A DNA stretch of 64,000 bases, from positions 1-64,000 of the IMG/VR virus record IMGVR_UViG_3300017755_003158; one strand, 5' to 3'. A program made the position numbers and the translations under genes. The stretch is from a virus. The notes under the pieces were generated by a model that was not told where the DNA came from, did no database searches, and was given only the letters and a program-made list of their open reading frames with translations. This document shows, one piece after another, positions 1 to 64,000 of this stretch. Within the stretch, counting starts at the first letter, position 1, and each line of letters begins with the position of its first letter.

Positions 1-1008
1 AAAAAAGGTATCTTCAATAAAGATCCTAAAGTTTATTATACACCTGCCGATGTTAAGAAAGATACATCTGGGGACTTACAAGCAAAGCTATTAATTTGCT
101 TGAAATATTTACCCAAGATTCTACCAGATCGTGGTATCTTTCAAGGAGACTTAATGTGGGCAGGTCGTAATGACTTAAAATTAAAAGATATAGATGGTCA
201 GTCTATGGTGACTTTTCAACCTAATACTATCGTCTATGCTGTTCCTGCTATATCAGGATTATCAAATGTTATTCGTCGTGCTCATATGGGTATCGTCTGG
301 CATACTGAATATACTGGAAATACATTCGATACTCTTAGAGCATCGTTTGGTAAAAACATTGCTAAGAAAATGAAACAACCTGGAATACTAGGTGGCGATG
401 TTTGGTTTGATGATGCTACTTATAAAGATGTATCAGGTCAAGCATCTATGACTGCTAAAGAAACAGCTGAGTTTACTAAGCAACTATCTGCTATCGGTAC
501 TCAGTTTAGAAAAGTAAATGCTAATATATTGAACAGTATTAATGCTAATAAAGATTTGCTTATCAATATCAAGGCATTTAACAATACTAAGATAAAAGCA
601 GGGAAAAGGATTACCAACCCAAGCCAGCATGTGACGCAAATGTTTCATTATATTGCTAACAAGTATAAGAAAGAAATAGATAGCAAGAAAACTGAAGCTG
701 GTAAGAATACTTGGAAAGCTAAAAAGAATGATGTACTGTCATTTTTTATAAATGACAAACAAAAAATCGTTGAGATATTTAAGCTGATGAATATGATGGT
801 GGATGCAAAGCAAACACTAATCAATAAAATGAACCAAATTGGATCTATGAAAACTTTTGTAAGGACTCGCAATGGGTTTAAAGTGACAGGAGTTGAGGGT
901 TATGTGGCTATTGACAAGATGTCAGGGAAAGCTGTAAAACTGGTAGATAGACTTGAGTTCTCTCGCCTGAATTTTTCTCCTGAAATATTGAAAGGTTGGA
1001 ATAAATAA
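1..1008 (+). CDS. Conserved marine T4-like phage protein, 5'-truncated (DUF6267-like)
   Basis: The reading frame is open from base 1, so the start lies before the window; a TTG at 100 is only an internal codon. About 335 residues are visible. I recognise the overall pattern (a hydrophobic N-terminal half with VYAVPAISG and VWHTEYTG, a lysine-rich middle and a C-terminal FSPEILKGW) as a family common in marine T4-like phages, usually filed as a domain of unknown function. It sits just upstream of the nucleotidyltransferase fusion, a frequent arrangement in these phages. Family naming is from memory; no biochemical role is known to me. Confidence 0.7.
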   Translation, partial: KKGIFNKDPKVYYTPADVKKDTSGDLQAKLLICLKYLPKILPDRGIFQGDLMWAGRNDLKLKDIDGQSMVTFQPNTIVYAVPAISGLSNVIRRAHMGIVWHTEYTGNTFDTLRASFGKNIAKKMKQPGILGGDVWFDDATYKDVSGQASMTAKETAEFTKQLSAIGTQFRKVNANILNSINANKDLLINIKAFNNTKIKAGKRITNPSQHVTQMFHYIANKYKKEIDSKKTEAGKNTWKAKKNDVLSFFINDKQKIVEIFKLMNMMVDAKQTLINKMNQIGSMKTFVRTRNGFKVTGVEGYVAIDKMSGKAVKLVDRLEFSRLNFSPEILKGWNK

Positions 1009-1012
1009 ATAC

Positions 1013-1019
1013 CTAAATA
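1013..1019 (+). promoter_or_regulatory. Candidate T4-late-type promoter CTAAATA
   Basis: CTAAATA lies 29 nt before the ATG at 1049, inside the only gap between two large late-type genes. The same heptamer lies immediately before several other starts in this window (22881, 29494, minus strand 62460), which supports it as the late promoter -10 element. Confidence 0.5.
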
Positions 1020-1048
1020 TAGGTATATTTAATCGATGGGACAAATAA

Positions 1049-4000
1049 ATGAAAGACTTTAAAACACTTCTTAATGAAGTGCCTGCTAAAAAAATGGTCA
1101 TAGGGTTTGGAAGATTTAATCCTCCAACCACTGGTCACGAATTACTTATCAATAAGGTGACCCAGTATGCTCGTTCAAAAGGCAGTCCCTCCAAAATATA
1201 TGTCACAGCTACTGAAGACAAAAAGAAAAACCCACTAAAACAAGAACGCAAAATCTATTACATGAAAAGGATGTTCGGTGTGAACGCTCCTTTCGTGCCA
1301 ACGAAGTCGCCTAATCAAAGAACAATTATAGAAGTAGCAAAGTATCTCAATACAAAAGAAAAGATTACTGAACTAACACTTATTGCTGGTAGTGATAGGA
1401 TTGCTGAATACAAGAGATTACTCAACCAATATAATGGTAAAGATTACAACTTTGATAAGATAACTGTATTATCTTCTGGTCGTAGAGACCCTGACTCAGA
1501 TATGGCTGAGGGAATGTCAGCTACTAAAATGAGAACTGCTGCCAGTTCTGGTAAATTTACTGACTTCAAACGAGGTATCCCTCGTAGAATGACTATGGCT
1601 GATAGTAAAAGATTATTTAACGAAGTACGCAAAGGCATGGGTCTGCCACCAATTAGAGAAGAAGTAATTCTACCAACATCTCAACTAAGAGAAGATTATG
1701 TAGCGAAGAAGATATTTAATGTCGGAGCAGTAGTTGAAGACGCTGATGGTGTATATGAAGTTATGGATCGTGGGGCAAATTATATTAGTGTATCTGACGA
1801 AGATGGCAATGTATCCAAAAAATGGCTACACGAAGTTCGTCAGATCGCCGAAACTAATACTGTAAATGACTATCATTATAATGATGAATTGGTATTTAAA
1901 GGGTTTACTACAGAACACTTCCATAATTACTACGAAATAAAAGATAAGTTTCTAGATTTATTTGAAAGTGATAAAGATCCTGTTGCTGTGCTTACATGCT
2001 TAAAACTTGTCGACCAGTCATTAAAGATATTAGAGGAAGCTAAGTCTAGAGGATACGCACTAATGGAAGAAGTTGGTGCTGATTCTATCATAAAAATGAA
2101 ATTGTCAGACTCCCTAAATAATATAGGAGAGTTAGAAAGACATGACTACTTAGACCAAATAAATGCCGACTTGGCTGACTTACTCTCTAAGGAACCAAAT
2201 ATGAGAAAAGATTTAGAAGAACAAAAGAACTTAAAAATTGACCCACAGAATAAATTTAGATTTACTTCTGCTGATAGGATTAAGGTCGCTAGAATTATTG
2301 CTGGTTCAATGGGTGTTGATAACCCTGAGAAAATGTCAAACCCAACTCAACTTATAAACTTTGGTCTTAGAAAACTAAGAACGAAAAGAGTCACTCCTGA
2401 GTTTGCTGAAATCGTAAAGAAAATGCTACAGACTGCTAAAACTGCAGGAATAGATTACGATCGTCAATATTTACCAGCTATTATGAGACAAGGGAAGTTC
2501 GCAGTAGAAAACAAATCATTTAAAGATTTTATGAGCGAAGTATCTGGCTCAGGTGTAGATCCTATCGTATTACAACTTAGAAAAAATATTAATCTAAAAG
2601 GTAATTATACATTCGAATTTAATGATGGCTCAAAAGGTAAAATGTCTCCTGGAGCATCTGAAGGAATCTTAAACAAATACGATTCGCTAAGAAGACCTGC
2701 TCAAAAATTAAATGTGTCAAGAGGTATGGGTAAATCCATGAAATCTCTAAAAGATACATTATCAAACTGGGATTCTGTTGCTAATAAAGAAGATCCTAAA
2801 GCTAAGAAGTCTGGTAGAGATGAACCACTTCGTGGTGTAAAGAATCCTATGGATGAAGCTGACCAATATTATAAAGGTGTATCTTCTAAAGATAAAAAAG
2901 CAAGGAAGGCAGAGTTTGAAAAAGATTCTAAAAAAGATGATAGCGATCCTACCAAGTACGATCCTGCTGCTGGAGATCTAGATAAAAAAGGCGATTTTAA
3001 GAAAACAAAAAAATCTAAACATACACTTAAATACCATAAAAAGTATGGCGACCCAGAAGAACAAAACGAAGCATGGTTAAAAACTATTGAAGATTTAACA
3101 GCTTTCTGGGATGAAGATGTAAAAGCCACAAAAGAAAGAATTAAAAAAGAAAAAGAAGCAGATAAAATGAAGCATGATAAAATGATGGATCGTGCTAGAA
3201 CTCAAGATGCTCAGAAGAAAAACAGGGAAACAAAACCTGGAGTGAAGAAAGAAGAGTCTGAAGGCAAAGATGGTATCATGGGTGTAGGTAAAAATGTCAC
3301 TCGTAAAGTTAGGCAAGGTCTAAGAGCAGAACTTATGATGCGTATGGCTATGACTAAAAAGAAAATGGCGAAAGCTGATAAAGGGTCAAAAGAGTTTGAT
3401 GAACTTTATGCTGAATATAAAAAGTGTAAAGATAGAATGAAAAATCTTCCTGGAGTAGAGGGTGCTAATGAGCAGAAAATATGGGAAGTAAAACGACCAA
3501 GTGTAGATGAAGTAGATCCTTCTAGTAATTTTAATATTGCTAAGTCTATTATGTCTTACCAAGATTACAAAAAGATGTTAAAACTAGCTGGTGGTATTGA
3601 AAAGAGAAAAGTAGATGGCACTATGGAAGTTGACAGTAAAGCTACTCGCGATGAAAAGATAATGAAACAAGTTATCGATGAAGATTGGTTAGAAGAAAAC
3701 ACAGCTGTAGCAAAGAAAGCTAAGAAGTCTGGTATTCCTAAAGGTATATTAATGCAGGTTTACAAAAGAGGAATGGCTGCATATGGTACAGGGCATCGTC
3801 CAGGAGCATCTCAACAACAATGGGCACTCGCTCGTGTAAATAGTTTCATTGGTAAAGGTAAAGGAACTTGGGGCAAAGCTGATAAAGATCTTGCAGATAA
3901 AGCAAGGTCAGCAATGAGTGATGAAGTAGAGCCAAATAAGAAAAAGAAAAAAGGCGATGTTGAATTAAAAGAACAAAAAAAGAACTGTGGGTGTGGCAAA

Positions 4001-5029
4001 GACCCATGTGAAACTTATGGCGATATACCAGAAGAAAAGGAAATGACTGATGCCCAAATGAAAAAACGAGAAGATATCGTTAAGGGCATGAAAGATAAAA
4101 CTGCTGATTTTAAAAAGCGATATGGTAAAGATTATAAAGATGTAATGTATGCTACAGCTACTAAGATGGCTATGAAAGAAGAAGCTGATGGCGAACCGAT
4201 GACTAAAATAGAAATCGATAAGCCAGTAGAAACTGAAGATAAACCAAAAGCTGATAAGATTAAAAAAAAATCAGGAACACCTAAGTCTGACGACCCATAT
4301 GATTTAGAAGTATTTGTAGCTGACCCAAAAGCTGACGCAATGCTTGACGATCTTAACGATGATGAAATCGAAAATGTGGTCAATATGTTTGACCCTGAGC
4401 AAGATCCAATAAATGGTAAACTAGATATCTTTGACTTATATGATGATGAAGAACTAGCATTAGAAGTTGAAGATGAAGAAGGCGAAGTCACTCAAGAAAA
4501 CTTTGAATATCTTGAGGGTGATTTAGAACAACAGCTGAACGAAGTACTAAGTAGAACTGAAAGAATTAAAAACCGAGTAAGAGTTAGAAGAACTAAGGCA
4601 AGGAGAGCAAGAAGTTTACGAATCGCTCTTAGACGACACTCTTCTACACAGGTTATAAATAGTAGAGCAAGAAGATTAGCAGTAAAATTACTGAAAAGAA
4701 GATTCTTTAAAAAGGCACCTAATCAACTATCTGTAGGTGAAAGGGAAAGAGCCGAAGCAAGAATCGCTAAAATGCGTCATGTAGTAAAAAGGATTGCCCT
4801 AAAACTAGCACCTCGTGTTAGGCAGATGGAAAAGAAAAGACTACATGGTAGAAAATCTGTAAAACCTGCTCAAAAATTTAAATCGGCACTGGCTGGTGGT
4901 AGAATTAGAACTGCCAAAAAACAAACAGGTCGTAAAACTGTAGGCAACTATGTTGGTCAAAGATCTAAAAGTAAAAAAGGTTATGGTGGGGCAACTGGTA
5001 AAGCATATGGTGGAGTTAGGAAAAAATAA
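1049..5029 (+). CDS. Nucleotidyltransferase domain fused to a long charged virion/prohead-type protein
   Basis: The protein has 1326 residues. Residues 1-200 form a cytidylyltransferase/NMN-adenylyltransferase-like Rossmann domain: the HxGH-type signature appears as GRFNPPTTGH (21-30) and the second motif as SATKMR (157-162). Such domains join a nucleotide to a phosphorylated substrate with release of pyrophosphate; the substrate here is unknown. The remaining ~1100 residues are low-complexity, Lys/Glu-rich and coiled-coil-like. They include a segment with GIPKGILMQVYKRG typical of marine phage proteins, a Cys cluster CGCGKDPC (~985-992) and an extremely Arg/Lys-rich C-terminus (~1165-1326) rich in RR pairs that looks nucleic-acid binding. 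The next gene overlaps its stop (TAATG). A virion or prohead location is inferred from neighbours. Confidence 0.75.
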   Translation: MKDFKTLLNEVPAKKMVIGFGRFNPPTTGHELLINKVTQYARSKGSPSKIYVTATEDKKKNPLKQERKIYYMKRMFGVNAPFVPTKSPNQRTIIEVAKYLNTKEKITELTLIAGSDRIAEYKRLLNQYNGKDYNFDKITVLSSGRRDPDSDMAEGMSATKMRTAASSGKFTDFKRGIPRRMTMADSKRLFNEVRKGMGLPPIREEVILPTSQLREDYVAKKIFNVGAVVEDADGVYEVMDRGANYISVSDEDGNVSKKWLHEVRQIAETNTVNDYHYNDELVFKGFTTEHFHNYYEIKDKFLDLFESDKDPVAVLTCLKLVDQSLKILEEAKSRGYALMEEVGADSIIKMKLSDSLNNIGELERHDYLDQINADLADLLSKEPNMRKDLEEQKNLKIDPQNKFRFTSADRIKVARIIAGSMGVDNPEKMSNPTQLINFGLRKLRTKRVTPEFAEIVKKMLQTAKTAGIDYDRQYLPAIMRQGKFAVENKSFKDFMSEVSGSGVDPIVLQLRKNINLKGNYTFEFNDGSKGKMSPGASEGILNKYDSLRRPAQKLNVSRGMGKSMKSLKDTLSNWDSVANKEDPKAKKSGRDEPLRGVKNPMDEADQYYKGVSSKDKKARKAEFEKDSKKDDSDPTKYDPAAGDLDKKGDFKKTKKSKHTLKYHKKYGDPEEQNEAWLKTIEDLTAFWDEDVKATKERIKKEKEADKMKHDKMMDRARTQDAQKKNRETKPGVKKEESEGKDGIMGVGKNVTRKVRQGLRAELMMRMAMTKKKMAKADKGSKEFDELYAEYKKCKDRMKNLPGVEGANEQKIWEVKRPSVDEVDPSSNFNIAKSIMSYQDYKKMLKLAGGIEKRKVDGTMEVDSKATRDEKIMKQVIDEDWLEENTAVAKKAKKSGIPKGILMQVYKRGMAAYGTGHRPGASQQQWALARVNSFIGKGKGTWGKADKDLADKARSAMSDEVEPNKKKKKGDVELKEQKKNCGCGKDPCETYGDIPEEKEMTDAQMKKREDIVKGMKDKTADFKKRYGKDYKDVMYATATKMAMKEEADGEPMTKIEIDKPVETEDKPKADKIKKKSGTPKSDDPYDLEVFVADPKADAMLDDLNDDEIENVVNMFDPEQDPINGKLDIFDLYDDEELALEVEDEEGEVTQENFEYLEGDLEQQLNEVLSRTERIKNRVRVRRTKARRARSLRIALRRHSSTQVINSRARRLAVKLLKRRFFKKAPNQLSVGERERAEARIAKMRHVVKRIALKLAPRVRQMEKKRLHGRKSVKPAQKFKSALAGGRIRTAKKQTGRKTVGNYVGQRSKSKKGYGGATGKAYGGVRKK

Positions 5030-5376
5030 TGAAAACTTTTAAGGAACATAGAGAAGATAACATAGACGCAGTATGCGAAGCTATGGAACTTCCTACATTA
5101 GAAGAAGCTAAGTATCAAGGCAAAACTGTCACACTTAACGATCCTATTCGTACTTCTGAAAATCCTAACAAAAAATTTAAGGTATATGTAAAAGGTCCAA
5201 AAGGTAATGTCGTTGTTGTACGATTCGGAGATCCGAACCTAAGTATTAAAAGGGACGATCCTAAAAGGAGAAAAAGTTTCAGAGCAAGACATGGGTGTGA
5301 TAATCCAGGTCCAAAATGGAAAGCGAAATATTGGTCATGCTATCAGTGGAGAGCAGGTGCCAAAGTAAATAGTTAA
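5029..5376 (+). CDS. Small conserved phage protein, DUF5872-like
   Basis: This 115-residue protein begins with an acidic leader, followed by a compact basic domain. Recognisable stretches are KTVTLNDPIRT, VVRFGDPN and SFRARHGCDNPGPK with WSCYQW near the end. I know this domain from tailed phages, where it often lies beside head-maturation proteins; function is unknown. Two conserved Cys (HGCDNP and WSCYQW) could be structural. Its ATG overlaps the previous stop codon, implying translational coupling. Confidence 0.7.
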   Translation: MKTFKEHREDNIDAVCEAMELPTLEEAKYQGKTVTLNDPIRTSENPNKKFKVYVKGPKGNVVVVRFGDPNLSIKRDDPKRRKSFRARHGCDNPGPKWKAKYWSCYQWRAGAKVNS

Positions 5377-5400
5377 TTACATTAACAAAGTGGAGATAAT

Positions 5401-6366
5401 ATGAGTAGTGAAAAGAATGGTCCAGTGGACATCCCAGAAACTGACGAACAATGGGATGAACTTATAAACGAAGCAGATGTAGAAGAACATCTGGCACAAC
5501 AAAAACAACTAGAGGAAGAAATGAAAAGTGGGTTGACAAAACCTACAGAATCAAACCCTAGTGTAAATCCTTATAGTACAGATCCTAATGCACCTCTTCC
5601 TGAGGGTGTGCTTAAAAGAGTTATGGGTATGGCTATTCCTACTAGAGAAAAACAACTAGAGGATTATGAGAAATATAAGGAAGCAACTGCTAAAACAACT
5701 GACAAATCCAAAGTAGATTGGGCGATTGAACAGATTGGCGATAATAATTTAGAAGGTGCTCAAGAATGGCTAAAAGAAAATAAACAAGAGATTGATGAAA
5801 ATAAAAGGTTGACAATTACCGAAGGACAAGCTGTTCAAGTACACTATGTTAAATTCTTATCAGAAGAAGAGTTTGAGAAAAAAATTATTGAAGGTTTGGC
5901 TGAGATTAAACAGCTAGAAGTATCTGAGATTATGGAAGCTGGTGGTATGGATGCTCACCTCGTAAGGGATTTAGATATTGATTCGCTTGATGCTATCGAA
6001 CTAATTATGGATGCTGAGGATATGCTTGGTGCCCAAATCGAAAATACTGAGATTATGTGGGTCAAAACCCTTAGAGATATCTTTGAAGTTATTAAGTATA
6101 AGATCGAAAATGATAATATGCCTTATCCTATACCTGAATTCGACGAAGAAGATATTATCTTTAGACCAACTACAGATACAGTAGATGGTAAAGAAGTACA
6201 TTCAGGCAACTCTGCTTATAAACAATTCATGGCAGGGACTGATGAAAAGCATCGTATGGAAACTGATATAGACAAATATCTCGAAGAAGAAGAGGAAAGA
6301 GAGAAAAAATTGCGTGACCTTTTAGACGATGATGACGATGATTTATCAGTTGGACACAACAAATAA
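5401..6366 (+). CDS. Acyl carrier protein domain protein with long N- and C-terminal extensions
   Basis: Residues ~155-236 form an acyl carrier protein: a helical domain with the phosphopantetheine attachment motif DIDSLDAIEL, placing the modified serine at residue 195. Bacterial ACP is about 80 residues; here 150 extra residues precede it (acidic, coiled, Pro-containing) and about 85 follow, ending in an Asp-rich stretch. The phage also encodes a probable holo-ACP synthase (36959) that could load the cofactor, and a ketosynthase and enoyl reductase that act on ACP-bound chains. It lies among virion-type genes rather than beside those enzymes, so it may be a structural or morphogenesis protein that borrowed an ACP. 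The ACP call is strong; its acyl cargo is unknown. Confidence 0.85.
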   Translation: MSSEKNGPVDIPETDEQWDELINEADVEEHLAQQKQLEEEMKSGLTKPTESNPSVNPYSTDPNAPLPEGVLKRVMGMAIPTREKQLEDYEKYKEATAKTTDKSKVDWAIEQIGDNNLEGAQEWLKENKQEIDENKRLTITEGQAVQVHYVKFLSEEEFEKKIIEGLAEIKQLEVSEIMEAGGMDAHLVRDLDIDSLDAIELIMDAEDMLGAQIENTEIMWVKTLRDIFEVIKYKIENDNMPYPIPEFDEEDIIFRPTTDTVDGKEVHSGNSAYKQFMAGTDEKHRMETDIDKYLEEEEEREKKLRDLLDDDDDDLSVGHNK

Positions 6367-6497
6367 TGGATTATCTTGCATTATATGAGTCCGAAAGGCA
6401 AAAAGTACTAGAACTTGAAGGTAAAATTCGAGAACTAGAAAGTAAAATAGAACTAAATAATAGTAAATTCAACAATGAAGGAGAACGAAATGATTAA
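6366..6497 (+). CDS. Small coiled-coil protein (43 aa)
   Basis: The ATG overlaps the TAA of the ACP gene (TAATG). The product is almost entirely one charged amphipathic helix with the heptad-like run VLELEGKIRELESKIEL. Its stop overlaps the next start (ATGATTAA), so it sits in a translationally coupled chain. Function unknown. Confidence 0.55.
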   Translation: MDYLALYESERQKVLELEGKIRELESKIELNNSKFNNEGERND

Positions 6498-6732
6498 TGA
6501 AGATGAGAAAGTGGCTGTAGAGAATGAAACTCCAGAAGCTACTCAGGAAACTGAAGCACCTGTAGAAACTCCAGCAGAAGAGCCAAAAGCTGAAACTCCA
6601 GCTGAAGCACCTGCTGAAGAACCAAAAGCTGAGGAAACTCCTGCTGAAGAAAAACCAGCAGAGCAACCAAAAACTTATGGTGATAGACTACAAGCTGCAG
6701 CAGTGAGAGAGCTAGACAATTTAATTAAGTAA
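6490..6732 (+). CDS. Acidic Pro/Ala/Glu-repeat small protein (80 aa)
   Basis: The start at 6490 is preferred over the in-frame ATG at 6475 because AAGGAG precedes it at normal spacing. Residues ~10-60 are imperfect repeats of the type ETPAEEPKA, strongly acidic and probably disordered. A short helical tail ends in YGDRLQAAAVRELDNLIK. It resembles scaffold or linker proteins found near phage head genes, but no family is recognised. Confidence 0.6.
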   Translation: MINEDEKVAVENETPEATQETEAPVETPAEEPKAETPAEAPAEEPKAEETPAEEKPAEQPKTYGDRLQAAAVRELDNLIK

Positions 6733-6743
6733 AGGGTACTAAT

Positions 6744-8372
6744 ATGTCAGAAGTTTTAGGATATCAAGAGTTTATGGAAGCATTGGATTCAGTGAATTCA
6801 AAAGCTGTAAAGAAAAAATTTAAAGATAGAAAAGACAAGGATATCGACAACGATGGCGATGTCGATGCTTCTGACAAATATCTTCACAAAAGACGCAAAG
6901 CTGTTTCTAAGGCTGTCAAAAACGAAGACATGATGAAACCTATGACCTCTGCTGAAAGAGCAAAGGAAATGCAAAAGAAAGCTAACAAAGTGAAAAGGGA
7001 TGCGGAAGCAAAACTTAAGAAAGCAAAAGGCATAACCATGGGAGAAAAACTTGACAATAAAGATAAGAAAGTTGTCAAAGATGTAGTAAAAGCATTAAAA
7101 GGTGCAACTAAAGCACATTCAGGTCAAGCTAAAGAATTAGAAAAAGCTATGAAAACTGAAGGTAAGTATGCAAAATATTCAGATTTACTTTTAAAGAAGC
7201 AACGCATGAGAAAAATGGGTCAAAACACTATGGTGGTTGATAAAGAAATAGAAGCTGAAAAGAAAAAAATTCAAGCAGGTGGTATGAAAAAAGAATCGCT
7301 TGATGAAACAATCAGAAACTATGGTGACTTGAGAAAAATGCTGGACCAAAAAGCTAGAATGAAAGCTATGGGACAGAATATTGATTCTATTAGTGACAAA
7401 ATTAAAAAAGCCAGAATAGAATATGGCAAAATGCTCAACAAAGAATCACTTGATGAAGAAATGCCAGCAGCATTTAAAGCCATGCTTATCCAAAGAGATA
7501 AAATGAGAAAAGCAGGAAAGAATATTGATGCCATTAGTGACAAAATTAAAAAAGCAAGGCATGAATATATGAGAATGGCTCCCAATGCATTCAAGAAAGA
7601 AGAAGCAATAGACGAGAAAGGTCCTGGTCTGTATCATAATATAAATATGAAAAGAAAACGAGGAGAAAAAATGCGTAAAAAAGGTGAGAAGGGTGCACCT
7701 ACAGAAAAAGATTTCGCTAGTGCTGCAAAAACTGCTAACGAAGAAAGAGAAAACTGTCATTCAAAAGACCATGACTGTGCTACTGTCGTAGAACATATTG
7801 TATGGGGATTCGGAAAGCCAGTTTATGAAAGTCACGCAGTACCAACTGACGATGGCTATGTTTCTTGGTATGATGTAGAATTCGAACATGGTGTTGAAAA
7901 AGAAGTACCAACTGAGGATTTAAAAATTTATACTACAGAAGACCATTCTAAGTATATGAAACCGAAATCTAAAAAATCAGTAAACGCACAAAAGAAAAAA
8001 GATAAAGACGAAATGATTGATGAAGGAGAATTCTCCGATGCAGAAATCGCTAAAGCTGTCGACATCGCTAAGAAGATGGCTGGACATAACTACACTGGTG
8101 CTACAAATGCAATTAATAAAATGAAAAAAGGATTAGCATCTAATGGAAAAGTTAAGTATGCTTTGAAAAAAGCAGCAGAAAGTTTTGAGACCTTTAATGG
8201 TCTAACTATATCAGAAGTTGAAGAGATCGTTTCAGATCTTACCGACTCTGCCCATGACTACATTAAGTTGGTGGAAGATGGAGACTTAGAGTCCGTCAAC
8301 GAGCCAAAAGTTGAGCCAGTCAAAGGGATGCCCTTATCATATAAACAATTTCAATCTAAAATAGGAGACTAA
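6744..8372 (+). CDS. Lys-rich virion-type protein with Ca-binding-like loop and three internal repeats
   Basis: The protein has 542 residues. Near the N-terminus (~30-45) DKDIDNDGDVDASD is an EF-hand/dockerin-like calcium loop followed by a basic patch, a combination common in marine T4-like phage proteins. Residues ~135-285 hold three related ~40-residue helical repeats, each ending in a motif like MGQNIDSISDKIKKAR. A small domain at ~335-390 (ENCHSKDHDCATVV to VPTEDLKIY) resembles a beta-barrel with three Cys/His-rich residues. The C-terminal ~120 residues are helical. The C-terminal motif MPLSYKQFQ resembles the N-terminal GYQEFMEAL style of neighbouring prohead-region proteins. Function unknown; a virion or prohead role is inferred. 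Confidence 0.65.
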   Translation: MSEVLGYQEFMEALDSVNSKAVKKKFKDRKDKDIDNDGDVDASDKYLHKRRKAVSKAVKNEDMMKPMTSAERAKEMQKKANKVKRDAEAKLKKAKGITMGEKLDNKDKKVVKDVVKALKGATKAHSGQAKELEKAMKTEGKYAKYSDLLLKKQRMRKMGQNTMVVDKEIEAEKKKIQAGGMKKESLDETIRNYGDLRKMLDQKARMKAMGQNIDSISDKIKKARIEYGKMLNKESLDEEMPAAFKAMLIQRDKMRKAGKNIDAISDKIKKARHEYMRMAPNAFKKEEAIDEKGPGLYHNINMKRKRGEKMRKKGEKGAPTEKDFASAAKTANEERENCHSKDHDCATVVEHIVWGFGKPVYESHAVPTDDGYVSWYDVEFEHGVEKEVPTEDLKIYTTEDHSKYMKPKSKKSVNAQKKKDKDEMIDEGEFSDAEIAKAVDIAKKMAGHNYTGATNAINKMKKGLASNGKVKYALKKAAESFETFNGLTISEVEEIVSDLTDSAHDYIKLVEDGDLESVNEPKVEPVKGMPLSYKQFQSKIGD

Positions 8373-8373
8373 T

Positions 8374-9489
8374 ATGGCAATGTGGGGAGACTCTGATTCG
8401 CATGTGAATCGACCAAACTGGCTAGAAGTTGGGCAAATTAAAAAATTAAATGTGACTACTTTAGGAAGTGGATATGGTTCCGCTCCTTCAGTCGCAATTG
8501 CTGCCCCAGCATCTGGCACTCAAGCAACTGGAACTGGAGTATTATCTGGTTCTACTCTTGCTTCAATTACAATTACAGATCCAGGAGACGGATATGTAGC
8601 AGGTGATGCTGCTGGTGTGACAATTGCTGCACCAACATCTAATACTGTTGCTACTTCTGCTGTCACTACTGCATCTGATACAATCACAACTGGAACGCAT
8701 AACTTAAATACAGGTGATGCTGTTATATATGCTAATGGTGGTGGTACTGATATCACTGGATTAACTGGTGGTACAACTTACTTCGTAATTAAAGTTGACG
8801 CAACTAATATTAAAGTTGCTACTAACAAAACTAATGCCGAAGCTGGAACTGCAATCGCAATTTCTGGTACAGGTAATAACGCACAAACTTTCGCTGGTGT
8901 ACAAGCTGTCGCAAGTGTCGTAAAAGCAGGAAACAAATATGCTGCTGCGGACATTATGTTCGTTGATACTGACGAAGCACAACTTGCTCAAAACAAAGCA
9001 AGAGGTATTACTGGTGCTGGTTGGTGGACAATTAAATCTGGCAAACAAGACTCAGATGGTAATACAAGATACCAAGCTGAATGTATAGTTGCTATGGCTC
9101 GTACTGCTGCTCAAGCAGGTGACGATGCTGCTGATGATGCTTCTGTATCTGATGCTGCTAACTCATTCGCTATAACAGTACAACCTGCTGCAATGACTAC
9201 ATCAAGTGGAAATGCAACAATTACTCTAACTACTGGATCAGTCGTAGGTACGATTGGTGCACTCAACTACAAGTGGCAAAGACAAACAGCTACTGGAACT
9301 CGTTGGGTTGACATCGCTGCTGGTACTGATGGTGGAATCTACGCAGACTTCGCTACTGCTACATTAGCAGTATCTGGTGTGACTGATACTACTCACAATG
9401 GTAAGAAGTACAGAGTAAAAGTGAACAGTGCTAATGGTGCACCAGAGCAAGTCTCTAATGGTGTAGCTACACTTACTTTCGGATCTTAA
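8374..9489 (+). CDS. Virion protein with repeat modules and C-terminal Ig-like domain
   Basis: The protein has 371 residues and is rich in Ala, Thr, Gly and Ser. After a conserved leader (MAMWGDSDSH...RPNW) there are two copies of a short beta module of the type GSGYGSAPSVAIAAP and GDGYVAGDAAGVTIAAP (~28-90). A spacer domain follows, and then a C-terminal Ig-like fold (~265-371) with the typical core Trp in YKWQRQ and a closing KKYRVKV strand. Ig-like domains decorate many phage capsids, tails and fibres and bind surfaces weakly. A good Shine-Dalgarno (AGGAG) precedes the ATG, and a strong hairpin lies downstream. Confidence 0.7.
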   Translation: MAMWGDSDSHVNRPNWLEVGQIKKLNVTTLGSGYGSAPSVAIAAPASGTQATGTGVLSGSTLASITITDPGDGYVAGDAAGVTIAAPTSNTVATSAVTTASDTITTGTHNLNTGDAVIYANGGGTDITGLTGGTTYFVIKVDATNIKVATNKTNAEAGTAIAISGTGNNAQTFAGVQAVASVVKAGNKYAAADIMFVDTDEAQLAQNKARGITGAGWWTIKSGKQDSDGNTRYQAECIVAMARTAAQAGDDAADDASVSDAANSFAITVQPAAMTTSSGNATITLTTGSVVGTIGALNYKWQRQTATGTRWVDIAAGTDGGIYADFATATLAVSGVTDTTHNGKKYRVKVNSANGAPEQVSNGVATLTFGS

Positions 9490-9517
9490 TAACCGAATAA
9501 CATAAACCTAGAACTGT

Positions 9518-9541
9518 GGGAGGGTTGTAAAAAACCCTCCC
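9518..9541 (+). terminator. Intergenic GC-rich hairpin, probable terminator
   Basis: GGGAGGGTT (9518-9526) pairs perfectly with AACCCTCCC (9533-9541) around a 6-nt loop, in the 83-bp gap between two virion genes. There is no T-run after it, so it may act as an RNA-processing or stabilising hairpin rather than a true terminator. Confidence 0.6.
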
Positions 9542-9572
9542 TATTCTGCAAATATAAAATAGGAGTAAAATT

Positions 9573-10169
9573 ATGGCAGACCAAAAAATTTCAGAACTAG
9601 TCGCAGCAACCTCTGCTGCAGGTGCCGATCTCTTGAATATCGTTCAAGGTGGCTCTAATAAAAAACTAACAGTCGCAAATCTATTCGCAAACTTAGACAC
9701 CCCAGTTATTATTAACGAATCTGGTGGTGACCAAGACACTCGTGTCGAAGGATTAAACGACAACAATCTATTATATGTAGATGCTTCAACTGACCGAGTT
9801 GGTGTAGGAGTAGCAACTCCAACACAGAAACTTGATGTAAATGGGGATGTAGCAATCAGTGGTGGTAGTTTATACCTATCGCAAACTGCTCAGTCTTCAA
9901 CAGGAACATCTACTGCCGACTTAACTAAAGCTGTGACCGAACTTACTTTGTCATCTGGTTCAGATGCTGCGTCACTTGCTAATGGTACAGTTGGGCAAGT
10001 TAAAATTTTTGTAGTAGTTGGTGGTTCAGGATCTTGTGTCCTTACACCTACAACATTAAATGGTGGTACTACTATAACATTCAATGCAGTTGGTGACGCA
10101 GTCACTTTACTGTATGTTGCTACTGTAGGGTGGAGTGTTATTGGCTCTAACTCTGTAGTTGTAAACTAA
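9573..10169 (+). CDS. Fibre-like virion protein
   Basis: The protein has 198 residues. The N-terminus (ADQKISELVAATSAAGADLL) and the motif GVGVATPTQKLDVNGDVAIS are characteristic of phage fibre and adhesin shafts, where a GxGT..P..KLDVNG strand repeats. The rest is beta-rich and Ser/Thr/Gly-rich (~100-198). It is much shorter than a long tail fibre, so it may be a head fibre, a whisker-like protein or one subunit of a composite fibre. Confidence 0.65.
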   Translation: MADQKISELVAATSAAGADLLNIVQGGSNKKLTVANLFANLDTPVIINESGGDQDTRVEGLNDNNLLYVDASTDRVGVGVATPTQKLDVNGDVAISGGSLYLSQTAQSSTGTSTADLTKAVTELTLSSGSDAASLANGTVGQVKIFVVVGGSGSCVLTPTTLNGGTTITFNAVGDAVTLLYVATVGWSVIGSNSVVVN

Positions 10170-10192
10170 TATATTATTTTTAGGAGATAATT

Positions 10193-10405
10193 ATGGCAGA
10201 TTATGATGTTAATGCGAAACTTGATGGATACAGAGATTCTCTAAAGAAAAAAGAAGAGATCCTTATTCAACTTAATCAAGGTGTGGTTAATACTCAAGCT
10301 GAGATGAACATGTTGACTGGTGCGATTCAAGCATTAGAAGATATTGTAAAATTTCAAACTGAAGAACCAAAGAAGAGCAATGATAAAAAAACTGACAGAA
10401 AATAA
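10193..10405 (+). CDS. Small coiled-coil protein (70 aa)
   Basis: The product is a single predicted long helix (SLKKKEEILIQLNQGVVNTQ onward) with a Lys-rich tail. It is preceded by AGGAG and overlaps the next gene by 26 nt. Similar small helical proteins lie downstream of fibre genes in marine T4-like phages; function unknown. Confidence 0.55.
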   Translation: MADYDVNAKLDGYRDSLKKKEEILIQLNQGVVNTQAEMNMLTGAIQALEDIVKFQTEEPKKSNDKKTDRK

Positions 10406-10757
10406 CTTTCTTCAGTTTGCTCTAAATAATTACGATAACCCTTCTTGTGCGACACTTGAAGAGTTTGAAAATGATTTAAAGAAGTTTTTATATCTTAACA
10501 AATTATTTCAAAGATATAAAAAGAACAAAGATCTAAGAGAAAGATTAATTTTAAATCATATAATCGTAATTTATAATTTATGGGGAGAAGCTGCAACTGA
10601 TATGCTATTCTTCAAAGTGGATGAAGAAAGCTGGAATGCACTTATTGTATTCCTAACATATCTAGGCAGACTTCCCGAATATATTCCAGGAACATCCACT
10701 CGTTCCACAAGTTTAAATCACGATGAAAGCATCGTAGATATACTAAGAGAGATATGA
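10380..10757 (+). CDS. Conserved T4-like marine phage protein (125 aa)
   Basis: A helical protein with the pattern NFLQFALNNYDNP, YLNKLFQRYKK and RERLILNHIIVIYNLWG, which I recognise as a widespread small protein of marine T4-like phages found in this same position before the next gene. No activity is known to me. The start overlaps the previous gene and the stop overlaps the next start (ATGA). Confidence 0.65.
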   Translation: MIKKLTENNFLQFALNNYDNPSCATLEEFENDLKKFLYLNKLFQRYKKNKDLRERLILNHIIVIYNLWGEAATDMLFFKVDEESWNALIVFLTYLGRLPEYIPGTSTRSTSLNHDESIVDILREI

Positions 10758-11629
10758 GTAAAACAGTAGATAATATAATTGCTTATAGAATAATTTCTAT
10801 GTTAGTAAAACCTTTTAAAGACACTGATGCTTTTAAAGAAGGTATTATTGACGAGAGAGGTAAGATCCTTAAGAAAGCTAACAAGCTGACTACTACTAAG
10901 GAAAAGAACGCATATACCTTTTTACATAGATTAATATTCAAACTAAAGCAGTTCGTAGAAAAAGCTCCTGGTGGTAAAACCAGACTGGGCTCACTTGCTG
11001 CAGCATATTATCTAATTCGTGAAGCATATGAAGGACAAGAGTCAGTACATATATTGCGTGAAAAATATGAAGACTTAATATCAAAAGATATTTCTCTATT
11101 AGAAGAAGAATTATTAGTCGAAGAAGTTATTGAACATCTATATTGGAATATGTTTAATATCGAAGCAAAGTCGCCTGCACAACAAGCAGCAATCGCAATC
11201 TCTATGAAAAAAGCTGGTAAAAAACCAAAAGACCAGACTGATGAAGAAGTTGCTGCAAACTCAGTGTCAGGTGGGGGAGTAGATTTATCCCCAACAGTTA
11301 GAATGAAAAAGGGTAGAAAGTTTGCTACATTTCAAGTATCAGGCGATGTCCTTAAAAAGTTTAAATCAGGGAAAAAGAAATATTCTAAATGGAAAGAGTA
11401 TCTGAATATGTCAGATGATACACAATCTGCCATATATAATTATGCTCGTAAAAATCCGAAAGGTGTCATAGTCTTACAAACAAAAGAGGGTGATACTAAA
11501 GCAATAAGATTTAATAGAAATGGTGGAGGAAGTTGGAGACATATCAAAAGACCTGTAGCAAGGTCAGTTGGTAAAAGCACTATGCTTAACCAACCAAACG
11601 ATATCGTAGTATCAACTACAGCATTATAA
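10754..11629 (+). CDS. Conserved phage structural-region protein (291 aa)
   Basis: The N-terminal ~110 residues (VDNIIAYRIISMLVKPF, AYTFLHRLIFKLKQFV) match a helical domain conserved in marine T4-like phages. A linker (SPAQQAAIAISMKKAGKKP) leads to a C-terminal ~110-residue beta-rich, basic domain. The linker style AxxAAIAISMKKAGKKP recurs in many marine phage structural proteins. It is part of the tightly overlapping chain that leads into the lysis genes. Function unknown. Confidence 0.6.
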   Translation: MSKTVDNIIAYRIISMLVKPFKDTDAFKEGIIDERGKILKKANKLTTTKEKNAYTFLHRLIFKLKQFVEKAPGGKTRLGSLAAAYYLIREAYEGQESVHILREKYEDLISKDISLLEEELLVEEVIEHLYWNMFNIEAKSPAQQAAIAISMKKAGKKPKDQTDEEVAANSVSGGGVDLSPTVRMKKGRKFATFQVSGDVLKKFKSGKKKYSKWKEYLNMSDDTQSAIYNYARKNPKGVIVLQTKEGDTKAIRFNRNGGGSWRHIKRPVARSVGKSTMLNQPNDIVVSTTAL

Positions 11630-12246
11630 TGTTTTCATTAATTACTATACTTGGGTGGATACCCACTTCAATTTATTTTGGTATTACAGCTGTTGGCTTA
11701 ATAGGACTTGTAATAGTTTCTATTTTACCACTTATACCTAAAAGTTGGGGATTAGTTTTTGGATTATTATTTGGCGTCGGATCGTTTCTATTGGGTGCTG
11801 TTTGGACTAGTGGTCCGATTATCGAAGAGCTAAATAACATGAAAGAAGAAATGAAACTTATTGAAGCTGAAGCTGAAAAAGTTTCTAACGAGTTAGCTCA
11901 AGAATATGAAGCAGACAGCAATAGAATAACAAGTAATGGAAATAAAATAAGTGAGAAGGTCAATGAACTACTTAATGAAAACGATGATGCTCAGTGTAGT
12001 ATTCCTGACGATGTTAGGTTGCTCCACGACAGTGCCATTAAAAATGAAGTTCCCGACACCACCAGAAGTACTGATGGAGGAGGGGAAGAAAATGGAGACG
12101 ATAGAGGAGAGGAAAAACTCCGACTCTCAGAATTAACAACGATAACTGTAGATAACTACACCTCTTGTAATGAAGTAAGAAGGCAACTTCAACAATTACA
12201 AAGATGGGTAGGAGAAATGCAAAGGGTACACAACTATGGCGAGTGA
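11629..12246 (+). CDS. Inner-membrane spanin-like protein (i-spanin)
   Basis: The protein has 205 residues. Two hydrophobic segments occupy ~8-36 and ~40-62, followed by a charged coiled-coil stretch (~65-115, NNMKEEMKLIEAEAEKVSNE) and a hydrophilic C-terminus. A lipoprotein gene is nested in another frame at 11963-12136, the classic Rz/Rz1 architecture. i-spanins sit in the inner membrane, reach across the periplasm and pair with the o-spanin to fuse inner and outer membranes at the end of lysis. The second membrane segment is unusual, since many i-spanins have only one. The call rests on architecture, not sequence identity. Confidence 0.7.
   Translation: MFSLITILGWIPTSIYFGITAVGLIGLVIVSILPLIPKSWGLVFGLLFGVGSFLLGAVWTSGPIIEELNNMKEEMKLIEAEAEKVSNELAQEYEADSNRITSNGNKISEKVNELLNENDDAQCSIPDDVRLLHDSAIKNEVPDTTRSTDGGGEENGDDRGEEKLRLSELTTITVDNYTSCNEVRRQLQQLQRWVGEMQRVHNYGE
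11963..12136 (+). CDS. Outer-membrane spanin-like lipoprotein (o-spanin), nested in the i-spanin gene
   Basis: This 57-residue product lies in the +1 frame within the i-spanin gene. The signal sequence (MKTMMLSVVFLTMLGC) ends in a lipobox LGC-S, giving a mature lipoprotein of about 37 residues with prolines (VPLKMKFPTPPE), typical of short o-spanins. The ATG at 11963 follows AGAAGG and is preferred over the GTG at 11951. o-spanins are anchored in the outer-membrane inner leaflet and bind the i-spanin C-terminus. The nested layout and lipobox make this fairly secure. Confidence 0.75.
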   Translation: MNYLMKTMMLSVVFLTMLGCSTTVPLKMKFPTPPEVLMEEGKKMETIEERKNSDSQN

Positions 12247-12652
12247 AGTCGAAATAGCAAAGAATCAAGTCGAAATATCTAACCTGAAGAATGATATTCA
12301 GAAGATCGATGTATCTATTGAGAAGATAGGTGAAGCCACTTCTCAAATATCTAAGCTACTAGCTGTACATGACAGTAGATTAGATTCGGGAGAAGAAACC
12401 GATGAAGAAATTAAGAGAGATATTAAGGTACTGCATCAGCGAATTACCGAAGGTGCGAAAGAAGTCGTCACTGCTATCCATCAGTCAGAAAAGGCAATTA
12501 ATGATACTGCTAGTCGACAGCATGCCAAAATGTCTGAAGAAATAACGAATTTAGATAACAAAGTTGTAAAACTGGAGCAATATAAGTGGTATGTCATGGG
12601 CATAATTGCTAGTATTGCAGGTGGTATGGGACTACTTGGTTATCTTATGTAA
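12236..12652 (+). CDS. Coiled-coil protein with C-terminal membrane anchor
   Basis: The protein has 138 residues: a long helical, heptad-rich region (~1-112) and one C-terminal hydrophobic segment (~116-138, YVMGIIASIAGGMGLLGYLM). The shape resembles XhlA/hemolysin-type holin accessory proteins, and it follows the spanin pair with an 11-nt overlap, so a role in lysis is plausible. No sequence family is firmly recognised. Confidence 0.55.
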   Translation: MASEVEIAKNQVEISNLKNDIQKIDVSIEKIGEATSQISKLLAVHDSRLDSGEETDEEIKRDIKVLHQRITEGAKEVVTAIHQSEKAINDTASRQHAKMSEEITNLDNKVVKLEQYKWYVMGIIASIAGGMGLLGYLM

Positions 12653-12657
12653 GAAAC

Positions 12658-12686
12658 TTTACTTTTAAGTTTTTTTCAACTAATAT
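12658..12686 (+). promoter_or_regulatory. Sigma70-like promoter for the primase gene
   Basis: TTTACT (12658-12663), a 17-bp spacer containing TTTAAGTTTTTTT, and TAATAT (12681-12686). The primase ATG at 12694 lies 7 nt after the -10, at or next to the expected transcription start, so the message is probably leaderless. Nine promoters in this window share exactly this geometry. Confidence 0.7.
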
Positions 12687-12693
12687 TATATCT

Positions 12694-13707
12694 ATGATTT
12701 ATGTGGACGCAAAATATGCGAGTATGCTTGCACCTCGTGTAAGAAACTTTAAACAACAGAAGGATTATCTATGGAACTTTTCCTGTCCTCTCTGTGGAGA
12801 CTCACAAAAAAATCAATCAAAAGCTAGAGGATATATCTATAGAAAAGAGTCCTCGTTATTTTACAAGTGCCATAACTGTCAAGCTGGCAGTAGTCTAGGC
12901 AACTTGCTCAAGCAGGTTGACCAAAGAATCTATAATGAGTACTCCCTTGAAAAATTTGGTAGTACTAATAATAAACATATTACAGATAAACCTGATTTAG
13001 AAATATTCAAAACAGATACGAACTTGGCTTATACCTCGCTAAAACATGCCAACTTAGTATCTACTTTGGATAACTCGCACCCAATCAAGAAGTTCTTGTT
13101 AAGACGACACATAAATCACGATCTTCATCAACACTTCTTTTGGGTGCCCAGATTTAAAGAATGGGTGAATAATAATATAGTCATGAAGTTTCATCAGATA
13201 GAAAGTGATGAGCCAAGATTAGTTATACCATTTTACAATGAAGAAAAAGAATTAATAGCGATACAAGGCAGATCTTTCGGAAATGAAACACCTAAGTATT
13301 ATACAATCAAAACAAATGAAAAAAATCATAAAGTATATGGTCTCGACCGAGTAGATAAAGATAGACATGTTTATGTTGTCGAAGGTCCAATCGATAGTTT
13401 GTTTCTAGATAATTGTATTGCTACAGCTGGTGCTGACTTTAATATACCACAAGTCAGTCAGTTTAAAGATAACTGTACTATCGTATTTGATAATGAACCA
13501 AGAAACTCTGCCATAGTAAAGCAGATTGAGAAAATGATTAATCATGGGTTTCGTGTTTGTTTATGGAATGATAGTGTGAAAGAAAAAGATATTAATGAAA
13601 TGATTATGGCAGGTAAAACACCTCTAACAATACATGCTCTTATAGAACATAATAGTGTAGAGGGTGTTGATGCTGTGGCTAAATTTAACTTATGGAGAAA
13701 ATGCTAA
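12694..13707 (+). CDS. gp61: DNA primase, T4 gp61-like
   Basis: The protein has 337 residues. An N-terminal zinc-binding domain shows CPLCGD (~30-35) and CHNCQAG (~58-64). A central region is followed by a TOPRIM segment with YVVEGPIDSLF (the acidic E) and a later VFDNEPR (DxD-like metal site). Primases of this family make pentaribonucleotide primers for lagging-strand synthesis together with the gp41 helicase. No Shine-Dalgarno precedes the ATG, consistent with leaderless expression from the adjacent promoter. Length and domain order fit T4-like primases; the helicase itself is outside the window. Confidence 0.85.
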   Translation: MIYVDAKYASMLAPRVRNFKQQKDYLWNFSCPLCGDSQKNQSKARGYIYRKESSLFYKCHNCQAGSSLGNLLKQVDQRIYNEYSLEKFGSTNNKHITDKPDLEIFKTDTNLAYTSLKHANLVSTLDNSHPIKKFLLRRHINHDLHQHFFWVPRFKEWVNNNIVMKFHQIESDEPRLVIPFYNEEKELIAIQGRSFGNETPKYYTIKTNEKNHKVYGLDRVDKDRHVYVVEGPIDSLFLDNCIATAGADFNIPQVSQFKDNCTIVFDNEPRNSAIVKQIEKMINHGFRVCLWNDSVKEKDINEMIMAGKTPLTIHALIEHNSVEGVDAVAKFNLWRKC

Positions 13708-14207
13708 TGAGCGAAGTTCCTTTTGATAGAGCAGACTTATTAAAAGATTATATTCATGATGTAGAAATTACTGAAGACTTGGTAAGAAACTTTTGTAAAA
13801 TTATTCAAGATGATAATCCTTTACACTTTGGTGATGAAGAGGGTAATGTTATGCCAGGAGCATTAATGATATCCTTATTGTATTCTAATCCTGTTCCTGG
13901 ATTTTTTATTAGAAATTTTAAAATTAATTTCCTAGCACCAATACACTTTCCTACAACAGTAAAATGTTATCGAAAAGTATGGAAAGCTACAGATAGAAAA
14001 GCAGGTGAACTTGGTGAAGGTATATTCGCTATAAAAGACATGAGCGATGGCATCATAAAAGCTAAAGGCAGTGGTCAAGTATTTAGACCAACCAAAAGAT
14101 TAATGGAGACATTTGAACAAGGTGTCGATAGAAACTTTTTTAAATCAAGCGACCCAAACTTTGAAAGAAGACATTGGGTCAATCCCGAAGGGAAGGAGAT
14201 AAAATGA
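13707..14207 (+). CDS. MaoC-like hot-dog dehydratase/enoyl-hydratase
   Basis: The start at 13707 (TAATG overlap with primase, GGAG upstream) gives 166 residues. The hydratase-2 signature is clear: DDNPLHFGDEEG with the catalytic pair Asp35 and His40, followed by VMPGALMISLLYS. The second half completes a single hot-dog fold with FKINFLAPIHFP. MaoC-like proteins hydrate or dehydrate the 2-enoyl/3-hydroxyacyl bond on CoA or ACP thioesters. Here it would supply the dehydration step to complement the phage ketosynthase, enoyl reductase and ACP, although it sits 22 kb from them. A thioesterase role is less likely because the hydratase motif is intact. Confidence 0.75.
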   Translation: MSEVPFDRADLLKDYIHDVEITEDLVRNFCKIIQDDNPLHFGDEEGNVMPGALMISLLYSNPVPGFFIRNFKINFLAPIHFPTTVKCYRKVWKATDRKAGELGEGIFAIKDMSDGIIKAKGSGQVFRPTKRLMETFEQGVDRNFFKSSDPNFERRHWVNPEGKEIK

Positions 14208-14686
14208 CAGACGATAAAGATAATATACAAGATGCTGAAATAGTTGATATCAACGAATATGCTGCGAAAAAATTTGATGCGGAAAGGTTGGAGGAAGTTA
14301 GAAAGCAACATGAGTATGAGCAAAACTTTATTCTTACACCACTTTGGGAAGCACTAACAAGTATTAAAACTGGGAAGCAAGCAATAAGTGCATCAATGGG
14401 TATGTTAATTGCTGCGAAAGATATACTTGTGCTCGAGATGGGTAAAGAGCAAGCAAAGGTTATTATTGGAACCTTAGATTTTGATACCATCGATTTAGTT
14501 TCTATTGAGAAAAGACCAATGGGAAGTAATGAGGAAGTAAATTATGATATACGAAGTGAAAATGATGAACCTCTTCAGATACCAGATTCGCCAGCTAATG
14601 ACAATATAGTTGACATAAATGAGAATACCAATTTAGAATTTACTAAAACTGAACGAGGAGATGATGATGAAGAAAGCACTGATTGA
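14204..14686 (+). CDS. Hypothetical acidic protein (160 aa)
   Basis: The start at 14204 is chosen because GGAG precedes it and it overlaps the previous stop as ATGA. Residues 1-105 are mostly helical (ALTSIKTGKQAISASMGMLI, DILVLEMGKEQAKVIIGTL) and the remaining ~55 are acidic and probably disordered, ending in DDDEESTD. No family recognised. Confidence 0.5.
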   Translation: MTDDKDNIQDAEIVDINEYAAKKFDAERLEEVRKQHEYEQNFILTPLWEALTSIKTGKQAISASMGMLIAAKDILVLEMGKEQAKVIIGTLDFDTIDLVSIEKRPMGSNEEVNYDIRSENDEPLQIPDSPANDNIVDINENTNLEFTKTERGDDDEESTD

Positions 14687-15029
14687 AGAAAAGTGGGAAG
14701 ATGAGGATTATATAGAAGAATCCAAACCCAAAAGGGTTGTCACTAATTTTGTTAATGGTGAGTGGATTGATAGGATTTATGGTGGTGGCTATGTTGCTGC
14801 ACAACGCAGATTACTACAAGGTGAGTTCGGTGAAGAATATAAAGGTAAAATAGAAGAAAAAAAGTTTAGACGATATCGTACTGACCATATGAAAACCACT
14901 GGAGTTTATTATCAGAAGTATTTTCATACCTCTGATGGCAGGTGGTTTGATAATAGTGGGATGCCCTGTGAGAGACCCCACCATGAGCCCAAACAGGCTG
15001 ATATAGACGATAACGAGGATGATGAATAG
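14667..15029 (+). CDS. Hypothetical protein (about 120 aa)
   Basis: Three consecutive ATG codons (14661, 14664, 14667) follow GAGGAG; the last has the best spacing. The product has acidic ends around a basic, aromatic centre (YGGGYVAAQRRLL, YYQKYFHTSDGRWFDNSG). The YHTxDGRWF-like piece suggests a small beta fold. It overlaps the previous gene by 20 nt. No function recognised. Confidence 0.5.
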   Translation: MKKALIEEKWEDEDYIEESKPKRVVTNFVNGEWIDRIYGGGYVAAQRRLLQGEFGEEYKGKIEEKKFRRYRTDHMKTTGVYYQKYFHTSDGRWFDNSGMPCERPHHEPKQADIDDNEDDE

Positions 15030-15040
15030 GGTAAGTATAT

Positions 15041-15595
15041 ATGGTTGAAGAACGACTCAGAAAGATCGATGGAAAGTCTCTGTGGTATTTTGATAATATC
15101 TTTACTTTCGAAGAACGAGAAAGACTATATAGTTATTGCTTAAACAAAAAGTATTCGCTAAGTGGCTCTGATGTACAAAGATTGGAGACTAAAGGCGACT
15201 ATAACTTATATTGTAATCTCTCTCTCGTTGATGTGGAAAATATGGGGATAGAGGATATAAGCAATTACTCCCACATCAAACACCACTTAGATGACTATAC
15301 AATAACACAAGCTAGGATTAACCTTAGTACAATCCAGGATAAAAATCGTTTTCATTGCGATACTGGTGCTGAGCATAATTTAACCATGCTATATTATCCC
15401 AACATGGAATGGGAAAAGTCTTGGGGTGGACAAACACTGTTTACTAACTCAACCAACGATACCCTAGACTGGGCATCGTTCTATATTCCAGGGAGGATAA
15501 TTTTATTCGATGGCACAATACCCCACACAATCAACCCACCAACAATCCACAGCCCAACGCACAGATTTTCAATCGTCATTCAGTATGGAAAATAA
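15041..15595 (+). CDS. 2-oxoglutarate/Fe(II) oxygenase-like protein (prolyl-hydroxylase type)
   Basis: The protein has 184 residues. The double-stranded beta-helix iron site is visible as HCDTGAEHNLTMLYY (HxD), a distal histidine in IPHTINPPT, and Arg in THRFSIVIQY, which would bind 2-oxoglutarate. GRIILFDGTIPH is the usual strand before the distal His. Such enzymes hydroxylate proteins, nucleic acids or small molecules. The substrate is unknown; the gene lies directly before nrdA and overlaps its upstream region. Confidence 0.7.
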   Translation: MVEERLRKIDGKSLWYFDNIFTFEERERLYSYCLNKKYSLSGSDVQRLETKGDYNLYCNLSLVDVENMGIEDISNYSHIKHHLDDYTITQARINLSTIQDKNRFHCDTGAEHNLTMLYYPNMEWEKSWGGQTLFTNSTNDTLDWASFYIPGRIILFDGTIPHTINPPTIHSPTHRFSIVIQYGK

Positions 15596-15596
15596 A

Positions 15597-17402
15597 ATGG
15601 AAGATAAATTAATTTCAGAGATACATGGTATCACAATAGACTATACTAGAGATTCTCTACTAGATGATGCTGGTAAAATACGATTAAGAGAATCGTATAT
15701 GAAAGATGATGAAACTTCTCCGCAAGAAAGATTCGCTTTTGTATCAAAAACTTTTTCATCTAATCCTGAACATGCTCAAAGGTTGTATGATTATTCATCT
15801 CAACATTGGCTAAGTTATGCCACTCCTATTTTATCTTATGGTAGAAGTAAAAGAGGATTGCCTATTAGTTGTTTCTTAAATTATATTGAAGATTCTTCTG
15901 AAGGATTAGTACAAAATTTATCAGAAACTAACTGGTTGTCAATGTCAGGTGGTGGTGTAGGCATAGGATTCGGTATTCGTAGTGCCGATGATAAATCTAC
16001 TGGTGTTATGCCACATATGAAAATGTATGACGCATCTTCATTAGCATATCGTCAAGGTCGTACAAGAAGAGGTAGCTATGCTGCGTACTTAAATATTGAC
16101 CATCCTGATATTAAAGAATTTATTGAAATGAGAAAGCCGACTGGCGATCCTAACATGCGAGCATTAAATATGCACCATGGTATTAATATCCCACACAGCT
16201 TTATGCAGATTATCGAAAACTGTATGAAGAATGAAAACTGTGATGATAAATGGGCACTCAAGGATCCGCATAATGGAAAAGTAAAAGAGTATGTATCGGC
16301 TAGAGAATTATGGCAAAGTATTTTAGAAACTCGTATGATGACTGGTGAGCCATATCTACACTTCATTGACACTAGCAACGAACAGATGCCAGAGTTCCTA
16401 AAAGAAAAGGGTTTGAAAATTCACCAAAGTAATTTATGTTCAGAGATTATACTTCCTACTAATGAGGAAAGAACTGCTGTATGTTGTTTATCATCTTTGA
16501 ACTTAGAACACTATGATGAGTGGTCAAAAAATAAAACATTCCTGAAAGATGTAGCTGAAATGCTTGATAATGTTTTGCAGTATTTTATTGATAATGCTAG
16601 ACCTGAATTATCTCGTGCCAAGTATTCAGCTGAGCAAGAAAGATCTATCGGGATAGGTGCTTTGGGTTTTCATGCTTACTTACAGAAAAATGGAATACCT
16701 TATGAAAGTGCCATAGCAGGAAATAGAAATGAAAAGATTTTTAAACATATTAGAACTGGACTGGATAAAGCAAACATTGAGATGGGTATTGAGCGAGGGG
16801 AAGCACCTGATGCTACTGGTACTGGTCGGAGGTTTAGCCATATGCTTGCTATTGCTCCTAATGCTAGTAGTAGCATTATCATGGGTAATACTTCTCCTAG
16901 TATCGAGCCTTTTCGAGCTAATGCTTATCGTCAAGATACACTTTCTGGATCTCATACCAATAAGAATAAATTCCTTCAGAAACTACTGGAGAAAAAAAGT
17001 AAAGAGAGCAAGTTAAATCTAGATGATGAATGGTCAAGTATTATAGCAAATGATGGTTCAGTACAGCATCTAAAATACCTAACAGATTTAGAGAAAGATG
17101 TATATAAAACATCTATGGAGATGAACCAACAATGGATTATAAACCATGCCAGTGAAAGACAAAAATATATTGACCAAGCACAGTCAGTTAATTTATTCTT
17201 TAGACCTGACGCAGATATTAAGTATTTACATGCTGTTCACTTCTTAGCATGGAAGACTGGTCTAAAAACACTGTATTATTGTAGAAGTGAAAAGATCGGT
17301 AAAGCCGATAAAATTAGTCGAAGAATACAAAGGGAGATAATTAAAGAGTTAGACATATCAGCGATAGCCGATGGTGATGTCTGTCTCGCTTGTGAAGGAT
17401 AA
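15597..17402 (+). CDS. nrdA: Ribonucleoside-diphosphate reductase, class I alpha subunit
   Basis: The start at 15597 (GGAAA upstream) gives 601 residues; in-frame starts at 15510 and 15585 would overlap the preceding gene more deeply. Active-site features are present: the redox Cys pair in PISCFLN and AVCCLSS, the radical Cys in NLCSEI, the Tyr pair in LKTLYYCRS, and a C-terminal CLACEG tail that shuttles electrons from glutaredoxin. The N-terminal ATP-cone is absent, as in many phage enzymes. It reduces NDPs to dNDPs with NrdB (20932); glutaredoxin (19642) is encoded between them. Confidence 0.93.
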   Translation: MEDKLISEIHGITIDYTRDSLLDDAGKIRLRESYMKDDETSPQERFAFVSKTFSSNPEHAQRLYDYSSQHWLSYATPILSYGRSKRGLPISCFLNYIEDSSEGLVQNLSETNWLSMSGGGVGIGFGIRSADDKSTGVMPHMKMYDASSLAYRQGRTRRGSYAAYLNIDHPDIKEFIEMRKPTGDPNMRALNMHHGINIPHSFMQIIENCMKNENCDDKWALKDPHNGKVKEYVSARELWQSILETRMMTGEPYLHFIDTSNEQMPEFLKEKGLKIHQSNLCSEIILPTNEERTAVCCLSSLNLEHYDEWSKNKTFLKDVAEMLDNVLQYFIDNARPELSRAKYSAEQERSIGIGALGFHAYLQKNGIPYESAIAGNRNEKIFKHIRTGLDKANIEMGIERGEAPDATGTGRRFSHMLAIAPNASSSIIMGNTSPSIEPFRANAYRQDTLSGSHTNKNKFLQKLLEKKSKESKLNLDDEWSSIIANDGSVQHLKYLTDLEKDVYKTSMEMNQQWIINHASERQKYIDQAQSVNLFFRPDADIKYLHAVHFLAWKTGLKTLYYCRSEKIGKADKISRRIQREIIKELDISAIADGDVCLACEG

Positions 17403-17407
17403 AATAC

Positions 17408-18322
17408 ATGATAAACTTGCCAGAACATCTTAGTTATGACAAAGAAGCAATAGCCAAACTAAGAACACAAAAAATATTTCGTTATGGAGATGTAAAAAGA
17501 TTTGATGACGAGTTAGATTTCCTTATGGGTTTCGTACCTGATTTAACAAGGGATTTTTTAACAGAATATGAAGATATAGAAGATTGCCTAAAAAGAGGTA
17601 CGACTTCTGCATTAGAATCAATATACAGTCAGTTGAAACGATCTCGTGAAGGAAGTCCCGATAAGATTGCTAGAGCAAAGATGCAAGTGGGTATGGATGA
17701 TAATATGCTAAAGGGTCAATCAACTGCAGGTGAATATAATAACGATGCTTGGCGAGTCTTAGTTATGAAATACCATAACCCAAATATTGTTGGGTCTGGT
17801 GCTGATGAAAAGATTCAAAAGCGAATGTTAAACATCAAACAAAAGCAAGACGGATATAATCCTGAAGCATTCCCAACTATGAAAAAAATTGCTGAGCATT
17901 ATAAAGAAAGATGCCCTATACTTGAATACAGTATATTACCTGCTCAAAGTATTATTGAAAGACACATAGGTATAGAAAATAAGAAAGGGGAAAATATTAG
18001 AATACATATTCCTCTTATAGTACCTGAGGGAGATTTATTTTTAGAAGCACAGGGCGAGGAAGTTGATTGGCAACACCCATGGGGATTTAATAATCAATAT
18101 ATGCATAGTGCTCATAACAATACTGATGAGCATAGATTGATTATGCTGATTGATTTAAAAAGAACTTATGTTGGTATCCCACCAGCAAAACATTTTAAGG
18201 ATATGACTTTAGATGAAATCGGTGATGTCCATTTTAAATACGCAAGAGATAATAAACGAGAGCAACCTGAAATCTCATCATCTCTTTCTAATAAATTCAG
18301 GAAACAAGAGGATTATATATGA
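17408..18322 (+). CDS. Aspartyl/asparaginyl beta-hydroxylase-like protein
   Basis: The protein has 304 residues. The C-terminal ~120 residues carry the family core: IIERHIGIENKKG, RIHIPLIVPEGDLFL, GFNNQYMHSAHNNTDEHRL. The first and HSAHN histidines and the EHR arginine are the expected Fe(II) and co-substrate ligands. The N-terminal half is helical, with KIFRYGDVKRFDDEL resembling the minus-strand paralogs at 62461 and 63203 (KIFKRGEYPKLD). These enzymes hydroxylate Asp/Asn or peptide residues using 2-oxoglutarate and O2. Substrate unknown. Confidence 0.75.
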   Translation: MINLPEHLSYDKEAIAKLRTQKIFRYGDVKRFDDELDFLMGFVPDLTRDFLTEYEDIEDCLKRGTTSALESIYSQLKRSREGSPDKIARAKMQVGMDDNMLKGQSTAGEYNNDAWRVLVMKYHNPNIVGSGADEKIQKRMLNIKQKQDGYNPEAFPTMKKIAEHYKERCPILEYSILPAQSIIERHIGIENKKGENIRIHIPLIVPEGDLFLEAQGEEVDWQHPWGFNNQYMHSAHNNTDEHRLIMLIDLKRTYVGIPPAKHFKDMTLDEIGDVHFKYARDNKREQPEISSSLSNKFRKQEDYI

Positions 18323-19038
18323 TAAGTACTACAAGTGAAAGAGAACAAGTGGCTGAAATAGTAAAGGATGAAACTTCTGGACTATTTTACAGACCAGATT
18401 TAGGAGAGTTGTTCGTTATTAAAGAGATGACTCAATATGCTAAATTAGATTTCAATGATAAAGTTGTAATGGATGTAGGTGGGCATATAGGATGCTTTAC
18501 AGACCTAGCACTAAAGAATGGTGCTAAGCATGTATATACTTATGAGCCAACACCTGAGAGTTTCGAAGTTATGGAGAAAAATGTAAGTAATGAAAAAACT
18601 ACATTATTCAATACTGCTCTCGTAGGAGATTCTAGAGATTCAGTAGATTTTTACTTATCTAAAAAGTATCCAACTTGTCATACTCATATGCCTGTTAAGG
18701 GAAGAGAGAAACTTACTGTAAACGCAGAAAACTTTTGGACTAAATTAAAAGAACATAAGCCAGAAGTATTAAAGGTAGATGTAGAGGGTGGCGAGTATGA
18801 CTTTATATTTCAAGAAGAGATGCCTGACTATGTTGAGCAAGTTGCTATTGAGTTGCATCTGGGTAAAAAAGGTTATAAAGAACTTGGTATCCAAGCAACT
18901 AGATTATTTAATGAGTGGAATTATCATACTAAATTTAGATATAGTTGGCACATAACAACATTAATACTACATAGAACTGCTCCTGGACTGGGGTTAGTAA
19001 AAGATAAATTAGAAGAGTTGGGGGTAGGATGCCAGTAA
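18319..19038 (+). CDS. FkbM-family SAM-dependent methyltransferase
   Basis: The protein has 239 residues. SAM-binding motif I is MDVGGHIGCFTDLAL (~52-66), the acidic end of beta-2 is YTYEPTPESFE, and the FkbM hallmark VDVEGGEYDFIF occurs at ~155-166. FkbM enzymes O-methylate sugars, lipids or secondary metabolites. It overlaps the preceding hydroxylase gene as ATGA, so the two are co-translated. Target unknown; glycan or lipid modification is a reasonable guess. Confidence 0.8.
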   Translation: MISTTSEREQVAEIVKDETSGLFYRPDLGELFVIKEMTQYAKLDFNDKVVMDVGGHIGCFTDLALKNGAKHVYTYEPTPESFEVMEKNVSNEKTTLFNTALVGDSRDSVDFYLSKKYPTCHTHMPVKGREKLTVNAENFWTKLKEHKPEVLKVDVEGGEYDFIFQEEMPDYVEQVAIELHLGKKGYKELGIQATRLFNEWNYHTKFRYSWHITTLILHRTAPGLGLVKDKLEELGVGCQ

Positions 19039-19244
19039 AATATAAAAAAGATGAGATAGTCGTCAAAAGAGATAATAATGGAACTCAAACTAAAAGTCGT
19101 AAAAGACATTATATGAAGAATGAAAGTACAGAGTTCTTAATTAATCTTTTAAATGAGGAGAAAACTAAACCAAAGTTGAAAAGTAAAATTAGAAACTTTC
19201 TATACCTTGCTAGAGGTGTTAAACTAGCAAAGAAGGCATCATGA
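19029..19244 (+). CDS. Small basic conserved phage protein (71 aa)
   Basis: The product shows MPVKYKKDEIVVKR, HYMKNESTEFLINLL and KPKLKSKIRNFL. I recognise this as a small Lys-rich protein common in marine T4-like phages. It may bind nucleic acid, but that is only inferred from its charge. Confidence 0.6.
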   Translation: MPVKYKKDEIVVKRDNNGTQTKSRKRHYMKNESTEFLINLLNEEKTKPKLKSKIRNFLYLARGVKLAKKAS

Positions 19245-19645
19245 GTTGGCTTCGTAATACTGTATATGTTTTAATAGCATTAGTTGCTTTAACAGGTTGT
19301 GCTAGTTTAAAAGGATTAATTCCTTCTGGCTGGGACAGCAATGAAATGCTATGGATCGCAGAAATGCAGTATGACATTCGTAATATTGAATGTGAAGGCG
19401 ATAATAAACTAGCCAGTGTAGAAAAGGTTTGGCGAACAAAAGAAATTTTATGGTGGTATGCTCAAGCTAATAGACATCAAGATGTCATTGAGTTAATAAG
19501 ACCATTTAGTGAAAGTATGGAAGGAATATATAGATCTGCTAAAGCAGATAAGTTAAGGAAACCATACTGCGTAAATAAAGTTATCATATTGACTATACAG
19601 GTTGATGAGATAGCTGAAGCATTAGCATCAAGGAGAAAAAGATGA
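19241..19645 (+). CDS. Putative lipoprotein (134 aa)
   Basis: A signal sequence with lipobox ALTGCAS at ~18-24 predicts lipid modification and export. The mature part is helical, with two Cys (ECEG and PYCVNK) that could form a disulfide, and it ends in basic residues. It could act in superinfection exclusion or as an envelope protein; nothing specific is recognised. Confidence 0.65.
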   Translation: MSWLRNTVYVLIALVALTGCASLKGLIPSGWDSNEMLWIAEMQYDIRNIECEGDNKLASVEKVWRTKEILWWYAQANRHQDVIELIRPFSESMEGIYRSAKADKLRKPYCVNKVIILTIQVDEIAEALASRRKR

Positions 19646-19896
19646 GATTAACAATTATGGGTAAAAATAATTGCCCTTACTGCGATTTAGCAAAAAGACA
19701 TCTAGATGAACATAATATTCCATATGACTATATCAAAGTTGATGAAGATATGGAAGCATATGAAAAATTTAGAGAGCTCGGTGTTCGCTCAGTCCCACAA
19801 ATAATGCAAGAAGGAAAGATTGTTATTGAAGGTGGCTGGGAAGGACTAAAGAAAACACCAATCAATCACTTACAACAAATGGTCGGAGGAGAATAA
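19642..19896 (+). CDS. Glutaredoxin
   Basis: The protein has 84 residues with the dithiol active site CPYC (~11-14), the cis-Pro motif RSVPQIM and the GSH-binding GGWEGL region. Glutaredoxin reduces the C-terminal cysteines of NrdA; T4 encodes the analogous NrdC. It is placed between nrdA and nrdB in an overlapping gene chain. Confidence 0.92.
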   Translation: MRLTIMGKNNCPYCDLAKRHLDEHNIPYDYIKVDEDMEAYEKFRELGVRSVPQIMQEGKIVIEGGWEGLKKTPINHLQQMVGGE

Positions 19897-20120
19897 TGGA
19901 CGCATTTAAAGATCTTCGTAATGAAGAATGGGCAAACAAAAAAGTAGAACTTGCCGATAAATTTAGTAAACAATTAGAATCTGGTGAACTCAACGAGTGG
20001 GAATATAAAGACTTAATGCAAGATCTTACTCGTACTGATGAAATAATGGACAAAGCGAACGCAATGAAAATGAAAGCAGCAGTAGAGAAAGCTATTTCAT
20101 TGGCATTAAAGTTTGTATAG
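19896..20120 (+). CDS. Small helical hypothetical protein (74 aa)
   Basis: A charged, all-helical protein (VELADKFSKQLESGELNEWE, AMKMKAAVEKAISLALK). It starts one base before the glutaredoxin stop ends. No function recognised. Confidence 0.5.
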   Translation: MDAFKDLRNEEWANKKVELADKFSKQLESGELNEWEYKDLMQDLTRTDEIMDKANAMKMKAAVEKAISLALKFV

Positions 20121-20787
20121 ATTTTTATTTAAAGATTCAGAAGAGGTATTCGATCCTATAACTCGTCAAAAAATACTTGAAAAAGTAAACTACCACGAGA
20201 AATATTGGAAACCACTATCTGACTATTTCAACAGTGCTTTGTTTGTGCAACCTGGAATGGAATATATGTATCTGTTTGGTGACGGATTATATGTATTACA
20301 GGATAAAAACGACATAGACTGGGAGGTACAGGAACTATTAGATACTGAGTTTTCTGATATTATATATACACCTGTACTCAAAACACTGGAGGAAATTTTT
20401 GGGATTGGAGTAAAAGAAGTTTCTTATTATAAGGACTTGCCACTTCCAGGATTTCATATCTATAAAGGTAATGATATTGGCTTAACTAAGAGCCGACCTT
20501 ATCATACCGATGATAATCTAAGATTTTACAAACCTGAACTCAATAGAGAACAAATATACTCTTTTGCGATACCGATTGAACTGCCAAAAGATGGGGCATG
20601 TTTAGATTGGTTAGGGGATTCTAGCGACTACTTTACTCATAATTATGAACTAGGAAAAATGTCTTTATGGCATGGGATGGTTAAACACCGATTGGGTGCC
20701 AAACCACCAACTACTGAAAATAGAATAACTTTACAGGGTCATGTTTATGTTGATTATAAAACTGGCATACTTAAAACATATTTTTAG
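20113..20787 (+). CDS. 2OG-Fe(II) oxygenase-like protein
   Basis: The only credible start is TTG at 20113, overlapping the previous gene; no ATG occurs for 140 nt. The protein has 224 residues. PYHTDDNLRFY gives the HxD motif, WHGMVKHRLG the distal His and ENRITLQGHVY the Arg. The spacing fits the cupin-fold oxygenases. The substrate is unknown. It lies between glutaredoxin and nrdB. Confidence 0.65.
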   Translation: MYRFLFKDSEEVFDPITRQKILEKVNYHEKYWKPLSDYFNSALFVQPGMEYMYLFGDGLYVLQDKNDIDWEVQELLDTEFSDIIYTPVLKTLEEIFGIGVKEVSYYKDLPLPGFHIYKGNDIGLTKSRPYHTDDNLRFYKPELNREQIYSFAIPIELPKDGACLDWLGDSSDYFTHNYELGKMSLWHGMVKHRLGAKPPTTENRITLQGHVYVDYKTGILKTYF

Positions 20788-20796
20788 GAGGATAAA

Positions 20797-20922
20797 ATGG
20801 ATCTAAGTTTTTTAAATGCAGAACTACTTAATAATGTAAGCTGGGAAGATGGTTTAATTTATATTGGACTCGGACTGGCTGTTTACGCAATAATCAGATT
20901 AATTAACAAATACACACGATAG
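20797..20922 (+). CDS. Small single-pass membrane protein (41 aa)
   Basis: A strong AGGAGG precedes the ATG. The hydrophobic helix (GLIYIGLGLAVYAIIRLI) is followed by a basic tail. Its position directly before nrdB and its perfect ribosome site argue for a real gene. Function unknown. Confidence 0.6.
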   Translation: MDLSFLNAELLNNVSWEDGLIYIGLGLAVYAIIRLINKYTR

Positions 20923-20931
20923 GAAATAACG

Positions 20932-21927
20932 ATGGCGAAAAAGCAACTCAAACTAACTGACGAAAGAACATTCTTCAAACCTTTTAACTACCCATGGGCA
21001 TATGAAGCATGGCTCAAGCATGAGCAATCACATTGGCTTCATACTGAAGTGCCTATGATTGAAGATGTTAAAGATTGGAAGACTAAGATTACTGCTGAGC
21101 AGAAATACTTTTTAACTAATATCTTTAGATTCTTTACTCAGGGAGATATTGATGTTGCTGGTGGTTATGTAAATAACTACTTGCCATATTTTCCACAACC
21201 AGAAATCAGGATGATGTTAAGTGGGTTTGCAGCAAGAGAAGCACTTCATATTGCTGCTTACTCACATCTGATTGAAACTTTGGGTATGCCTGAAAATACA
21301 TACCAAGAGTTTGCTGAATATCAAGAGATGTCTGATAAGCACGAATACTTTATTAAACTATCAGAATCTAATGGCAACAAAAGATCGGTTGCTACTAATA
21401 TTGCTGCATTCTCAGCTTTCACTGAGGGTATGCAATTATTTTCTTCATTCATTATGCTACTAAATTTCCCAAGACATGGCATGATGAAAGGTATGGGTCA
21501 AATCGTAACATGGTCTATTGTAGATGAAACTCTACATGCTGAAAACATGATTAAACTTTTTAGAACTTATATTGAAGAAAACAAATCTATCTGGAATGAT
21601 AAAACTAAAAGCGATATCTATAAGATCGCTACAAAAATGACTGAACTCGAAGATAAATTTATTGACTTGTCTTTCGCTATGGGCAATATGCCTGACTTAA
21701 CAGCTGAAGATGTAAAAAAATACATTAGATATATTTGCGATCGTAGATTAATTAGTCTAGGATTAAAGGGTATCTGGAAAGTCACTAGAAATCCACTACC
21801 ATGGGTTGAGGAGATGATAAATGCTCCTACACATGGGAACTTCTTTGAGAATAGAGTCACTGATTATGCGAAAGGAGCACTCGCTGGGGACTGGCAAGAA
21901 GTTTGGGGTGTCAGTGCTACTGCCTGA
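20932..21927 (+). CDS. nrdB: Ribonucleoside-diphosphate reductase, class I beta subunit
   Basis: The protein has 331 residues. The diiron ligands are visible in AAREALHIAAYSHL (ExxH, with the radical Tyr in AAYSHL), SAFTEGMQLF and VDETLHAENM (ExxH). NrdB generates the tyrosyl radical that drives nucleotide reduction in NrdA. It is separated from nrdA by about 3.5 kb that holds two oxygenase-like genes, a methyltransferase, a lipoprotein and glutaredoxin. Confidence 0.93.
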   Translation: MAKKQLKLTDERTFFKPFNYPWAYEAWLKHEQSHWLHTEVPMIEDVKDWKTKITAEQKYFLTNIFRFFTQGDIDVAGGYVNNYLPYFPQPEIRMMLSGFAAREALHIAAYSHLIETLGMPENTYQEFAEYQEMSDKHEYFIKLSESNGNKRSVATNIAAFSAFTEGMQLFSSFIMLLNFPRHGMMKGMGQIVTWSIVDETLHAENMIKLFRTYIEENKSIWNDKTKSDIYKIATKMTELEDKFIDLSFAMGNMPDLTAEDVKKYIRYICDRRLISLGLKGIWKVTRNPLPWVEEMINAPTHGNFFENRVTDYAKGALAGDWQEVWGVSATA

Positions 21928-21929
21928 TT

Positions 21930-22100
21930 ATGAAGAAAAAATTTAAATTTGAATGTGAATCTTGTGGTGCTGAATACACCATCTCGTTTGAAGAAGATGA
22001 AGATAATTTCATGGGGCAAGATATAACTTGTTGCCCATTCTGTGGGGATGATTGTGAAAGACCTGAGCAAGAGGAGGATTTAGATAAGGATCCGATATGA
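21930..22100 (+). CDS. Small zinc-ribbon protein (56 aa)
   Basis: Start at 21930, two bases after the nrdB stop. Two Cys pairs, CESCGAEY and CCPFCGDD, form a zinc ribbon, followed by an acidic tail. Such small ribbons may act in transcription or as RNA/protein adaptors. No specific function is recognised. Confidence 0.6.
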   Translation: MKKKFKFECESCGAEYTISFEEDEDNFMGQDITCCPFCGDDCERPEQEEDLDKDPI

Positions 22101-22879
22101 AAATCTTAGTTGATGTTATTAGTCATGATGCTACTGACCAAGAAGTAAAAGCAGAATTATTAGAAGATTTAAAAGAATATGAAGTTGAAGTCGTAGAGAC
22201 TATCAAAGTATTTGAGCCATCATTAACATGGCAAGGAATACAAGAAAATATAGATAGGAACAGATTTCTAACTAATCATAATGAAGACTTCTATATAAAA
22301 CTGCGTGGTGCTTCAAAACTTTCCCGAGACTTTAAAACAGTAATAGAAGCTGTAAGCAATGAAGATATTGATGTATTATTTCATTCTGGTCGTAGAGAAT
22401 TATTCGTTGATGATACTTTATATGAAGAAACACAACAATTACTTCGTGCTATCTTAGAAAGATATTGTGATGAAGGTAAGAATGTTATGTTTAAATATCC
22501 TGTAGAATATATCCAAAATATTATGCTATCAGTGTCACCTTTCATACAACAATATGTACCTTATACTAATGAGCAAGGTGCTCATAATGCTATTCTAGGA
22601 TACTCCAGAAAGTTTGCAGAGTCTTTTGTATATAATGAAGGCATAAACCCTAACGAAATTGTCACCTGTCATGACGCACTTATGACAGCATCACGCAAGA
22701 ATCTTATAGTTAAATATCTCAAATCTAATGCTTATGTCCAAGAGTTTATATCTATGGACGAAGTAGTAAATGCTGGAGTATGGGAAAACTATAACGACAA
22801 CTGGAGAAAAGCTATGAAACACGCTATCCCTAAATTCTCTAAAAACATCTTAAATCGTAAGATTAAATTTATCAATTAA
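22097..22879 (+). CDS. Hypothetical protein (260 aa)
   Basis: A mixed alpha/beta protein starting MKILVDVISHDATDQEVKAE. The middle is rich in helices (LYEETQQLLRAILERY, VEYIQNIMLSVSPFIQQYV) and the end is basic. It has no signal or membrane segment. I do not recognise a family. It overlaps the zinc-ribbon gene as ATGA, so it belongs to the nrdB transcription unit. Confidence 0.5.
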   Translation: MKILVDVISHDATDQEVKAELLEDLKEYEVEVVETIKVFEPSLTWQGIQENIDRNRFLTNHNEDFYIKLRGASKLSRDFKTVIEAVSNEDIDVLFHSGRRELFVDDTLYEETQQLLRAILERYCDEGKNVMFKYPVEYIQNIMLSVSPFIQQYVPYTNEQGAHNAILGYSRKFAESFVYNEGINPNEIVTCHDALMTASRKNLIVKYLKSNAYVQEFISMDEVVNAGVWENYNDNWRKAMKHAIPKFSKNILNRKIKFIN

Positions 22880-22880
22880 C

Positions 22881-22887
22881 CTAAATA
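22881..22887 (+). promoter_or_regulatory. Candidate late promoter CTAAATA, leaderless arrangement
   Basis: CTAAATA directly follows the previous stop and ends 7 nt before the ATG at 22895. No Shine-Dalgarno lies between, so transcription would begin almost at the start codon. Confidence 0.55.
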
Positions 22888-22894
22888 TATAGCA

Positions 22895-23314
22895 ATGACT
22901 TGGTTATATGAAGACAGAGTCTTCACTGATTATGAAGATTATTATGGTTTCATCTATGAGATTACCTGTAAAAAAACAGGTCGATCTTACATTGGTCGCA
23001 AATATTTTACAAAAGCGAAAACTCTACAGCCATTGAAAGGCAGAGTCAACAAAAGACGAAGTAGAGTTGAGAGTGATTGGCAAAATTATTGGGGATCGTC
23101 AACAATCCTACAAGAAGATATAATACGAAAAGGCGAAAGTAATTTCGAGAGAAAGATACTTCGTCTTTGTAAAACTCGTGGGGAGGTTAATTACTGGGAA
23201 GTTAAATATATGTTTGAATTTGATGTGCTAAACGCAAAACTTCCTAATGGTGAGTACAAATATTATAACGAGAATATTATGATTAAATTTACAAGATCTA
23301 ATATAGGAGGATAA
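22895..23314 (+). CDS. GIY-YIG nuclease-like protein
   Basis: The protein has 139 residues. The GIY-YIG half-motifs appear as YGFIYEITC and RSYIGRKYF (~17-38), followed by a basic helix (RVNKRRSRVESDW) and a conserved-type Glu near EDIIRKGESNFERKIL. Related proteins in T4-like phages are Seg-type homing endonucleases or diverged nucleases. The short length suggests a stand-alone catalytic domain without a DNA-recognition tail. Confidence 0.7.
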   Translation: MTWLYEDRVFTDYEDYYGFIYEITCKKTGRSYIGRKYFTKAKTLQPLKGRVNKRRSRVESDWQNYWGSSTILQEDIIRKGESNFERKILRLCKTRGEVNYWEVKYMFEFDVLNAKLPNGEYKYYNENIMIKFTRSNIGG

Positions 23315-23317
23315 TAT

Positions 23318-23464
23318 ATGTGGAATCTTACTGATATAAAAGAATGGATAATTGACACTAAGGACAATATCGTTTGGAAGTGGCAAGATTTATCCAAAAA
23401 AAATAAAATTGTTGTAGTCGGAATACTGGCTCTAGCAATATGGGTTATATGTACACTAATATAA
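23318..23464 (+). CDS. Small membrane-anchored protein (48 aa)
   Basis: AGGAGG precedes the ATG. An amphipathic N-terminus (DIKEWIIDTKDNIVWKWQ) precedes one C-terminal hydrophobic helix (IVVVGILALAIWVICTLI). Function unknown. Confidence 0.55.
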   Translation: MWNLTDIKEWIIDTKDNIVWKWQDLSKKNKIVVVGILALAIWVICTLI

Positions 23465-23472
23465 CTAATAAT

Positions 23473-23494
23473 ACTGGGTGCTTCGGCACCCAGT
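23473..23494 (+). terminator. UUCG-loop hairpin
   Basis: CTGGGTGC (23474-23481) pairs with GCACCCAG (23486-23493) around a TTCG tetraloop, with a flanking A-T pair. There is no T-run downstream; AAGGAGG of the next gene follows within a few bases. It may be a weak terminator or a 3'-stabilising or processing hairpin. Confidence 0.6.
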
Positions 23495-23510
23495 GTAAAG
23501 GAGGGCAATT

Positions 23511-24755
23511 ATGTTCATGAAGATATTAATGTTGGGGACTGCCCTAACTATATCTGCCATTGCTGCATATTACTCGATTATCGGATTAGCAACTATTTTT
23601 GCTGCAGCAGTGATACCAGTTATAGTAATGGGATCCGCAATGGAAGTAGGAAAACTGGTCACAGTAGTTTATTTACATAGATACTGGGACGAATGTAAAA
23701 TACTACTCAAATCATATTTAATGTTCGCTGTGTTTTTCCTAATGTTTATTACCAGTATGGGAATATTTGGTTTTTTATCAAAGGCACATATCGAGCAAAC
23801 TGCTCTATCAGATGAGCAGATAGCATTAGCCGAAAGTATTGATGATAAACTTGTTCGTTCACAAGTTAAAATCGACAGGTGGGATGCTGAAATCGATAGA
23901 CTATTACAACCAAATAATGAACGAGTTGATGTACAAATAGGAAACGAACAGGAAAGACTAGATGCATTATACGATAGGATTGCTGAAGAAAAGAAAGCAG
24001 CAAACGATGCGTATAATCAAAAACTAAAAACAATTAATGAAACTGTCACTGGGTTTGGCTCAGGTGCTGCCAAAAGAGAACAAGTAGATGCAGCAAATGC
24101 TGAACTTAAAAAAGAACTTACTGCTATCGACAGAAAATATAATACACAGATAGGAGAACTAGAAGAAGTAATAAAATCTTATCGTATTACTGCCGAATCT
24201 AAAACTGATGATATAGATGGTAAGGTGGCAACACTTGAATCTAATGTAGAAACTGAGCAAGTTATTGTTGATGCACTAATCGAAGAAAAAATGGTTTATG
24301 AAAAAGAGTTTCGTAAACTTGAAGCTGAGGTTGGACCAGTCAAATATATTGCTGAGTTAGTATATGGGGAAGCCAATAAATCAGTACTCGAGGATGCTGT
24401 AAGATGGGTAATTATTATTCTATGTATTGTATTTGACCCACTTGCTGTGGCTTTACTTATTGCTTGGAATGGTATGATTGCCCAACCAAGACGAAAAATT
24501 CCTGAGATTCCTGAGAGTATAATGAATGTCAGTGATGATGCAAGATATTACTGGCAAAAAATACAAGAAGATCGTAAGGTAAAGGCACATGTTGACAATC
24601 TACCAGAGAAAAGGGAAGATCGTCCTGGACCAAGTATAGCTGAAAAGCCAAAAGAAGTGGATCCAGACAATGAACCATACAATCCTGAAAGTTATGAATT
24701 AAGATCTGATATTAAGGAAATTATCAAAAAGAAAGATACTGAGAACCCTAAATAG
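23511..24755 (+). CDS. Membrane protein with central coiled coil (414 aa)
   Basis: Three N-terminal hydrophobic segments (~5-27, ~30-50, ~65-90) are followed by a long charged coiled coil (~100-285) containing GFGSGAAKREQ. Another membrane segment follows (~295-325, WVIIILCIVFDPLAVALLIA), then a hydrophilic Pro/Glu-rich tail. The design (membrane-coil-membrane) recurs in marine phages as an uncharacterised membrane protein. The AAGGAGG site is strong. A role in envelope remodelling or lysis timing is conceivable but unproven. Confidence 0.6.
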   Translation: MFMKILMLGTALTISAIAAYYSIIGLATIFAAAVIPVIVMGSAMEVGKLVTVVYLHRYWDECKILLKSYLMFAVFFLMFITSMGIFGFLSKAHIEQTALSDEQIALAESIDDKLVRSQVKIDRWDAEIDRLLQPNNERVDVQIGNEQERLDALYDRIAEEKKAANDAYNQKLKTINETVTGFGSGAAKREQVDAANAELKKELTAIDRKYNTQIGELEEVIKSYRITAESKTDDIDGKVATLESNVETEQVIVDALIEEKMVYEKEFRKLEAEVGPVKYIAELVYGEANKSVLEDAVRWVIIILCIVFDPLAVALLIAWNGMIAQPRRKIPEIPESIMNVSDDARYYWQKIQEDRKVKAHVDNLPEKREDRPGPSIAEKPKEVDPDNEPYNPESYELRSDIKEIIKKKDTENPK

Positions 24756-24812
24756 TCGTCTAGAGTGAACTTTTTGTAATGATGTGTTTAATCATTAAAG
24801 GTGCACTAAAAG

Positions 24813-25106
24813 ATGGCAAAAAAAGATTTTGATTTAGATGGCGATGGAATCACTTCGAAAGAAGAGATCGAAGCAGCCAAATTACTCAAAGAAGCAGAAG
24901 CAGCAGAAGAAAAAGCTGACACGCAGAAAGCTATGGCATGGGTCGCTATGATATCCATGCTTGGCTTTACTCTATTTTTATTCCTACCTTTTATGTCCAA
25001 TGAACGAGTCTCAGCACTCGGAGATCTGCTTGGTCTATTTTATATAGCACAAGCTGGAGTCGTTGGAGCATATATGGGTATGTCTGCTTACATGAGTAGA
25101 AAATAA
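24813..25106 (+). CDS. Small membrane protein with EF-hand-like loop (97 aa)
   Basis: The N-terminal loop DLDGDGITSKEE matches an EF-hand calcium site. A helical linker leads to two membrane segments (~44-64 and ~72-92). The 57-bp upstream gap contains a 7-bp AT-rich inverted repeat (TAATGAT at 24777-24783 and ATCATTA at 24791-24797). Similar proteins occur in marine T4-like phages next to holin-like genes. Function unknown. Confidence 0.6.
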   Translation: MAKKDFDLDGDGITSKEEIEAAKLLKEAEAAEEKADTQKAMAWVAMISMLGFTLFLFLPFMSNERVSALGDLLGLFYIAQAGVVGAYMGMSAYMSRK

Positions 25107-25119
25107 CAGACTCGGTTTT

Positions 25120-25401
25120 ATGGATGAGATATTTTTACTAATAGGAGAACTAGGACTGCCCATAGCAGGATGTATTGCTGGTGGGGCATTCATATACATT
25201 ATCCTAAAATACATCCTATCAGGTGTCACTGACCAAGTGAAGACCATGCATGGGATTATATCCATGCTCGACAATCGTATCAAAAATATGAATAATGATA
25301 TGATAAAGCTCGACATACTTATTTCACATTCACTTAATTTAAAACCTGACGAGGAAAGAATTGCTCGTGCCGATGGGAAAGAAGATGCTCGGCGTGATTG
25401 A
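25120..25401 (+). CDS. Holin-like small membrane protein, copy 1 (93 aa)
   Basis: One N-terminal membrane segment (GLPIAGCIAGGAFIYIILKY) is followed by an amphipathic coiled helix with IISMLDNRIKNMNNDMIKLD and a basic end (ADGKEDARRD). The layout matches small phage proteins often labelled holin or holin-like. The next gene has the same architecture, so the two are likely tandem paralogs. Confidence 0.55.
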   Translation: MDEIFLLIGELGLPIAGCIAGGAFIYIILKYILSGVTDQVKTMHGIISMLDNRIKNMNNDMIKLDILISHSLNLKPDEERIARADGKEDARRD

Positions 25402-25657
25402 AATAATAAATGAATATGGCTTCCCGATAGTGGCTGTGGTTGGTATGGGCTGGTTTATCTGGTTCATATATAACTACATTACCAACTTAATAGCTGAAAA
25501 GCTAGACCAAGCCAATGTAGTTTTAATAGCATTGATAGATAGGATTCGTATGTTAGATAATGATATTATAAGACTGAAGTCAAAGATTAATACAGTAATA
25601 GAATTACAAGAATTACAGAAGAAACAGGATGAAAAAAAGGATGAAAAAACTAAATAA
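25373..25657 (+). CDS. Holin-like small membrane protein, copy 2 (94 aa)
   Basis: The start is probably 25373 or 25385, overlapping copy 1. The hydrophobic helix (GFPIVAVVGMGWFIWFIYNY) and following coil (LIDRIRMLDNDIIRLKSKIN) parallel copy 1 position by position, indicating an old tandem duplication. It leads directly into csgF, whose start lies inside its 3' end. Confidence 0.55.
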   Translation: MGKKMLGVIEIINEYGFPIVAVVGMGWFIWFIYNYITNLIAEKLDQANVVLIALIDRIRMLDNDIIRLKSKINTVIELQELQKKQDEKKDEKTK

Positions 25658-26123
25658 TAGTATGAAGATTCTAGCATTTTTGCTACTATTACCGAGCATA
25701 GCATTAGCTGATGCTCTGGTTTTCGAGTTTGGGAACCCAGCTTTTTCTGGTTCAGGATACAGTTCCCATGTATTGAGTGTTGAGCAACTGCAATATTCAA
25801 GAGGACAAGATGTAAAAGATGCAGCAAAAAGCGATGCTGCTAGATTAACAAGGGAACAAGAGAATACTACAGTTGCTAAGTTTATTAAAAATGTTGAATC
25901 CAGAATTTATGCTAACTTGTCGAAGCAGTTAGTGGATAATATGTTCGGTACAAGTTGTGACAGTACAACTACGAACTGTCCGACAAGTGGTACTTCAGAG
26001 GTCGAGGGTGCTACTATCTATTGGGTAAAGGATACTACAACAGAAATTATAACTCTTACCATCACAGATGAAAATGGATCTGTGACAAGCATGAGCGTAC
26101 CTATCGGCGATTTTGTTTTTTAA
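25641..26123 (+). CDS. csgF: Curli secretion accessory protein CsgF homolog
   Basis: The start at 25641 follows AAAGG; the in-frame ATG at 25629 is less well placed. The product has 160 residues. A cleavable signal peptide (KILAFLLLLPSIALA) is followed at the mature N-terminus by the CsgF hallmark ALVFEFGNPAFSGSGY, the segment that inserts into and narrows the CsgG pore. The C-terminal half (TTTEIITLTITDENG to VPIGDF) matches the CsgF beta domain layout. The gene directly precedes csgG. csgF and csgG have been reported in marine myophages, so the family call is secure; the role in the phage cycle is not known. Confidence 0.87.
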   Translation: MKKLNNSMKILAFLLLLPSIALADALVFEFGNPAFSGSGYSSHVLSVEQLQYSRGQDVKDAAKSDAARLTREQENTTVAKFIKNVESRIYANLSKQLVDNMFGTSCDSTTTNCPTSGTSEVEGATIYWVKDTTTEIITLTITDENGSVTSMSVPIGDFVF

Positions 26124-26136
26124 AGGGAGTTGCTCA

Positions 26137-26970
26137 GTGCACAATTTATATAAAGGCATAGTATTGTTGGGTCTGTTCTTTTTAGCAGGTTGTGCTACCA
26201 CACCTGAGAAAATAAATGACTACAAGGAGATGGGTGCTTTCCATCATGCTACTCCTACAAATAAATTACTGATTGATTTACCAGAACTAGACCAAGAAAT
26301 TATGACGATTGCTGTTTATAATTTTAGTGATAAAACTGGACAACGAAAACCAAGTCAAAAGTTTTCACAATTATCAACTGCTGTGACTCAAGGTCCAGAA
26401 GTTTGGGTGATACAAGCACTAAAAGAAGCTGGTAATGGTACATGGTTTAAAGTTGTTGAACGAGGTGGCTTAGATAACCTCGTAAAAGAAAGACAATTAA
26501 TACGATCCACTAGAGAATCGTATGAAGGAAACGAAGCAAATAAAAATAGTTTAAAGCCACTATTATTTGCTGGATTAATATTAGAAGGAGGAGTTGTTTC
26601 CTATGACACTAATATTGATACAGGTGGCTTCGGTGTAAGATATTTTGGTATCGGTGCTCATGAAGAGTATCGAGTTGACCAAGTGACTGTCTCGATGAGA
26701 GTTGTAGCAGTACAAACAGGAGAAGTAATCCTAGCTGTAAATGGTACAAAAACTATCGCATCTCACAAGACAGGAGTTGATGCCTTTAGATTTATAGATA
26801 TGGGCACAAGAGCGATAGAGGTTGAGAGTGGGGTAAGTGCAAACGAACCTGTAAATTATGCTATAAGATCTGCAGTAGAATACTGTATTATCGAAATAAT
26901 AAAACAGGGCGAGCAAAAGTCACTCTGGAAATTTAAACAGGAGAAAAAAGAAGATGAGGGAATACATTAA
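26137..26970 (+). CDS. csgG: Curli secretion channel lipoprotein CsgG homolog
   Basis: The start is GTG at 26137, preceded by AGGGAG. The product has 277 residues. The signal sequence ends in lipobox LAGCATT, as in bacterial CsgG. Family motifs include VYNFSDKTGQRKPS, WFKVVERGGLDNL, RQLIRSTRES, GGVVSYDTNIDTGG and the pore-barrel piece VRYFGIGAHEEYRVDQ. CsgG forms a nonameric outer-membrane channel that exports curli subunits. Essentially the full family length is present, with no truncation. It overlaps the next gene, an amyloid-repeat secretion candidate. Confidence 0.92.
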   Translation: MHNLYKGIVLLGLFFLAGCATTPEKINDYKEMGAFHHATPTNKLLIDLPELDQEIMTIAVYNFSDKTGQRKPSQKFSQLSTAVTQGPEVWVIQALKEAGNGTWFKVVERGGLDNLVKERQLIRSTRESYEGNEANKNSLKPLLFAGLILEGGVVSYDTNIDTGGFGVRYFGIGAHEEYRVDQVTVSMRVVAVQTGEVILAVNGTKTIASHKTGVDAFRFIDMGTRAIEVESGVSANEPVNYAIRSAVEYCIIEIIKQGEQKSLWKFKQEKKEDEGIH

Positions 26971-27649
26971 AACAGCTATATTATTTGTCCCTTTGTTATT
27001 TGCTGGTAGTTTTTTGATGGCGAATGATGTCTATGTCACGCAAAGTGGTGATACACTTGACTTAGATATTACTCAAGATGGTCAAAATAACACTATTGGT
27101 AATTCTACGACTGCTTCCAGTTCGACAGGTGCCACCACTACATTAAACATTGACCAAATAGGAAACTCGAATGTTATTACTTACCAGATTAATGGTGCTA
27201 CTTATAGTGGTGTTATTAATTTAGTTGGTAATTCAAACAATGTTGATTTAAACTGTGACAGCCAAGGAAACAATAGTTCTTGTGGTACTGCTAATGCAGT
27301 AATTAATTTTACAGGTAATTCAAACGACATCGATTTAGATATTGGTCAAACTGCAGCAGCAGGTAATGCTGATGTAGATATAGTTGGTCAGTCTGGTTCC
27401 GACAGTAATGTCGTTGCAGCAACAGTAGATGGTACAAGTGCCATCCTGACAATAACTGTGAATGGTGACACTAACAACTGGTTGATAGACATGGATGGCA
27501 ATGGTGATGTTAATGGACATACTCTGATACATACTCATACTGGCGGAATCGCTGATGTGGATATAGTACAAAGTGGTATTAATGACCAAATGATTACACT
27601 AACGACTAGTGGTGATAATCATGACATCGATATTAGCCAAACTGATTAA
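26954..27649 (+). CDS. Curlin-like amyloid-repeat secreted protein, copy 1
   Basis: The protein has 231 residues with a signal peptide ending LLFAGSFLMA. The mature protein is Asn/Gly/Asp/Thr-rich with repeating strands such as VYVTQSGDTLDLDITQDGQN, IGNSNVITYQING, LVGNSNNVDL and FTGNSNDIDLDIGQ. The recurring Q-x-G and G-N-S/N-N positions match curlin (CsgA/CsgB) solenoid repeats. It overlaps csgG by 17 nt, making it the likely export substrate of the CsgF/CsgG channel. It is longer and more divergent than CsgA. Amyloid behaviour is inferred from the repeat pattern. Confidence 0.75.
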   Translation: MREYIKTAILFVPLLFAGSFLMANDVYVTQSGDTLDLDITQDGQNNTIGNSTTASSSTGATTTLNIDQIGNSNVITYQINGATYSGVINLVGNSNNVDLNCDSQGNNSSCGTANAVINFTGNSNDIDLDIGQTAAAGNADVDIVGQSGSDSNVVAATVDGTSAILTITVNGDTNNWLIDMDGNGDVNGHTLIHTHTGGIADVDIVQSGINDQMITLTTSGDNHDIDISQTD

Positions 27650-27665
27650 TTCGTAAAGGTTTGTT

Positions 27666-28787
27666 ATGAGTTTGAAACTCGCTATACCAATGACGATATT
27701 TGGCATGCTTCTACTATGCTCACAAGAAGCTAAAGCCGATATTGGTAAAGTCACTATCCATCAAGGAAGTGGGTTTATTGAAAGAAAAGCTGATGGCGAG
27801 TCAGTAAACACTACAGAAGATTTAGATGTTTTCAGCTATGACACTGTAAAGACTGGTGATGGTAAAACTTCTATAGACTTCGTAGATGATACAAGGGTAG
27901 ATGTCACAGAACATTCTAAACTAATCATTGATGAATTCGTTTACGATCCTAAAGCTAAGACAGGAAAACTGTCATTGAAAGCAAGTTTAGGAACAATCAG
28001 ATATGCTTCAGGTCAGATAGCAAAGAACTCAAGGCAAGATGTTAATATCACTACACCTACAGCAACTATCGCTGTAAGGGGAACTGACTTTAGCATGACT
28101 GTTGATGAGATTGGTGGTTCTACAATTATATTACTACCAAGTTGCGACTCTACTGGTGCTTGCTTTGTAGGTGAGATATCAGTAGAATCAGATATAGGTC
28201 AAGTAATACTTAACCAAGCATTTCAAGCAACAGTAGTTAGTACTGTATCATCACAGCCGATGAAACCAGTATTACTAAATTTAGATGAGGATATGATAGG
28301 CAATTTACTTATCGTGTCAAAGCCGAAAGAAATAGAAGAAGGTGAAGCGAGAGAAGCAGCATATAATAAAGTAGCATCGGCATTAGATATTGACTTCCTA
28401 CAGTTTGACGATTTAGAGGTAGATTATTTAGAGGAAGAAGAAGACCAGTGGGCAACTGGATTAGATATAGATTTTTTAGAGCAAAACTTTTTGGTAGATA
28501 TTTTGGCTCAAATTAATAAAGAACTTGCTAAAGCTATGCGAAGTGAGTTTGATAAACAAAAATCTACAGGCGATATAAGATTAGGTAAAGATCCTGAAAC
28601 TGGCATTATAATTCTAGATGAAGATCCACATTGGGTTTATTCTAGAGAGGGAGCAGGAAACTTTTTTGAACTTAGATTAGATAAAGAATATGGTTATGTA
28701 ATTTCATTTACACAAAATGACTTTGCCATATTTGATTACGAACTAGGAGGAAATGACAATGTCATCAATATTTTACAAAATCAGTAG
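27666..28787 (+). CDS. FecR-domain secreted protein
   Basis: The protein has 373 residues. A signal peptide (MTIFGMLLLCSQEAKA) precedes a FecR-type beta domain (~25-160) with the typical sequence LGTIRYASGQIAKNSR and TPTATIAVRGTDFSM. The C-terminal half is acidic (DDLEVDYLEEEEDQW), and the last residues (GGNDNVINILQNQ) resemble a single curlin strand. FecR domains sense periplasmic signals, and in bacteria they often adjoin CHASE2-cyclase genes, as happens downstream here. It may link the extracellular amyloid to signalling or organise it. Confidence 0.75.
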   Translation: MSLKLAIPMTIFGMLLLCSQEAKADIGKVTIHQGSGFIERKADGESVNTTEDLDVFSYDTVKTGDGKTSIDFVDDTRVDVTEHSKLIIDEFVYDPKAKTGKLSLKASLGTIRYASGQIAKNSRQDVNITTPTATIAVRGTDFSMTVDEIGGSTIILLPSCDSTGACFVGEISVESDIGQVILNQAFQATVVSTVSSQPMKPVLLNLDEDMIGNLLIVSKPKEIEEGEAREAAYNKVASALDIDFLQFDDLEVDYLEEEEDQWATGLDIDFLEQNFLVDILAQINKELAKAMRSEFDKQKSTGDIRLGKDPETGIIILDEDPHWVYSREGAGNFFELRLDKEYGYVISFTQNDFAIFDYELGGNDNVINILQNQ

Positions 28788-29478
28788 TATTATATTTTTT
28801 GTTTTATTTGCGACCGAAGCATTCGGTAGCGAACTTTATATAAACCAATCAGGAAATAATTTTAATCTAGAAGTAATTCAAGATGGTACTGGTAATAATT
28901 TAATTAGAGGATATCATAATCAAACTGCTAGTATCGTTGGTAATAATAACTCCCTAAAGATTACACAAAAACAAACTGTTTCAACTTCTACCTTCTCAAC
29001 AGCACATGTTGATATTAATGGTCATAGTAATGATATATTCATGGGTATGGGTGTAGGCACTACAAACTTTACAAACTTTACACAAACAGATAATCAAGAA
29101 GCTGGCAATCACAATCAAAAGTTATATCTACAAGGAGATAATAACGATGTCTATATGGCTCAAAGAAATGGTTCACCAAGTCAAATATATAGTGCGCATT
29201 CAATAGATTTAAAAATATACAGTGATGGTAATAATGTTGGAATAATGCAAGGTCACGATGGGTCAAAAACATTTAACCTAACTATAAATAATGATAATAA
29301 TAATGTAGTTGCTTATCAGATGGGTTATAACTCTGCTCATACTGCTACCATAACTCTAGATGGCAACTATCCGACTAACTTAGATCTCAACCAGAATAAT
29401 GGATATAGCAACAGTTCGTACTCGCTTAATCAGTTTTGTAATTCTAGTAATGGGTGTAATGTCACAGTGGCAGATTAA
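28759..29478 (+). CDS. Curlin-like amyloid-repeat secreted protein, copy 2
   Basis: The start at 28759 is preferred over 28753 because AGGAGG then has normal spacing. The product has 239 residues. A signal peptide ends in ATEAFG. Repeats such as LYINQSGNNFNLEVIQDG, SIVGNNNSLKITQ, DINGHSNDIFMG, LQGDNNDVYMAQ and YSDGNNVGIMQG show the curlin pattern about every 30 residues. Two Cys lie at the C-terminus. It overlaps the FecR-domain gene by 29 nt. With copy 1 it could play CsgA/CsgB-like subunit and nucleator roles. Confidence 0.75.
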   Translation: MSSIFYKISSIIFFVLFATEAFGSELYINQSGNNFNLEVIQDGTGNNLIRGYHNQTASIVGNNNSLKITQKQTVSTSTFSTAHVDINGHSNDIFMGMGVGTTNFTNFTQTDNQEAGNHNQKLYLQGDNNDVYMAQRNGSPSQIYSAHSIDLKIYSDGNNVGIMQGHDGSKTFNLTINNDNNNVVAYQMGYNSAHTATITLDGNYPTNLDLNQNNGYSNSSYSLNQFCNSSNGCNVTVAD

Positions 29479-29493
29479 AGAAAAAATAAATAA

Positions 29494-29500
29494 CTAAATA
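29494..29500 (+). promoter_or_regulatory. Candidate late promoter CTAAATA before iscU
   Basis: CTAAATA ends 5 nt before the GTG start at 29506. There is no Shine-Dalgarno in the interval, suggesting a leaderless late message. Confidence 0.55.
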
Positions 29501-29505
29501 ATATT

Positions 29506-29934
29506 GTGGCTTATTCTAAAGAAGTCGTAGAAAGATTTGAAAGTGTTCTACGCAATCCTGAAAAGCATGCGGTTGGTAAATTCAATCCGCAGGATTCAGA
29601 TATAGCCACTGGTATGGTTGGTGCCCCATCATGTGGGGATGTCATGAAACTTCAACTAAAACTTGACCAAGCTAACGATCCTGATAAAGCCAAGATATTA
29701 GATGTCAAGTTTAAAACATATGGGTGTGGTTCTGCTATTGCATCCTCTACAATGTTCGTAGATATGTTAAAAGGTAAAACTATTGAACAAGCTATGGCGA
29801 TTACAAACGATGAGATAGCTGAAGCATTAGATTTACCACCAATTAAAATTCACTGTTCAGTATTAGCAGAAGAAGGAATAAAGAAAGCGATATCAAATTG
29901 GTATGATAAAAAAGATTCTAACACACTGGACTAG
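29506..29934 (+). CDS. iscU: Iron-sulfur cluster scaffold IscU
   Basis: The protein has 142 residues with a GTG start. The three cluster-binding cysteines are present at Cys43 (GAPSCGD), Cys74 (YGCGSAIASS) and Cys117 (IHCSVLAEEGI), and the chaperone-recognition motif appears as LPPIK just before the last Cys. IscU assembles [2Fe-2S] clusters from IscS sulfur and passes them to apoproteins. The phage encodes no cysteine desulfurase here, so it would use the host partner. Candidate demands for iron are the diiron and 2OG-Fe(II) enzymes, but those do not use Fe-S clusters, so its true client is unclear. Confidence 0.9.
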   Translation: MAYSKEVVERFESVLRNPEKHAVGKFNPQDSDIATGMVGAPSCGDVMKLQLKLDQANDPDKAKILDVKFKTYGCGSAIASSTMFVDMLKGKTIEQAMAITNDEIAEALDLPPIKIHCSVLAEEGIKKAISNWYDKKDSNTLD

Positions 29935-31744
29935 TGCGTTCATAACACTTGCCATTCTGGCAGGTATCGGATTATACAATCCTGACTTCAAAGAAATAAT
30001 TAAATTAAAATCTTTTGATTTTCTATTAGCATCAGAAGAAAAAACTTTTTCTGAAGATATAGTTATAGTTGAAATAGACGAAGCTACATTAGATGTCAAA
30101 GGTCAATACCCATTCTCTAGAGTACACTACAGTTTCCTTATAGAAAAATTAAGAGAAGCTGGAGCAGGTGTAATAGTATTCCCAATATTATTCTCAGAAA
30201 AAGATAGAGAGGATGGCGACTGGGTGTTTGAATCTACACTAAAAGCAGGAACTGTTATCGCTCAATTAGGAACTAATGATATTAATAAGAATGGTGTGCC
30301 TAGAGGTGTGGCTAAAATAGGTGACCCATTACCATACTTATTTGAGTGGGGTGGTATGCTTGGTCCAATACCACAACTTGGTCAGGCAGCAAATGGTGTA
30401 GGTGTTGTAAATACTGCACCTGAAATAGATGGTGTTGTTCGTAGAGTTCCTCTACTTATGAAAATAGATAATGACATATATCCTAGTATAGCCATAGAAG
30501 TTATTAGAGTCGCAGTGGGCGACCCATCCTATCAAGTAAAAGCAGGTGATGGTGGCATACAAGCTATGAGAGTTCCAGGATTCGCTACTATTGAAACTGA
30601 TGCGAATGCTAGAATATGGTTAAGGCACGATAAAGAATATCATACTATGTCAATGATGGATGTAGAAAATGGGATAAATGATTTATTATTATTTGGTAAA
30701 ACTATAATCGTATCTCCAACTGCTGCTGGTATATCTAATATAATTGCTACACCAAGAGGTGAACAGTATTCACATTATATAACTGCTTCTACATTACAAA
30801 CTGTTTTATCAGGCGAACAAATAACTAGAGTAGATTGGTTGCCATTAGCAGAAATAATGCTAATGATGTTTTGGTGTATTATTACTATCTTTGCTTGTAG
30901 GTTTTTACCTTATGCTTGGTTGGCAATTTATCTAGGTGTGGTTGTATCTGCTGCCATCGCGAAAGCATACTTCGCATTTACTTATTATGGTTGGCTAGTA
31001 GATGTATCTTGGTTTGTAATAGCTACATTCCTTGTAGGTTTTCATGCTACCTTTACTAGATTTATCCTAGAGTTTAATTTAAAACAACAAATAAGAAAAC
31101 AGTTTGAAAGATATCTAGATCCAAGACAAGTTGCTATATTACAAAAAGATCCAAGTAAATTAAAACTGGGTGGTGAGAAAAGAGAGATGAGTTTCTTATT
31201 TATGGATATAGTTGGCTTTACTCCTATATCTGAGTATTTTAAAAATAAAGATGACCCAGAAGGATTAGTTGAACTCATCAATGATTACTTAAATCGTATG
31301 ACTAAAATTGTATTGGCTAATGGTGGGTGTGTCGATAAATATATGGGCGACTGTATTATGGCATTCTGGAATGCTCCACTTGATTGTGATAATCACGCAG
31401 AGTTGGCAGTCAAAACTTCTATAGAGTGTGCTGAAGAAACACAAAAATTAAAGAAAGAATATAAAGAAGCAGGATTACCTGAGATTAATATTGGCTCAGG
31501 TGTAAATACTGGTACATGTATTGTAGGAAATATGGGTAGTGAAATGAGATTTGATTACTCAGTAATCGGTGACGCAGTAAACCTTGCTGCCAGATTAGAA
31601 GCTCAAACTAGAAACTATAAAAACTGTCATACTCTATATTCTCAGTACACCAAAGATGCCCTAAATAGTATTGAATCCAAAGAACTTGATAAAATCAAGG
31701 TGAAGGGAAAAGAAGAACTTATAACAATATACGAACCAAAATGA
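29903..31744 (+). CDS. CHASE2-domain class III adenylate cyclase
   Basis: The protein has 613 residues. An N-terminal membrane helix (~8-25) is followed by a periplasmic CHASE2 sensor domain (~35-310, with VIVEIDEATLDVKGQYPFSR). Three membrane segments follow (~318-395), then a cytoplasmic cyclase domain (~430-605). Catalytic motifs are FLFMDIVGFTPISE (first metal Asp), DKYMGDCIMAFWNAP (Lys and second Asp) and DYSVIGDAVNLAARLE. The Lys and Asp at the base-selecting positions indicate ATP rather than GTP. It would make cAMP in response to an envelope signal. It overlaps iscU by 32 nt and lies just after the FecR/curlin genes. Confidence 0.88.
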   Translation: MIKKILTHWTSAFITLAILAGIGLYNPDFKEIIKLKSFDFLLASEEKTFSEDIVIVEIDEATLDVKGQYPFSRVHYSFLIEKLREAGAGVIVFPILFSEKDREDGDWVFESTLKAGTVIAQLGTNDINKNGVPRGVAKIGDPLPYLFEWGGMLGPIPQLGQAANGVGVVNTAPEIDGVVRRVPLLMKIDNDIYPSIAIEVIRVAVGDPSYQVKAGDGGIQAMRVPGFATIETDANARIWLRHDKEYHTMSMMDVENGINDLLLFGKTIIVSPTAAGISNIIATPRGEQYSHYITASTLQTVLSGEQITRVDWLPLAEIMLMMFWCIITIFACRFLPYAWLAIYLGVVVSAAIAKAYFAFTYYGWLVDVSWFVIATFLVGFHATFTRFILEFNLKQQIRKQFERYLDPRQVAILQKDPSKLKLGGEKREMSFLFMDIVGFTPISEYFKNKDDPEGLVELINDYLNRMTKIVLANGGCVDKYMGDCIMAFWNAPLDCDNHAELAVKTSIECAEETQKLKKEYKEAGLPEINIGSGVNTGTCIVGNMGSEMRFDYSVIGDAVNLAARLEAQTRNYKNCHTLYSQYTKDALNSIESKELDKIKVKGKEELITIYEPK

Positions 31745-32040
31745 TGCCAGATATTTTCATAGATACTATTTTTTACATAGTGCTTACTGCATTTGTAGGC
31801 AGTGGAGACACTCTTCATTCCAACTGGACTATACCATTTGAAAATAGAAACGAGTGTGCTTATTTTTTAAAGAATAATATAAAAGAATACCCATTACCAT
31901 TTCAAAAGGATGAGACAGGAAACTACACTATATCTCATGGGGAAACTACTTACTATGTAGAATTTTGGTCACACTCATGTCAGGAATTTTACTATGACCA
32001 AGAAAGTGGTAAGTGGAAACAAGTCCCTTATTCAATCTAA
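31741..32040 (+). CDS. Small secreted or membrane-anchored hypothetical protein, copy 1 (99 aa)
   Basis: A hydrophobic N-terminus (FIDTIFYIVLTAFVGSG) precedes a soluble region with the motif NRNECAYFLKNN and a second Cys (SHSCQEFYY). The gene at 40476 has the same plan and a similar EECQEYVFNN motif. A disulfide-bonded periplasmic fold is possible. Function unknown. Confidence 0.5.
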   Translation: MMPDIFIDTIFYIVLTAFVGSGDTLHSNWTIPFENRNECAYFLKNNIKEYPLPFQKDETGNYTISHGETTYYVEFWSHSCQEFYYDQESGKWKQVPYSI

Positions 32041-32740
32041 ATACTTAATCCCATTAAACATCCCTAAAATAGAAAGACCTAATCTTTGGTCAACTGATAA
32101 GAAAACAATTACAGTTATCAATCTTACAAAGGATGGGGAACAAACTACTGGTCTTCAACATGAAGATATTAATCTATTAGACCAAGAGATGCATTTTAAT
32201 GTTGGTGAATATGCAGATAGTCATGAACATGGTGGTCAATGGAAACAAAACTCTTTTCCTTGGGAACTTCGCCCAGAGGTAATACCTGAAGTTGTACATA
32301 GATATCTTAATTGGATTCCTGGAGGTTGGTATTGTATTGTTCTAACCACACCACCTAATTCTAAGATGGCATTACATTGTCATTCTCGCCAGCATGGAGA
32401 CTCGTGGGCGATAAACATGACTTGGGGAGAAGGAGAACATCATACAGACTTCTACTCTCACCCAACATGGGATTTTAATTTCCAAGAATCTATTGCTCAA
32501 AGAGATAAAGAAAAATTTAAGCATAGGGAAGATATCTATGCTATCTTAACTGAGAAAGAACAGGCAGAATGCACCAGAGTATTCACTCATCAGAATAATG
32601 GAACCTGCCTTATCAACCTATCTACTATTCATGGTGTTAGAAACCATAGTAATAAACCACGCACAACCCTCCAATTTGCCCCATATATACCTTTAAAGCT
32701 AGAAACAGCTCTTAAAAACCTTAAAAACAGGGTAAAATAA
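31994..32740 (+). CDS. Possible 2OG-Fe(II)/cupin oxygenase-like protein (248 aa)
   Basis: The start at 31994 overlaps the previous gene by 47 nt; no better in-frame start was found. The candidate metal site is in KMALHCHSRQHGDSWA, the distal His in LSTIHGVRNHSNKPRTTLQF, and the Arg in KPRTT. The beta-strand spacing fits a double-stranded beta helix. No substrate can be suggested. A weak CTAAATA (32037) inside its 5' end is probably fortuitous. Confidence 0.5.
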   Translation: MTKKVVSGNKSLIQSKYLIPLNIPKIERPNLWSTDKKTITVINLTKDGEQTTGLQHEDINLLDQEMHFNVGEYADSHEHGGQWKQNSFPWELRPEVIPEVVHRYLNWIPGGWYCIVLTTPPNSKMALHCHSRQHGDSWAINMTWGEGEHHTDFYSHPTWDFNFQESIAQRDKEKFKHREDIYAILTEKEQAECTRVFTHQNNGTCLINLSTIHGVRNHSNKPRTTLQFAPYIPLKLETALKNLKNRVK

Positions 32741-32908
32741 GGGCATTTCAAATATAGAGCTTCTCACAGCTCACTGGAAAGCACATCTTTTTTCCTGGTA
32801 TAAACCCTTATGCTCATCGACTTTCACCACTCCAGAGCGAAATGGAGAGTCCGTTTTTATCTAATGGGGGCTGAAAACACTGGTTTTAATAGTTTTGGAC
32901 GATTTTAC
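32741..32908 (+). other. 168-bp noncoding stretch with several hairpins
   Basis: No plausible gene is seen. GGGCAT (32741) can pair with ATGCTC (32810-32815, one G-U), enclosing GAGCT/AGCTC (32757-32761 with 32768-32772) and GGAAA/TTTCC (32776-32780 with 32791-32795). Downstream CTCCA/TGGAG (32830-32834 with 32843-32847) is followed by a T-run at 32854, a likely weak terminator of the adenylate cyclase unit. A structured RNA is possible but unproven. Confidence 0.4.
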
Positions 32909-32937
32909 TTTACTTTTAAGTTTTTTTAGAGTAGAAT
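32909..32937 (+). promoter_or_regulatory. Sigma70-like promoter upstream of the winged-helix gene
   Basis: TTTACT (32909-32914), a 17-bp spacer, and TAGAAT (32932-32937). The preceding GACGATTTTAC is shared with the promoters at 42692 and 53075. A ~50-nt leader with AAGGAGG follows before the ATG at 32995, so this one is not leaderless. Confidence 0.7.
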
Positions 32938-32994
32938 GATAATACTGTGTAAAAGCAGATATACAACAATTACCAAACTATCTAAGGAGGATAT

Positions 32995-33255
32995 ATGGCT
33001 AATGTTAAAATGACGCAAGAAGCAAGGTTGCTTCGTGCTTTACAAAATGGCAGTGAGTTTACTGCTAATCAAATCAGTAGCAGATTTGGGATTAAGAATC
33101 CATATGCTACTGTGCAAAACTTGAAATTGAAAGGTTTTGCAATCTATCTGAACAATAGAACTAATTCTATGGGTCAGACCTATAAGAAGTATCGTATCGG
33201 TACACCTACAAGGGCAGTAGTTGCTGCTGGATATAGAGCACTCATTGGTGCGTAA
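32995..33255 (+). CDS. Small winged-helix-like DNA-binding protein (86 aa)
   Basis: The first ~60 residues (QEARLLRALQNG, TANQISSRFGIKNPYATVQN) have a helix-turn-helix pattern, followed by a basic wing (YLNNRTNSMGQTYKKYRIG). It is widespread in marine T4-like phages. It has its own promoter and terminator, implying high, independent expression. It may regulate transcription or coat DNA; its target is unknown. Confidence 0.7.
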   Translation: MANVKMTQEARLLRALQNGSEFTANQISSRFGIKNPYATVQNLKLKGFAIYLNNRTNSMGQTYKKYRIGTPTRAVVAAGYRALIGA

Positions 33256-33278
33256 TCACATCGTCCTGATATGATTAT

Positions 33279-33312
33279 AAAGGGGAGTCGGTCATCAGTA
33301 TCACTCCCCTTT
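33279..33312 (+). terminator. Strong hairpin terminator overlapping the next promoter
   Basis: AAAGGGGAGT (33279-33288) pairs with ACTCCCCTTT (33303-33312), a 10-bp stem. The last bases of the stem are also the first of the TTTACT -35 box of the next promoter, so terminator and promoter share sequence. Related stems occur at 52988 and 57946. Confidence 0.75.
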
Positions 33313-33338
33313 ACTTTTAAGTTTTTAAGAACTAGAAT
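33310..33338 (+). promoter_or_regulatory. Sigma70-like promoter, leaderless arrangement
   Basis: TTTACT (33310-33315), a 17-bp spacer, and TAGAAT (33333-33338). The ATG at 33345 is 7 nt after the -10, at the expected +1. No Shine-Dalgarno is possible in the interval. Confidence 0.72.
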
Positions 33339-33344
33339 ATAACT

Positions 33345-33530
33345 ATGGCGATATTTTTGACCCAGTTCGATGTAACACTAAGTGATGGCTCTCGTAAGAC
33401 TTATGCTTCTGAAGATATAGAAGCTAATACATTAGAGGAAGCCCAAGAGATTGCTAAGGACATGAGTCCTACATTATATGTGTGCGGAGAATGGGTAGAT
33501 AATGTTATGCCTTATCGATTAACTTTATAA
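33345..33530 (+). CDS. Small hypothetical protein (61 aa)
   Basis: A compact alpha/beta protein (FDVTLSDGSRKTYASEDIEA, TLEEAQEIAKDM, LYVCGEWVDNVMPYRL). It is the first gene of a probable leaderless early transcript leading into RNase H. Function unknown. Confidence 0.55.
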   Translation: MAIFLTQFDVTLSDGSRKTYASEDIEANTLEEAQEIAKDMSPTLYVCGEWVDNVMPYRLTL

Positions 33531-33543
33531 TGGAGATGTTTGT

Positions 33544-33867
33544 ATGACTGATGAATATGATGACCGAAAGTTTGATTTGAATATGAAAACTCAAATGCGA
33601 CAACAACTAGGTGAGTCTGTGTGTACTGTTAAATTTAAAAAGGAAGATGGTACTGAAAGGGAAGGAAAGTTTACAACTAATAGTAGATGGATCCCTGAAG
33701 AAAAAATGCCTAAAAGCGATAAAGCAAATAATAATATGGATTTATTTGTAGTTTTTGATACTGAGATAAATGAATGGCGATCCTTTAAATATGATAGGAT
33801 GATTTCATTTTATTATCCTGGGCATACTGCTACTAACAACCCACCAACGAGAAGAGTTTTTCCATGA
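33544..33867 (+). CDS. Small SH3-fold-like phage protein (107 aa), DUF2693-like
   Basis: The pattern VKFKKEDGTEREGKF, then IPEEKMPKSDK, then LFVVFDTEINEWRSFKYDRM matches a phage family annotated as SH3-fold or DUF2693, where a basic signature ends in a WRSFR-like motif. Its role is unknown. It is co-transcribed with RNase H and overlaps its start. Confidence 0.65.
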   Translation: MTDEYDDRKFDLNMKTQMRQQLGESVCTVKFKKEDGTEREGKFTTNSRWIPEEKMPKSDKANNNMDLFVVFDTEINEWRSFKYDRMISFYYPGHTATNNPPTRRVFP

Positions 33868-34754
33868 TATTAATTGATTATAGCCAAGTAGCAATATCTA
33901 ACATTATGTCTTTCAGGCAAGACCTGATTGCTGCAGATAATTCAGGTGACGAAAAAGGTGTAGAGAATATTATTCGTCACTGTATTTTATCTTCGCTTAA
34001 AATGTACAAGAAGAGGTACGGAAAAGAATATGGTGATTTAGTTGTTTGTTGCGACAGCTTTAATTATTGGAGAAAAGATTATCATCCTTACTATAAATCT
34101 AAACGAGCAGGATCTAGGGAACAGGATGACATGCCATGGGATATTTTATTTACCATAATGAGTAAAGTAAGGGATGAGATAGATGAAAACTCTCCTTACA
34201 AAGTTATGCGTATAGAAAGATGTGAAGCTGATGATGTTATTGGTGCTCTCGTAAATCATACCGATACATTCGGTAATAATGAACCAGTAATAATCATATC
34301 ATCGGATAAAGATTTTAAACAGCTTCAAAAATATTCACATGTAAAACAGTTTTCCCCTATGCAGAAAAAGTTTGTCACTCTAGCTAAAGGGGAAACTATT
34401 AAAGAATTTACTACTATGCACATAGTAAAAGGTGACACTGGTGATGGTGTACCGAACATATTTTCGCCTGATGATATCTTTCATCAGGAGGGTGTCAGGC
34501 AGAAACCTGTCACCAAGAAAATCCTAGAGGAGTTCTATGCTTTTGGTAGAGATGCCTGTAGAACTGACGAAGAAAGGGAAAGGTGGGATAGGAATGAAAG
34601 GGTTATATCGCTTGACCATATACCTGAAGAATATTCAAAAGCTATCGTGGACGAGTACCTAAATAATAAAGCGAAGGGAGATAAGATGAAACTATACAAT
34701 TATCTTATGGAAAATCGCTGTAATTTATTATTAGAAGAAATTGAGGACTTTTAA
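33864..34754 (+). CDS. rnh: RNase H / 5'-3' exonuclease, T4 Rnh-like
   Basis: The protein has 296 residues. FEN-family acidic residues are seen in LIDYSQVAIS, VVCCDSFNYWRKDYHPYYKS, RCEADDVIGAL and ISSDKDFKQLQKY, with a helix-hairpin-like HIVKGDTGDGVPNI that binds the template. T4 Rnh removes RNA primers and adjacent DNA from Okazaki fragments and is stimulated by gp32. In T4 it neighbours genes 33, 59 and 32; here those are 21 kb away. Confidence 0.87.
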   Translation: MILIDYSQVAISNIMSFRQDLIAADNSGDEKGVENIIRHCILSSLKMYKKRYGKEYGDLVVCCDSFNYWRKDYHPYYKSKRAGSREQDDMPWDILFTIMSKVRDEIDENSPYKVMRIERCEADDVIGALVNHTDTFGNNEPVIIISSDKDFKQLQKYSHVKQFSPMQKKFVTLAKGETIKEFTTMHIVKGDTGDGVPNIFSPDDIFHQEGVRQKPVTKKILEEFYAFGRDACRTDEERERWDRNERVISLDHIPEEYSKAIVDEYLNNKAKGDKMKLYNYLMENRCNLLLEEIEDF

Positions 34755-34756
34755 AT

Positions 34757-35275
34757 ATGGCTGTGAAATATATAGAAAAGATTCTTCAGGACATTAATGA
34801 CACTGGAGAAGTTGAAAAATACAAGGATGACGCATTAGTAAGAATTATTTTTGAGAATGCATTTAATCCTGCGAATAAATGGATTTTACCAGAAGGCAAC
34901 CCACCTTTTAAAGAAGCTGACGAGCCAGATGGTGCAACTCCAACAAATATGTATCTTGAAGCAAGACGCATAGGTTATATCTTTAAACGAGAAGATCTTT
35001 CTCCTGTAAAAAGAGAAGGTTTATTTATTGAGATGCTTGAAAGTGTCCCACCTGCAGAAGCTAAAATACTTCTAGCAATTAAAGACCAAAGGTTGGATAA
35101 GATATACCCTAAAATCACACCAGCTGTAGCAAGTAAAATTGCTGAGATTAATACTAACGAAGCTGATAAAATGATTGCGGAAGCAAAAGATGCTGAAGAA
35201 AAAGCAAAAAAACCACATCAGAGTACCCAACAAAAACGAGGACCTGATGGAAAATTTATCAAGAAGGCAAAGTAA
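34757..35275 (+). CDS. Conserved T4-like marine phage protein, DUF6433-like (172 aa)
   Basis: A helical protein with KYIEKILQDINDTG, EARRIGYIFKREDLSPVKRE and ESVPPAEAKILLAIKDQ, followed by a Lys/Ala-rich tail ending KRGPDGKFIKKAK. I recognise it as a conserved family of marine T4-like phages. Function unknown. A tail of this kind suggests contact with nucleic acid. Confidence 0.65.
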   Translation: MAVKYIEKILQDINDTGEVEKYKDDALVRIIFENAFNPANKWILPEGNPPFKEADEPDGATPTNMYLEARRIGYIFKREDLSPVKREGLFIEMLESVPPAEAKILLAIKDQRLDKIYPKITPAVASKIAEINTNEADKMIAEAKDAEEKAKKPHQSTQQKRGPDGKFIKKAK

Positions 35276-35542
35276 ATGGTAAAACCACTAGAAGAAAGAA
35301 TCACGACTCTGAAAGATTTAGAGAATGGTATCGAGTATGCTGGTGAAGTTCGTGTATGTACCGAAGATAGATTAGTAGTAGCATATAGAGAAGGAACTAC
35401 TGCTGAAAAGAAAGAGGTACAGTTTGATGTTTATGATTCGGCTACAGATAAATGGACAAGAGAAGATTGGGAGTGTACTTATCCTAACATAGATAAGTTA
35501 AACGCAACTGATATTACTGTTCGTGTAAGCAATCATAGATGA
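35276..35542 (+). CDS. Small hypothetical beta protein (88 aa)
   Basis: A beta-rich product (VRVCTEDRLVVAYREGT, VQFDVYDSATDKWTREDW). It follows the previous stop immediately and overlaps fabI as ATGA, so it opens the lipid-enzyme cluster. No family recognised. Confidence 0.5.
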   Translation: MVKPLEERITTLKDLENGIEYAGEVRVCTEDRLVVAYREGTTAEKKEVQFDVYDSATDKWTREDWECTYPNIDKLNATDITVRVSNHR

Positions 35543-36300
35543 AAGTAGCTGTTGTTATGGGAGTGGCGAACGATCGCTCCATCGCATGGGGTATCGCCAA
35601 CAAGTTAATAGATGAAGGATATACTTGTGTCTTCACTTATCCAAACGATTCCATAAAGAAAAGAATTACTAGACTATCGCCTATGGCTCATACTATTAAG
35701 TGCGATGTATCTAATAGTATGGATGTAAGGAATGCTTTTCTTGCTGTCAAACACCATTATCCTAAGATTGATTATGTTGTTCACGCAATGAGTATGACTG
35801 ACTTTCGTGAGTTAGATGGTAAGATGATGGATATATCAAAGGAAAACTTCAGTGAGTCGCTACTCGTAGGATGTTATTCGTTGATAGATATAGTAAGAAA
35901 CAGTATCGAATTTATGAACACAGGTGGGGCATATCTCACACTTAGTTATGATGGAGCTCGTAGAGTTTACGACAACTATAATGTAATGGGATTAGTAAAA
36001 GCATCACTTGAGTCAGCAACTAGATACTTAGCGAAAGACTGTGCGGAAAAGGGAGTACGCATAAATTGTATATCGGCAGGTGTAATAAAAACATCATCTG
36101 CTATGGCTGTAAAAGGCAGTAAGGGTATGTTGGCTTATGCCGAAGGAGTGAACCCTATGAAACGAAATATCACTCTACAGGATTTAGCAGGAAGTGCATA
36201 TTACTTCCTATCTGATTTATCTTCAGGTGTGACAGGTGAAACACATTATGTAGATTGCGGATATAATATTATTGGGGCACCGAGTATAGATGACTTATAA
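35539..36300 (+). CDS. fabI: Enoyl-[acyl-carrier-protein] reductase, FabI type
   Basis: The protein has 253 residues. The FabI-specific cofactor loop GVANDRSIAWGIA (8-20) is intact. The catalytic set is Tyr137 (LSYDGARR), Tyr147 and Lys154 (DNYNVMGLVKASLES), equivalent to E. coli Tyr146/Tyr156/Lys163. CISAGVIKTSSAM forms the substrate loop, and the C-terminus SSGVTGETHYVDCG is standard. FabI reduces trans-2-enoyl-ACP with NADH, the last step of each elongation round. It shares a transcription unit with acpS and the desaturase. A generic short-chain dehydrogenase is unlikely given the FabI-specific spacing of the tyrosines. Confidence 0.9.
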   Translation: MKVAVVMGVANDRSIAWGIANKLIDEGYTCVFTYPNDSIKKRITRLSPMAHTIKCDVSNSMDVRNAFLAVKHHYPKIDYVVHAMSMTDFRELDGKMMDISKENFSESLLVGCYSLIDIVRNSIEFMNTGGAYLTLSYDGARRVYDNYNVMGLVKASLESATRYLAKDCAEKGVRINCISAGVIKTSSAMAVKGSKGMLAYAEGVNPMKRNITLQDLAGSAYYFLSDLSSGVTGETHYVDCGYNIIGAPSIDDL

Positions 36301-36763
36301 TGTAATTAATCGTAAATGGGCAACCATGAAAGACGAAAAACTAAAGATGCAACTGAATGGTTTTGTAATGAATACTTCGGTTGATAAGATTGATGAGTTG
36401 TTTGATGAAGGTATTATTCGTTATGTAGTCAATCATCAATTATTTGAACTTGACCATGAGCGACAAATATTTTTTGAAGAAGGTGATAAACGAGTACCAG
36501 TAGCGAAAGCAAATACAGCAACCATAGGCGAACATAAAGTATATTGCGAGATAGTATTAGAGGGAGAAGAGTTTCCTGAATTCTGTCAGAAAAATGTAAG
36601 AGGTACTGCTTGGGATTGGCATCAAAAAGCCAATAAAACTATGGACGAAATTAATGAGCATAAATACTATATAGATCCCGATAAAGGCGAACTAACTATA
36701 TTAGAGGAGAGAAAAAGTGATGAAGAGATTAAGCAGGACAGAGCGAAGTCAACTAATAGTTGA
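36290..36763 (+). CDS. Hypothetical protein in the lipid cluster (157 aa)
   Basis: Overlaps fabI by 11 nt. The N-terminal half is helical (LKMQLNGFVMNTSVDKIDEL) and the C-terminal half mixed (HKVYCEIVLEGEEFPEFC), with a charged end. No family recognised; it may be an accessory to its neighbours or simply a hitchhiker. Confidence 0.5.
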   Translation: MTYNVINRKWATMKDEKLKMQLNGFVMNTSVDKIDELFDEGIIRYVVNHQLFELDHERQIFFEEGDKRVPVAKANTATIGEHKVYCEIVLEGEEFPEFCQKNVRGTAWDWHQKANKTMDEINEHKYYIDPDKGELTILEERKSDEEIKQDRAKSTNS

Positions 36764-36962
36764 TGCTCTAGTCAAAAAATATGAAGGTGATATTGCTGAA
36801 GCAAATGCTAATATGCAAGTCTATATATCCAACTCAGTTGGTATAGGTGAGCATTCAGAAGTCATGGTTGAAATAGATAAACAACTAGAAAAGATTTCTG
36901 CTGCTGAAGAAAAACTAGAAACATTGAAGAAGTACACTTCAAGAGAGTACTACCAAACATGA
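36720..36962 (+). CDS. Small coiled-coil hypothetical protein (80 aa)
   Basis: GAGGAG precedes GTG (36717) and ATG (36720); either could start translation. The product is helical (QLIVDALVKKYEGDIAEANA, IDKQLEKISAAEEKLETLKK). It overlaps acpS as ATGA. Function unknown. Confidence 0.5.
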   Translation: MKRLSRTERSQLIVDALVKKYEGDIAEANANMQVYISNSVGIGEHSEVMVEIDKQLEKISAAEEKLETLKKYTSREYYQT

Positions 36963-37312
36963 TTTTAGGACACGGAATTGATATGGTTCTTGAGTCTAGA
37001 TTTGATAGACGCAGGGATAAATGGTCGGAAACTATATTGTCGCCGACTGAAAAAGAAATATATGATGGACTGTTAGATAGGCAGAAATGTAATTATCTAG
37101 CAAAGGTATGGGTGTTAAAAGAAGCATTTGTGAAAGCAAGACAACACCCAATCGTTGGTATGAAAGAAGCTAAAATGTTTTCCTATATCTCACCGAACTT
37201 AGTACCGAGTGACGAGATGAGGAAAAAATTAACAGGGGTAAACATACATTGTTCACTATCGGATTTCAAAGGTTGCGTGATTGGCTCAGTAATTTTAGAG
37301 AGCAACACTTAA
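36959..37312 (+). CDS. acpS: Holo-[acyl-carrier-protein] synthase (AcpS-type phosphopantetheinyl transferase)
   Basis: The protein has 117 residues, about the size of E. coli AcpS. The two signature regions are GHGIDMVLESRF (metal-binding Asp at residue 8) and AKVWVLKEAFVKA (Glu at residue 55). AcpS transfers 4'-phosphopantetheine from CoA to the ACP serine. The phage ACP-domain protein (Ser195 in 5401-6366) is the obvious partner. The C-terminal CoA-binding region is shorter than usual but conserves the closing strands (VNIHCSLSDFKGCVIGSVIL). Confidence 0.85.
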   Translation: MILGHGIDMVLESRFDRRRDKWSETILSPTEKEIYDGLLDRQKCNYLAKVWVLKEAFVKARQHPIVGMKEAKMFSYISPNLVPSDEMRKKLTGVNIHCSLSDFKGCVIGSVILESNT

Positions 37313-38196
37313 CCACATATAAAATTAATTTTCGTATCAGATACTGGTGGTTCACCCAGTTGTGTCTGCTAGGAATCATTGTATTTGGAAGATGGGATCT
37401 AATACCCTATGTTTTGGCATGGTGGTTTTTCGGAGCAATGGCTATCACAATATATGCGCACAGAAGTTTATCACATAATAGTATTACTGTAAAATGGAAA
37501 TGGCTCGAACACTTCTTCTGCTCTCTTTGTATAGTAAGCAACATCGGAAGTCCACTAGCTTGGGCAGTAATACATCGGATGCACCATGTATATCTAGACG
37601 AGGAAAGGGATCCGCACAGTCCACATCAAATTGGTTTTTTAAGATCTTTAACTCATAGGTGGGATGTACCCTTTGAAAATGTACCACTAAGATTTACAAG
37701 AGGATTACTGAGAAATAAAACTGCTAGATGGTATCACGATAATAGTTTTAAATCTATGTGTATTACTATATTTGGTGCTTACTTATTAATGTTGTTATGG
37801 GGAATCATTGTAGAAACATATACAAATGGATTAGCAGTTATGCTACCAGAGTTGGGGTATTACTTAACACATTTTTATTGGTACGATGGTCCATACTTAT
37901 ACATTCAAGAGTGGGGTATTAATTTTGCATGGGCAGCATTTGCTGGTGCAGGTCTCGGTCAATGGTCTATGGGTATAACTAACGCATGGCAACATAGTGA
38001 CAAACGAGGAAAACAACATATTCGTAATGTCCCATGGTATTTAAGTTTCATAAACTGGGGAGAAGGATCCCACGATTATCATCATTCTTATCCAAAGGAC
38101 TTTAGTTTTGGTAAAGGATTAAACGATCCGACACAATATTTTATTCTTTTCTTAGAAAAGATTGGAGCAGTGAATATAAATAAAGTTAGAGGTTAA
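37249..38196 (+). CDS. Membrane fatty acyl desaturase (delta-9 type)
   Basis: About 315 residues; the start is TTG (37249 or 37273) inside acpS, and no ATG is available, so the exact N-terminus is uncertain. The three histidine boxes that bind the diiron centre are HRSLSH (71-76), HRMHH (109-113) and HDYHH (~290, within GEGSHDYHHSYP), plus the additional His in WQHSDKRG. Hydrophobic segments lie at ~35-68, ~85-105 and ~165-200. Such enzymes introduce a cis double bond into acyl-CoA, acyl-ACP or lipid-bound chains in the membrane, needing O2 and an electron donor. Phage-driven membrane fluidity change or processing of phage-made chains are both possible. Confidence 0.87.
   Translation: MFTIGFQRLRDWLSNFREQHLTTYKINFRIRYWWFTQLCLLGIIVFGRWDLIPYVLAWWFFGAMAITIYAHRSLSHNSITVKWKWLEHFFCSLCIVSNIGSPLAWAVIHRMHHVYLDEERDPHSPHQIGFLRSLTHRWDVPFENVPLRFTRGLLRNKTARWYHDNSFKSMCITIFGAYLLMLLWGIIVETYTNGLAVMLPELGYYLTHFYWYDGPYLYIQEWGINFAWAAFAGAGLGQWSMGITNAWQHSDKRGKQHIRNVPWYLSFINWGEGSHDYHHSYPKDFSFGKGLNDPTQYFILFLEKIGAVNINKVRG
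38175..38182 (+). promoter_or_regulatory. TATAAATA, possible late promoter
   Basis: An exact T4 late-promoter octamer near the end of the desaturase gene, 14 nt before its stop. Transcripts would start just before the structured noncoding region at 38201. Confidence 0.4.
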
Positions 38197-38200
38197 GATT

Positions 38201-38295
38201 CGCATGGTGAAAGCTACACATATTAGAAAATAAAGTAGCCACTTCACTGAGTTGCTTATTTCATAAGTTTAACTCCTCTATCTGAGAGTCATGCG
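38201..38295 (+). ncRNA. Candidate structured RNA (multibranch)
   Basis: This lies in a 170-bp gap between the desaturase and the next gene. CGCATG (38201-38206) pairs exactly with CATGCG (38290-38295). Inside lie three adjacent hairpins: GTGAA/TTCAC extended by GCTAC/GTAGC (38207-38247); GAGTT/AACTC extended by CTTAT/ATAAG with a TTC loop (38249-38275); and CTCT/AGAG (38276-38288). A further 8-bp stem GGTAGTTT/AAACTACC (38305-38333) follows. It does not fit tRNA, because the first hairpin is too long and no T-loop is seen. It may be a phage small RNA or a leader element for the gene at 38367. Confidence 0.5.
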
Positions 38296-38366
38296 TTCGG
38301 TTTTGGTAGTTTCCGAATTAACAAAAAACTACCACTTGACTAACTTCCAATATGAAAGGATACACA

Positions 38367-38666
38367 ATGGAAGAATTGGTTTTTGAAATGGAAAGTGGCT
38401 TGGTTAATTATATCATAATTCTTACTTTTTCACTTTTATTTTTTATACTAGGATGGGCAATGCCAAGAGGTAGTGCCTTAAAAAGACTCCAAGGTAAAAT
38501 CTTCAAAAGGTTTTATAATTGGACAGGAGCAGTAATGGTTAAGTTCCATAATTTCTTCGCTGATGAAGAATTTTATTTGGAGCATGTATGGCAAGATACT
38601 AAGGACTATGTGCGTAAAAAATATGGATACGAAAAGAAAAAAACTAAAACTACGAAAAAGAAATAA
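38367..38666 (+). CDS. Small membrane protein with basic tail (99 aa)
   Basis: The ATG at 38367 follows AAAGGA and is preferred over 38352. One membrane helix (YIIILTFSLLFFILGWAM, ~14-32) is followed by an aromatic, basic region ending in KKKTKTTKKK. Function unknown. It sits between the structured RNA and two oxygenase-like genes. Confidence 0.55.
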   Translation: MEELVFEMESGLVNYIIILTFSLLFFILGWAMPRGSALKRLQGKIFKRFYNWTGAVMVKFHNFFADEEFYLEHVWQDTKDYVRKKYGYEKKKTKTTKKK

Positions 38667-39454
38667 TGTTTAGACCACCATATCATGTAGAGTTGAAGGA
38701 TGTTCCATTCCCATTGACTGAAGCAGAACTTGCTAAACAGATAGCAAGGTATGATAAAGAAAGTGGCGACTGGGCAAAACGCAGAGAAGATTTAATACCT
38801 GACCAATGGTACACTGATAAATCTTCATACTCATACGCAGCATATGGTTTCGTAGCAAATCTATGGATTAAACATTTTAACTTCAATCCTGAGTTTCTAA
38901 AATGGTTAGATAGAAATATGATGGCACCTGCTTTGGTGGGTACTATATTTGTATCTCCTCCAGGATATTCACTCAGACCACACATAGATTATGTCGATTA
39001 TAATATCAATTATTATTGGCGATTAAACTTCCCTGTAAATTTAGATGAAAACGCAGATAAAAGTATGGCATTCTGGGATCCTCGTGACTGTAATATGGAA
39101 CGCAGGAATAAAATCAGACACCCAAAGATGCCATATACTGAAATAAATTTAATAGAGTTTGATGACGAAACTAGACCTAAAGTAAAGAAACACTTTGATA
39201 CCCAGATGGGTAAATGCTCACTTATATGTGTGGGTGGACCTGACTGTGCTCATAGTATGATTTATGATGGCGAAAAAGAATCCTATACTATTTCTATTGA
39301 CTTTAGAGATAAACGAACTGGTTCAAGGATACATGATTGGAAAGCGATAGAAAAAAGAATGGGACATTTATTTGTAAAAGATGACAAACCATCTCCTATC
39401 TCAGCATGGGTAAAAGAAGATGGTGAGTTTGGATGGAGTAGAGATATAACATGA
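38666..39454 (+). CDS. HxD-type oxygenase-like protein A (262 aa)
   Basis: The candidate iron motif is LRPHIDYVDYNINYYWRLNF (HxD), with a later His in DCAHSMIYDG and a strand YTISIDFRDKR that could supply the Arg. The fold would be a double-stranded beta helix. Together with the next gene it forms a pair of similar but diverged enzymes inside the lipid cluster. Substrate unknown; lipid or peptide hydroxylation is speculative. Confidence 0.55.
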   Translation: MFRPPYHVELKDVPFPLTEAELAKQIARYDKESGDWAKRREDLIPDQWYTDKSSYSYAAYGFVANLWIKHFNFNPEFLKWLDRNMMAPALVGTIFVSPPGYSLRPHIDYVDYNINYYWRLNFPVNLDENADKSMAFWDPRDCNMERRNKIRHPKMPYTEINLIEFDDETRPKVKKHFDTQMGKCSLICVGGPDCAHSMIYDGEKESYTISIDFRDKRTGSRIHDWKAIEKRMGHLFVKDDKPSPISAWVKEDGEFGWSRDIT

Positions 39455-40479
39455 AACACGAACCTTACTACATGTCGTTGAAGGATACACTTGAACGACC
39501 TATTACTAACGAAGACCTACATCAAATATTAGCACCACTAAGAGAAAATCCAGCACGAGGTAATATATGTGTAAGGAATAGTTGGTTTCGTATTGAGATG
39601 ATGAAACAATGGAGAGACATGATGCTTATGCCATATGGCTGTAGTATATTTCGTGCTCATCCATATTATCGTATGTCTCCCCACTGCGATTCTCCAGCAA
39701 GACCGAACTGGGGAAGAGTGACTTGGGCATTCGAAGAGGTAAGTCCTGGAATATATGAACCATGGCGACCTGATGAAGAAGAAACTTCTATCATGACATA
39801 CTGGGATGCGAGTGAAGCTGAACAGTGGGACTCTGATATGTGTAATGTATCAGGCGATCCTGAAAAAGATTTAACTTATATTATACCAAGAGAAAGAATA
39901 CTTCCTGGATATCAAGGCAATCTAAAAGAAGAATTAAGTTTTCAAATGTCATATCCTGGATTAATTAATGTGGGACAACCACACTCAGTATGGCATAACT
40001 CTCCTAAAACTAGAATCGCAATATCTATTGAATTTATGAATAGAAAAGGTGAGTTTGAAGGATGGGATAAATTAGCTAAAACTTTAGATCGATTCGGTTA
40101 TGCTGATATGGAAACTGATAATAGAACAGTAAAATATGGGTCACGATTACATAATGGTTTATTTTCGTGCCTATATAATAAAGAGACTAATGAAGATGTT
40201 CCCGAAACTGTATTTGATGGAGAGCAACTAAAAGATAAATTAGAAAAACATCTAGGCACTAATGCTAAAGGTATGTCTTGGGATGAAGCAGAAGATGTTT
40301 ATCTATCAAATCGATTACTTGGTAGAGGACAAGAGCAAGGAAAGATGTTGAAGGAACAAGGACTAGGTTATGATGACTTCTTAGAAAAACCTGGAGTTCC
40401 TTTTAAATTAGTATTCGGTAATGTAATGCAAAGTCTAATAAACATAGAGGATGAGTACAGAAAAAAATATCCTAAATGA
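39451..40479 (+). CDS. HxD-type oxygenase-like protein B (342 aa)
   Basis: SPHCDSPARPNWGRVTWAF gives the HxD motif, GQPHSVWHNSPKTRIAISIE the distal His and Arg, in the order expected of 2OG-Fe(II) enzymes. An extra ~110-residue C-terminal domain (DRFGYADMETDNRTVKYG onward) is of unknown type. It overlaps protein A as ATGA and is co-directional with the ketosynthase downstream. Confidence 0.6.
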   Translation: MKHEPYYMSLKDTLERPITNEDLHQILAPLRENPARGNICVRNSWFRIEMMKQWRDMMLMPYGCSIFRAHPYYRMSPHCDSPARPNWGRVTWAFEEVSPGIYEPWRPDEEETSIMTYWDASEAEQWDSDMCNVSGDPEKDLTYIIPRERILPGYQGNLKEELSFQMSYPGLINVGQPHSVWHNSPKTRIAISIEFMNRKGEFEGWDKLAKTLDRFGYADMETDNRTVKYGSRLHNGLFSCLYNKETNEDVPETVFDGEQLKDKLEKHLGTNAKGMSWDEAEDVYLSNRLLGRGQEQGKMLKEQGLGYDDFLEKPGVPFKLVFGNVMQSLINIEDEYRKKYPK

Positions 40480-40757
40480 AAACATTTATAATTTTGACAG
40501 CACTGTTATGGTATGAAGGCATTGGTACAGTACAAACTGACTTTACCTCTATATCATTTTCTAGTCATGAAGAGTGTCAAGAATATGTGTTTAATAACAA
40601 AGTAGATCTCATAGATGGATTATTAGAAAAGCATCGTATGAAAAATGATAAAGTATTCGGTATGGTAGAACTTAGAAGTTTCGAGTTATTTTGCGAGACT
40701 AAGTATATACTAGAGGAAGAAGATAAAGAAGAATCTAAATATTTAATGGAGTTATAA
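40476..40757 (+). CDS. Small secreted hypothetical protein, copy 2 (93 aa)
   Basis: A hydrophobic N-terminus (FIILTALLWYEGIG) may export it. SSHEECQEYVFNN and FELFCETKY provide two Cys. The plan resembles the gene at 31741. Function unknown. Confidence 0.5.
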   Translation: MKTFIILTALLWYEGIGTVQTDFTSISFSSHEECQEYVFNNKVDLIDGLLEKHRMKNDKVFGMVELRSFELFCETKYILEEEDKEESKYLMEL

Positions 40758-40758
40758 T

Positions 40759-41961
40759 ATGAAACCTGTGCATGTAGTTGGTTATGGTATGAGCGATGCT
40801 CTCGGCATCACTCCCGAAGAATGTTTCACAAAAATGCTAGACGAGAATGATTACTCTCGTGAAATCCCTGGCATGGCAAAACAAGTAGAAGAAATTTTCC
40901 ACTTAGTAATTCATCGTGGTGCTATGCATGATGAAGATCGTATAGTTATGCCTGAAGGGTTTGACAAAAAGATGTGGCGAAGTATGACCAATGCTCAAAA
41001 GATGATGAGTAGTACTACTGAGTCAGCTATGCAGATGGCTGGTATAGAACGCAGTCCTAAAGTAGCAACCCTTGCCAGTACAGTTTCAAATGATACTGAA
41101 GGAATCGATGTGTACTTTGAATATATTAAGTACATGAAACGAGGTAATGCTCGTAGAGCAGTAAATAGGATTCCTGATATGGGATGTATGCATATTACAT
41201 CTTACTATGGCTTCAAAGGTTTATCAACTGCTACATTCGCATCGTGTGCTACTGGTATGGTCAATATAGATTATGCTATGAGATTAGTAGATGAGTATGA
41301 CTATGTTATCTGTACTGCTGGTGACTGTGCTAACTTCCCTATGGGTATTAAATACTTTGCTTGTTTAGGAGCATTAGCAAACTGGTCAATGCCCTTTGAT
41401 GATAGACGACAAGGTTTCTTGATGGGCGATGGTGGAGCATGTATGATTTTACAATCAGAAGAAAAGATGAAAGAGTTTGGAAGTAAATCATATGCTAAAT
41501 TACACAAAGCAGGTATGGCAAGTGACGCAGTAGATATGGTAAACCCAGAAGGAACTGGTACTCGTACTTCTATGCAAGATGCTTTAAGTCATGCTGGTTT
41601 AGATAAAGTTGATTATGTATGTACTCATGGTACAAGTACTATCGCTGGTGACCCAATCGAATATGAAGCAGTCACTGAAATTATGCCAGGAACTAAAATG
41701 TGGGCACCGAAAAGTAAAATCGGTCATACACTTGCAGCATCTGGTATTCTTGAAGGATGTTATGCTATTGAAAGTATGAGACAAGGCTGGGTTCCACATA
41801 TTCAAAATTTAGAACAATCAAGTATAGATGTACATGGTACTTTAGTTCGTGAGAATGAAATGTACTCAAACCAACTTCGTACTCGTACGATGCTAAATAA
41901 TTCGTTTGGCTTTGGTGGTAAATGTATGTCGCAAGTAATAGAGGTGAACTTAGATGACTGA
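40759..41961 (+). CDS. Beta-ketoacyl-ACP synthase, FabF-like
   Basis: The protein has 400 residues, full length for KAS I/II. The catalytic triad is intact: Cys163 (TFASCATGMVN), His290 (CTHGTSTIAGDPIE) and His323 (KSKIGHTLAASG). The C-terminal NSFGFGGKC loop is nearly canonical. Such enzymes condense an acyl chain with malonyl-ACP, releasing CO2. The HGTST motif and Cys-His-His set argue against KAS III. With the phage ACP, dehydratase and FabI it covers three of the four elongation reactions; the ketoreductase would have to come from the host. It could also be a chain-length or polyketide-type synthase. Confidence 0.9.
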   Translation: MKPVHVVGYGMSDALGITPEECFTKMLDENDYSREIPGMAKQVEEIFHLVIHRGAMHDEDRIVMPEGFDKKMWRSMTNAQKMMSSTTESAMQMAGIERSPKVATLASTVSNDTEGIDVYFEYIKYMKRGNARRAVNRIPDMGCMHITSYYGFKGLSTATFASCATGMVNIDYAMRLVDEYDYVICTAGDCANFPMGIKYFACLGALANWSMPFDDRRQGFLMGDGGACMILQSEEKMKEFGSKSYAKLHKAGMASDAVDMVNPEGTGTRTSMQDALSHAGLDKVDYVCTHGTSTIAGDPIEYEAVTEIMPGTKMWAPKSKIGHTLAASGILEGCYAIESMRQGWVPHIQNLEQSSIDVHGTLVRENEMYSNQLRTRTMLNNSFGFGGKCMSQVIEVNLDD

Positions 41962-42244
41962 AGAACAAATGGATATGTTTGGCGATCCTACTGATAAGAA
42001 AAGGATATTGGAACTTGAAGCAGAAGTAAAAAACTTGAGACAGGCATACGATGTATTGGCTCAAGAATATGAGAAACTATCAGACCAAGTACCAACTGCA
42101 ATGAAAGATATACGAACTGAACCACTTTACACAAACGAAGTGGTTAATGCTGAAACTGGACAACGAAGAAGAGTCCCCACTAGAAAACTGGCAGACTGGG
42201 AAGAAGCTGGTGTACCAAAGGAGCAAATACATGGCTGGGATTGA
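41954..42244 (+). CDS. Coiled-coil hypothetical protein (96 aa)
   Basis: The N-terminal MTEEQMDMFGD precedes a leucine-heptad helix (KRILELEAEVKNLRQAYDVL) and a short basic C-terminal region (GQRRRVPTRKLADWEEAG). It overlaps the ketosynthase stop by 8 nt. Function unknown. Confidence 0.5.
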   Translation: MTEEQMDMFGDPTDKKRILELEAEVKNLRQAYDVLAQEYEKLSDQVPTAMKDIRTEPLYTNEVVNAETGQRRRVPTRKLADWEEAGVPKEQIHGWD

Positions 42245-42650
42245 TAACATGGCTGGAATAACTAAATTATTTGAAAGTAAAAAACCATTTGATATGGTAA
42301 AGGAATGGATGGAAATAGCAGGTCAACAAGCACCATCTGAAGAACTTGCCGATACTGGTTTTAATCAACAAGCAGAACTATATGCTAATCTAATTGATGA
42401 AGAATTTAATGAATTCATGGCAGCATATGGAATGAAAGATGAAGTCGAACAGCTTGATGCTGTATGCGACTTAATCTGGGTTGCTGCTGGATATGCTCAC
42501 TCGAAAGGGTGGGATTTAACTAAAGCATTCGCAGAAGTTGGTCGTTCCAACTACTCAAAAACACCCTTCACAAAGGATGAATCTACAGGAAAAGTGACTA
42601 AAAGTAAGAATTTTTCACCACCTAATCTTAAAAAGTTTATAAGTAATTGA
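42231..42650 (+). CDS. MazG-like nucleoside triphosphate pyrophosphohydrolase
   Basis: The start at 42231 follows AAGGAG and gives 139 residues. The all-alpha NTP-PPase signature is EEFNEF followed by EQLDAVCDLIWVAAGYA, supplying the EExxE and ExxD metal ligands. MazG-type enzymes hydrolyse NTPs or dNTPs to the monophosphate, and in phages they have been proposed to influence nucleotide pools or alarmone signalling. A 5'-nucleotidase and a (p)ppGpp-hydrolase-like gene follow. Confidence 0.75.
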   Translation: MAGIDNMAGITKLFESKKPFDMVKEWMEIAGQQAPSEELADTGFNQQAELYANLIDEEFNEFMAAYGMKDEVEQLDAVCDLIWVAAGYAHSKGWDLTKAFAEVGRSNYSKTPFTKDESTGKVTKSKNFSPPNLKKFISN

Positions 42651-42691
42651 TTTTTAATAACTTTTTAATCTAAAAAAATAGACGATTTTAC

Positions 42692-42720
42692 TTGACATTT
42701 GTCTAAAAATGGAGTAGAAT
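42692..42720 (+). promoter_or_regulatory. Sigma70 promoter, leaderless arrangement
   Basis: TTGACA (42692-42697), a 17-bp spacer, and TAGAAT (42715-42720); the best consensus match in the window. The ATG at 42727 is at the expected +1. The upstream 25 bp (AATCTAAAAAAA...GACGATTTTAC from 42667) are almost identical to those before the promoter at 53075, suggesting an UP-type element. Confidence 0.82.
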
Positions 42721-42726
42721 TACTGT

Positions 42727-43251
42727 ATGATTAAAGATAATAAAATAATATATGTCGATATGGATGGTGTATTAGCCAACTTTGACGACTATTACTTCAG
42801 AAATGGAAGGCACTCTTTTATATATGAAGAGTTCCGTGATGAAGTTATGCAGAATAAACTATTTACCAAACTTCCTAGAATGGTAAACATGGATGAATTG
42901 ATGGATTCTACTAGACAGATTGCTGAAAAGCATGGTTATGAAATCCAAATTTTATCTAGTGTTCATACATTATATGATGACCAGTTTGCTGAAAGTTGCA
43001 AACAAAAAAGGTTATGGTTGTTAGAAAATGGTTTGGGTGACTTGGTCACTAATTTCGTGAAAGGTAGAACTGAAAAAGGAACTTTCGGTAAAGATGGTGA
43101 CATCTTAATTGATGACCAACTTACTTGTGTTCATTACTTTAACGATAATGGTGGTGTTGGTATCGGTCATAAAAATGTACTTGATACTCTCACTTTATTA
43201 CAAAAGGTTATCGCCGATAGACATTTACAAGAGGTGGCAGTTGCCAGTTAA
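42727..43251 (+). CDS. HAD-family 5'(3')-deoxyribonucleotidase
   Basis: The protein has 174 residues. The HAD nucleophile motif is VDMDGVLANFDDYY (first Asp nucleophile, second Asp acid/base), and the C-terminal acidic motif is DILIDDQLTCVHYF. NT5C-type enzymes dephosphorylate nucleoside monophosphates, which fits with MazG and ThyX in salvage or pool control. It has no Shine-Dalgarno and is probably translated from a leaderless transcript. Confidence 0.8.
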   Translation: MIKDNKIIYVDMDGVLANFDDYYFRNGRHSFIYEEFRDEVMQNKLFTKLPRMVNMDELMDSTRQIAEKHGYEIQILSSVHTLYDDQFAESCKQKRLWLLENGLGDLVTNFVKGRTEKGTFGKDGDILIDDQLTCVHYFNDNGGVGIGHKNVLDTLTLLQKVIADRHLQEVAVAS

Positions 43252-43789
43252 AAAGCACGACGGAAATTTGTTTAAAGGCATATTTTCCCCAAGAATAAAT
43301 CTCGCTGGTACTTATGCGAAGAATGCTCATATTGGGCAAAAGAGAAAGTACACTGGCGAGCCATACATCACACATCCTACAGCAGTTGCTGAATTATTAA
43401 GAATTAATTACAAAGATACTACTGAGGATATGTACATGGCAGCATTATTGCATGATGTAGTTGAAGATACACCTGCATCACATGAAGAAATAGCACGATT
43501 CTTTGGCGACAAAGTTAGCGAACTGGTTAGAGGTTTGACTGATGTATCAAAGCCAGAAGATGGGAATCGTGCTACTAGAAAAGCAATGGATCGTGACCAT
43601 CTTGCTCAAGGTAGTAAGGAAGTACAAACGATAAAAGTTTTTGACCTTATACATAATACTGAGTCTATAAAAGAACACGATCCTGAATTCTACAAAGTGT
43701 TCAAGTTAGAGAAACAAGATTTACTTAATGTGATGACTAAAGTAGATCCAGAAATTAAACAACTCGGATGGGAGAGTATAACCCCATAG
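43241..43789 (+). CDS. SpoT/MESH1-like HD-domain hydrolase
   Basis: The likely start is TTG at 43241, following GAGG; it gives 182 residues. HD motifs are GEPYITHPTAVAELL (His), AALLHDVVEDTPAS (HD pair) and TIKVFDLIHNTESI (Asp). This is the arrangement of (p)ppGpp 3'-pyrophosphohydrolases; the synthetase and regulatory domains of full SpoT are absent. It may erase the host stringent response during infection, or act on another pyrophosphorylated nucleotide. Confidence 0.8.
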   Translation: MPVKKHDGNLFKGIFSPRINLAGTYAKNAHIGQKRKYTGEPYITHPTAVAELLRINYKDTTEDMYMAALLHDVVEDTPASHEEIARFFGDKVSELVRGLTDVSKPEDGNRATRKAMDRDHLAQGSKEVQTIKVFDLIHNTESIKEHDPEFYKVFKLEKQDLLNVMTKVDPEIKQLGWESITP

Positions 43790-43795
43790 GATAAA

Positions 43796-44233
43796 ATGAG
43801 AGAAGGAATAACTGCTTTCCTAGTCGGAAGTATAGGATTGTTTTGGATATTGAACTTAGCATACGCCAACGCAGATGTCAAAGGATATACTGATGTTCAT
43901 GGATGCCAAGGTGAGTGTCTTGAAGAATACCATAATAAGTTTGGTACATTTACTGAGCAACTTGAAGCAAAGCGAGTAGCGATGCAATCAGAAACACCAG
44001 CTGATAGAGGTGCTAAGAAATATGTTAATTGTAATATGTGTCATGGTATGAATGGCGAGGGTGGTATTGGTCCAAAATTATCTGGATCTACATCGATTGT
44101 TAAGATGCTAGAGCAATATAAAGCTGGGGAAACTAGAGGTGCCCAGTCAGCATTAATGTGGGGACAGGCAGCAAACCTGTCAACTCAGGATATGGAAGAC
44201 TTACAGGCATATATTGATGGATTTGACATTTAA
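43796..44233 (+). CDS. Exported class I cytochrome c
   Basis: The protein has 145 residues. A signal peptide or anchor (~7-25) precedes the mature protein. The heme-binding motif is CNMCH (79-83). The axial Met is probably Met121 (SALMWGQ), and the C-terminal helix LSTQDMEDLQAYIDGF is typical. An additional Cys pair (HGCQGEC, ~37-41) precedes the heme domain. It would carry electrons in the periplasm, with maturation by host Ccm proteins. An alternative oxidase is encoded 1.7 kb downstream. Confidence 0.85.
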   Translation: MREGITAFLVGSIGLFWILNLAYANADVKGYTDVHGCQGECLEEYHNKFGTFTEQLEAKRVAMQSETPADRGAKKYVNCNMCHGMNGEGGIGPKLSGSTSIVKMLEQYKAGETRGAQSALMWGQAANLSTQDMEDLQAYIDGFDI

Positions 44234-44251
44234 GTTTTTATTAATTAGAAT
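44223..44251 (+). promoter_or_regulatory. Sigma70-like promoter overlapping the cytochrome gene end, leaderless
   Basis: TTGACA (44223-44228, within the last codons of the cytochrome gene), a 17-bp spacer, and TAGAAT (44246-44251). The ATG at 44258 is at the expected +1. Confidence 0.75.
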
Positions 44252-44257
44252 TATAAC

Positions 44258-44419
44258 ATGATTATGACTATATTAGATAGTTTAATAGTTATCGGATTGA
44301 TTACTATTTGTGGTGCTATCGCTTGGGTAGATGTTGAAATGCGTCTAGATAAACGAAAGAAACGCAAAGAAGCTAGAAAACAATTTGAAGAATCTATTGA
44401 TATATCTACAGATGAATAG
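44258..44419 (+). CDS. Small membrane protein (53 aa)
   Basis: A hydrophobic helix (ILDSLIVIGLITICGAIAWV) is followed by a very basic stretch (RLDKRKKRKEARKQ). It has no Shine-Dalgarno; expression depends on the leaderless promoter. Function unknown. Confidence 0.55.
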   Translation: MIMTILDSLIVIGLITICGAIAWVDVEMRLDKRKKRKEARKQFEESIDISTDE

Positions 44420-44427
44420 GTGAAACT

Positions 44428-44640
44428 ATGAGTATTGAAGAAATACAAGGATATCTTGTAATACTAACCCCATTGGCTATGGCGATAGTTGCTATGAGCA
44501 TTTTTACATTACAAGATAAAAGGATAAAAACTTATAGACTTGGTGAGATCGTAAAAGATAAAAACGCACCACCAAAAAAACAGAAAGGTGTGTTTGATAT
44601 GCAGAAAACTGCGTCTTACACGGAAGGAGATAATACATGA
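44428..44640 (+). CDS. Small membrane protein (70 aa)
   Basis: One hydrophobic segment (GYLVILTPLAMAIVAMSIFTL) is followed by a basic/Pro tail. It overlaps the next gene as ATGA. Function unknown. Confidence 0.5.
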   Translation: MSIEEIQGYLVILTPLAMAIVAMSIFTLQDKRIKTYRLGEIVKDKNAPPKKQKGVFDMQKTASYTEGDNT

Positions 44641-45209
44641 ATATCTTTGCATTACATCAGCATCCTGTGGTTGCTGCGAAACAACATTGTGACAAACATG
44701 TTGTTAAAATGATACTAGAAACTGCCCAACTACTTTCTACTGCCCATCGTATGCTTGATGGCGAACTAACTAAACGACCATCGGTATCAGGTAAAACAGA
44801 AACTAAGTATTGGCTCATGGAAAATAGTAATATGGAAAATGTACTTTATCGTGCTACCATGATGAACCATCCTTGTGCTATATGGGTACGAGAAACTGAT
44901 GCTAATTATATGTGGGCATACAATTTATTTACTGCACTCTGTGATGAATATACACATCGCTATGGTAGAGTACACAAAACTGATACACTACTGCGTGAAG
45001 CATTGATGTTTACACCCATAGCTATTAAACGACAGGGTCTAACACCATTTCCTCAAGCGATGCCTGAGGATGTGAAACATAATGATAGCATAGTTGCTTA
45101 TCGTCAATACTATATTAAATACAAAGCAGACTTCGCTAAATGGACTAAGAGGGATGTTCCTACATGGTACGATGAAGTACACGGAACAAATGCTTGTTAT
45201 GCCAGTTAA
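44637..45209 (+). CDS. Conserved phage protein, possibly pyrimidine-dimer-glycosylase-like (190 aa)
   Basis: The features HQHPVVAAKQHCDKHVVKMI, LLSTAHRMLDG, NHPCAIWVRETDANYMWAYN and TPFPQAMPED are shared with a family found in many phages and loosely related to the Pyr_excise superfamily. I cannot identify the glycosylase catalytic Thr or Glu with confidence, so DNA repair is only a possibility. It precedes thyX and overlaps it. Confidence 0.55.
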   Translation: MNIFALHQHPVVAAKQHCDKHVVKMILETAQLLSTAHRMLDGELTKRPSVSGKTETKYWLMENSNMENVLYRATMMNHPCAIWVRETDANYMWAYNLFTALCDEYTHRYGRVHKTDTLLREALMFTPIAIKRQGLTPFPQAMPEDVKHNDSIVAYRQYYIKYKADFAKWTKRDVPTWYDEVHGTNACYAS

Positions 45210-45846
45210 ATTAATATCATACTCGAAAGGACAAAATGGAGATTTATTACAGGAAGTTGCATATTGCGCAAGAGTATCTAATCCATCGAACCAAGCGAAT
45301 GAAGAAACTTCTGAAAAGCTACTCAAATATTTGATGAAGCATAAACACTGGTCACCATTTGAAATGGTATCAGTATGTTTAGAAATTAAAACTACAAGAG
45401 ATATCGCTAGACAAATATTGAGACATAGAAGTTTTTCTTTCCAGGAATTTAGTCAAAGATATGCTGAAGCAAATGATTACACTACTCGTAAAGCTAGAGA
45501 GCAAGATAAAAAGAACAGACAGAACTCTACAGAGTTTGAAGATCGTGAGATTGTAGAATGGTTTAATATGCAACAGATGAAACTTATTAGAGGAGTAAAG
45601 GAATTATATACAGAAGCACTCGGCAAAGGTATAGCCAAAGAACAAGCTAGAGCCATATTGCCTGAGGGTATGACTGAAAGTACCCTATATATGAATGGAA
45701 CATTGCGTTCATGGATGCATTATATAGATCTAAGAACTGCAAATGGTACTCAAAAAGAACACATGGATATAGCTAGTGAATGTGCTGATGCTATTGAAGA
45801 AGTTTTTCCTATGATACAGGACTTTAATCATGATGAAGAAAATTAG
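45190..45846 (+). CDS. thyX: Flavin-dependent thymidylate synthase
   Basis: The start is 45190 (GGA just upstream) or 45199; about 218 residues. The ThyX motif is RHRSFSFQEFSQRY, with the preceding HKHWSPFE and IARQIL helix and the C-terminal NGTLRSWMHYIDLR. ThyX methylates dUMP using methylene-tetrahydrofolate, FAD and NADPH, giving the phage its own dTMP supply, typical of marine T4-like phages. Confidence 0.93.
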   Translation: MLVMPVKLISYSKGQNGDLLQEVAYCARVSNPSNQANEETSEKLLKYLMKHKHWSPFEMVSVCLEIKTTRDIARQILRHRSFSFQEFSQRYAEANDYTTRKAREQDKKNRQNSTEFEDREIVEWFNMQQMKLIRGVKELYTEALGKGIAKEQARAILPEGMTESTLYMNGTLRSWMHYIDLRTANGTQKEHMDIASECADAIEEVFPMIQDFNHDEEN

Positions 45847-45973
45847 TGAACAAATAGAAATATGTAAATGCCATTGGAAAACTATTTTTGTTGGTAGTTT
45901 TATCATGCACTTTATGTTTGACTGGCTCATATTTGGATTTGGGGTATTACTAGGGATGCATATAGGACATTAA
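45833..45973 (+). CDS. Small membrane protein (46 aa)
   Basis: Begins inside the thyX 3' end and stops just before the alternative oxidase gene. A Cys pair CKCHW is followed by a hydrophobic helix (FVGSFIMHFMFDWLIFGFGV). Its placement might suggest an accessory to the oxidase, but nothing more is seen. Confidence 0.5.
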   Translation: MKKISEQIEICKCHWKTIFVGSFIMHFMFDWLIFGFGVLLGMHIGH

Positions 45974-45977
45974 ATGA

Positions 45978-46553
45978 ATGGGGGAAATAATTAAAGATAA
46001 GTTTGCGAAGAGCATGACTATGTTCTTTCGTTTCATAGCCGATACTTTTTTTGCTAAAAGGTATGGGCATCGTGCAGTCGTATTAGAAACTGTTGCTGCA
46101 GTTCCTGGAATGGTTGCTGGTGTTTGGCTACATATGAAATCTCTTCGTAAGATGAAGAGTGGCTTGGGTCCAAAGATTCGCGAGATGATGGATGAAGCTG
46201 AGAATGAAAGAATGCATCTAATGATTTTTATTGATATCGCAAAACCATCATGGTTAGAACGATACATAGTTTTATTTGCTCAGTTTATTTTTATTATTTT
46301 TTATTTACTACTATATATTTTCTTTCCTAAAACTGCTCATCGTATGACACATTATTTTGAAGAGGAAGCAGTAAAAAGTTATACACAATATTTACATATG
46401 GTAGAGTCTGGACAAACTGAAAATGTCGACGCACCACAGATAGCGATAGATTATTACAAATTAAAAAAGAGTGCGAAACTAACAGATGTAATTAAAAAGG
46501 TAAGGGCAGATGAAGAAAAACACTCGCAAGTCAATAAAAGATATTCGGAGTAG
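45978..46553 (+). CDS. Alternative oxidase (AOX/PTOX family diiron quinol oxidase)
   Basis: The protein has 191 residues. All four family motifs are present: LETVAAVPGMV (Glu37), NERMHLM (Glu77, His80), FEEEAVKSYT (Glu129) and RADEEKH (Glu179, His182), giving the six ligands of the diiron centre. A hydrophobic stretch (~96-117) would bind the membrane. AOX oxidises ubiquinol directly with O2, bypassing the proton-pumping oxidases. PTOX relatives are well known in cyanophages; here it stands without photosynthesis genes. It is somewhat shorter than plant AOX but contains the full catalytic core. Confidence 0.92.
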   Translation: MGEIIKDKFAKSMTMFFRFIADTFFAKRYGHRAVVLETVAAVPGMVAGVWLHMKSLRKMKSGLGPKIREMMDEAENERMHLMIFIDIAKPSWLERYIVLFAQFIFIIFYLLLYIFFPKTAHRMTHYFEEEAVKSYTQYLHMVESGQTENVDAPQIAIDYYKLKKSAKLTDVIKKVRADEEKHSQVNKRYSE

Positions 46554-46647
46554 AGACCCTGTTGCCAAAGAACTACGCACACCCAAGTATAGAAGTCAGG
46601 TTGTGCCTAATAAAAAGAAACACTTACCACCGATAGAAGAGTTATAA
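46510..46647 (+). CDS. Small basic conserved phage protein (45 aa)
   Basis: Starts inside the AOX 3' end. The sequence SIKDIRSRDPVAKELRTPKY followed by RSQVV and Lys runs is a recognisable small protein conserved in many marine and T4-like phages. Function unknown. Confidence 0.65.
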   Translation: MKKNTRKSIKDIRSRDPVAKELRTPKYRSQVVPNKKKHLPPIEEL

Positions 46648-46650
46648 ATA
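46643..46650 (+). promoter_or_regulatory. Late promoter TATAAATA, leaderless arrangement
   Basis: An exact T4 late-promoter octamer ending 5 nt before the ATG at 46656. No Shine-Dalgarno fits between. Confidence 0.65.
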
Positions 46651-46655
46651 TAGTA

Positions 46656-47735
46656 ATGAAAATTATAAAGACTACCACACCCAAAGAAGTTCGTGATTTC
46701 GATGGTGAATATCCAAAAAAACTAGAACCAACTGATGTTGTCGAGATATTTCAGACTCCACTGACTGGCTCATATAACTGGGATTATACAGTACAAGATA
46801 ATCGCATTCGTAAGTTGTATGAATTAGGCAAGGAGTTAAACTGGAATGTAGAGGTTGATGTTGATTGGTCGCCAGAGTTTGAAGGTATCACTGATGAAGA
46901 GTTTGAGTTTGAAGATAATCAATGGACTGAACATGAAATGTATAAAGGCTGGGATACAAAGAAACGAAAAGCATTTTTACATGACCAAAACGCATGGGCA
47001 CTTAGTCAGTTTTTACATGGTGAGCAAGGTGCTTTACTTGTAGCAAGTCAGTTAGCATCCTGTGCTCCAACATTCAACGCAAAGTTGTATGCAGCAAGTC
47101 AAACCTTTGACGAAGCAAGACATGTAGAAGCATTTAACAAATATTTACAGACAAGAATTAAAACGAGTTGGCCAATAGGAACTGGTCTGAAAACTTTACT
47201 AGATAAAATACTTACTGACCCAAGATGGGATTTAAAGTTTATCGGAATGCAAGTAATTATTGAAGGACTCGCACTCGCAGCATTTAATGCTTCAAAAGAA
47301 TCAAGTCGTGACCCAGTATATAAAGAGATGATTGGATTAATCATTAGAGATGAAGCTAGGCATGTGACTTTTGGTATTAATTATTTACATGAGTTTGTTA
47401 AAACTTTATCAGAAGAAGAAGTATTAGATCGTGCTAAGTTTGCACTTGAAGCATGTACAGTATCAAGAAATAGATTAAGACCTTTTGAAGTATGGAAAAA
47501 ATATGGATTAGATTTAGTAGCAACTGAAGAATATTCAAAAGAAAATTTATTTCAAACACAGTTTCAAGAAGTATTGTTCAGTAGAATAATGCCTAACCTG
47601 AAAAAAATTGGATTACTTCCTGAAGAAGTTATTCCTGGATATGAAAAACTAGGAGTGCTGAAATACAGTGAAAGTGATAGTGATTATGAATTAGACTGGG
47701 ATGAACTCAGTAAACCTTTAAAGGAAGCAGTATAA
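46656..47735 (+). CDS. Ferritin-like diiron enzyme (359 aa)
   Basis: Two diiron half-sites are apparent: HGEQGALL with FDEARHVEAF (~122 and ~150), and IIEGLALAAF with RDEARHVTFG (~205 and ~235). The pattern of four helices with ExxH pairs matches ferritin-like oxygenases such as AurF-type N-oxygenases, R2-like oxidases and related monooxygenases. NrdB is a separate gene, and the Tyr of NrdB is not matched here. Substrate unknown; acyl or amino groups are options. A late promoter precedes it. Confidence 0.75.
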   Translation: MKIIKTTTPKEVRDFDGEYPKKLEPTDVVEIFQTPLTGSYNWDYTVQDNRIRKLYELGKELNWNVEVDVDWSPEFEGITDEEFEFEDNQWTEHEMYKGWDTKKRKAFLHDQNAWALSQFLHGEQGALLVASQLASCAPTFNAKLYAASQTFDEARHVEAFNKYLQTRIKTSWPIGTGLKTLLDKILTDPRWDLKFIGMQVIIEGLALAAFNASKESSRDPVYKEMIGLIIRDEARHVTFGINYLHEFVKTLSEEEVLDRAKFALEACTVSRNRLRPFEVWKKYGLDLVATEEYSKENLFQTQFQEVLFSRIMPNLKKIGLLPEEVIPGYEKLGVLKYSESDSDYELDWDELSKPLKEAV

Positions 47736-47736
47736 T

Positions 47737-47985
47737 ATGCCTTTATATAATGTAAAAAATAAAAAGACTGGCGAAGTAAAAGAATTATTTTGTAGTTATG
47801 ATGACAAAGTAAAGTATTTAGAAACCAATAAAGATTGGGAATCTATGATATCTGCACCAAATATCGGAGAAGCAGGTATCCTAGCAGGAACAGATGCTAG
47901 AAAAAAAGCAACAGGATTTAGAGATGTACTTGAAAGAGTAAGAACTAAAAATCCTGGAAGTAAGATAAACACAGAAGTATTTTAA
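47737..47985 (+). CDS. FmdB-like small phage protein (82 aa)
   Basis: The start MPLYNVKNKKTGEVKE and the C-terminal GFRDVLERVRTKNPGS match a small family next to phoH in T4-like phages, sometimes annotated as an FmdB-type regulator. The zinc-ribbon cysteines are reduced to one Cys (ELFCSY), so metal binding is doubtful. Confidence 0.65.
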   Translation: MPLYNVKNKKTGEVKELFCSYDDKVKYLETNKDWESMISAPNIGEAGILAGTDARKKATGFRDVLERVRTKNPGSKINTEVF

Positions 47986-47986
47986 T

Positions 47987-48742
47987 ATGCCCAGAGCGAA
48001 AAAAGCAGATGCTCCATCTGCTAAAGCAAAGTTGAAGATCGCCGATCTCAAACGAGTCGATCCTCTCAACGATAGTCAGAAAAAGTTTTTTGACTTCTAT
48101 AATGATAAAAGTAAACAAATCATTATGGCTCATGGTGTAGCTGGTACAGGTAAAACTTATATTGCGATGTATAAAGCATTAGAGTCTGTACTGAATAAAG
48201 AGTTTGAGAAAGTTTTGATTATTCGATCTGCTGTACAAAGTAGAGAGATTGGTCATTTGCCAGGAGATCTAGAAGAAAAGCTAGAACAATATCAACTGCC
48301 ATATAAACATATAGCATCGGCATTGTTCGCTAAGAAAGTAGATAATCTGGTTTATCCTGACCCATACGATAGGTTGATGACGCAACACAATTTAGATTTT
48401 GCTTCAACATCTTTCGTCAGGGGATTAACATTTGATGACACTGTAGTAATAGTGGACGAATGTCAAAATCTAAACTGGGAGGAACTTGACACAATTATTA
48501 CAAGGGTGGGTGACCATTCTCGTATTGTGTTTTGTGGCGACTATCGCCAAACTGATTTAAGAAAGGGCACCGAAAGGGAAGGTCTTTTTAATTTCATGGA
48601 GATAGTAAGGCATATGAATAGTTATGCTCGTGTCGAGTTTACAGTAAACGACATCGTCAGAAGTGACTTAGTAAAAGAATATATCATTGCTAAGATTAAA
48701 TCTGAAGATGCTAAACCTAAACAAACAAGGAGTAAACGATAA
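47987..48742 (+). CDS. phoH: PhoH-like ATPase
   Basis: The protein has 251 residues. Walker A is GVAGTGKT (~50-57), Walker B is VVIVDECQN, and further motifs are RSAVQSREIGHLPGD and FCGDYRQTD. PhoH is an ATPase linked to RNA metabolism and phosphate stress and is common in marine phages. The basic tail is Lys/Arg-rich. Confidence 0.9.
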   Translation: MPRAKKADAPSAKAKLKIADLKRVDPLNDSQKKFFDFYNDKSKQIIMAHGVAGTGKTYIAMYKALESVLNKEFEKVLIIRSAVQSREIGHLPGDLEEKLEQYQLPYKHIASALFAKKVDNLVYPDPYDRLMTQHNLDFASTSFVRGLTFDDTVVIVDECQNLNWEELDTIITRVGDHSRIVFCGDYRQTDLRKGTEREGLFNFMEIVRHMNSYARVEFTVNDIVRSDLVKEYIIAKIKSEDAKPKQTRSKR

Positions 48743-48867
48743 TGTTAGATATTCTATTCTGGATTGCAGTTGGTGCTTTCATCGGCTGGAATTTTCCACA
48801 ACCCTTTTGGGCGAGTTGGATTGAAACAACTGTAAAAGGTTGGCTTTCAAAAATTAATACAAAATAA
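48742..48867 (+). CDS. Small membrane protein (41 aa)
   Basis: The ATG overlaps the phoH stop by one base. ILFWIAVGAFIGWNFPQPFW is a motif I recognise from small proteins following phoH in marine T4-like phages. One membrane helix. Function unknown. Confidence 0.65.
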   Translation: MLDILFWIAVGAFIGWNFPQPFWASWIETTVKGWLSKINTK

Positions 48868-48882
48868 CTAAAAGGAGATATT

Positions 48883-49113
48883 ATGCAAAAAGTTATTGAT
48901 TGGTTGAAATGTGTAGGAGCAAAATTGTTTCCTGTTCTTGATACAAATAAAGATGGTGTTCTTGATAAAGAAGACTTTAAGTATCTTGAAAAGAAAACTA
49001 AAGACGAGCTCGAAGCACTTGGTCGTAAGATTGGTGTTGAACTAGACAAAAGACAAACCAAAGCAAAGTTAATTGCTGCAATTAAAAAAGCAAAAAAGAA
49101 ATTAAAGGTGTAA
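48883..49113 (+). CDS. EF-hand/HeH-like small protein (76 aa)
   Basis: The N-terminal loop DTNKDGVLDKEDF is an EF-hand-type calcium site. The C-terminal part (ELEALGRKIGVELDKRQTKA, then KLIAAI) resembles a HeH/SAP helix-extension-helix fold that binds nucleic acid or protein. AAAGGAG precedes the ATG. Confidence 0.65.
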   Translation: MQKVIDWLKCVGAKLFPVLDTNKDGVLDKEDFKYLEKKTKDELEALGRKIGVELDKRQTKAKLIAAIKKAKKKLKV

Positions 49114-49239
49114 GTGGAGCAGTAAATGGTAAACAACCTCTTCGTTTTCGTAAGAGGAATGCTATTCGCAGGAATGCGAAAGTTGTACCATTTCATCCCT
49201 GGCACCTTTATAAAGATTTTACAACAAAGGAGTAAATCA

Positions 49240-49686
49240 ATGTCATTTGACAGAGAGAAACTAAGAGAAGAACTCATTCGCGATGAAGGAGTTAAATTCG
49301 AAATATACAACGACCATCTCGGTTATCCTACATTTGGTATCGGACACCTCGTCACAGAAGATGACGAAGAACATGGTAAAGCTGTAGGAACTGCTGTATC
49401 TGAAGATCGTTGCTGGGAAGTATTCGATACTGATGTAGAAAAGTTCGTCACGGAAGTGAAGAAAGTATATCCTGATATCGAAAGCTATCCTGATACTGTA
49501 CAGAGAGTCCTAATCAACATGTGTTTTAACATGGGAGCACCAAGACTTGGTAAGTTCAAAAACATGAAAAAAGCAGTTGAAGCAGGTGACTGGAAACAGG
49601 CAGCAATTGAAGGAAGAGATAGTCGTTGGCACAAACAGGTACCAAATCGTGCTGAAAGACTTATGGTTGCACTTGAAGAAGTATAA
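49240..49686 (+). CDS. Lysozyme (endolysin), T4 gpe-like
   Basis: The start at 49240 follows AAAGGAG; 148 residues. The catalytic set is Glu16 (RDEG), Asp25 (YNDHLGYPTFGIGHL) and Thr31, with spacing identical to T4 lysozyme Glu11/Asp20/Thr26. It hydrolyses peptidoglycan after holin-mediated release. The 126 bp before it hold no certain gene. Confidence 0.92.
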   Translation: MSFDREKLREELIRDEGVKFEIYNDHLGYPTFGIGHLVTEDDEEHGKAVGTAVSEDRCWEVFDTDVEKFVTEVKKVYPDIESYPDTVQRVLINMCFNMGAPRLGKFKNMKKAVEAGDWKQAAIEGRDSRWHKQVPNRAERLMVALEEV

Positions 49687-49804
49687 GGATTTGCTTTTTA
49701 AGAAAGTAAAGACTATCATATACAAATATCGACGAAACCAGTCCAAGTGGGATGATAGATTTCATAAGGACAAAAACGGAAAGCCGATTGATATTAAGAA
49801 GTAA
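49673..49804 (+). CDS. Small basic protein (43 aa), tentative
   Basis: Starts with TTG inside the lysozyme 3' end and ends 5 nt before the next ATG. It is Lys/Arg-rich (LLFKKVKTIIYKYRRNQSKW, then RFHKDKNGKPID). The KDKNGKP tail resembles small phage proteins, but the start codon is weak. Confidence 0.45.
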   Translation: MKKYKDLLFKKVKTIIYKYRRNQSKWDDRFHKDKNGKPIDIKK

Positions 49805-49809
49805 ATATT

Positions 49810-50460
49810 ATGTTTAATCATGTACCAATTGAAGTGGGTAAACTGAAGCAGGTAAATGCTGAAGGTGGGAGATATTATGAAACTCCCACTGGTGCTAAGT
49901 ATCCTTCAGTGACATCTATTACTAGACTACAAAACATGGAATCTATCCAAGCATGGAAAGATAAAGTGGGTGAAGTAGAAGCTAGTAAAATATCTAGACG
50001 AGCACTCGCTCGTGGTAATAAGATACATCACTTAGCTGAGAAGTATTTACTCAACGAGGGTGATTTATCTGACGATTTCAGCAAACAAGATTTCGGTCAG
50101 ATGATACCATATCTCGATAAAATTAATAACATTCACTGTTTAGAAACTCAATTATATTCAGACCATCTTGAAACTGCAGGTACTGTAGATTGTATAGCTG
50201 AATATGAAGGGAAACTAACAGTAATTGACTTCAAGACCTCTGCTAAAATGAAGAAGAGGGAATGGGTCAAAGATTATTTTATGCAGTGTTCAGCTTATGC
50301 TGTCATGTATGAAGAAAGGACTGGCACTCCTATTGAAAGAATGCTACTAATCATTAATGTTGAAGACCAAGGCATACAATTACTAGATGCTAAAAGGGAT
50401 GACTACATTGAGGATTTTTTAGATCTAAGAAAAACTTATAGAAAAATGAAGGAGAACTAA
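49810..50460 (+). CDS. RecB-like PD-(D/E)XK exonuclease
   Basis: The protein has 216 residues. Nuclease core residues are seen in GTVDCIAEYEGKLTVIDFKT (the D and DxK of the motif) and the QCSAYAVMYEE helix, with an upstream HHLAEKYL. Related proteins in T4-like marine phages are annotated as exonucleases or RecB-family nucleases, acting in host DNA breakdown or recombination. Confidence 0.8.
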   Translation: MFNHVPIEVGKLKQVNAEGGRYYETPTGAKYPSVTSITRLQNMESIQAWKDKVGEVEASKISRRALARGNKIHHLAEKYLLNEGDLSDDFSKQDFGQMIPYLDKINNIHCLETQLYSDHLETAGTVDCIAEYEGKLTVIDFKTSAKMKKREWVKDYFMQCSAYAVMYEERTGTPIERMLLIINVEDQGIQLLDAKRDDYIEDFLDLRKTYRKMKEN

Positions 50461-50461
50461 A

Positions 50462-50974
50462 ATGGAAGGAACTCGTTTAACCGACCAAGTGTTCTATATG
50501 CGTGAAGATAATGATTGGGTTTTGAAAAGAACTCAAGACTTGTTTAATGACAAGGATGTGGTAGTCTTTGGATTGCCTGGAGCATTTACACCTACATGTT
50601 CAGCTTTTCAGTTGCCAAAGTTTGAGGAGTTATATGATAACTTCAAGGACTTGGGTATGGATGAAGTTTATTGTACAGCTGTAAATGATTCTTTCGTAAT
50701 GAATGCGTGGTTTGACCAACAAGGGATTACCAAAGTAAAACCTTTGCCTGATGGCAATGCTGACTTTGCTAGAAGTACAGGTATGCTGAATGACTTTACT
50801 AATAGAGGATTCGGTGAAAGGTCTTGGCGATACAGTATGTATGTTAAGAATGGGGAGATTAAATTACGATATGCCGAGTGGGGATACCCAGAAGCATGTC
50901 CAATTCAAGATCCTTTTGAAGTATCTGGTGCTGAAAAAATGCTTGAAGCACTTAAACATATAAAGGCAAATTAA
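50462..50974 (+). CDS. Peroxiredoxin (PRX5-type)
   Basis: The protein has 170 residues. The peroxidatic Cys lies in LPGAFTPTCSAFQLPKFEE, the PxxxTxxC motif; the sequence GERSWRYSMYVKNG completes the fold. It reduces H2O2 and alkyl hydroperoxides, probably with glutaredoxin or thioredoxin. Oxidative defence would complement the many O2-using enzymes here. A second Cys occurs at ~155 (EACPIQD). Confidence 0.88.
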   Translation: MEGTRLTDQVFYMREDNDWVLKRTQDLFNDKDVVVFGLPGAFTPTCSAFQLPKFEELYDNFKDLGMDEVYCTAVNDSFVMNAWFDQQGITKVKPLPDGNADFARSTGMLNDFTNRGFGERSWRYSMYVKNGEIKLRYAEWGYPEACPIQDPFEVSGAEKMLEALKHIKAN

Positions 50975-50975
50975 C

Positions 50976-51146
50976 ATGGAGTATGGATATTTACAAGCAG
51001 GTCTAGTTGACTTTGCTATGGTATTCCTAGTCCTTGTTTTTTTAATTAACACTGGCTGGTTTACCCTATGGGGATTATCAGGTGGACTTAAAAAATTCTT
51101 CTCTTTCAAAAAGAAGAACAAAGAAATGGATGATGGGGGATGGTAG
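50976..51146 (+). CDS. Small membrane protein (56 aa)
   Basis: One long hydrophobic segment (LVDFAMVFLVLVFLINTGWF) is followed by a basic tail. It overlaps the next gene by 7 nt. Function unknown. Confidence 0.5.
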   Translation: MEYGYLQAGLVDFAMVFLVLVFLINTGWFTLWGLSGGLKKFFSFKKKNKEMDDGGW

Positions 51147-51658
51147 AAGATAACTGGAAACTCGGAGAAGAGGGCGATATTATTGACCAATTAAACAGTC
51201 CAGAACATAAGATTGATGAATGGTTTATGAACTATTCGGTTGGTTGTCCACATTTTGCTGATGAAGTAAGAGAAGAACTAATCGCACTCAGGGATGAAGA
51301 AAGATCGTTAAGGGATGTATATTGTTTGGCAGCAGCATTAACTATTAATGCTCGTGACCTCGTACATGATATCACTCAATCTATTATGGACTTTAATAAG
51401 TTAGGATTGAACGATGAACGAGATAATATACTAAAGCTGGTTCATAAAGCTATCAAAGACTTCACAGAGCATGGAGATGGTGACATGTATGGTGCACCAG
51501 AACTTAACTTAGTTAATGAAGGCAAGCACTTTATGGAGGGTGATGTGCGTCAAGCAGTCGCCATAGCTATGGGTGTACACCTAAATGACAGACATCCTGA
51601 TATTGTAAGAATTAGAGAATTAGTGTCACTGATAAAGAGAGTGCATATTTTAATTTAA
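51140..51658 (+). CDS. Hypothetical helical protein (172 aa)
   Basis: An all-alpha protein (VREELIALRDEERSLRDVYC, ARDLVHDITQSIMDFNKLG). There is no membrane segment. Not recognised. Confidence 0.5.
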   Translation: MVEDNWKLGEEGDIIDQLNSPEHKIDEWFMNYSVGCPHFADEVREELIALRDEERSLRDVYCLAAALTINARDLVHDITQSIMDFNKLGLNDERDNILKLVHKAIKDFTEHGDGDMYGAPELNLVNEGKHFMEGDVRQAVAIAMGVHLNDRHPDIVRIRELVSLIKRVHILI

Positions 51659-51664
51659 TAAATA
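51657..51664 (+). promoter_or_regulatory. AATAAATA, possible late promoter
   Basis: A close match to TATAAATA 27 nt before the exported lysin start; AAGGAGG follows in the leader. Confidence 0.4.
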
Positions 51665-51691
51665 CTCTTTACATCACGAAAGGAGGTCACT

Positions 51692-52246
51692 ATGAAAGTA
51701 GCGAAACAAATCCTTATAATGATAACTCTGTTATTTATGGGAGTAGCAGTATCAATGGCAACTCAAGCATATGCCAGCTGGTCTTACCCCACAATAGTAA
51801 ATACAGATAAGAAGGCATTTATAGTTTCAATGTCTCTGTGTGTTGACAGTATATACAGGCAAGAACCCAATCATCGTCATTTCCCAAAAGAACTAATTAT
51901 AGCACAAGCCATACTAGAATCTGGTTATGGTACATCTCGCTTCGCACATGAAGCAAACAATCTATTTGGTATTCGTACATGGAATGAACAAACTCCTCAT
52001 GTAAAACCAGTCACCCATCATAATGAATGGCATGGCTGGGGTGTCAAAGCATATCAGACTAAATGTCATAGTGCCTTTGACTTAGTAAGGATACTGAACG
52101 ATTTACACTTTTATGAAAAGCTGAGGGATGCTAGGGATCGAGGTGAGGATGCACATATACTGGTACACTATCTAGAATCATTCTCAACTAACCCAGCATA
52201 TGGTAAGTTGCTTGAGTCTATTATTAAAAACGACCTGAAATCTTAA
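51692..52246 (+). CDS. Exported Bax/FlgJ-like glucosaminidase
   Basis: The protein has 184 residues with a signal peptide (ILIMITLLFMGVAVSMATQA). The GH73/Bax pattern is HFPKELIIAQAILESGYGTS, with the catalytic Glu in LESGYG, and EANNLFGIRTW. It cleaves peptidoglycan from the periplasmic side, independently of a holin. It is a second wall hydrolase besides the lysozyme and may act in entry, virion release or secretion-pore assembly. Confidence 0.82.
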   Translation: MKVAKQILIMITLLFMGVAVSMATQAYASWSYPTIVNTDKKAFIVSMSLCVDSIYRQEPNHRHFPKELIIAQAILESGYGTSRFAHEANNLFGIRTWNEQTPHVKPVTHHNEWHGWGVKAYQTKCHSAFDLVRILNDLHFYEKLRDARDRGEDAHILVHYLESFSTNPAYGKLLESIIKNDLKS

Positions 52247-52304
52247 TAACACTAAATAGTTGTGTCGCAACTGAGAAATGGGTATATATCTCTTCTCAAC
52301 TTAA

Positions 52305-52311
52305 CTAAATA
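52305..52311 (+). promoter_or_regulatory. CTAAATA, candidate late promoter (second copy at 52252)
   Basis: Two CTAAATA copies (52252-52258 and 52305-52311) lie in the 100-bp gap before the ATG at 52348. Between them are hairpins AGTTG/CAACT (52258-52272) and TGAGAA/TTCTCA (52272-52298). Confidence 0.45.
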
Positions 52312-52347
52312 ATAGTATCATAAACAAAGTAAACTAGGAGATACATA

Positions 52348-52965
52348 ATGGCTATAGAAGTCGAAAAGATGGGAGTAGATCCCAACGCAAATTTGAAGAC
52401 TCAAACTGCAGCAGAAGTAAGAATGCAGAAAGAGTTAGAAAGACAACTGAATAATGACGCAGGTCGAGCAAAAATAATTGAGACCTTTGCGGAAATCCAA
52501 GAAGCAGAAGCTAAAGGTGAAACTGTACCATCATGGGAAACAGATGAGAACCAAGAGGAATACAACTTTATCTTTAGAAATGGACAAGAATTTAATGTAA
52601 TCGCACCAACACTTGAGTTTGCTAAAAAGCAATGCGAGTTATGGCTACAAGATTTTAAACATGTCGGTGAAGACTGGGAAGTTTTTGATGTTGAGATTAC
52701 AGATCTAGAAGAAATAAAAGACAGATTTTACAAAGCACCAGTAATGAATGGTGGAAACTCTGAAACTGTTGTCGCTACTTTGCCGAATGAAAGTGAAGAT
52801 TTCGTCAAGGCATTTGAAGCAGAAGATGAAGAGGATAAGAAACATTACTTCAAAATCTTAGAAGATAGTGAAGGCAATGTAATAGGCGAGGTTGAAGTCG
52901 ATGCGCAAGGCAACGAATTAAAGGCAAAACCTGCTAAGAAAAAGGCAGCAAAAAAGTCTAAATAA
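52348..52965 (+). CDS. Hypothetical protein with Lys/Ala tail (205 aa)
   Basis: The N-terminal ~70 residues are helical (AAEVRMQKELERQLNN). A central mixed domain follows (YNFIFRNGQEFNVIAPTLEF, FKHVGEDWEVFDVEITDLEE). The C-terminus is acidic, then KPAKKKAAKKSK. A strong terminator follows directly. Possible virion-associated or DNA-binding protein; not recognised. Confidence 0.5.
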   Translation: MAIEVEKMGVDPNANLKTQTAAEVRMQKELERQLNNDAGRAKIIETFAEIQEAEAKGETVPSWETDENQEEYNFIFRNGQEFNVIAPTLEFAKKQCELWLQDFKHVGEDWEVFDVEITDLEEIKDRFYKAPVMNGGNSETVVATLPNESEDFVKAFEAEDEEDKKHYFKILEDSEGNVIGEVEVDAQGNELKAKPAKKKAAKKSK

Positions 52966-52987
52966 CACAAAAAAAGACCTAGTTTAC

Positions 52988-53018
52988 AAAGGGGAGTCCG
53001 CAATGGCTCCCCTTTTTT
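52988..53018 (+). terminator. Rho-independent terminator
   Basis: AAAGGGGAG (52988-52996) pairs with CTCCCCTTT (53007-53015), followed by a T-run to 53018. The stem is nearly the same as that at 33279. Confidence 0.9.
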
Positions 53019-53074
53019 GTTATAAGTCATTGATTTCATATAACTAATTAATCTAAAAAAAGAGACGATTTTAC

Positions 53075-53103
53075 TTGACTTTTGGAGTCAATTAGGATAC
53101 AAT
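53075..53103 (+). promoter_or_regulatory. Sigma70 promoter with conserved upstream element
   Basis: TTGACT (53075-53080), a 17-bp spacer, and TACAAT (53098-53103). The upstream AATCTAAAAAAA...GACGATTTTAC (53050-53074) repeats that at 42667. A ~24-nt leader with GAGG precedes the ATG at 53134. Confidence 0.8.
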
Positions 53104-53133
53104 TGCTGTATAATTAAATAAAGAGGTAAATAT

Positions 53134-53409
53134 ATGACAATTAATATAACTAATAACTACGAATATTCAGGTGTAAATGCTGATGCGTGTGGGGATATTG
53201 AAAGAGTTTGTACTTTTAAACAAGGTATTAAACACTATGGTGTTCCAGGGTCTGCTTTTAAGGGTATGACTAAGGTTGCGTCTCTTATGAGAATGCGTGT
53301 GTCTGAGGATAAAGATGGTAAAGAGGTCAAAAGACCTACTTATTTCGCTGTTTTTGATGCTGATGAAATGCAGTCTAGAGCGAGAGCGTTTAAAAAGGGT
53401 GCTGCATAA
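53134..53409 (+). CDS. Small early-type hypothetical protein (91 aa)
   Basis: A mixed alpha/beta product (ITNNYEYSGVNADACGDIER, PTYFAVFDADEMQSRARAFK). It is alone between two sigma70-like promoters, a layout typical of early host-takeover genes. Function unknown. Confidence 0.55.
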   Translation: MTINITNNYEYSGVNADACGDIERVCTFKQGIKHYGVPGSAFKGMTKVASLMRMRVSEDKDGKEVKRPTYFAVFDADEMQSRARAFKKGAA

Positions 53410-53468
53410 GCACCCTCTAAGTGGTTGTATTCATTATGATAAATCTTCAAAAAAAAGTAAAAAAGTTC

Positions 53469-53497
53469 TTGACTTTTGGTCGTAAATGGAGTACAAT
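53469..53497 (+). promoter_or_regulatory. Sigma70-like promoter
   Basis: TTGACT (53469-53474), a 17-bp spacer, and TACAAT (53492-53497). A leader of ~28 nt with AGGAAAAAAA precedes the ATG at 53532. Confidence 0.78.
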
Positions 53498-53531
53498 CAA
53501 CTTAATGATTAATAAAAAAAAGGAAAAAAAT

Positions 53532-53840
53532 ATGACTTTTAATTATGCTGAATATCGTGATATAATCGAAAATACTTGTGAAGCTGAAAATTCTGAAGGC
53601 GATCGATTCGACGCTTATGATAAACTGAGTGGTAAAACTGTATTTGACTTTGACCCAAAAGCTGGTCTTGGTCAATCTATATCTTTCTATAATGATGGTA
53701 CTAATACTTATTTTGAAATTGGTGGTGCTTATATGAATGCTGGATTGATGATACTTCATGATATGTTATTTGATAATGCTGAGTATAAAAGTATTGTTGA
53801 TAATATGGTTCGCGAATCTATTGAAGGTCTTAACGATTAA
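53532..53840 (+). CDS. Small early-type hypothetical protein (102 aa)
   Basis: Start at 53532, downstream of its own promoter; the longer reading frame upstream crosses the promoter and is not used. The product is acidic, with YNDGTNTYFEIGGAYMNAGL. No family recognised. Confidence 0.55.
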   Translation: MTFNYAEYRDIIENTCEAENSEGDRFDAYDKLSGKTVFDFDPKAGLGQSISFYNDGTNTYFEIGGAYMNAGLMILHDMLFDNAEYKSIVDNMVRESIEGLND

Positions 53841-53861
53841 TAATAATAAAGGAGAAAAATT

Positions 53862-54050
53862 ATGAGTAAAATGGGTAATTTATATTTAGAGCTGACTGAA
53901 AGAGCTCAGGACTTTATCGCTGATTATGCCGATAAAAAATATTTAACATTACTAGATGCTAAAGATGCATTCTTAAATGAAAAAGGTGAGGATGCTGCTG
54001 GTGTATTTGATACTGAAGCTGAAGTTGCTTCTGAGTTAGGTATCATATAA
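53862..54050 (+). CDS. Small acidic hypothetical protein (62 aa)
   Basis: AAAGGAG precedes the ATG. A helical acidic product (YLELTERAQDFIADYADKKY). It overlaps the next start by one base. Function unknown. Confidence 0.5.
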   Translation: MSKMGNLYLELTERAQDFIADYADKKYLTLLDAKDAFLNEKGEDAAGVFDTEAEVASELGII

Positions 54051-54163
54051 TGTTAGAAGCAATTCTATACTGGTTGATATTTCCTACACTAGGATTTACA
54101 ATCTACTGTGCATGCGTGGCTTTATACCTGCATGCCAAAGAAACTTTCGGAGATAATATATGA
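54050..54163 (+). CDS. Small membrane protein (37 aa)
   Basis: Starts on the last base of the previous stop (TAATG). One hydrophobic helix (LYWLIFPTLGFTIYCACVAL). Function unknown. Confidence 0.45.
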   Translation: MLEAILYWLIFPTLGFTIYCACVALYLHAKETFGDNI

Positions 54164-54237
54164 TGAAATATATCGTCACTATTGTTATCGTGTTAAGTTT
54201 CTTTTTATATCTAATGTCAAAAATCGGAGGTCTATAA
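54160..54237 (+). CDS. Tiny membrane peptide (24-25 aa)
   Basis: Two ATG codons (54160, 54163) overlap the previous stop. The product is a single hydrophobic helix (YIVTIVIVLSFFLYLMSK). It ends immediately before the next start, whose ribosome site (CGGAGG) lies in its 3' end. Confidence 0.4.
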   Translation: MMKYIVTIVIVLSFFLYLMSKIGGL

Positions 54238-54238
54238 G

Positions 54239-54670
54239 ATGGCAATATTAGTAATAACAACTCAATACATGGAGAACTATGATGTTGACGAGGTATCTGA
54301 AGAAGGATACTGGAAATATAAAGGTGGTCATGACTTCATTGTTAATGATGTTGATGTTGATGTTAATAATATTGCGTCAGTGGTGGACGAGATTAGTCCT
54401 TTGATTACATATTCTAATAGCATGTCTAGAGAATATGTGATTGACTGGTCAGTAAAATCTGACGACTTCGTACCACAATATGAGAAATCACAAAAAGAAT
54501 GGTATGATGGTACATTGTACCATGAGCCAAGACTCTTTAAGAATGAAGATGGTCATTGGATCAAGATCAGGAAATTTGATGGTGATCGTGGTGGATATGA
54601 ATACCATGATAACCTTAACACTGAAGAGGTTATTCACAAATATGAATATAAAAAGGAGAATGCTGCATGA
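54239..54670 (+). CDS. Conserved phage protein of unknown function (143 aa)
   Basis: Begins MAILVITTQYMENYDVDE, a pattern I recognise from uncharacterised proteins in several large phages. It has an acidic centre, then DDFVPQYEKSQKEWYDGTLY. No activity known. Confidence 0.6.
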   Translation: MAILVITTQYMENYDVDEVSEEGYWKYKGGHDFIVNDVDVDVNNIASVVDEISPLITYSNSMSREYVIDWSVKSDDFVPQYEKSQKEWYDGTLYHEPRLFKNEDGHWIKIRKFDGDRGGYEYHDNLNTEEVIHKYEYKKENAA

Positions 54671-54912
54671 TTGATGTACTTGATGAAATAAGATTTTGTA
54701 AATCTTTGCTTGGGAAAGACACCCCAATTGATATAGCGAAAAAGCTAAAGGCAAGGATTGCCGAGAAGGAACTGGAAATCCTAGCATTTGAACAGGCTCA
54801 CATGAGTGAAATGGATGCTAAGATATTACTAGAATCTAAGAGGATATTCACTGATACAGTGATAAGGGACTTGGCACCAAGCAGGAAAAAAGTTGCTAAA
54901 TTGGCAAATTAG
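54667..54912 (+). CDS. Small helical hypothetical protein (81 aa)
   Basis: An amphipathic helical product (IAKKLKARIAEKELEILAFE, DTVIRDLAPSRKKVAKLAN). Overlaps the preceding gene as ATGA. Confidence 0.5.
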   Translation: MIDVLDEIRFCKSLLGKDTPIDIAKKLKARIAEKELEILAFEQAHMSEMDAKILLESKRIFTDTVIRDLAPSRKKVAKLAN

Positions 54913-54915
54913 TGC

Positions 54916-54944
54916 TTGACTTTTAACTTAAAATAGGATAGAAT
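54916..54944 (+). promoter_or_regulatory. Sigma70-like promoter, near-leaderless
   Basis: TTGACT (54916-54921), a 17-bp spacer, and TAGAAT (54939-54944). The ATG at 54955 lies 10 nt beyond the -10, so the leader is only a few nucleotides. Confidence 0.75.
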
Positions 54945-54954
54945 CACTTATATT

Positions 54955-55344
54955 ATGGCATTATTACCAGCATTTTACACCACTACTCGCATGAGTGGTA
55001 AATCTAAAGTAAAGAAAAAACCAGGATGGAAACAGCGACAAGCCAAGCATGATGCTTGGTTGCGTGAAAATGGTGTTCATCCTGACCAGCTAAAAGCTAG
55101 GAAAAAGGAGTTTGTACCATTGAAGATATCACAGGCTGAACAGGAAAGAGCGAAAGCTAGGGAAGATTATGATAAGAAGTATCCTTCAGTTTCTAATGGT
55201 ATGCGTGGTAATACAGCTAAGAAAGAGCCAATGGTATATACAGGTACATTGGTGAAAGGTATTGCTCAGATGCATAAATCTAATGCTGTACCGATTATTA
55301 ATAAGGAGCAGGCAATTGATGTTGCCAAGATGAGACGAGGATGA
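54955..55344 (+). CDS. Basic conserved phage protein (129 aa)
   Basis: Lys/Arg-rich with KPGWKQRQAKHDAWLRENGV, a motif seen in many phage hypothetical proteins, and VYTGTLVKGIAQMHKSNAVP near the end. Probably nucleic-acid binding by composition. First gene of the unit leading to gp33-gp59. Confidence 0.6.
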   Translation: MALLPAFYTTTRMSGKSKVKKKPGWKQRQAKHDAWLRENGVHPDQLKARKKEFVPLKISQAEQERAKAREDYDKKYPSVSNGMRGNTAKKEPMVYTGTLVKGIAQMHKSNAVPIINKEQAIDVAKMRRG

Positions 55345-55568
55345 ATACCGAAACTACAATATTACAGGTTCTATTGTATTCTGGGATATTATTATATCTT
55401 GGCTATACGATGGGTAAACAAAACCACAGAGAGATTATCCGCAAAACAATTGATGGGTTAGCAAATAGTGGTTTTTTAAAATGGTATTGGAAGGATGGCG
55501 AAAAGGAGTTCGTAAAATGGAGGGATCCATATCCTGAAGATATGAAAATCGAGAATGAAAATGATTAA
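55341..55568 (+). CDS. Small membrane protein (75 aa)
   Basis: N-terminal hydrophobic helix (VLLYSGILLYLGYTMG), then a charged tail (WYWKDGEKEFVKWRDPYPED). Function unknown. Confidence 0.5.
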   Translation: MNTETTILQVLLYSGILLYLGYTMGKQNHREIIRKTIDGLANSGFLKWYWKDGEKEFVKWRDPYPEDMKIENEND

Positions 55569-55764
55569 AAAGTTTTTCACAACACTATGGGGACAACCAG
55601 ATAAAGGCATACATAACGAGCCAGATCCAGATCCAGCTGAATTGTCCATTGATAACGCATATAAAACAAGATGGATCTGGTATCATACTATTTTAGGAAT
55701 TGAATTGTTTTTGGTAAATGTATTGCTGATTGCTATTCTTGTCGTATTGGCTGTTAAATTATAA
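55561..55764 (+). CDS. Small membrane protein (67 aa)
   Basis: The start at 55561 forms the ATGATTAA overlap also used at 6490; 55555 is an alternative. A C-terminal hydrophobic helix (ILGIELFLVNVLLIAILVVL) follows an acidic/Pro stretch. Function unknown. Confidence 0.5.
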   Translation: MIKKFFTTLWGQPDKGIHNEPDPDPAELSIDNAYKTRWIWYHTILGIELFLVNVLLIAILVVLAVKL

Positions 55765-55776
55765 AAGGAGTAAATT

Positions 55777-56100
55777 ATGGACCATGTTAAACTACAAAAT
55801 CGTATCGCTCACTGTGCTGTTCGTAGAGATATCGCAGGACTGAACGATGTTAAGCAGGATATGCTTACTGAACAAGAACGACTAGATCGTTGGTTCAACA
55901 AATATCTTCATGTGGCAGGTGACCACTTGAATCCTGATAATCCAAATACCAAAGCATGGTCTTTGTATAATCTAAAAATGTCGGAGTATGGTAAGGTTGA
56001 GGATAGACTAACAACTATCAACCATTATCTAAATAAATATAACAATAAAGAGAGAGTATATGAGCGAATCAGCAACGACGGATTTTCCTACTCTATTTGA
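55777..56100 (+). CDS. Helical hypothetical protein in the gp33-gp59 unit (107 aa)
   Basis: All-alpha, with DIAGLNDVKQDMLTEQERLD and LHVAGDHLNPDNPNTKAW. In T4 the dsbA gene occupies the equivalent position before gene 33, but I see no convincing resemblance to DsbA. It overlaps gp33 by 41 nt. Confidence 0.5.
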   Translation: MDHVKLQNRIAHCAVRRDIAGLNDVKQDMLTEQERLDRWFNKYLHVAGDHLNPDNPNTKAWSLYNLKMSEYGKVEDRLTTINHYLNKYNNKERVYERISNDGFSYSI

Positions 56101-56311
56101 GAATAGTAAATCTTTCTCTATGTATATAGAGAAAATGGTAAAGGAGAAAGCTGGGATATCTCATCTTGATGCTATACTTGAATATTGTAGCAAAGCAGAG
56201 ATTGACCCAAAAGAATTAAAAGGATTAATTAGAGGTGCACTCAAAGACAAGTTAGAAGCCAACTATCAGGATTTAAATTTCTTGCCTAGAACTGCAAAGT
56301 TGGATGTATAA
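56060..56311 (+). CDS. gp33: Late-promoter transcription accessory protein, gp33-like
   Basis: The protein has 83 residues: KSFSMYIEKMVKEKAGISHL, DAILEYCSKAEIDP and the C-terminal acidic/Leu segment typical of gp33-like proteins. gp33 connects RNA polymerase and the gp55 sigma to the sliding clamp, activating late promoters such as the TATAAATA/CTAAATA motifs here. Position before gp59 and gp32 supports the call. Confidence 0.75.
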   Translation: MSESATTDFPTLFENSKSFSMYIEKMVKEKAGISHLDAILEYCSKAEIDPKELKGLIRGALKDKLEANYQDLNFLPRTAKLDV

Positions 56312-56929
56312 ATGGATGGATATCGTGTATATAAATTGTACATGGCACTTAAACTACATTTCCACAATAAGAAGTATGATGTTTTTACAAACCATGGAAG
56401 CATTCGTGGGTCTCGTGAAAAGTTTTACACGAGGAATGATGTTAAATTATTTGAGAGGTTAGGAGATGCGTATAAATCCGATCGTGATATTGTTGACTAT
56501 TTTGTTTCTAATTTCAGTTATGGTCATGACGCAACTCTATATTCCCGAATCACATCTGATTCCTATTATACCAACTGGTGTAGAGTCCGTGAAGCATTAC
56601 ATAGTACATTCAAGTCCGACCTTGATACTATTACATTACATTTAGAAAAGGAAAAGATGTCGGAAAAAGATTTATATAATTTTAATGGGATTATTCCTGA
56701 GTTGATGAAGATGGTTCTTGGTGAACATGTTCATGTACAAACAGTTTGTATCCTAGATAAATTTAAAGGATTCTTTGAGAACTGGCACGACAAAGCAGGA
56801 GTTGCTTTTGAAGAAGATGTTCTCAGGATAACGAAGACGAAAGGATTCGTTAAGTTTGAAAAAAACAGATTTGCTGAGACATATAAGTCTTTCAATGATG
56901 ATTTAATTGAACTAAATACTAATGCTTGA
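56312..56929 (+). CDS. gp59: Replicative helicase loader, gp59-like
   Basis: The protein has 205 residues. YRVYKLYMALKLHFHNKKYD, RNDVKLFERLGDAY and SDRDIVDYFVSNFSYGHDAT match the gp59 N-terminal pattern; the rest is helical and basic. gp59 loads the gp41 helicase on gp32-coated single-stranded DNA. It starts immediately after gp33. Confidence 0.85.
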   Translation: MDGYRVYKLYMALKLHFHNKKYDVFTNHGSIRGSREKFYTRNDVKLFERLGDAYKSDRDIVDYFVSNFSYGHDATLYSRITSDSYYTNWCRVREALHSTFKSDLDTITLHLEKEKMSEKDLYNFNGIIPELMKMVLGEHVHVQTVCILDKFKGFFENWHDKAGVAFEEDVLRITKTKGFVKFEKNRFAETYKSFNDDLIELNTNA

Positions 56930-56930
56930 T

Positions 56931-56959
56931 TTTACTTTTAAGAAAATATCAAGTAATAT
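56931..56959 (+). promoter_or_regulatory. Sigma70-like promoter for gp32
   Basis: TTTACT (56931-56936), a 17-bp spacer, and TAATAT (56954-56959). A ~38-nt leader with AAGGAG precedes the ATG at 57004; T4 gp32 is autoregulated through its leader, and a similar role is possible here. Confidence 0.68.
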
Positions 56960-57003
56960 TAAAACATACAACGCATATAAAGCATATTTAAGGAGTAAAA
57001 ATT

Positions 57004-57927
57004 ATGGTTGATTTAAACAGCTTGAAGTCGTCGTCTATGGCAGACTTCTCAAAAATATCTGGAGAGTTCGATAAAATCGCAAATCCCCAGACATCCCAAA
57101 AGCAAGGTCCAGATGAAAGATACTGGAAACTTGACCCAGATAAAGCAGGAAACGCAACAGCAGTTATTCGTTTTCTACCTCGTGTAGAAGGTGATGAGTT
57201 GCCTTGGATTCGTGTTTTTTCTCATGGCTTTCAGGGTCCAACTGGTAAATGGTATATTGAAAACAGTTTAACTACATTGGGTGAGAAAGACCCTGTGGGT
57301 GAATTGAATTCAAAGCTATGGAACAGTGGTTCTGAAGCTAATAAAGATATCGCTCGTAAACAAAAAAGACGATTGTCATATATTACTAATGTCTTGATTG
57401 TCAGCGATCCAAAACATCCCGAGAATGAAGGACAGGTCAGACTGTACAGGTTTGGTAAAAAAATCTTTGATAAAATCATGGAGAAAGCTAGACCTACATT
57501 TGAAGATGAAAAACCAGTAAATGTATTTGACTTATGGCAAGGAGCAGACTTCCGACTTCGTATGAAGAAAGTTGCTGGCTTCCCTAATTATGATGAAAGT
57601 CAATTTACTGATGTGAAAGCAGTTCCAGGGTCTGATGAAGAGTTGGTTGGCATTGTTGAAAAACAGCATAAGCTATCTGAGTTCGTCGCACCAGACCAGT
57701 TCAAATCTTTTGAAGCACTTTCAAAAAGATTGATGGAAGTTCTTGAGGATGAAAACGCAGGATTGGGAACAGCAGAAGATGCAATTCTTGAAACTGTGGC
57801 AGCAGCACCTGCACCTAAGAGTGCTCCTGCACCTGAGCCAGTCGCAAAGGCTGAGCCAGCAGCACCTAGTGCTGAACAGGAAGAAGATGTAATGTCTTAC
57901 TTCCAAAAAATAGCAGACTCTGAGTAA
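57004..57927 (+). CDS. gp32: Single-stranded DNA-binding protein, gp32-like
   Basis: The protein has 307 residues. The N-terminal cooperativity region is followed by the core (YWKLDPDKAGNATAVIRFLP, LPWIRVFSHGFQGPTGKWYI). Zinc-ligand cysteines of T4 gp32 are not evident, as in many marine relatives. The C-terminus is Ala/Pro-rich (~265-290) and then acidic (EQEEDVMSYFQKIADSE), the surface that recruits replication proteins. Confidence 0.9.
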   Translation: MVDLNSLKSSSMADFSKISGEFDKIANPQTSQKQGPDERYWKLDPDKAGNATAVIRFLPRVEGDELPWIRVFSHGFQGPTGKWYIENSLTTLGEKDPVGELNSKLWNSGSEANKDIARKQKRRLSYITNVLIVSDPKHPENEGQVRLYRFGKKIFDKIMEKARPTFEDEKPVNVFDLWQGADFRLRMKKVAGFPNYDESQFTDVKAVPGSDEELVGIVEKQHKLSEFVAPDQFKSFEALSKRLMEVLEDENAGLGTAEDAILETVAAAPAPKSAPAPEPVAKAEPAAPSAEQEEDVMSYFQKIADSE

Positions 57928-57945
57928 TACATTCAAAATCTGCGG

Positions 57946-57978
57946 AAAGGGGGACTTCGGTTCCCCTTTTCTTTTTTT
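57946..57978 (+). terminator. Rho-independent terminator after gp32
   Basis: AAAGGGGGAC (57946-57955) pairs with GTTCCCCTTT (57960-57969, one G-U) around a TTCG loop, followed by a T-rich run to 57978. Confidence 0.88.
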
Positions 57979-57992
57979 ATGAAAGGAAAAAT

Positions 57993-58268
57993 ATGAAAGA
58001 ATGGTTTGATGTAATTATGGATCCCACAAAGAATGCTCTATCAGGATTAAATTTTCAAGTTAAGTTTATGTCTATGCAGATATTAGCTTGGTTATGGTCA
58101 GCAGTGTTTGGTATCTATATAATAGAAAGCATATATGCCTTTGGTATATCTGCTGCAGCACACGCATTACTAATTACAGCGACTGTATTGACTGCAATTT
58201 ATTTTAAAGAAGTAAATAAAGAAAGGTACAGTCAAAGTCTAAGAGGTAAAGGTGGAGAACATGAGTAA
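57993..58268 (+). CDS. Small two-helix membrane protein (91 aa)
   Basis: Two hydrophobic segments (AWLWSAVFGIYIIESIYAF and AHALLITATVLTAIYF) with charged ends. AAAGGA precedes the ATG. Function unknown. Confidence 0.55.
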   Translation: MKEWFDVIMDPTKNALSGLNFQVKFMSMQILAWLWSAVFGIYIIESIYAFGISAAAHALLITATVLTAIYFKEVNKERYSQSLRGKGGEHE

Positions 58269-58356
58269 GAAGGAAAGAATATTTTGGTTTATAATTGGAC
58301 TCTTACCCTTTGTGGGTCTTTTTATAGCTTGGTACTTAGGATATGTCCCACTATAA
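58261..58356 (+). CDS. Small membrane peptide (31 aa)
   Basis: A basic N-terminus (MSKKER) and one helix (IFWFIIGLLPFVGLFIAWYL). Overlaps both neighbours. Function unknown. Confidence 0.5.
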   Translation: MSKKERIFWFIIGLLPFVGLFIAWYLGYVPL

Positions 58357-58558
58357 AGACGACTTACATGTATTCACTGTATCTTTTATAGTGCTTCCTG
58401 ATACTAAAATGCAATACCAAGATGTTCATGAACATACTTATGGTGGTGCTGGAGAATTTATTAGAACACACTCAAAACAACACCAAGTAAAAAGTATTGC
58501 CTACAAAGAATATTGGGGACCGAGTGGTTTGATTAATGGGGAGAGGAAGTTTCCTTAA
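58343..58558 (+). CDS. Small hypothetical protein (71 aa)
   Basis: A compact product with histidines (DVHEHTYGGAGEFIRTHSK, QHQVKSIAY). It ends 4 nt into the convergent minus-strand gene. Function unknown. Confidence 0.5.
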   Translation: MSHYKDDLHVFTVSFIVLPDTKMQYQDVHEHTYGGAGEFIRTHSKQHQVKSIAYKEYWGPSGLINGERKFP

Positions 58559-60258
58559 CTTGCGTATTTCTGTCCAAACTGATACAGGTTATCGCCATTC
58601 TTAGTACTCTTAGGAAATTGTAAGCCAGTACTATTAGAATTGGTATTATTTGATACATTAGTATTATTCACAACAGTAGTATTACCACCACCACCAGCTA
58701 ATCCTTCAGGAGTTAAATCTAACAATGGTCTACCATCCAGTGCCATGTCATTCTCAATACCTTTCCCCATGTCTTCTATACTGACACCATTAACAGTACT
58801 AATAGGTGTGAAGTTTAGTGCATCTGCATTTCTCTCATCGAAATCTTTTATCTTCTGTTCTGCGGAAGTTCCTTCACCAGCTGGTGCACCTTCACCACCT
58901 TCTACTTCTGTTTCGCCATCTCTGAATGGGAAAAATCCACCAAAGGATACTTCTGTACCAATAATTGGAATCTTAAATGAGAAAGCAGGAATACCAAAAT
59001 TATCCATGATAGTATCAAAGAAACTGTAAACCTTTTCTTTCAAACCATCAAAGCCAAATAATCCAGCTACAGCATCAAGTATATTCAAGAAGAACTTCGG
59101 TATGATTAATATTAAATCAAAGAAGAAGTCAGATATATTTTTGAATAATCCTTCGCCATCGGTATTGGTAAATATATTCATTAATGAATTAAATAATTCT
59201 AGGATGGGTCGTATTGGTGCCATGATTATATTTGTCATAAACTCTACAATATGAGATATGAAACCTGCTATACCATCTATTAGTTTACTGAACATACTGG
59301 CGAATGAGAAACTATTAAGCATCTCTGCTGCTTTATCAAACCCAAACATACCAAGTACCCAAGCAACTGCTCCTTTAAGCATATCAAGTGGACCAAATAT
59401 TAATGAGTTGAATAAACCTTTAACAGCTCCAGCGATACCACCTATAATACCACCTTCAGCGAAACCTGCTAATGCTCCTTTGATTGTATCAAATAAAGTG
59501 ATAATAATTAATAGTGGTAAAAATACCTTTGAAGCAACTTTGGCTACAGCACCAATCGCCTTACCAAAGGTTGATATTGATGTCATGATACCTCTGAAGA
59601 AACCACTTATTCTACCAAAGATACTTACACCTGTTGAAACTGATTTGATTGCTCCCTTTAACATCTTACCCAACGCAATAAATGGTTGGAATAAAATAGA
59701 TAAACCTTTCATAAAGTTTTTTAATGCCTGAGGAGTTTTTCCTAATGCACTTGCACCACCTGATGATTTGAATAACCCAGTTAGTGGTTTAAGTAAATTA
59801 GAAAAACCTGTTCGTATGGCTGTACCGAAACCTTTAACAGTTCCAGTTAAACCTCTGAATAATGCTCTTATTTGTACTTGAAGTCTTGCAGGTGTGAATG
59901 CTTTTGCGAATAGACCAATAGTTTTAAGTTGAGCAGCAATAAGACCGATTAGTGAACCAATAACAACAGCAAGGACTTTACCAAACTTGCCTAATTTACT
60001 GAACGCAGATTCTTCTCCGCCACCACCACCATCATCTTTCTCGGCTTTACCTGCCAATATTTCTAGATAACCAGCCATAGCTGTAAAGACTTTCATCTGC
60101 TCGCCAGTTTCTTCTTTACTGGGCATCATCTCTGCTATTTTATCACCAATAAGATTAGCCAACTCCTCGTTCTTAGGAGTAGCTTTCCTTCTATCTGGTA
60201 ATGCGTCCTTATCGGATGGAGTCTTTTTTACTCCTTTATCTTCTTGTGGTAGTGCCAT
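58555..60258 (-). CDS. Tape-measure-like virion protein (567 aa)
   Basis: A charged N-terminus (~1-90) is followed by a long glycine- and Phe/Leu-rich region with several hydrophobic segments (LAVVIGSLIGLIAAQL, LLIIITLFDTIKGALAGF, IFGPLDMLKGAVAWVLGMFG). This is typical of tail-length or internal tail proteins that insert into the membrane on DNA ejection. The C-terminus is Asn/Thr-rich (GGNTTVVNNTNVSNN). Gene order next to gp51 and gp26 supports a baseplate-hub or tail assignment analogous to gp29, but sequence identity is not recognised. Confidence 0.6.
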   Translation of the reverse strand: MALPQEDKGVKKTPSDKDALPDRRKATPKNEELANLIGDKIAEMMPSKEETGEQMKVFTAMAGYLEILAGKAEKDDGGGGGEESAFSKLGKFGKVLAVVIGSLIGLIAAQLKTIGLFAKAFTPARLQVQIRALFRGLTGTVKGFGTAIRTGFSNLLKPLTGLFKSSGGASALGKTPQALKNFMKGLSILFQPFIALGKMLKGAIKSVSTGVSIFGRISGFFRGIMTSISTFGKAIGAVAKVASKVFLPLLIIITLFDTIKGALAGFAEGGIIGGIAGAVKGLFNSLIFGPLDMLKGAVAWVLGMFGFDKAAEMLNSFSFASMFSKLIDGIAGFISHIVEFMTNIIMAPIRPILELFNSLMNIFTNTDGEGLFKNISDFFFDLILIIPKFFLNILDAVAGLFGFDGLKEKVYSFFDTIMDNFGIPAFSFKIPIIGTEVSFGGFFPFRDGETEVEGGEGAPAGEGTSAEQKIKDFDERNADALNFTPISTVNGVSIEDMGKGIENDMALDGRPLLDLTPEGLAGGGGNTTVVNNTNVSNNTNSNSTGLQFPKSTKNGDNLYQFGQKYAS

Positions 60259-60450
60259 CTAGTTTCTCATCTTTAACTTTTGTTGTTCGTGTTTAGCTTT
60301 TTCTTCCTCTAAGTGTTTATGAAGCATAGTCGTATATATCTCTCGCTCGAATGGATACATATTTTCCAGCTCAGTCAAGGAATATTTGTGATGTTGCATT
60401 AAAGCGAAGTTCGTCTTATAATGGTTCATCAACGACTCATGGCTGAGCAT
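60259..60450 (-). CDS. gp51: Baseplate hub assembly protein, gp51-like (63 aa)
   Basis: The ATG at 60450 overlaps the gp26 stop (TAATG); longer starts would run inside gp26. The sequence FALMQHHKYSLTELENMYPF, then EREIYTTML, resembles the gp51-type small proteins of T4-like marine phages, with a charged helical tail. T4 gp51 is a hub assembly catalyst not present in the virion. Confidence 0.65.
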   Translation of the reverse strand: MLSHESLMNHYKTNFALMQHHKYSLTELENMYPFEREIYTTMLHKHLEEEKAKHEQQKLKMRN

Positions 60451-61184
60451 TATCCAAAAAAATTCTGTAAACCCTCCAAAGTTCTCTGATGAACTTTGCC
60501 ACAATTAGGACAAGTATATTCAATTTTATGAGTCATCTTTGGCATATGCTCAAAGAAATCTCTTATCTTAGAAAACTGGTCAGAAGTAAGATTGTTAATA
60601 AAATCATTTACTTCTTCAACAGATTGTTCTTGAATATAATGGAGTTCGTCTCCTTCATAAATAACTTCCATTGAATCCATTATAATATCAAATACTTTAT
60701 CAGGATCGCTATCTTGATTTAATCCTTGATATTTAATAATAGTTTCCAATGTAGGATACTTCATTACAACTCCTACATCTCCCCATAAGTCTATTCTTTT
60801 ATTGTGTCCTTCTGGGAAAGTGACAGGTATCGAGGTAATATCTACCGATAATTTTACTTGAGCTTTGGGGTTGTCAACACAACCAGCTTCTTCATTATCG
60901 CATTTACCGATTATCTCAACTATCTCACCTACAGATTTTCCTCTCATCTGAGCGAAACAATATTCTAGGTCGAAAGTTGCTAATCGTTTAACTTCTATTT
61001 CTTCTTGTACACAATTAGTAATTAATTCACGCAAGGTATTAACCATTGTCGTTTCATTTTCTGATTGCATAGCAAGCATCAATGCCTTTTCGTCTTTAAC
61101 AACGAATGGTCTAAATTTTACTTCTTGACCAGTAGAAGGAATTGTGAGTGGATGTAAAGCACTCGCATGTTTAGGTAAAGCCAT
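60450..61184 (-). CDS. gp26: Baseplate hub subunit, gp26-like
   Basis: The protein has 244 residues. VKFRPFVVKDEKALMLAMQS at the N-terminus and the central DLEYCFAQMRGKSVGE are recognised from the T4 baseplate protein family. The C-terminus has a CPNCGKVH zinc knuckle. It forms part of the central hub of the baseplate. Overlaps gp16 by one base. Confidence 0.8.
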   Translation of the reverse strand: MALPKHASALHPLTIPSTGQEVKFRPFVVKDEKALMLAMQSENETTMVNTLRELITNCVQEEIEVKRLATFDLEYCFAQMRGKSVGEIVEIIGKCDNEEAGCVDNPKAQVKLSVDITSIPVTFPEGHNKRIDLWGDVGVVMKYPTLETIIKYQGLNQDSDPDKVFDIIMDSMEVIYEGDELHYIQEQSVEEVNDFINNLTSDQFSKIRDFFEHMPKMTHKIEYTCPNCGKVHQRTLEGLQNFFG

Positions 61185-61708
61185 TATTTGTCTCCTTCAA
61201 TCGGGACATTCTTCATGTCCTTAATTAGTTTATTCAATTCAGTTGTTGAGCCAACATAGATAGAATTATTTTGAACTCCTGGAGCTCTCTCTTCTTTCTT
61301 GCCTTCTAACTTCTGTTTTTGCTGATGTAAATCTAATAGCTGTTGATTTATGTCAGCCTGTTGTTTCATGAGATTGCCTACAACTTCAAACGCACGAGGG
61401 TGTTCTGATTGTTTAGCTATCTCTAATGCATGATTAAGTGCTTCTTGACCTTTGTTTAAAATCGTTAATAGATTTAAACGAGTAGTATCATAATCACTCT
61501 CAATCTTTGCTTCTTTCGGGTCATATCCCGACATTACATTTGCTGCATCATCTACAGCAGATGGTAATTCATTTGCCTTAGCAATTATATCTTGATGCCC
61601 AGGAAGTATATCAGTTGGGCATGCTGCATCAGGATTATATACTGGTGTCCCATCAAATCCTGCTGGAAGGTCAAATACCTTGCCTAGTCCTTTATCAATT
61701 TTACTCAT
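61184..61708 (-). CDS. gp16: Small terminase subunit, gp16-like
   Basis: The protein has 174 residues. ESDYDTTRLNLLTILNKGQE and QSEHPRAFEVVGNLMKQQAD are the helical core motifs of T4-like small terminases, with coiled-coil flanks for oligomerisation. gp16 recognises phage DNA and stimulates the gp17 packaging motor, which is outside the window. Confidence 0.88.
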   Translation of the reverse strand: MSKIDKGLGKVFDLPAGFDGTPVYNPDAACPTDILPGHQDIIAKANELPSAVDDAANVMSGYDPKEAKIESDYDTTRLNLLTILNKGQEALNHALEIAKQSEHPRAFEVVGNLMKQQADINQQLLDLHQQKQKLEGKKEERAPGVQNNSIYVGSTTELNKLIKDMKNVPIEGDK

Positions 61709-62448
61709 TAGTTCCTCTTACCAAATTTTCTTCGACCTCTGGCATTATTACCACCATAAGTCACATAGCCACCTGAATGGGTGACTGGGTTGCCTTTGCC
61801 ATCTGTTACAACATTTTGAGGTATATCCTCTTCAATTCTATCAATAATTCTTGGCTCTTGTCTAACACCTGTTGGTGGATCGCCAACTTCTGCTGGCAAT
61901 TTACTCTTAGCATACTGAGCACCTCTCCAATATCTGTAGGAAAGTGAAACTCCAATCTTCATTGCATCTTTACCTTCAGCAGTTAGCTGTATAGGATTTA
62001 ATGTTTTAGGATATGCTTCATATAAAGTACATCCATAAATTTGTTTATCTGCTTTATCTAAAACAAATATAGTAATATCTTTTGTGTAGTTTTTATAATA
62101 GTTAAACTTTCTTGTGACTGGATCTATAATTTGTGATGTCCAGTTATCCCAATATGTTTTTACTTTCATTGGGCGATCTACATAAAACTCTAAGTTGATT
62201 GCTTCAAATAATCTTTCATAAGGCATCTCTCTATATTCACCAAATGTTCTTGCTGGAGTGGTAGAGTTATTGATTCCTGGAAGTTGTGCTTGAGAGCAAT
62301 ACATTAATAACATGCGTGACATGTCTGGACCTTCAAAATTAGGAAGGACAACAGCATATCTGTTTACTACAGCTAATCCCTCTTTCTTAACTTGAGAGGT
62401 AAAATCGTTGAGTGTAGTCTTTGGTGCTTCTTGAAAATTATCAGCCAT
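61708..62448 (-). CDS. Tail-tube/baseplate tube protein, gp54/gp19-like
   Basis: The protein has 246 residues. It opens with a leader and RYAVVLPNFEGPDMSRMLLM, then YCSQAQLPG. YREMPYERLFEAINLEFYVD, then a WDNWTSQIIDP segment and KDITIFVLDKADKQIYGCTL, then YEAYPKTLNPIQL, follow the tube-fold layout of gp19 and gp54. Length fits gp54-like initiators better than gp19. A minus-strand CTAAATA lies 5 nt before its ATG. Confidence 0.7.
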   Translation of the reverse strand: MADNFQEAPKTTLNDFTSQVKKEGLAVVNRYAVVLPNFEGPDMSRMLLMYCSQAQLPGINNSTTPARTFGEYREMPYERLFEAINLEFYVDRPMKVKTYWDNWTSQIIDPVTRKFNYYKNYTKDITIFVLDKADKQIYGCTLYEAYPKTLNPIQLTAEGKDAMKIGVSLSYRYWRGAQYAKSKLPAEVGDPPTGVRQEPRIIDRIEEDIPQNVVTDGKGNPVTHSGGYVTYGGNNARGRRKFGKRN

Positions 62449-62453
62449 ACAAC

Positions 62454-62460
62454 TATTTAG
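62454..62460 (-). promoter_or_regulatory. Late promoter CTAAATA, minus strand, leaderless
   Basis: Read on the minus strand, CTAAATA is followed by GTTGT and then the ATG at 62448. It is the same layout as at 29494 and 46643 but for an undoubted structural gene, which strengthens the late-promoter interpretation. Confidence 0.65.
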
Positions 62461-63210
62461 TTAGATTCTTTTGTATTCTATGTTGGGATCGCCAGTTATT
62501 TGCTCCATTTTATCGTAAGCAAGTCCTGGAGGGATGTCTAAATATCTCCTATCAAAGTCAATCAGGAGTATTAGTCGGTGTTCGAAGGAATAATTATGAG
62601 CAGAATGAGTATATTGATTATTAAAACCGAAGCAATCAGACCAATCCACCTCTGAACCATTTACCTCTAAGAATATATCTCCCTTGGGTATATGTAGTGG
62701 TATATGTACTCTCAGGTGATGTCCACGACGATTCTCAGGTCCAGTATGCCTATGTATTACCGAATCCTTTACTAATATGCTATAATTAGCGATAGGAACG
62801 ACTTCTTCATACTGCTTTAATATCTTATTTGCTGTAGGATACTGGGGTCTGGCTTTCTCTCCTTCTGTATCACGATATATTGTAGAGGGTGGTTGGTATT
62901 TTAAATATACATTTTGCCATGCGTCTAGCTTTGCTGGTTTCTTATCTTTACTACCTGAAGCATGACCCATACTATCCCTACTCATTACAGGCACAGCTTT
63001 ATTATCTAACACCCATTGTAATTTTTTATCCATGCTCCACTTTTCATCTAAGTGACCAACGAGGTCATTTATTAGATTATCTTTCTGAGCAGATAACTCA
63101 TCAAATATATTATCTAACTTAGGATACTCTCCTCGTTTAAATATCTTTTGTTCTTGTATTTCTCGTAGTCTTTGTTTTGGTATTTCTGACCACCATGGCA
63201 AATTAATCAT
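62461..63210 (-). CDS. Aspartyl/asparaginyl beta-hydroxylase-like protein (249 aa)
   Basis: The core motifs are DSVIHRHTGPENRRG, RVHIPLHIPKGDIFLEV, GFNNQYTHSAHNYSFEHRL and LLIDFDRRYLDIPPG, supplying the Fe(II) histidines and an Arg. The N-terminus WWSEIPKQRLREIQEQKIFK, then RGEYPKLDNIF, parallels the adjacent gene. Overlaps the upstream gene by 8 nt. Substrate unknown; a virion protein is possible given its position among tail genes. Confidence 0.75.
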   Translation of the reverse strand: MINLPWWSEIPKQRLREIQEQKIFKRGEYPKLDNIFDELSAQKDNLINDLVGHLDEKWSMDKKLQWVLDNKAVPVMSRDSMGHASGSKDKKPAKLDAWQNVYLKYQPPSTIYRDTEGEKARPQYPTANKILKQYEEVVPIANYSILVKDSVIHRHTGPENRRGHHLRVHIPLHIPKGDIFLEVNGSEVDWSDCFGFNNQYTHSAHNYSFEHRLILLIDFDRRYLDIPPGLAYDKMEQITGDPNIEYKRI

Positions 63211-64000
63211 TATCTATTGCTCCTGACTTCCAACTTGGATTTAATACTTCCCCATCTCGTTCGTAGTCAACCAGATATTTATCTGTACAACCAGTGAGGT
63301 CTTGTAGTTTAGTTATGTAATAAGATGTGGGTATGCCAAGGAATGGTCTATATAAATCTAGTATCATGACCAATCTATGTTTACCTGTTCTGTTGTGTGC
63401 TGAATGTACGATTTGATTATTAAATGCGAAAGGTGCTTCGCTAAATTGTATCTCCTCGTCATTTACCTCTAGGAATATATCACCTTCAGGAATATGGAGG
63501 GGAAAGTGTAATCTTAAATACTTACCATCTTTATTTTCATGACCAGTATGACGCAGTACAACTGAGTTTGGGGCAATCATTGAGTAAGTAATTACATTTA
63601 TCCATTGTTCATATTTTTCTAAAATAGATCTTAACACTGGTAATCTATCACGATTCTTTTTCATTCGCTTTTCCATTACACCTTTACCAGCTTCTCCTGG
63701 ATTCCAAATTAAATTAAAAGCATGCCAACTGTCGAGGTTTCTCTTACCTAACTGTTTATTTCCTACATTGGCTTCTTTCGCCACCTTATACCCAGCAGTT
63801 TCAAATACAGGTAAAGTATCCTCTTCATACATTTTATTTAATCGTTGTTGTATATTGTCTCCTTCATAGGGAAGTAATACTTCTTCTAGTAAGGCAGGGC
63901 AGAGGGGGAGTATGTGGTCAAAGACTTCATCTAACATAGGGTATTCGCCATGTCGGAATATTCCCTGTATTTTTGAGTTGTGTAATTTTTCTCTAGACCA
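63203..64000 (-). CDS. Aspartyl/asparaginyl beta-hydroxylase-like protein, 5' end beyond window
   Basis: The frame is open to base 64000 on the minus strand. Residues upstream of the ATG at 63937 read WSREKLHNSKIQGIFRHGEY, then PMLDEVF, and align with the N-terminus of the paralog downstream (WWSEIPKQR...KIFKRGEYPKLDNIF). The true start is therefore outside the window and 63937 is an internal Met. Core motifs are NSVVLRHTGHENKDG, RLHFPLHIPEGDIFLEV and AFNNQIVHSAHNRTGKHRL. A tandem duplication with 62461 is evident. Confidence 0.78.
   Translation of the reverse strand, partial: WSREKLHNSKIQGIFRHGEYPMLDEVFDHILPLCPALLEEVLLPYEGDNIQQRLNKMYEEDTLPVFETAGYKVAKEANVGNKQLGKRNLDSWHAFNLIWNPGEAGKGVMEKRMKKNRDRLPVLRSILEKYEQWINVITYSMIAPNSVVLRHTGHENKDGKYLRLHFPLHIPEGDIFLEVNDEEIQFSEAPFAFNNQIVHSAHNRTGKHRLVMILDLYRPFLGIPTSYYITKLQDLTGCTDKYLVDYERDGEVLNPSWKSGAIDND

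Follow-up and report, generated by a model that had tools for sequence, protein, structure and literature searches.

A 64,000-base stretch of virus DNA (the window; bases 1-64000 of a virus record that is 70,029 bases long) ends, on its minus strand, in two adjacent genes that resemble Asp/Asn hydroxylases and lie among genes for building a phage particle. The question raised by this locus is how such a pair came to be in such a place, and what the two enzymes might modify. The source is an uncultured, probably marine T4-like phage; the marine assignment comes from the head-closure protein, among whose relatives in named phages the best-ranked are mainly from cyanophages and marine viruses. 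The genes at this end of the window are as follows.

63203-64000 in the window and on to record base 64024, minus strand: H1, the upstream member of the pair, a PF05118 hydroxylase of 273 aa
62461-63210, minus strand: H2, the downstream member, a PF05118 hydroxylase of 249 aa
61708-62448, minus strand: tail-tube protein (gp54/gp19-like), directly downstream of H2 (phrog_45 tail tube, 1.6e-32)
61184-61708, minus strand: terminase small subunit (phrog_445, 1.5e-34)
60450-61184, minus strand: baseplate hub, gp26-like (PF12322, 2.8e-59; phrog_150, 7.6e-63)
58555-60258, minus strand: tape-measure-like protein, further downstream (phrog_5493, 2e-7)

The original prediction had H1 continuing through base 64000 and named a stop codon just upstream as the finding that would speak against this. 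In the flanking sequence, which was obtained by fetching record bases 58001-70029 (stretch L004), no such stop is present, and the frame of H1 (L004:5203-6024) is open to an ATG at record base 64024, 24 bases beyond the window edge. H1 and H2, which overlap by 8 nt, are intact tandem PF05118 hydroxylase genes. Alignment with a third copy, H3, which had been placed at 17408, bears out the claim that the paralogs share a core and a matching N-terminal segment; H1 is 35% and H3 37% identical to H2, and H3, like the pair, passes the PF05118 cut-off. In a scan of viral contigs, the window's assembly-operon lineage is represented by 19 contigs; 17 have both H1 and H2, always with the 8-nt overlap, and the other two end at this place. 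The 17 are not independent cases, since several are identical or near-identical to the window (identical in H2). In L013, a contig of this lineage, a third tandem copy precedes H1.

Read in the order of transcription, the minus strand carries gp4 head closure, an endonuclease (phrog_452), the gp2 DNA end protector, H1, H2, the tail tube, the terminase small subunit, the baseplate hub, a small ORF, and the tape-measure-like protein; gp48, gp53, and a tail lysozyme run in the opposite direction. Intergenic spacing from gp4 to the gp26 hub is -8 to 20 nt, and because the overlaps reach only 8 nt and the gaps only 20 nt, these genes are probably co-transcribed. The earlier description of the pair as lying beside tail genes is correct downstream, where the neighbor is the tail tube, but not upstream, where the neighbor is the gp2 DNA end protector, followed by the nuclease and gp4 head closure. 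This is a mixed head/DNA-end/tail assembly operon, not a purely tail one. Its organization suggests that H1 and H2 are expressed late in infection, alongside the assembly genes. The T4 late-promoter octamer TATAAATA occurs 5 times in the window (versus 10.4 in shuffles) and not at all in L004; given its absence from L004, it is the operon context that argues for late expression. The position in the operon says nothing about the substrate. A PADLOC search gave no match that would link the locus to defense.

The origin of this arrangement can be judged from other phages. A gp2 scan (the best 80 of at least 590 relatives) together with a tail-tube scan (21 loci) provided 101 loci, read from mechanically made ORF maps. 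In 72 of these, gp2 and the tube are present with no hydroxylase, and the gap between them has a median of -1 nt (-88 to 21). In 15 loci, which represent 13 contigs since two appear twice, gp2 and the tube flank hydroxylases, at a gap of 1580-1590 nt, or 2386 nt in L013. Of the remaining loci, 8 have gp2 with no tube found, and 6 are truncated: 5 at gp2, which leaves hydroxylase and tube, and 1 at the tube, which leaves gp2 and hydroxylase. Within the tube scan, all 18 loci at 80% identity or more have the hydroxylase, and none of the 3 at 43-49% does. The homologous tube (30%) and gp2 (29%) of HTVC008M are separated by 171 bases with no annotated gene. A junction that is closed in the sampled relatives and open here argues that the pair was inserted into a tightly packed assembly operon in this lineage specifically; by these sequence comparisons the insertion is best read as a single event in one lineage. 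Two further points follow. As 72 sampled loci have gp2 and tube without a hydroxylase, the tail tube as such is independent of it, and, as the insertion has been fixed by descent in one lineage, its persistence at the junction is not independent evidence of a tie to the neighboring genes.

The PF05118 (Asp_Arg_Hydrox) scores are 65.5 bits for the part of H1 within the window, 63.6 for H2, and 51.4 for H3, all above the curated cut-off of 22.6. A phmmer search of H2 against the PDB gave no match up to E 0.1; with the hydroxylase profile A2, the PDB matches are AspH entries only. H2 residues S144, H155, R167, H169, H202, and R212 align with AspH Ser668, His679, Arg688, His690, His725, and Arg735, and PMC6817910 assigns His679 and His725 to the metal and Ser668, Arg688, His690, and Arg735 to 2-oxoglutarate (2OG). 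These six residues are present in 7/7 H1, 8/8 H2, and 4/4 H3 sequences; five of the six do not vary across the 62 aligned sequences, and 39 of the 42 outside sequences have the serine. AlphaFold models (pLDDT 89.5 for H2; 85.3 for H1, with two stretches below 50) both have human AspH as their best solved match, with Z 16.9 and rmsd 3.0 over 175 residues for H2 (next family, Z 11.2), and Z 16.2 and rmsd 2.8 over 171 residues for H1 (next family, Z 10.5); the AspH matches clearly exceed those to proline hydroxylases and PHD2. Each model thus has a double-stranded beta-helix fold closest to that of AspH. As judged from the conserved residues and the predicted structures, H1 and H2 look like active Fe(II)/2OG hydroxylases of the AspH fold.

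For the phylogeny, relatives were gathered by two viral-contig scans, both of which return several stretches of the same contigs and the second of which kept 80 of 123 relatives. Clustering 142 sequences at 92% gave the 73 representatives in the tree, which leaves out L001-L004, bacterial loci, and matches below 150 bits. Among these viral representatives, H1, H2, and H3 fall in one clade with support of 100/98, and the assembly-operon copies form one clade with support of 98/93. The duplication that had been proposed is therefore upheld: the tree supports one duplication that would have split H3 from the assembly copies, with a tandem duplication then giving H1 and H2. Because the root of this tree was not inferred, a direction of movement from the nrd block to the assembly operon depends on where that root lies. 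No relatives in bacterial or archaeal genomes were found with profile A1; profile A2 gave 16, at 26-38% over short segments, which were kept out of the tree. The hydroxylase of one relative (L043) matches a phage-collection record named Acinetobacter phage MD-2021a (5e-8, 34% over 48%), but the annotated neighbors there look chromosomal.

Relatives of the family occur in several other arrangements. An independent tandem PF05118 pair is seen in L023, L036, and L059, followed in L023 by a weak tail-fiber match and a head-decoration-like protein. In L085 (and, in a similar order, L082, L037, and L039) more than one PF05118 protein lies in an island with a tryptophan halogenase (PF04820, 4.9e-90, tested in L085). 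In L058, L060, L079, L064, L049, and L055 the PF05118 gene is directly downstream of one protein family, of which two members were tested; the N-terminus matches Mtd_N (tropism determinant) above the cut-off in L049 and just below it in L058.

The original prediction had also proposed that the duplicates have specialized, and for this the support is indirect. The stem branch of H1 is longer than that of H2 (1.18 vs 0.51 in the 73-representative tree), and among orthologues of seven contigs the median amino-acid distance is 0.238 for H1, compared with 0.141 for H2, 0.133 for gp2, and 0.147 for the tube. At the position of H2 residue 190, all 7 H1 sequences have Phe, while the other 55 of the 62 aligned sequences have Trp. 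Yet median pN/pS is low, at 0.27 for H1 (21 pairs), 0.19 for H2 (21 pairs), and 0.26 for H3 (6 pairs), and points to purifying selection. Divergence of H1 and loss of its Trp under such selection would be consistent with specialization.

The third copy lies far from the pair, in a ribonucleotide-reductase block on the plus strand.

15510-17402, plus strand: nrdA, directly upstream of H3 (phrog_84, 3.9e-163)
17408-18322, plus strand: H3, 304 aa, between nrdA and nrdB (PF05118; alignment; tree)
18319-19038, plus strand: FkbM-type methyltransferase, with a 4-nt overlap with the H3 stop (PF05050, 4.6e-11)
19642-19896, plus strand: glutaredoxin (PF00462, 5.7e-16)
20932-21927, plus strand: nrdB (PF00268, 1.3e-71; closest solved chain, 9dws)

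The order of the block is an FlmC-like 2OG oxygenase, nrdA, H3, the FkbM-type methyltransferase, glutaredoxin, a further ORF, and nrdB. The FlmC-like 2OG-Fe(II) oxygenase gene (window 15041-15595) reaches 66 bits against an NCBIfam cut-off of 240 and exceeds the cut-off of PF13640; its end runs 86 nt into the longest nrdA frame. The ORF just upstream of nrdB (window 20113-20787) has, by eye, an HxD...H...R pattern and the look of a 2OG oxygenase, with no match in Pfam or NCBIfam. Among the contigs examined, only the window's record carries all three hydroxylase copies on one contig. Contigs with H3 and contigs with the assembly copies are found together in six metagenomes (3300046830, 3300017783, 3300049740, 3300020463, 3300025151, and 3300012952), which fits co-residence. 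In H3 contigs of 117 kb and 131 kb, the best match to the window's tail tube is at 20-21% identity, none of it close, and the assembly region seems to lie outside these contigs. In uncultured phages (L144-L302), the space from nrdA to nrdB is a slot for variable cargo, ranging in length from an overlap to 3.9 kb. Among its 123 ORFs of at least 100 residues there are IscU-like, IscA-like, superoxide-dismutase-like, and other HxD oxygenase-like ORFs, these names being a reading of the sequences by eye rather than a family search. Homing endonucleases have been described between phage ribonucleotide-reductase genes (PMC3653736). The NrdB proteins of L032, L043, L066, and L131 have, by eye, one extra residue in a metal-site motif (E-T-x-I/L-H vs E-T-I-H).

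The explanation that we prefer, at a probability of roughly 0.6, is that a working pair of AspH-fold enzymes, inserted and duplicated in the assembly operon, acts late in infection to hydroxylate an Asp/Asn-like side chain of a protein; its anatomical and evolutionary part is very probably correct. A hydroxylase gene, sister of H3 in the nrd block, would have come into the gp2/tail-tube junction of one T4-like lineage and been duplicated there in tandem, after which H1 and H2 would have diverged. In late infection, translation of the two enzymes would accompany that of the assembly genes. By analogy with the family, two histidines would hold Fe(II), and Ser/Arg/His/Arg would hold 2OG; O2 would be activated and one oxygen inserted into a C-H bond of the substrate. 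H1 and H2 may thus each hydroxylate a carbon of an Asp/Asn-like side chain in a protein present at that stage. AspH as the nearest fold, together with the lack of a visible membrane segment, favors a protein substrate over a lipid, and we consider the chances of a protein to be about even. The EGF-like substrate motif of AspH, C-x-D/N-x4-F/Y-x-C, occurs 0 times in the six-frame open stretches of at least 60 residues in the 70,029-base record, which is a fragment and covers the phage side only.

Other readings of the family have been weighed against this one. H3 invites the idea that these enzymes are functionally tied to ribonucleotide reductase, either modifying NrdA/NrdB or serving its iron/oxygen chemistry, with H1 and H2 as later offshoots. 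Near nrdA/nrdB lie 19 of the 73 hydroxylase representatives, many of them between the two genes and several overlapping nrdB by 4-8 nt; the label of ribonucleotide-reductase neighbor changes at least 6 times on well-supported tree branches, and nrd-adjacent hydroxylases are found with two very different NrdB types. This argument from gene order, strong when the sampling is by hydroxylase, is weakened when the sampling is by NrdB: none of 72 operons with the window's NrdB type then contains the hydroxylase, and 2 of 68 with the other type do. (These operons come from the best 80 of at least 600 and the best 80 of at least 596 relatives, with 8 and 12 of each 80 dropped where nrdA was not found in the stretch, and the sampling may miss records very near the window.) In addition, the nrdA-nrdB interval carries many kinds of cargo, and the one-residue insertion near the NrdB metal site is also present where the hydroxylase is not. 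That insertion was rejected as a mark of the hydroxylase, as Xanthomonas phage X1 has it and its nrdA-nrdB interval is without a hydroxylase. Because the slot takes varied cargo, no role specific to ribonucleotide reductase follows for H3, and its placement does not establish a dedicated hydroxylase of that enzyme; we regard such a tie as improbable. An equally improbable reading makes H1 and H2 acyl hydroxylases that act on lipids or glycolipids, like LpxO and OlsC, and that would change the host envelope, for instance to keep out superinfecting phage. PF05118 does include lipid hydroxylases, the genes of some relatives are packed into islands together with biosynthetic and other oxygenase-like genes, and there are weak NCBIfam matches to LpxO (NF033391; 35.7 bits for H2, 23.0 for H1, 26.5 for H3) and OlsC (NF052565; 24.9, 22.0, and 19.3), but these scores are far under the curated cut-offs (500 bits for LpxO, 450 for OlsC). 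LpxO is membrane-bound, whereas no hydrophobic segment resembling a membrane span is seen in H2, H1, or H3 (best 19-residue means of 0.67, 1.28, and 0.70), and a position in an assembly operon does not suggest a lipid role.

Within the preferred reading of a protein substrate, no firm choice can be made between a virion protein and a host protein. In a further rival reading, the pair would be directed at the host, hydroxylating host proteins late in infection or mainly consuming 2OG and O2, with the operon as only a convenient slot for expression. In related viruses, several genes of this kind are dispersed along the contig (as many as 5 PF05118 matches on one contig, in 14 records searched), the 24 2OG-Fe(II) oxygenase genes reported for cyanophage S-SCSM1 (PMC9602691) count in the same direction, and elsewhere gp2 and the tube work without the pair (the 72 sampled loci). 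Set against this, the pair lies at the exact gp2/tube junction in 13/13 contigs showing both flanks, although shared descent also explains that; we see host-directed action as a possibility with the odds somewhat against it. The PF05118 genes of some relatives adjoin tail-fiber-like, Mtd_N-type, or head-decoration-like genes, which may fit a role on virion proteins. A virion protein as substrate is nonetheless doubtful, and a dedicated pair, co-translated with the assembly genes and modifying the phage's own virion proteins during particle building with one target per copy, is more doubtful still. The modification of tail proteins, as originally suggested, is possible.

Genes of the PF05118 type have already been seen in marine T4-like phages: an aspartyl/asparaginyl beta-hydroxylase is reported as core to pelagimyophages (PMC7029224), and two asparaginyl beta-hydroxylases are reported in P-HM1/P-HM2 (PMC3037559). 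These genes share the annotation of H1 and H2 and likewise belong to marine T4-like phages. A tblastn search of H1 and H2 against 50,697 phage records gave no match at 1e-5; with E up to 10, the best match of H2 is P-HM1 (0.2), in which the matching gene sits among unrelated genes. The only PF05118 match of HTVC008M, at 17.3 bits, is below the cut-off and lies outside its assembly operon. The LpxO/OlsC lipid hydroxylases are, like H1, H2, and H3, PF05118 members and distant relatives, but the phage proteins score more than ten-fold below the curated cut-offs for them and have no membrane segment. With human AspH, H1 and H2 share the fold, a two-histidine metal site with Gly where an acidic ligand is usual, and the 2OG-binding Ser/Arg/His/Arg. 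They differ from it in sequence (16-25% identity over the aligned structure) and in an insertion of 3 residues that follows the first metal His and precedes the 2OG-binding Arg/His. The TPR domain that is a feature of AspH has no counterpart in H1, H2, or H3 in a Pfam scan with E up to 0.1; about 70-105 residues precede the PF05118 match in the three proteins. The titles and abstract openings of the open-licence PMC papers listed by literature searches described neither a tandem of PF05118 genes within a phage assembly operon nor a single one between nrdA and nrdB. What appears to be new, then, is the lineage-specific tandem insertion at the gp2/tube junction together with the third copy in the nrd block. 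Unlike copies that are scattered, a pair fixed at an otherwise closed junction narrows the candidate substrates to a few that can be tested, and the 72 sampled loci that do without it provide a natural comparison.
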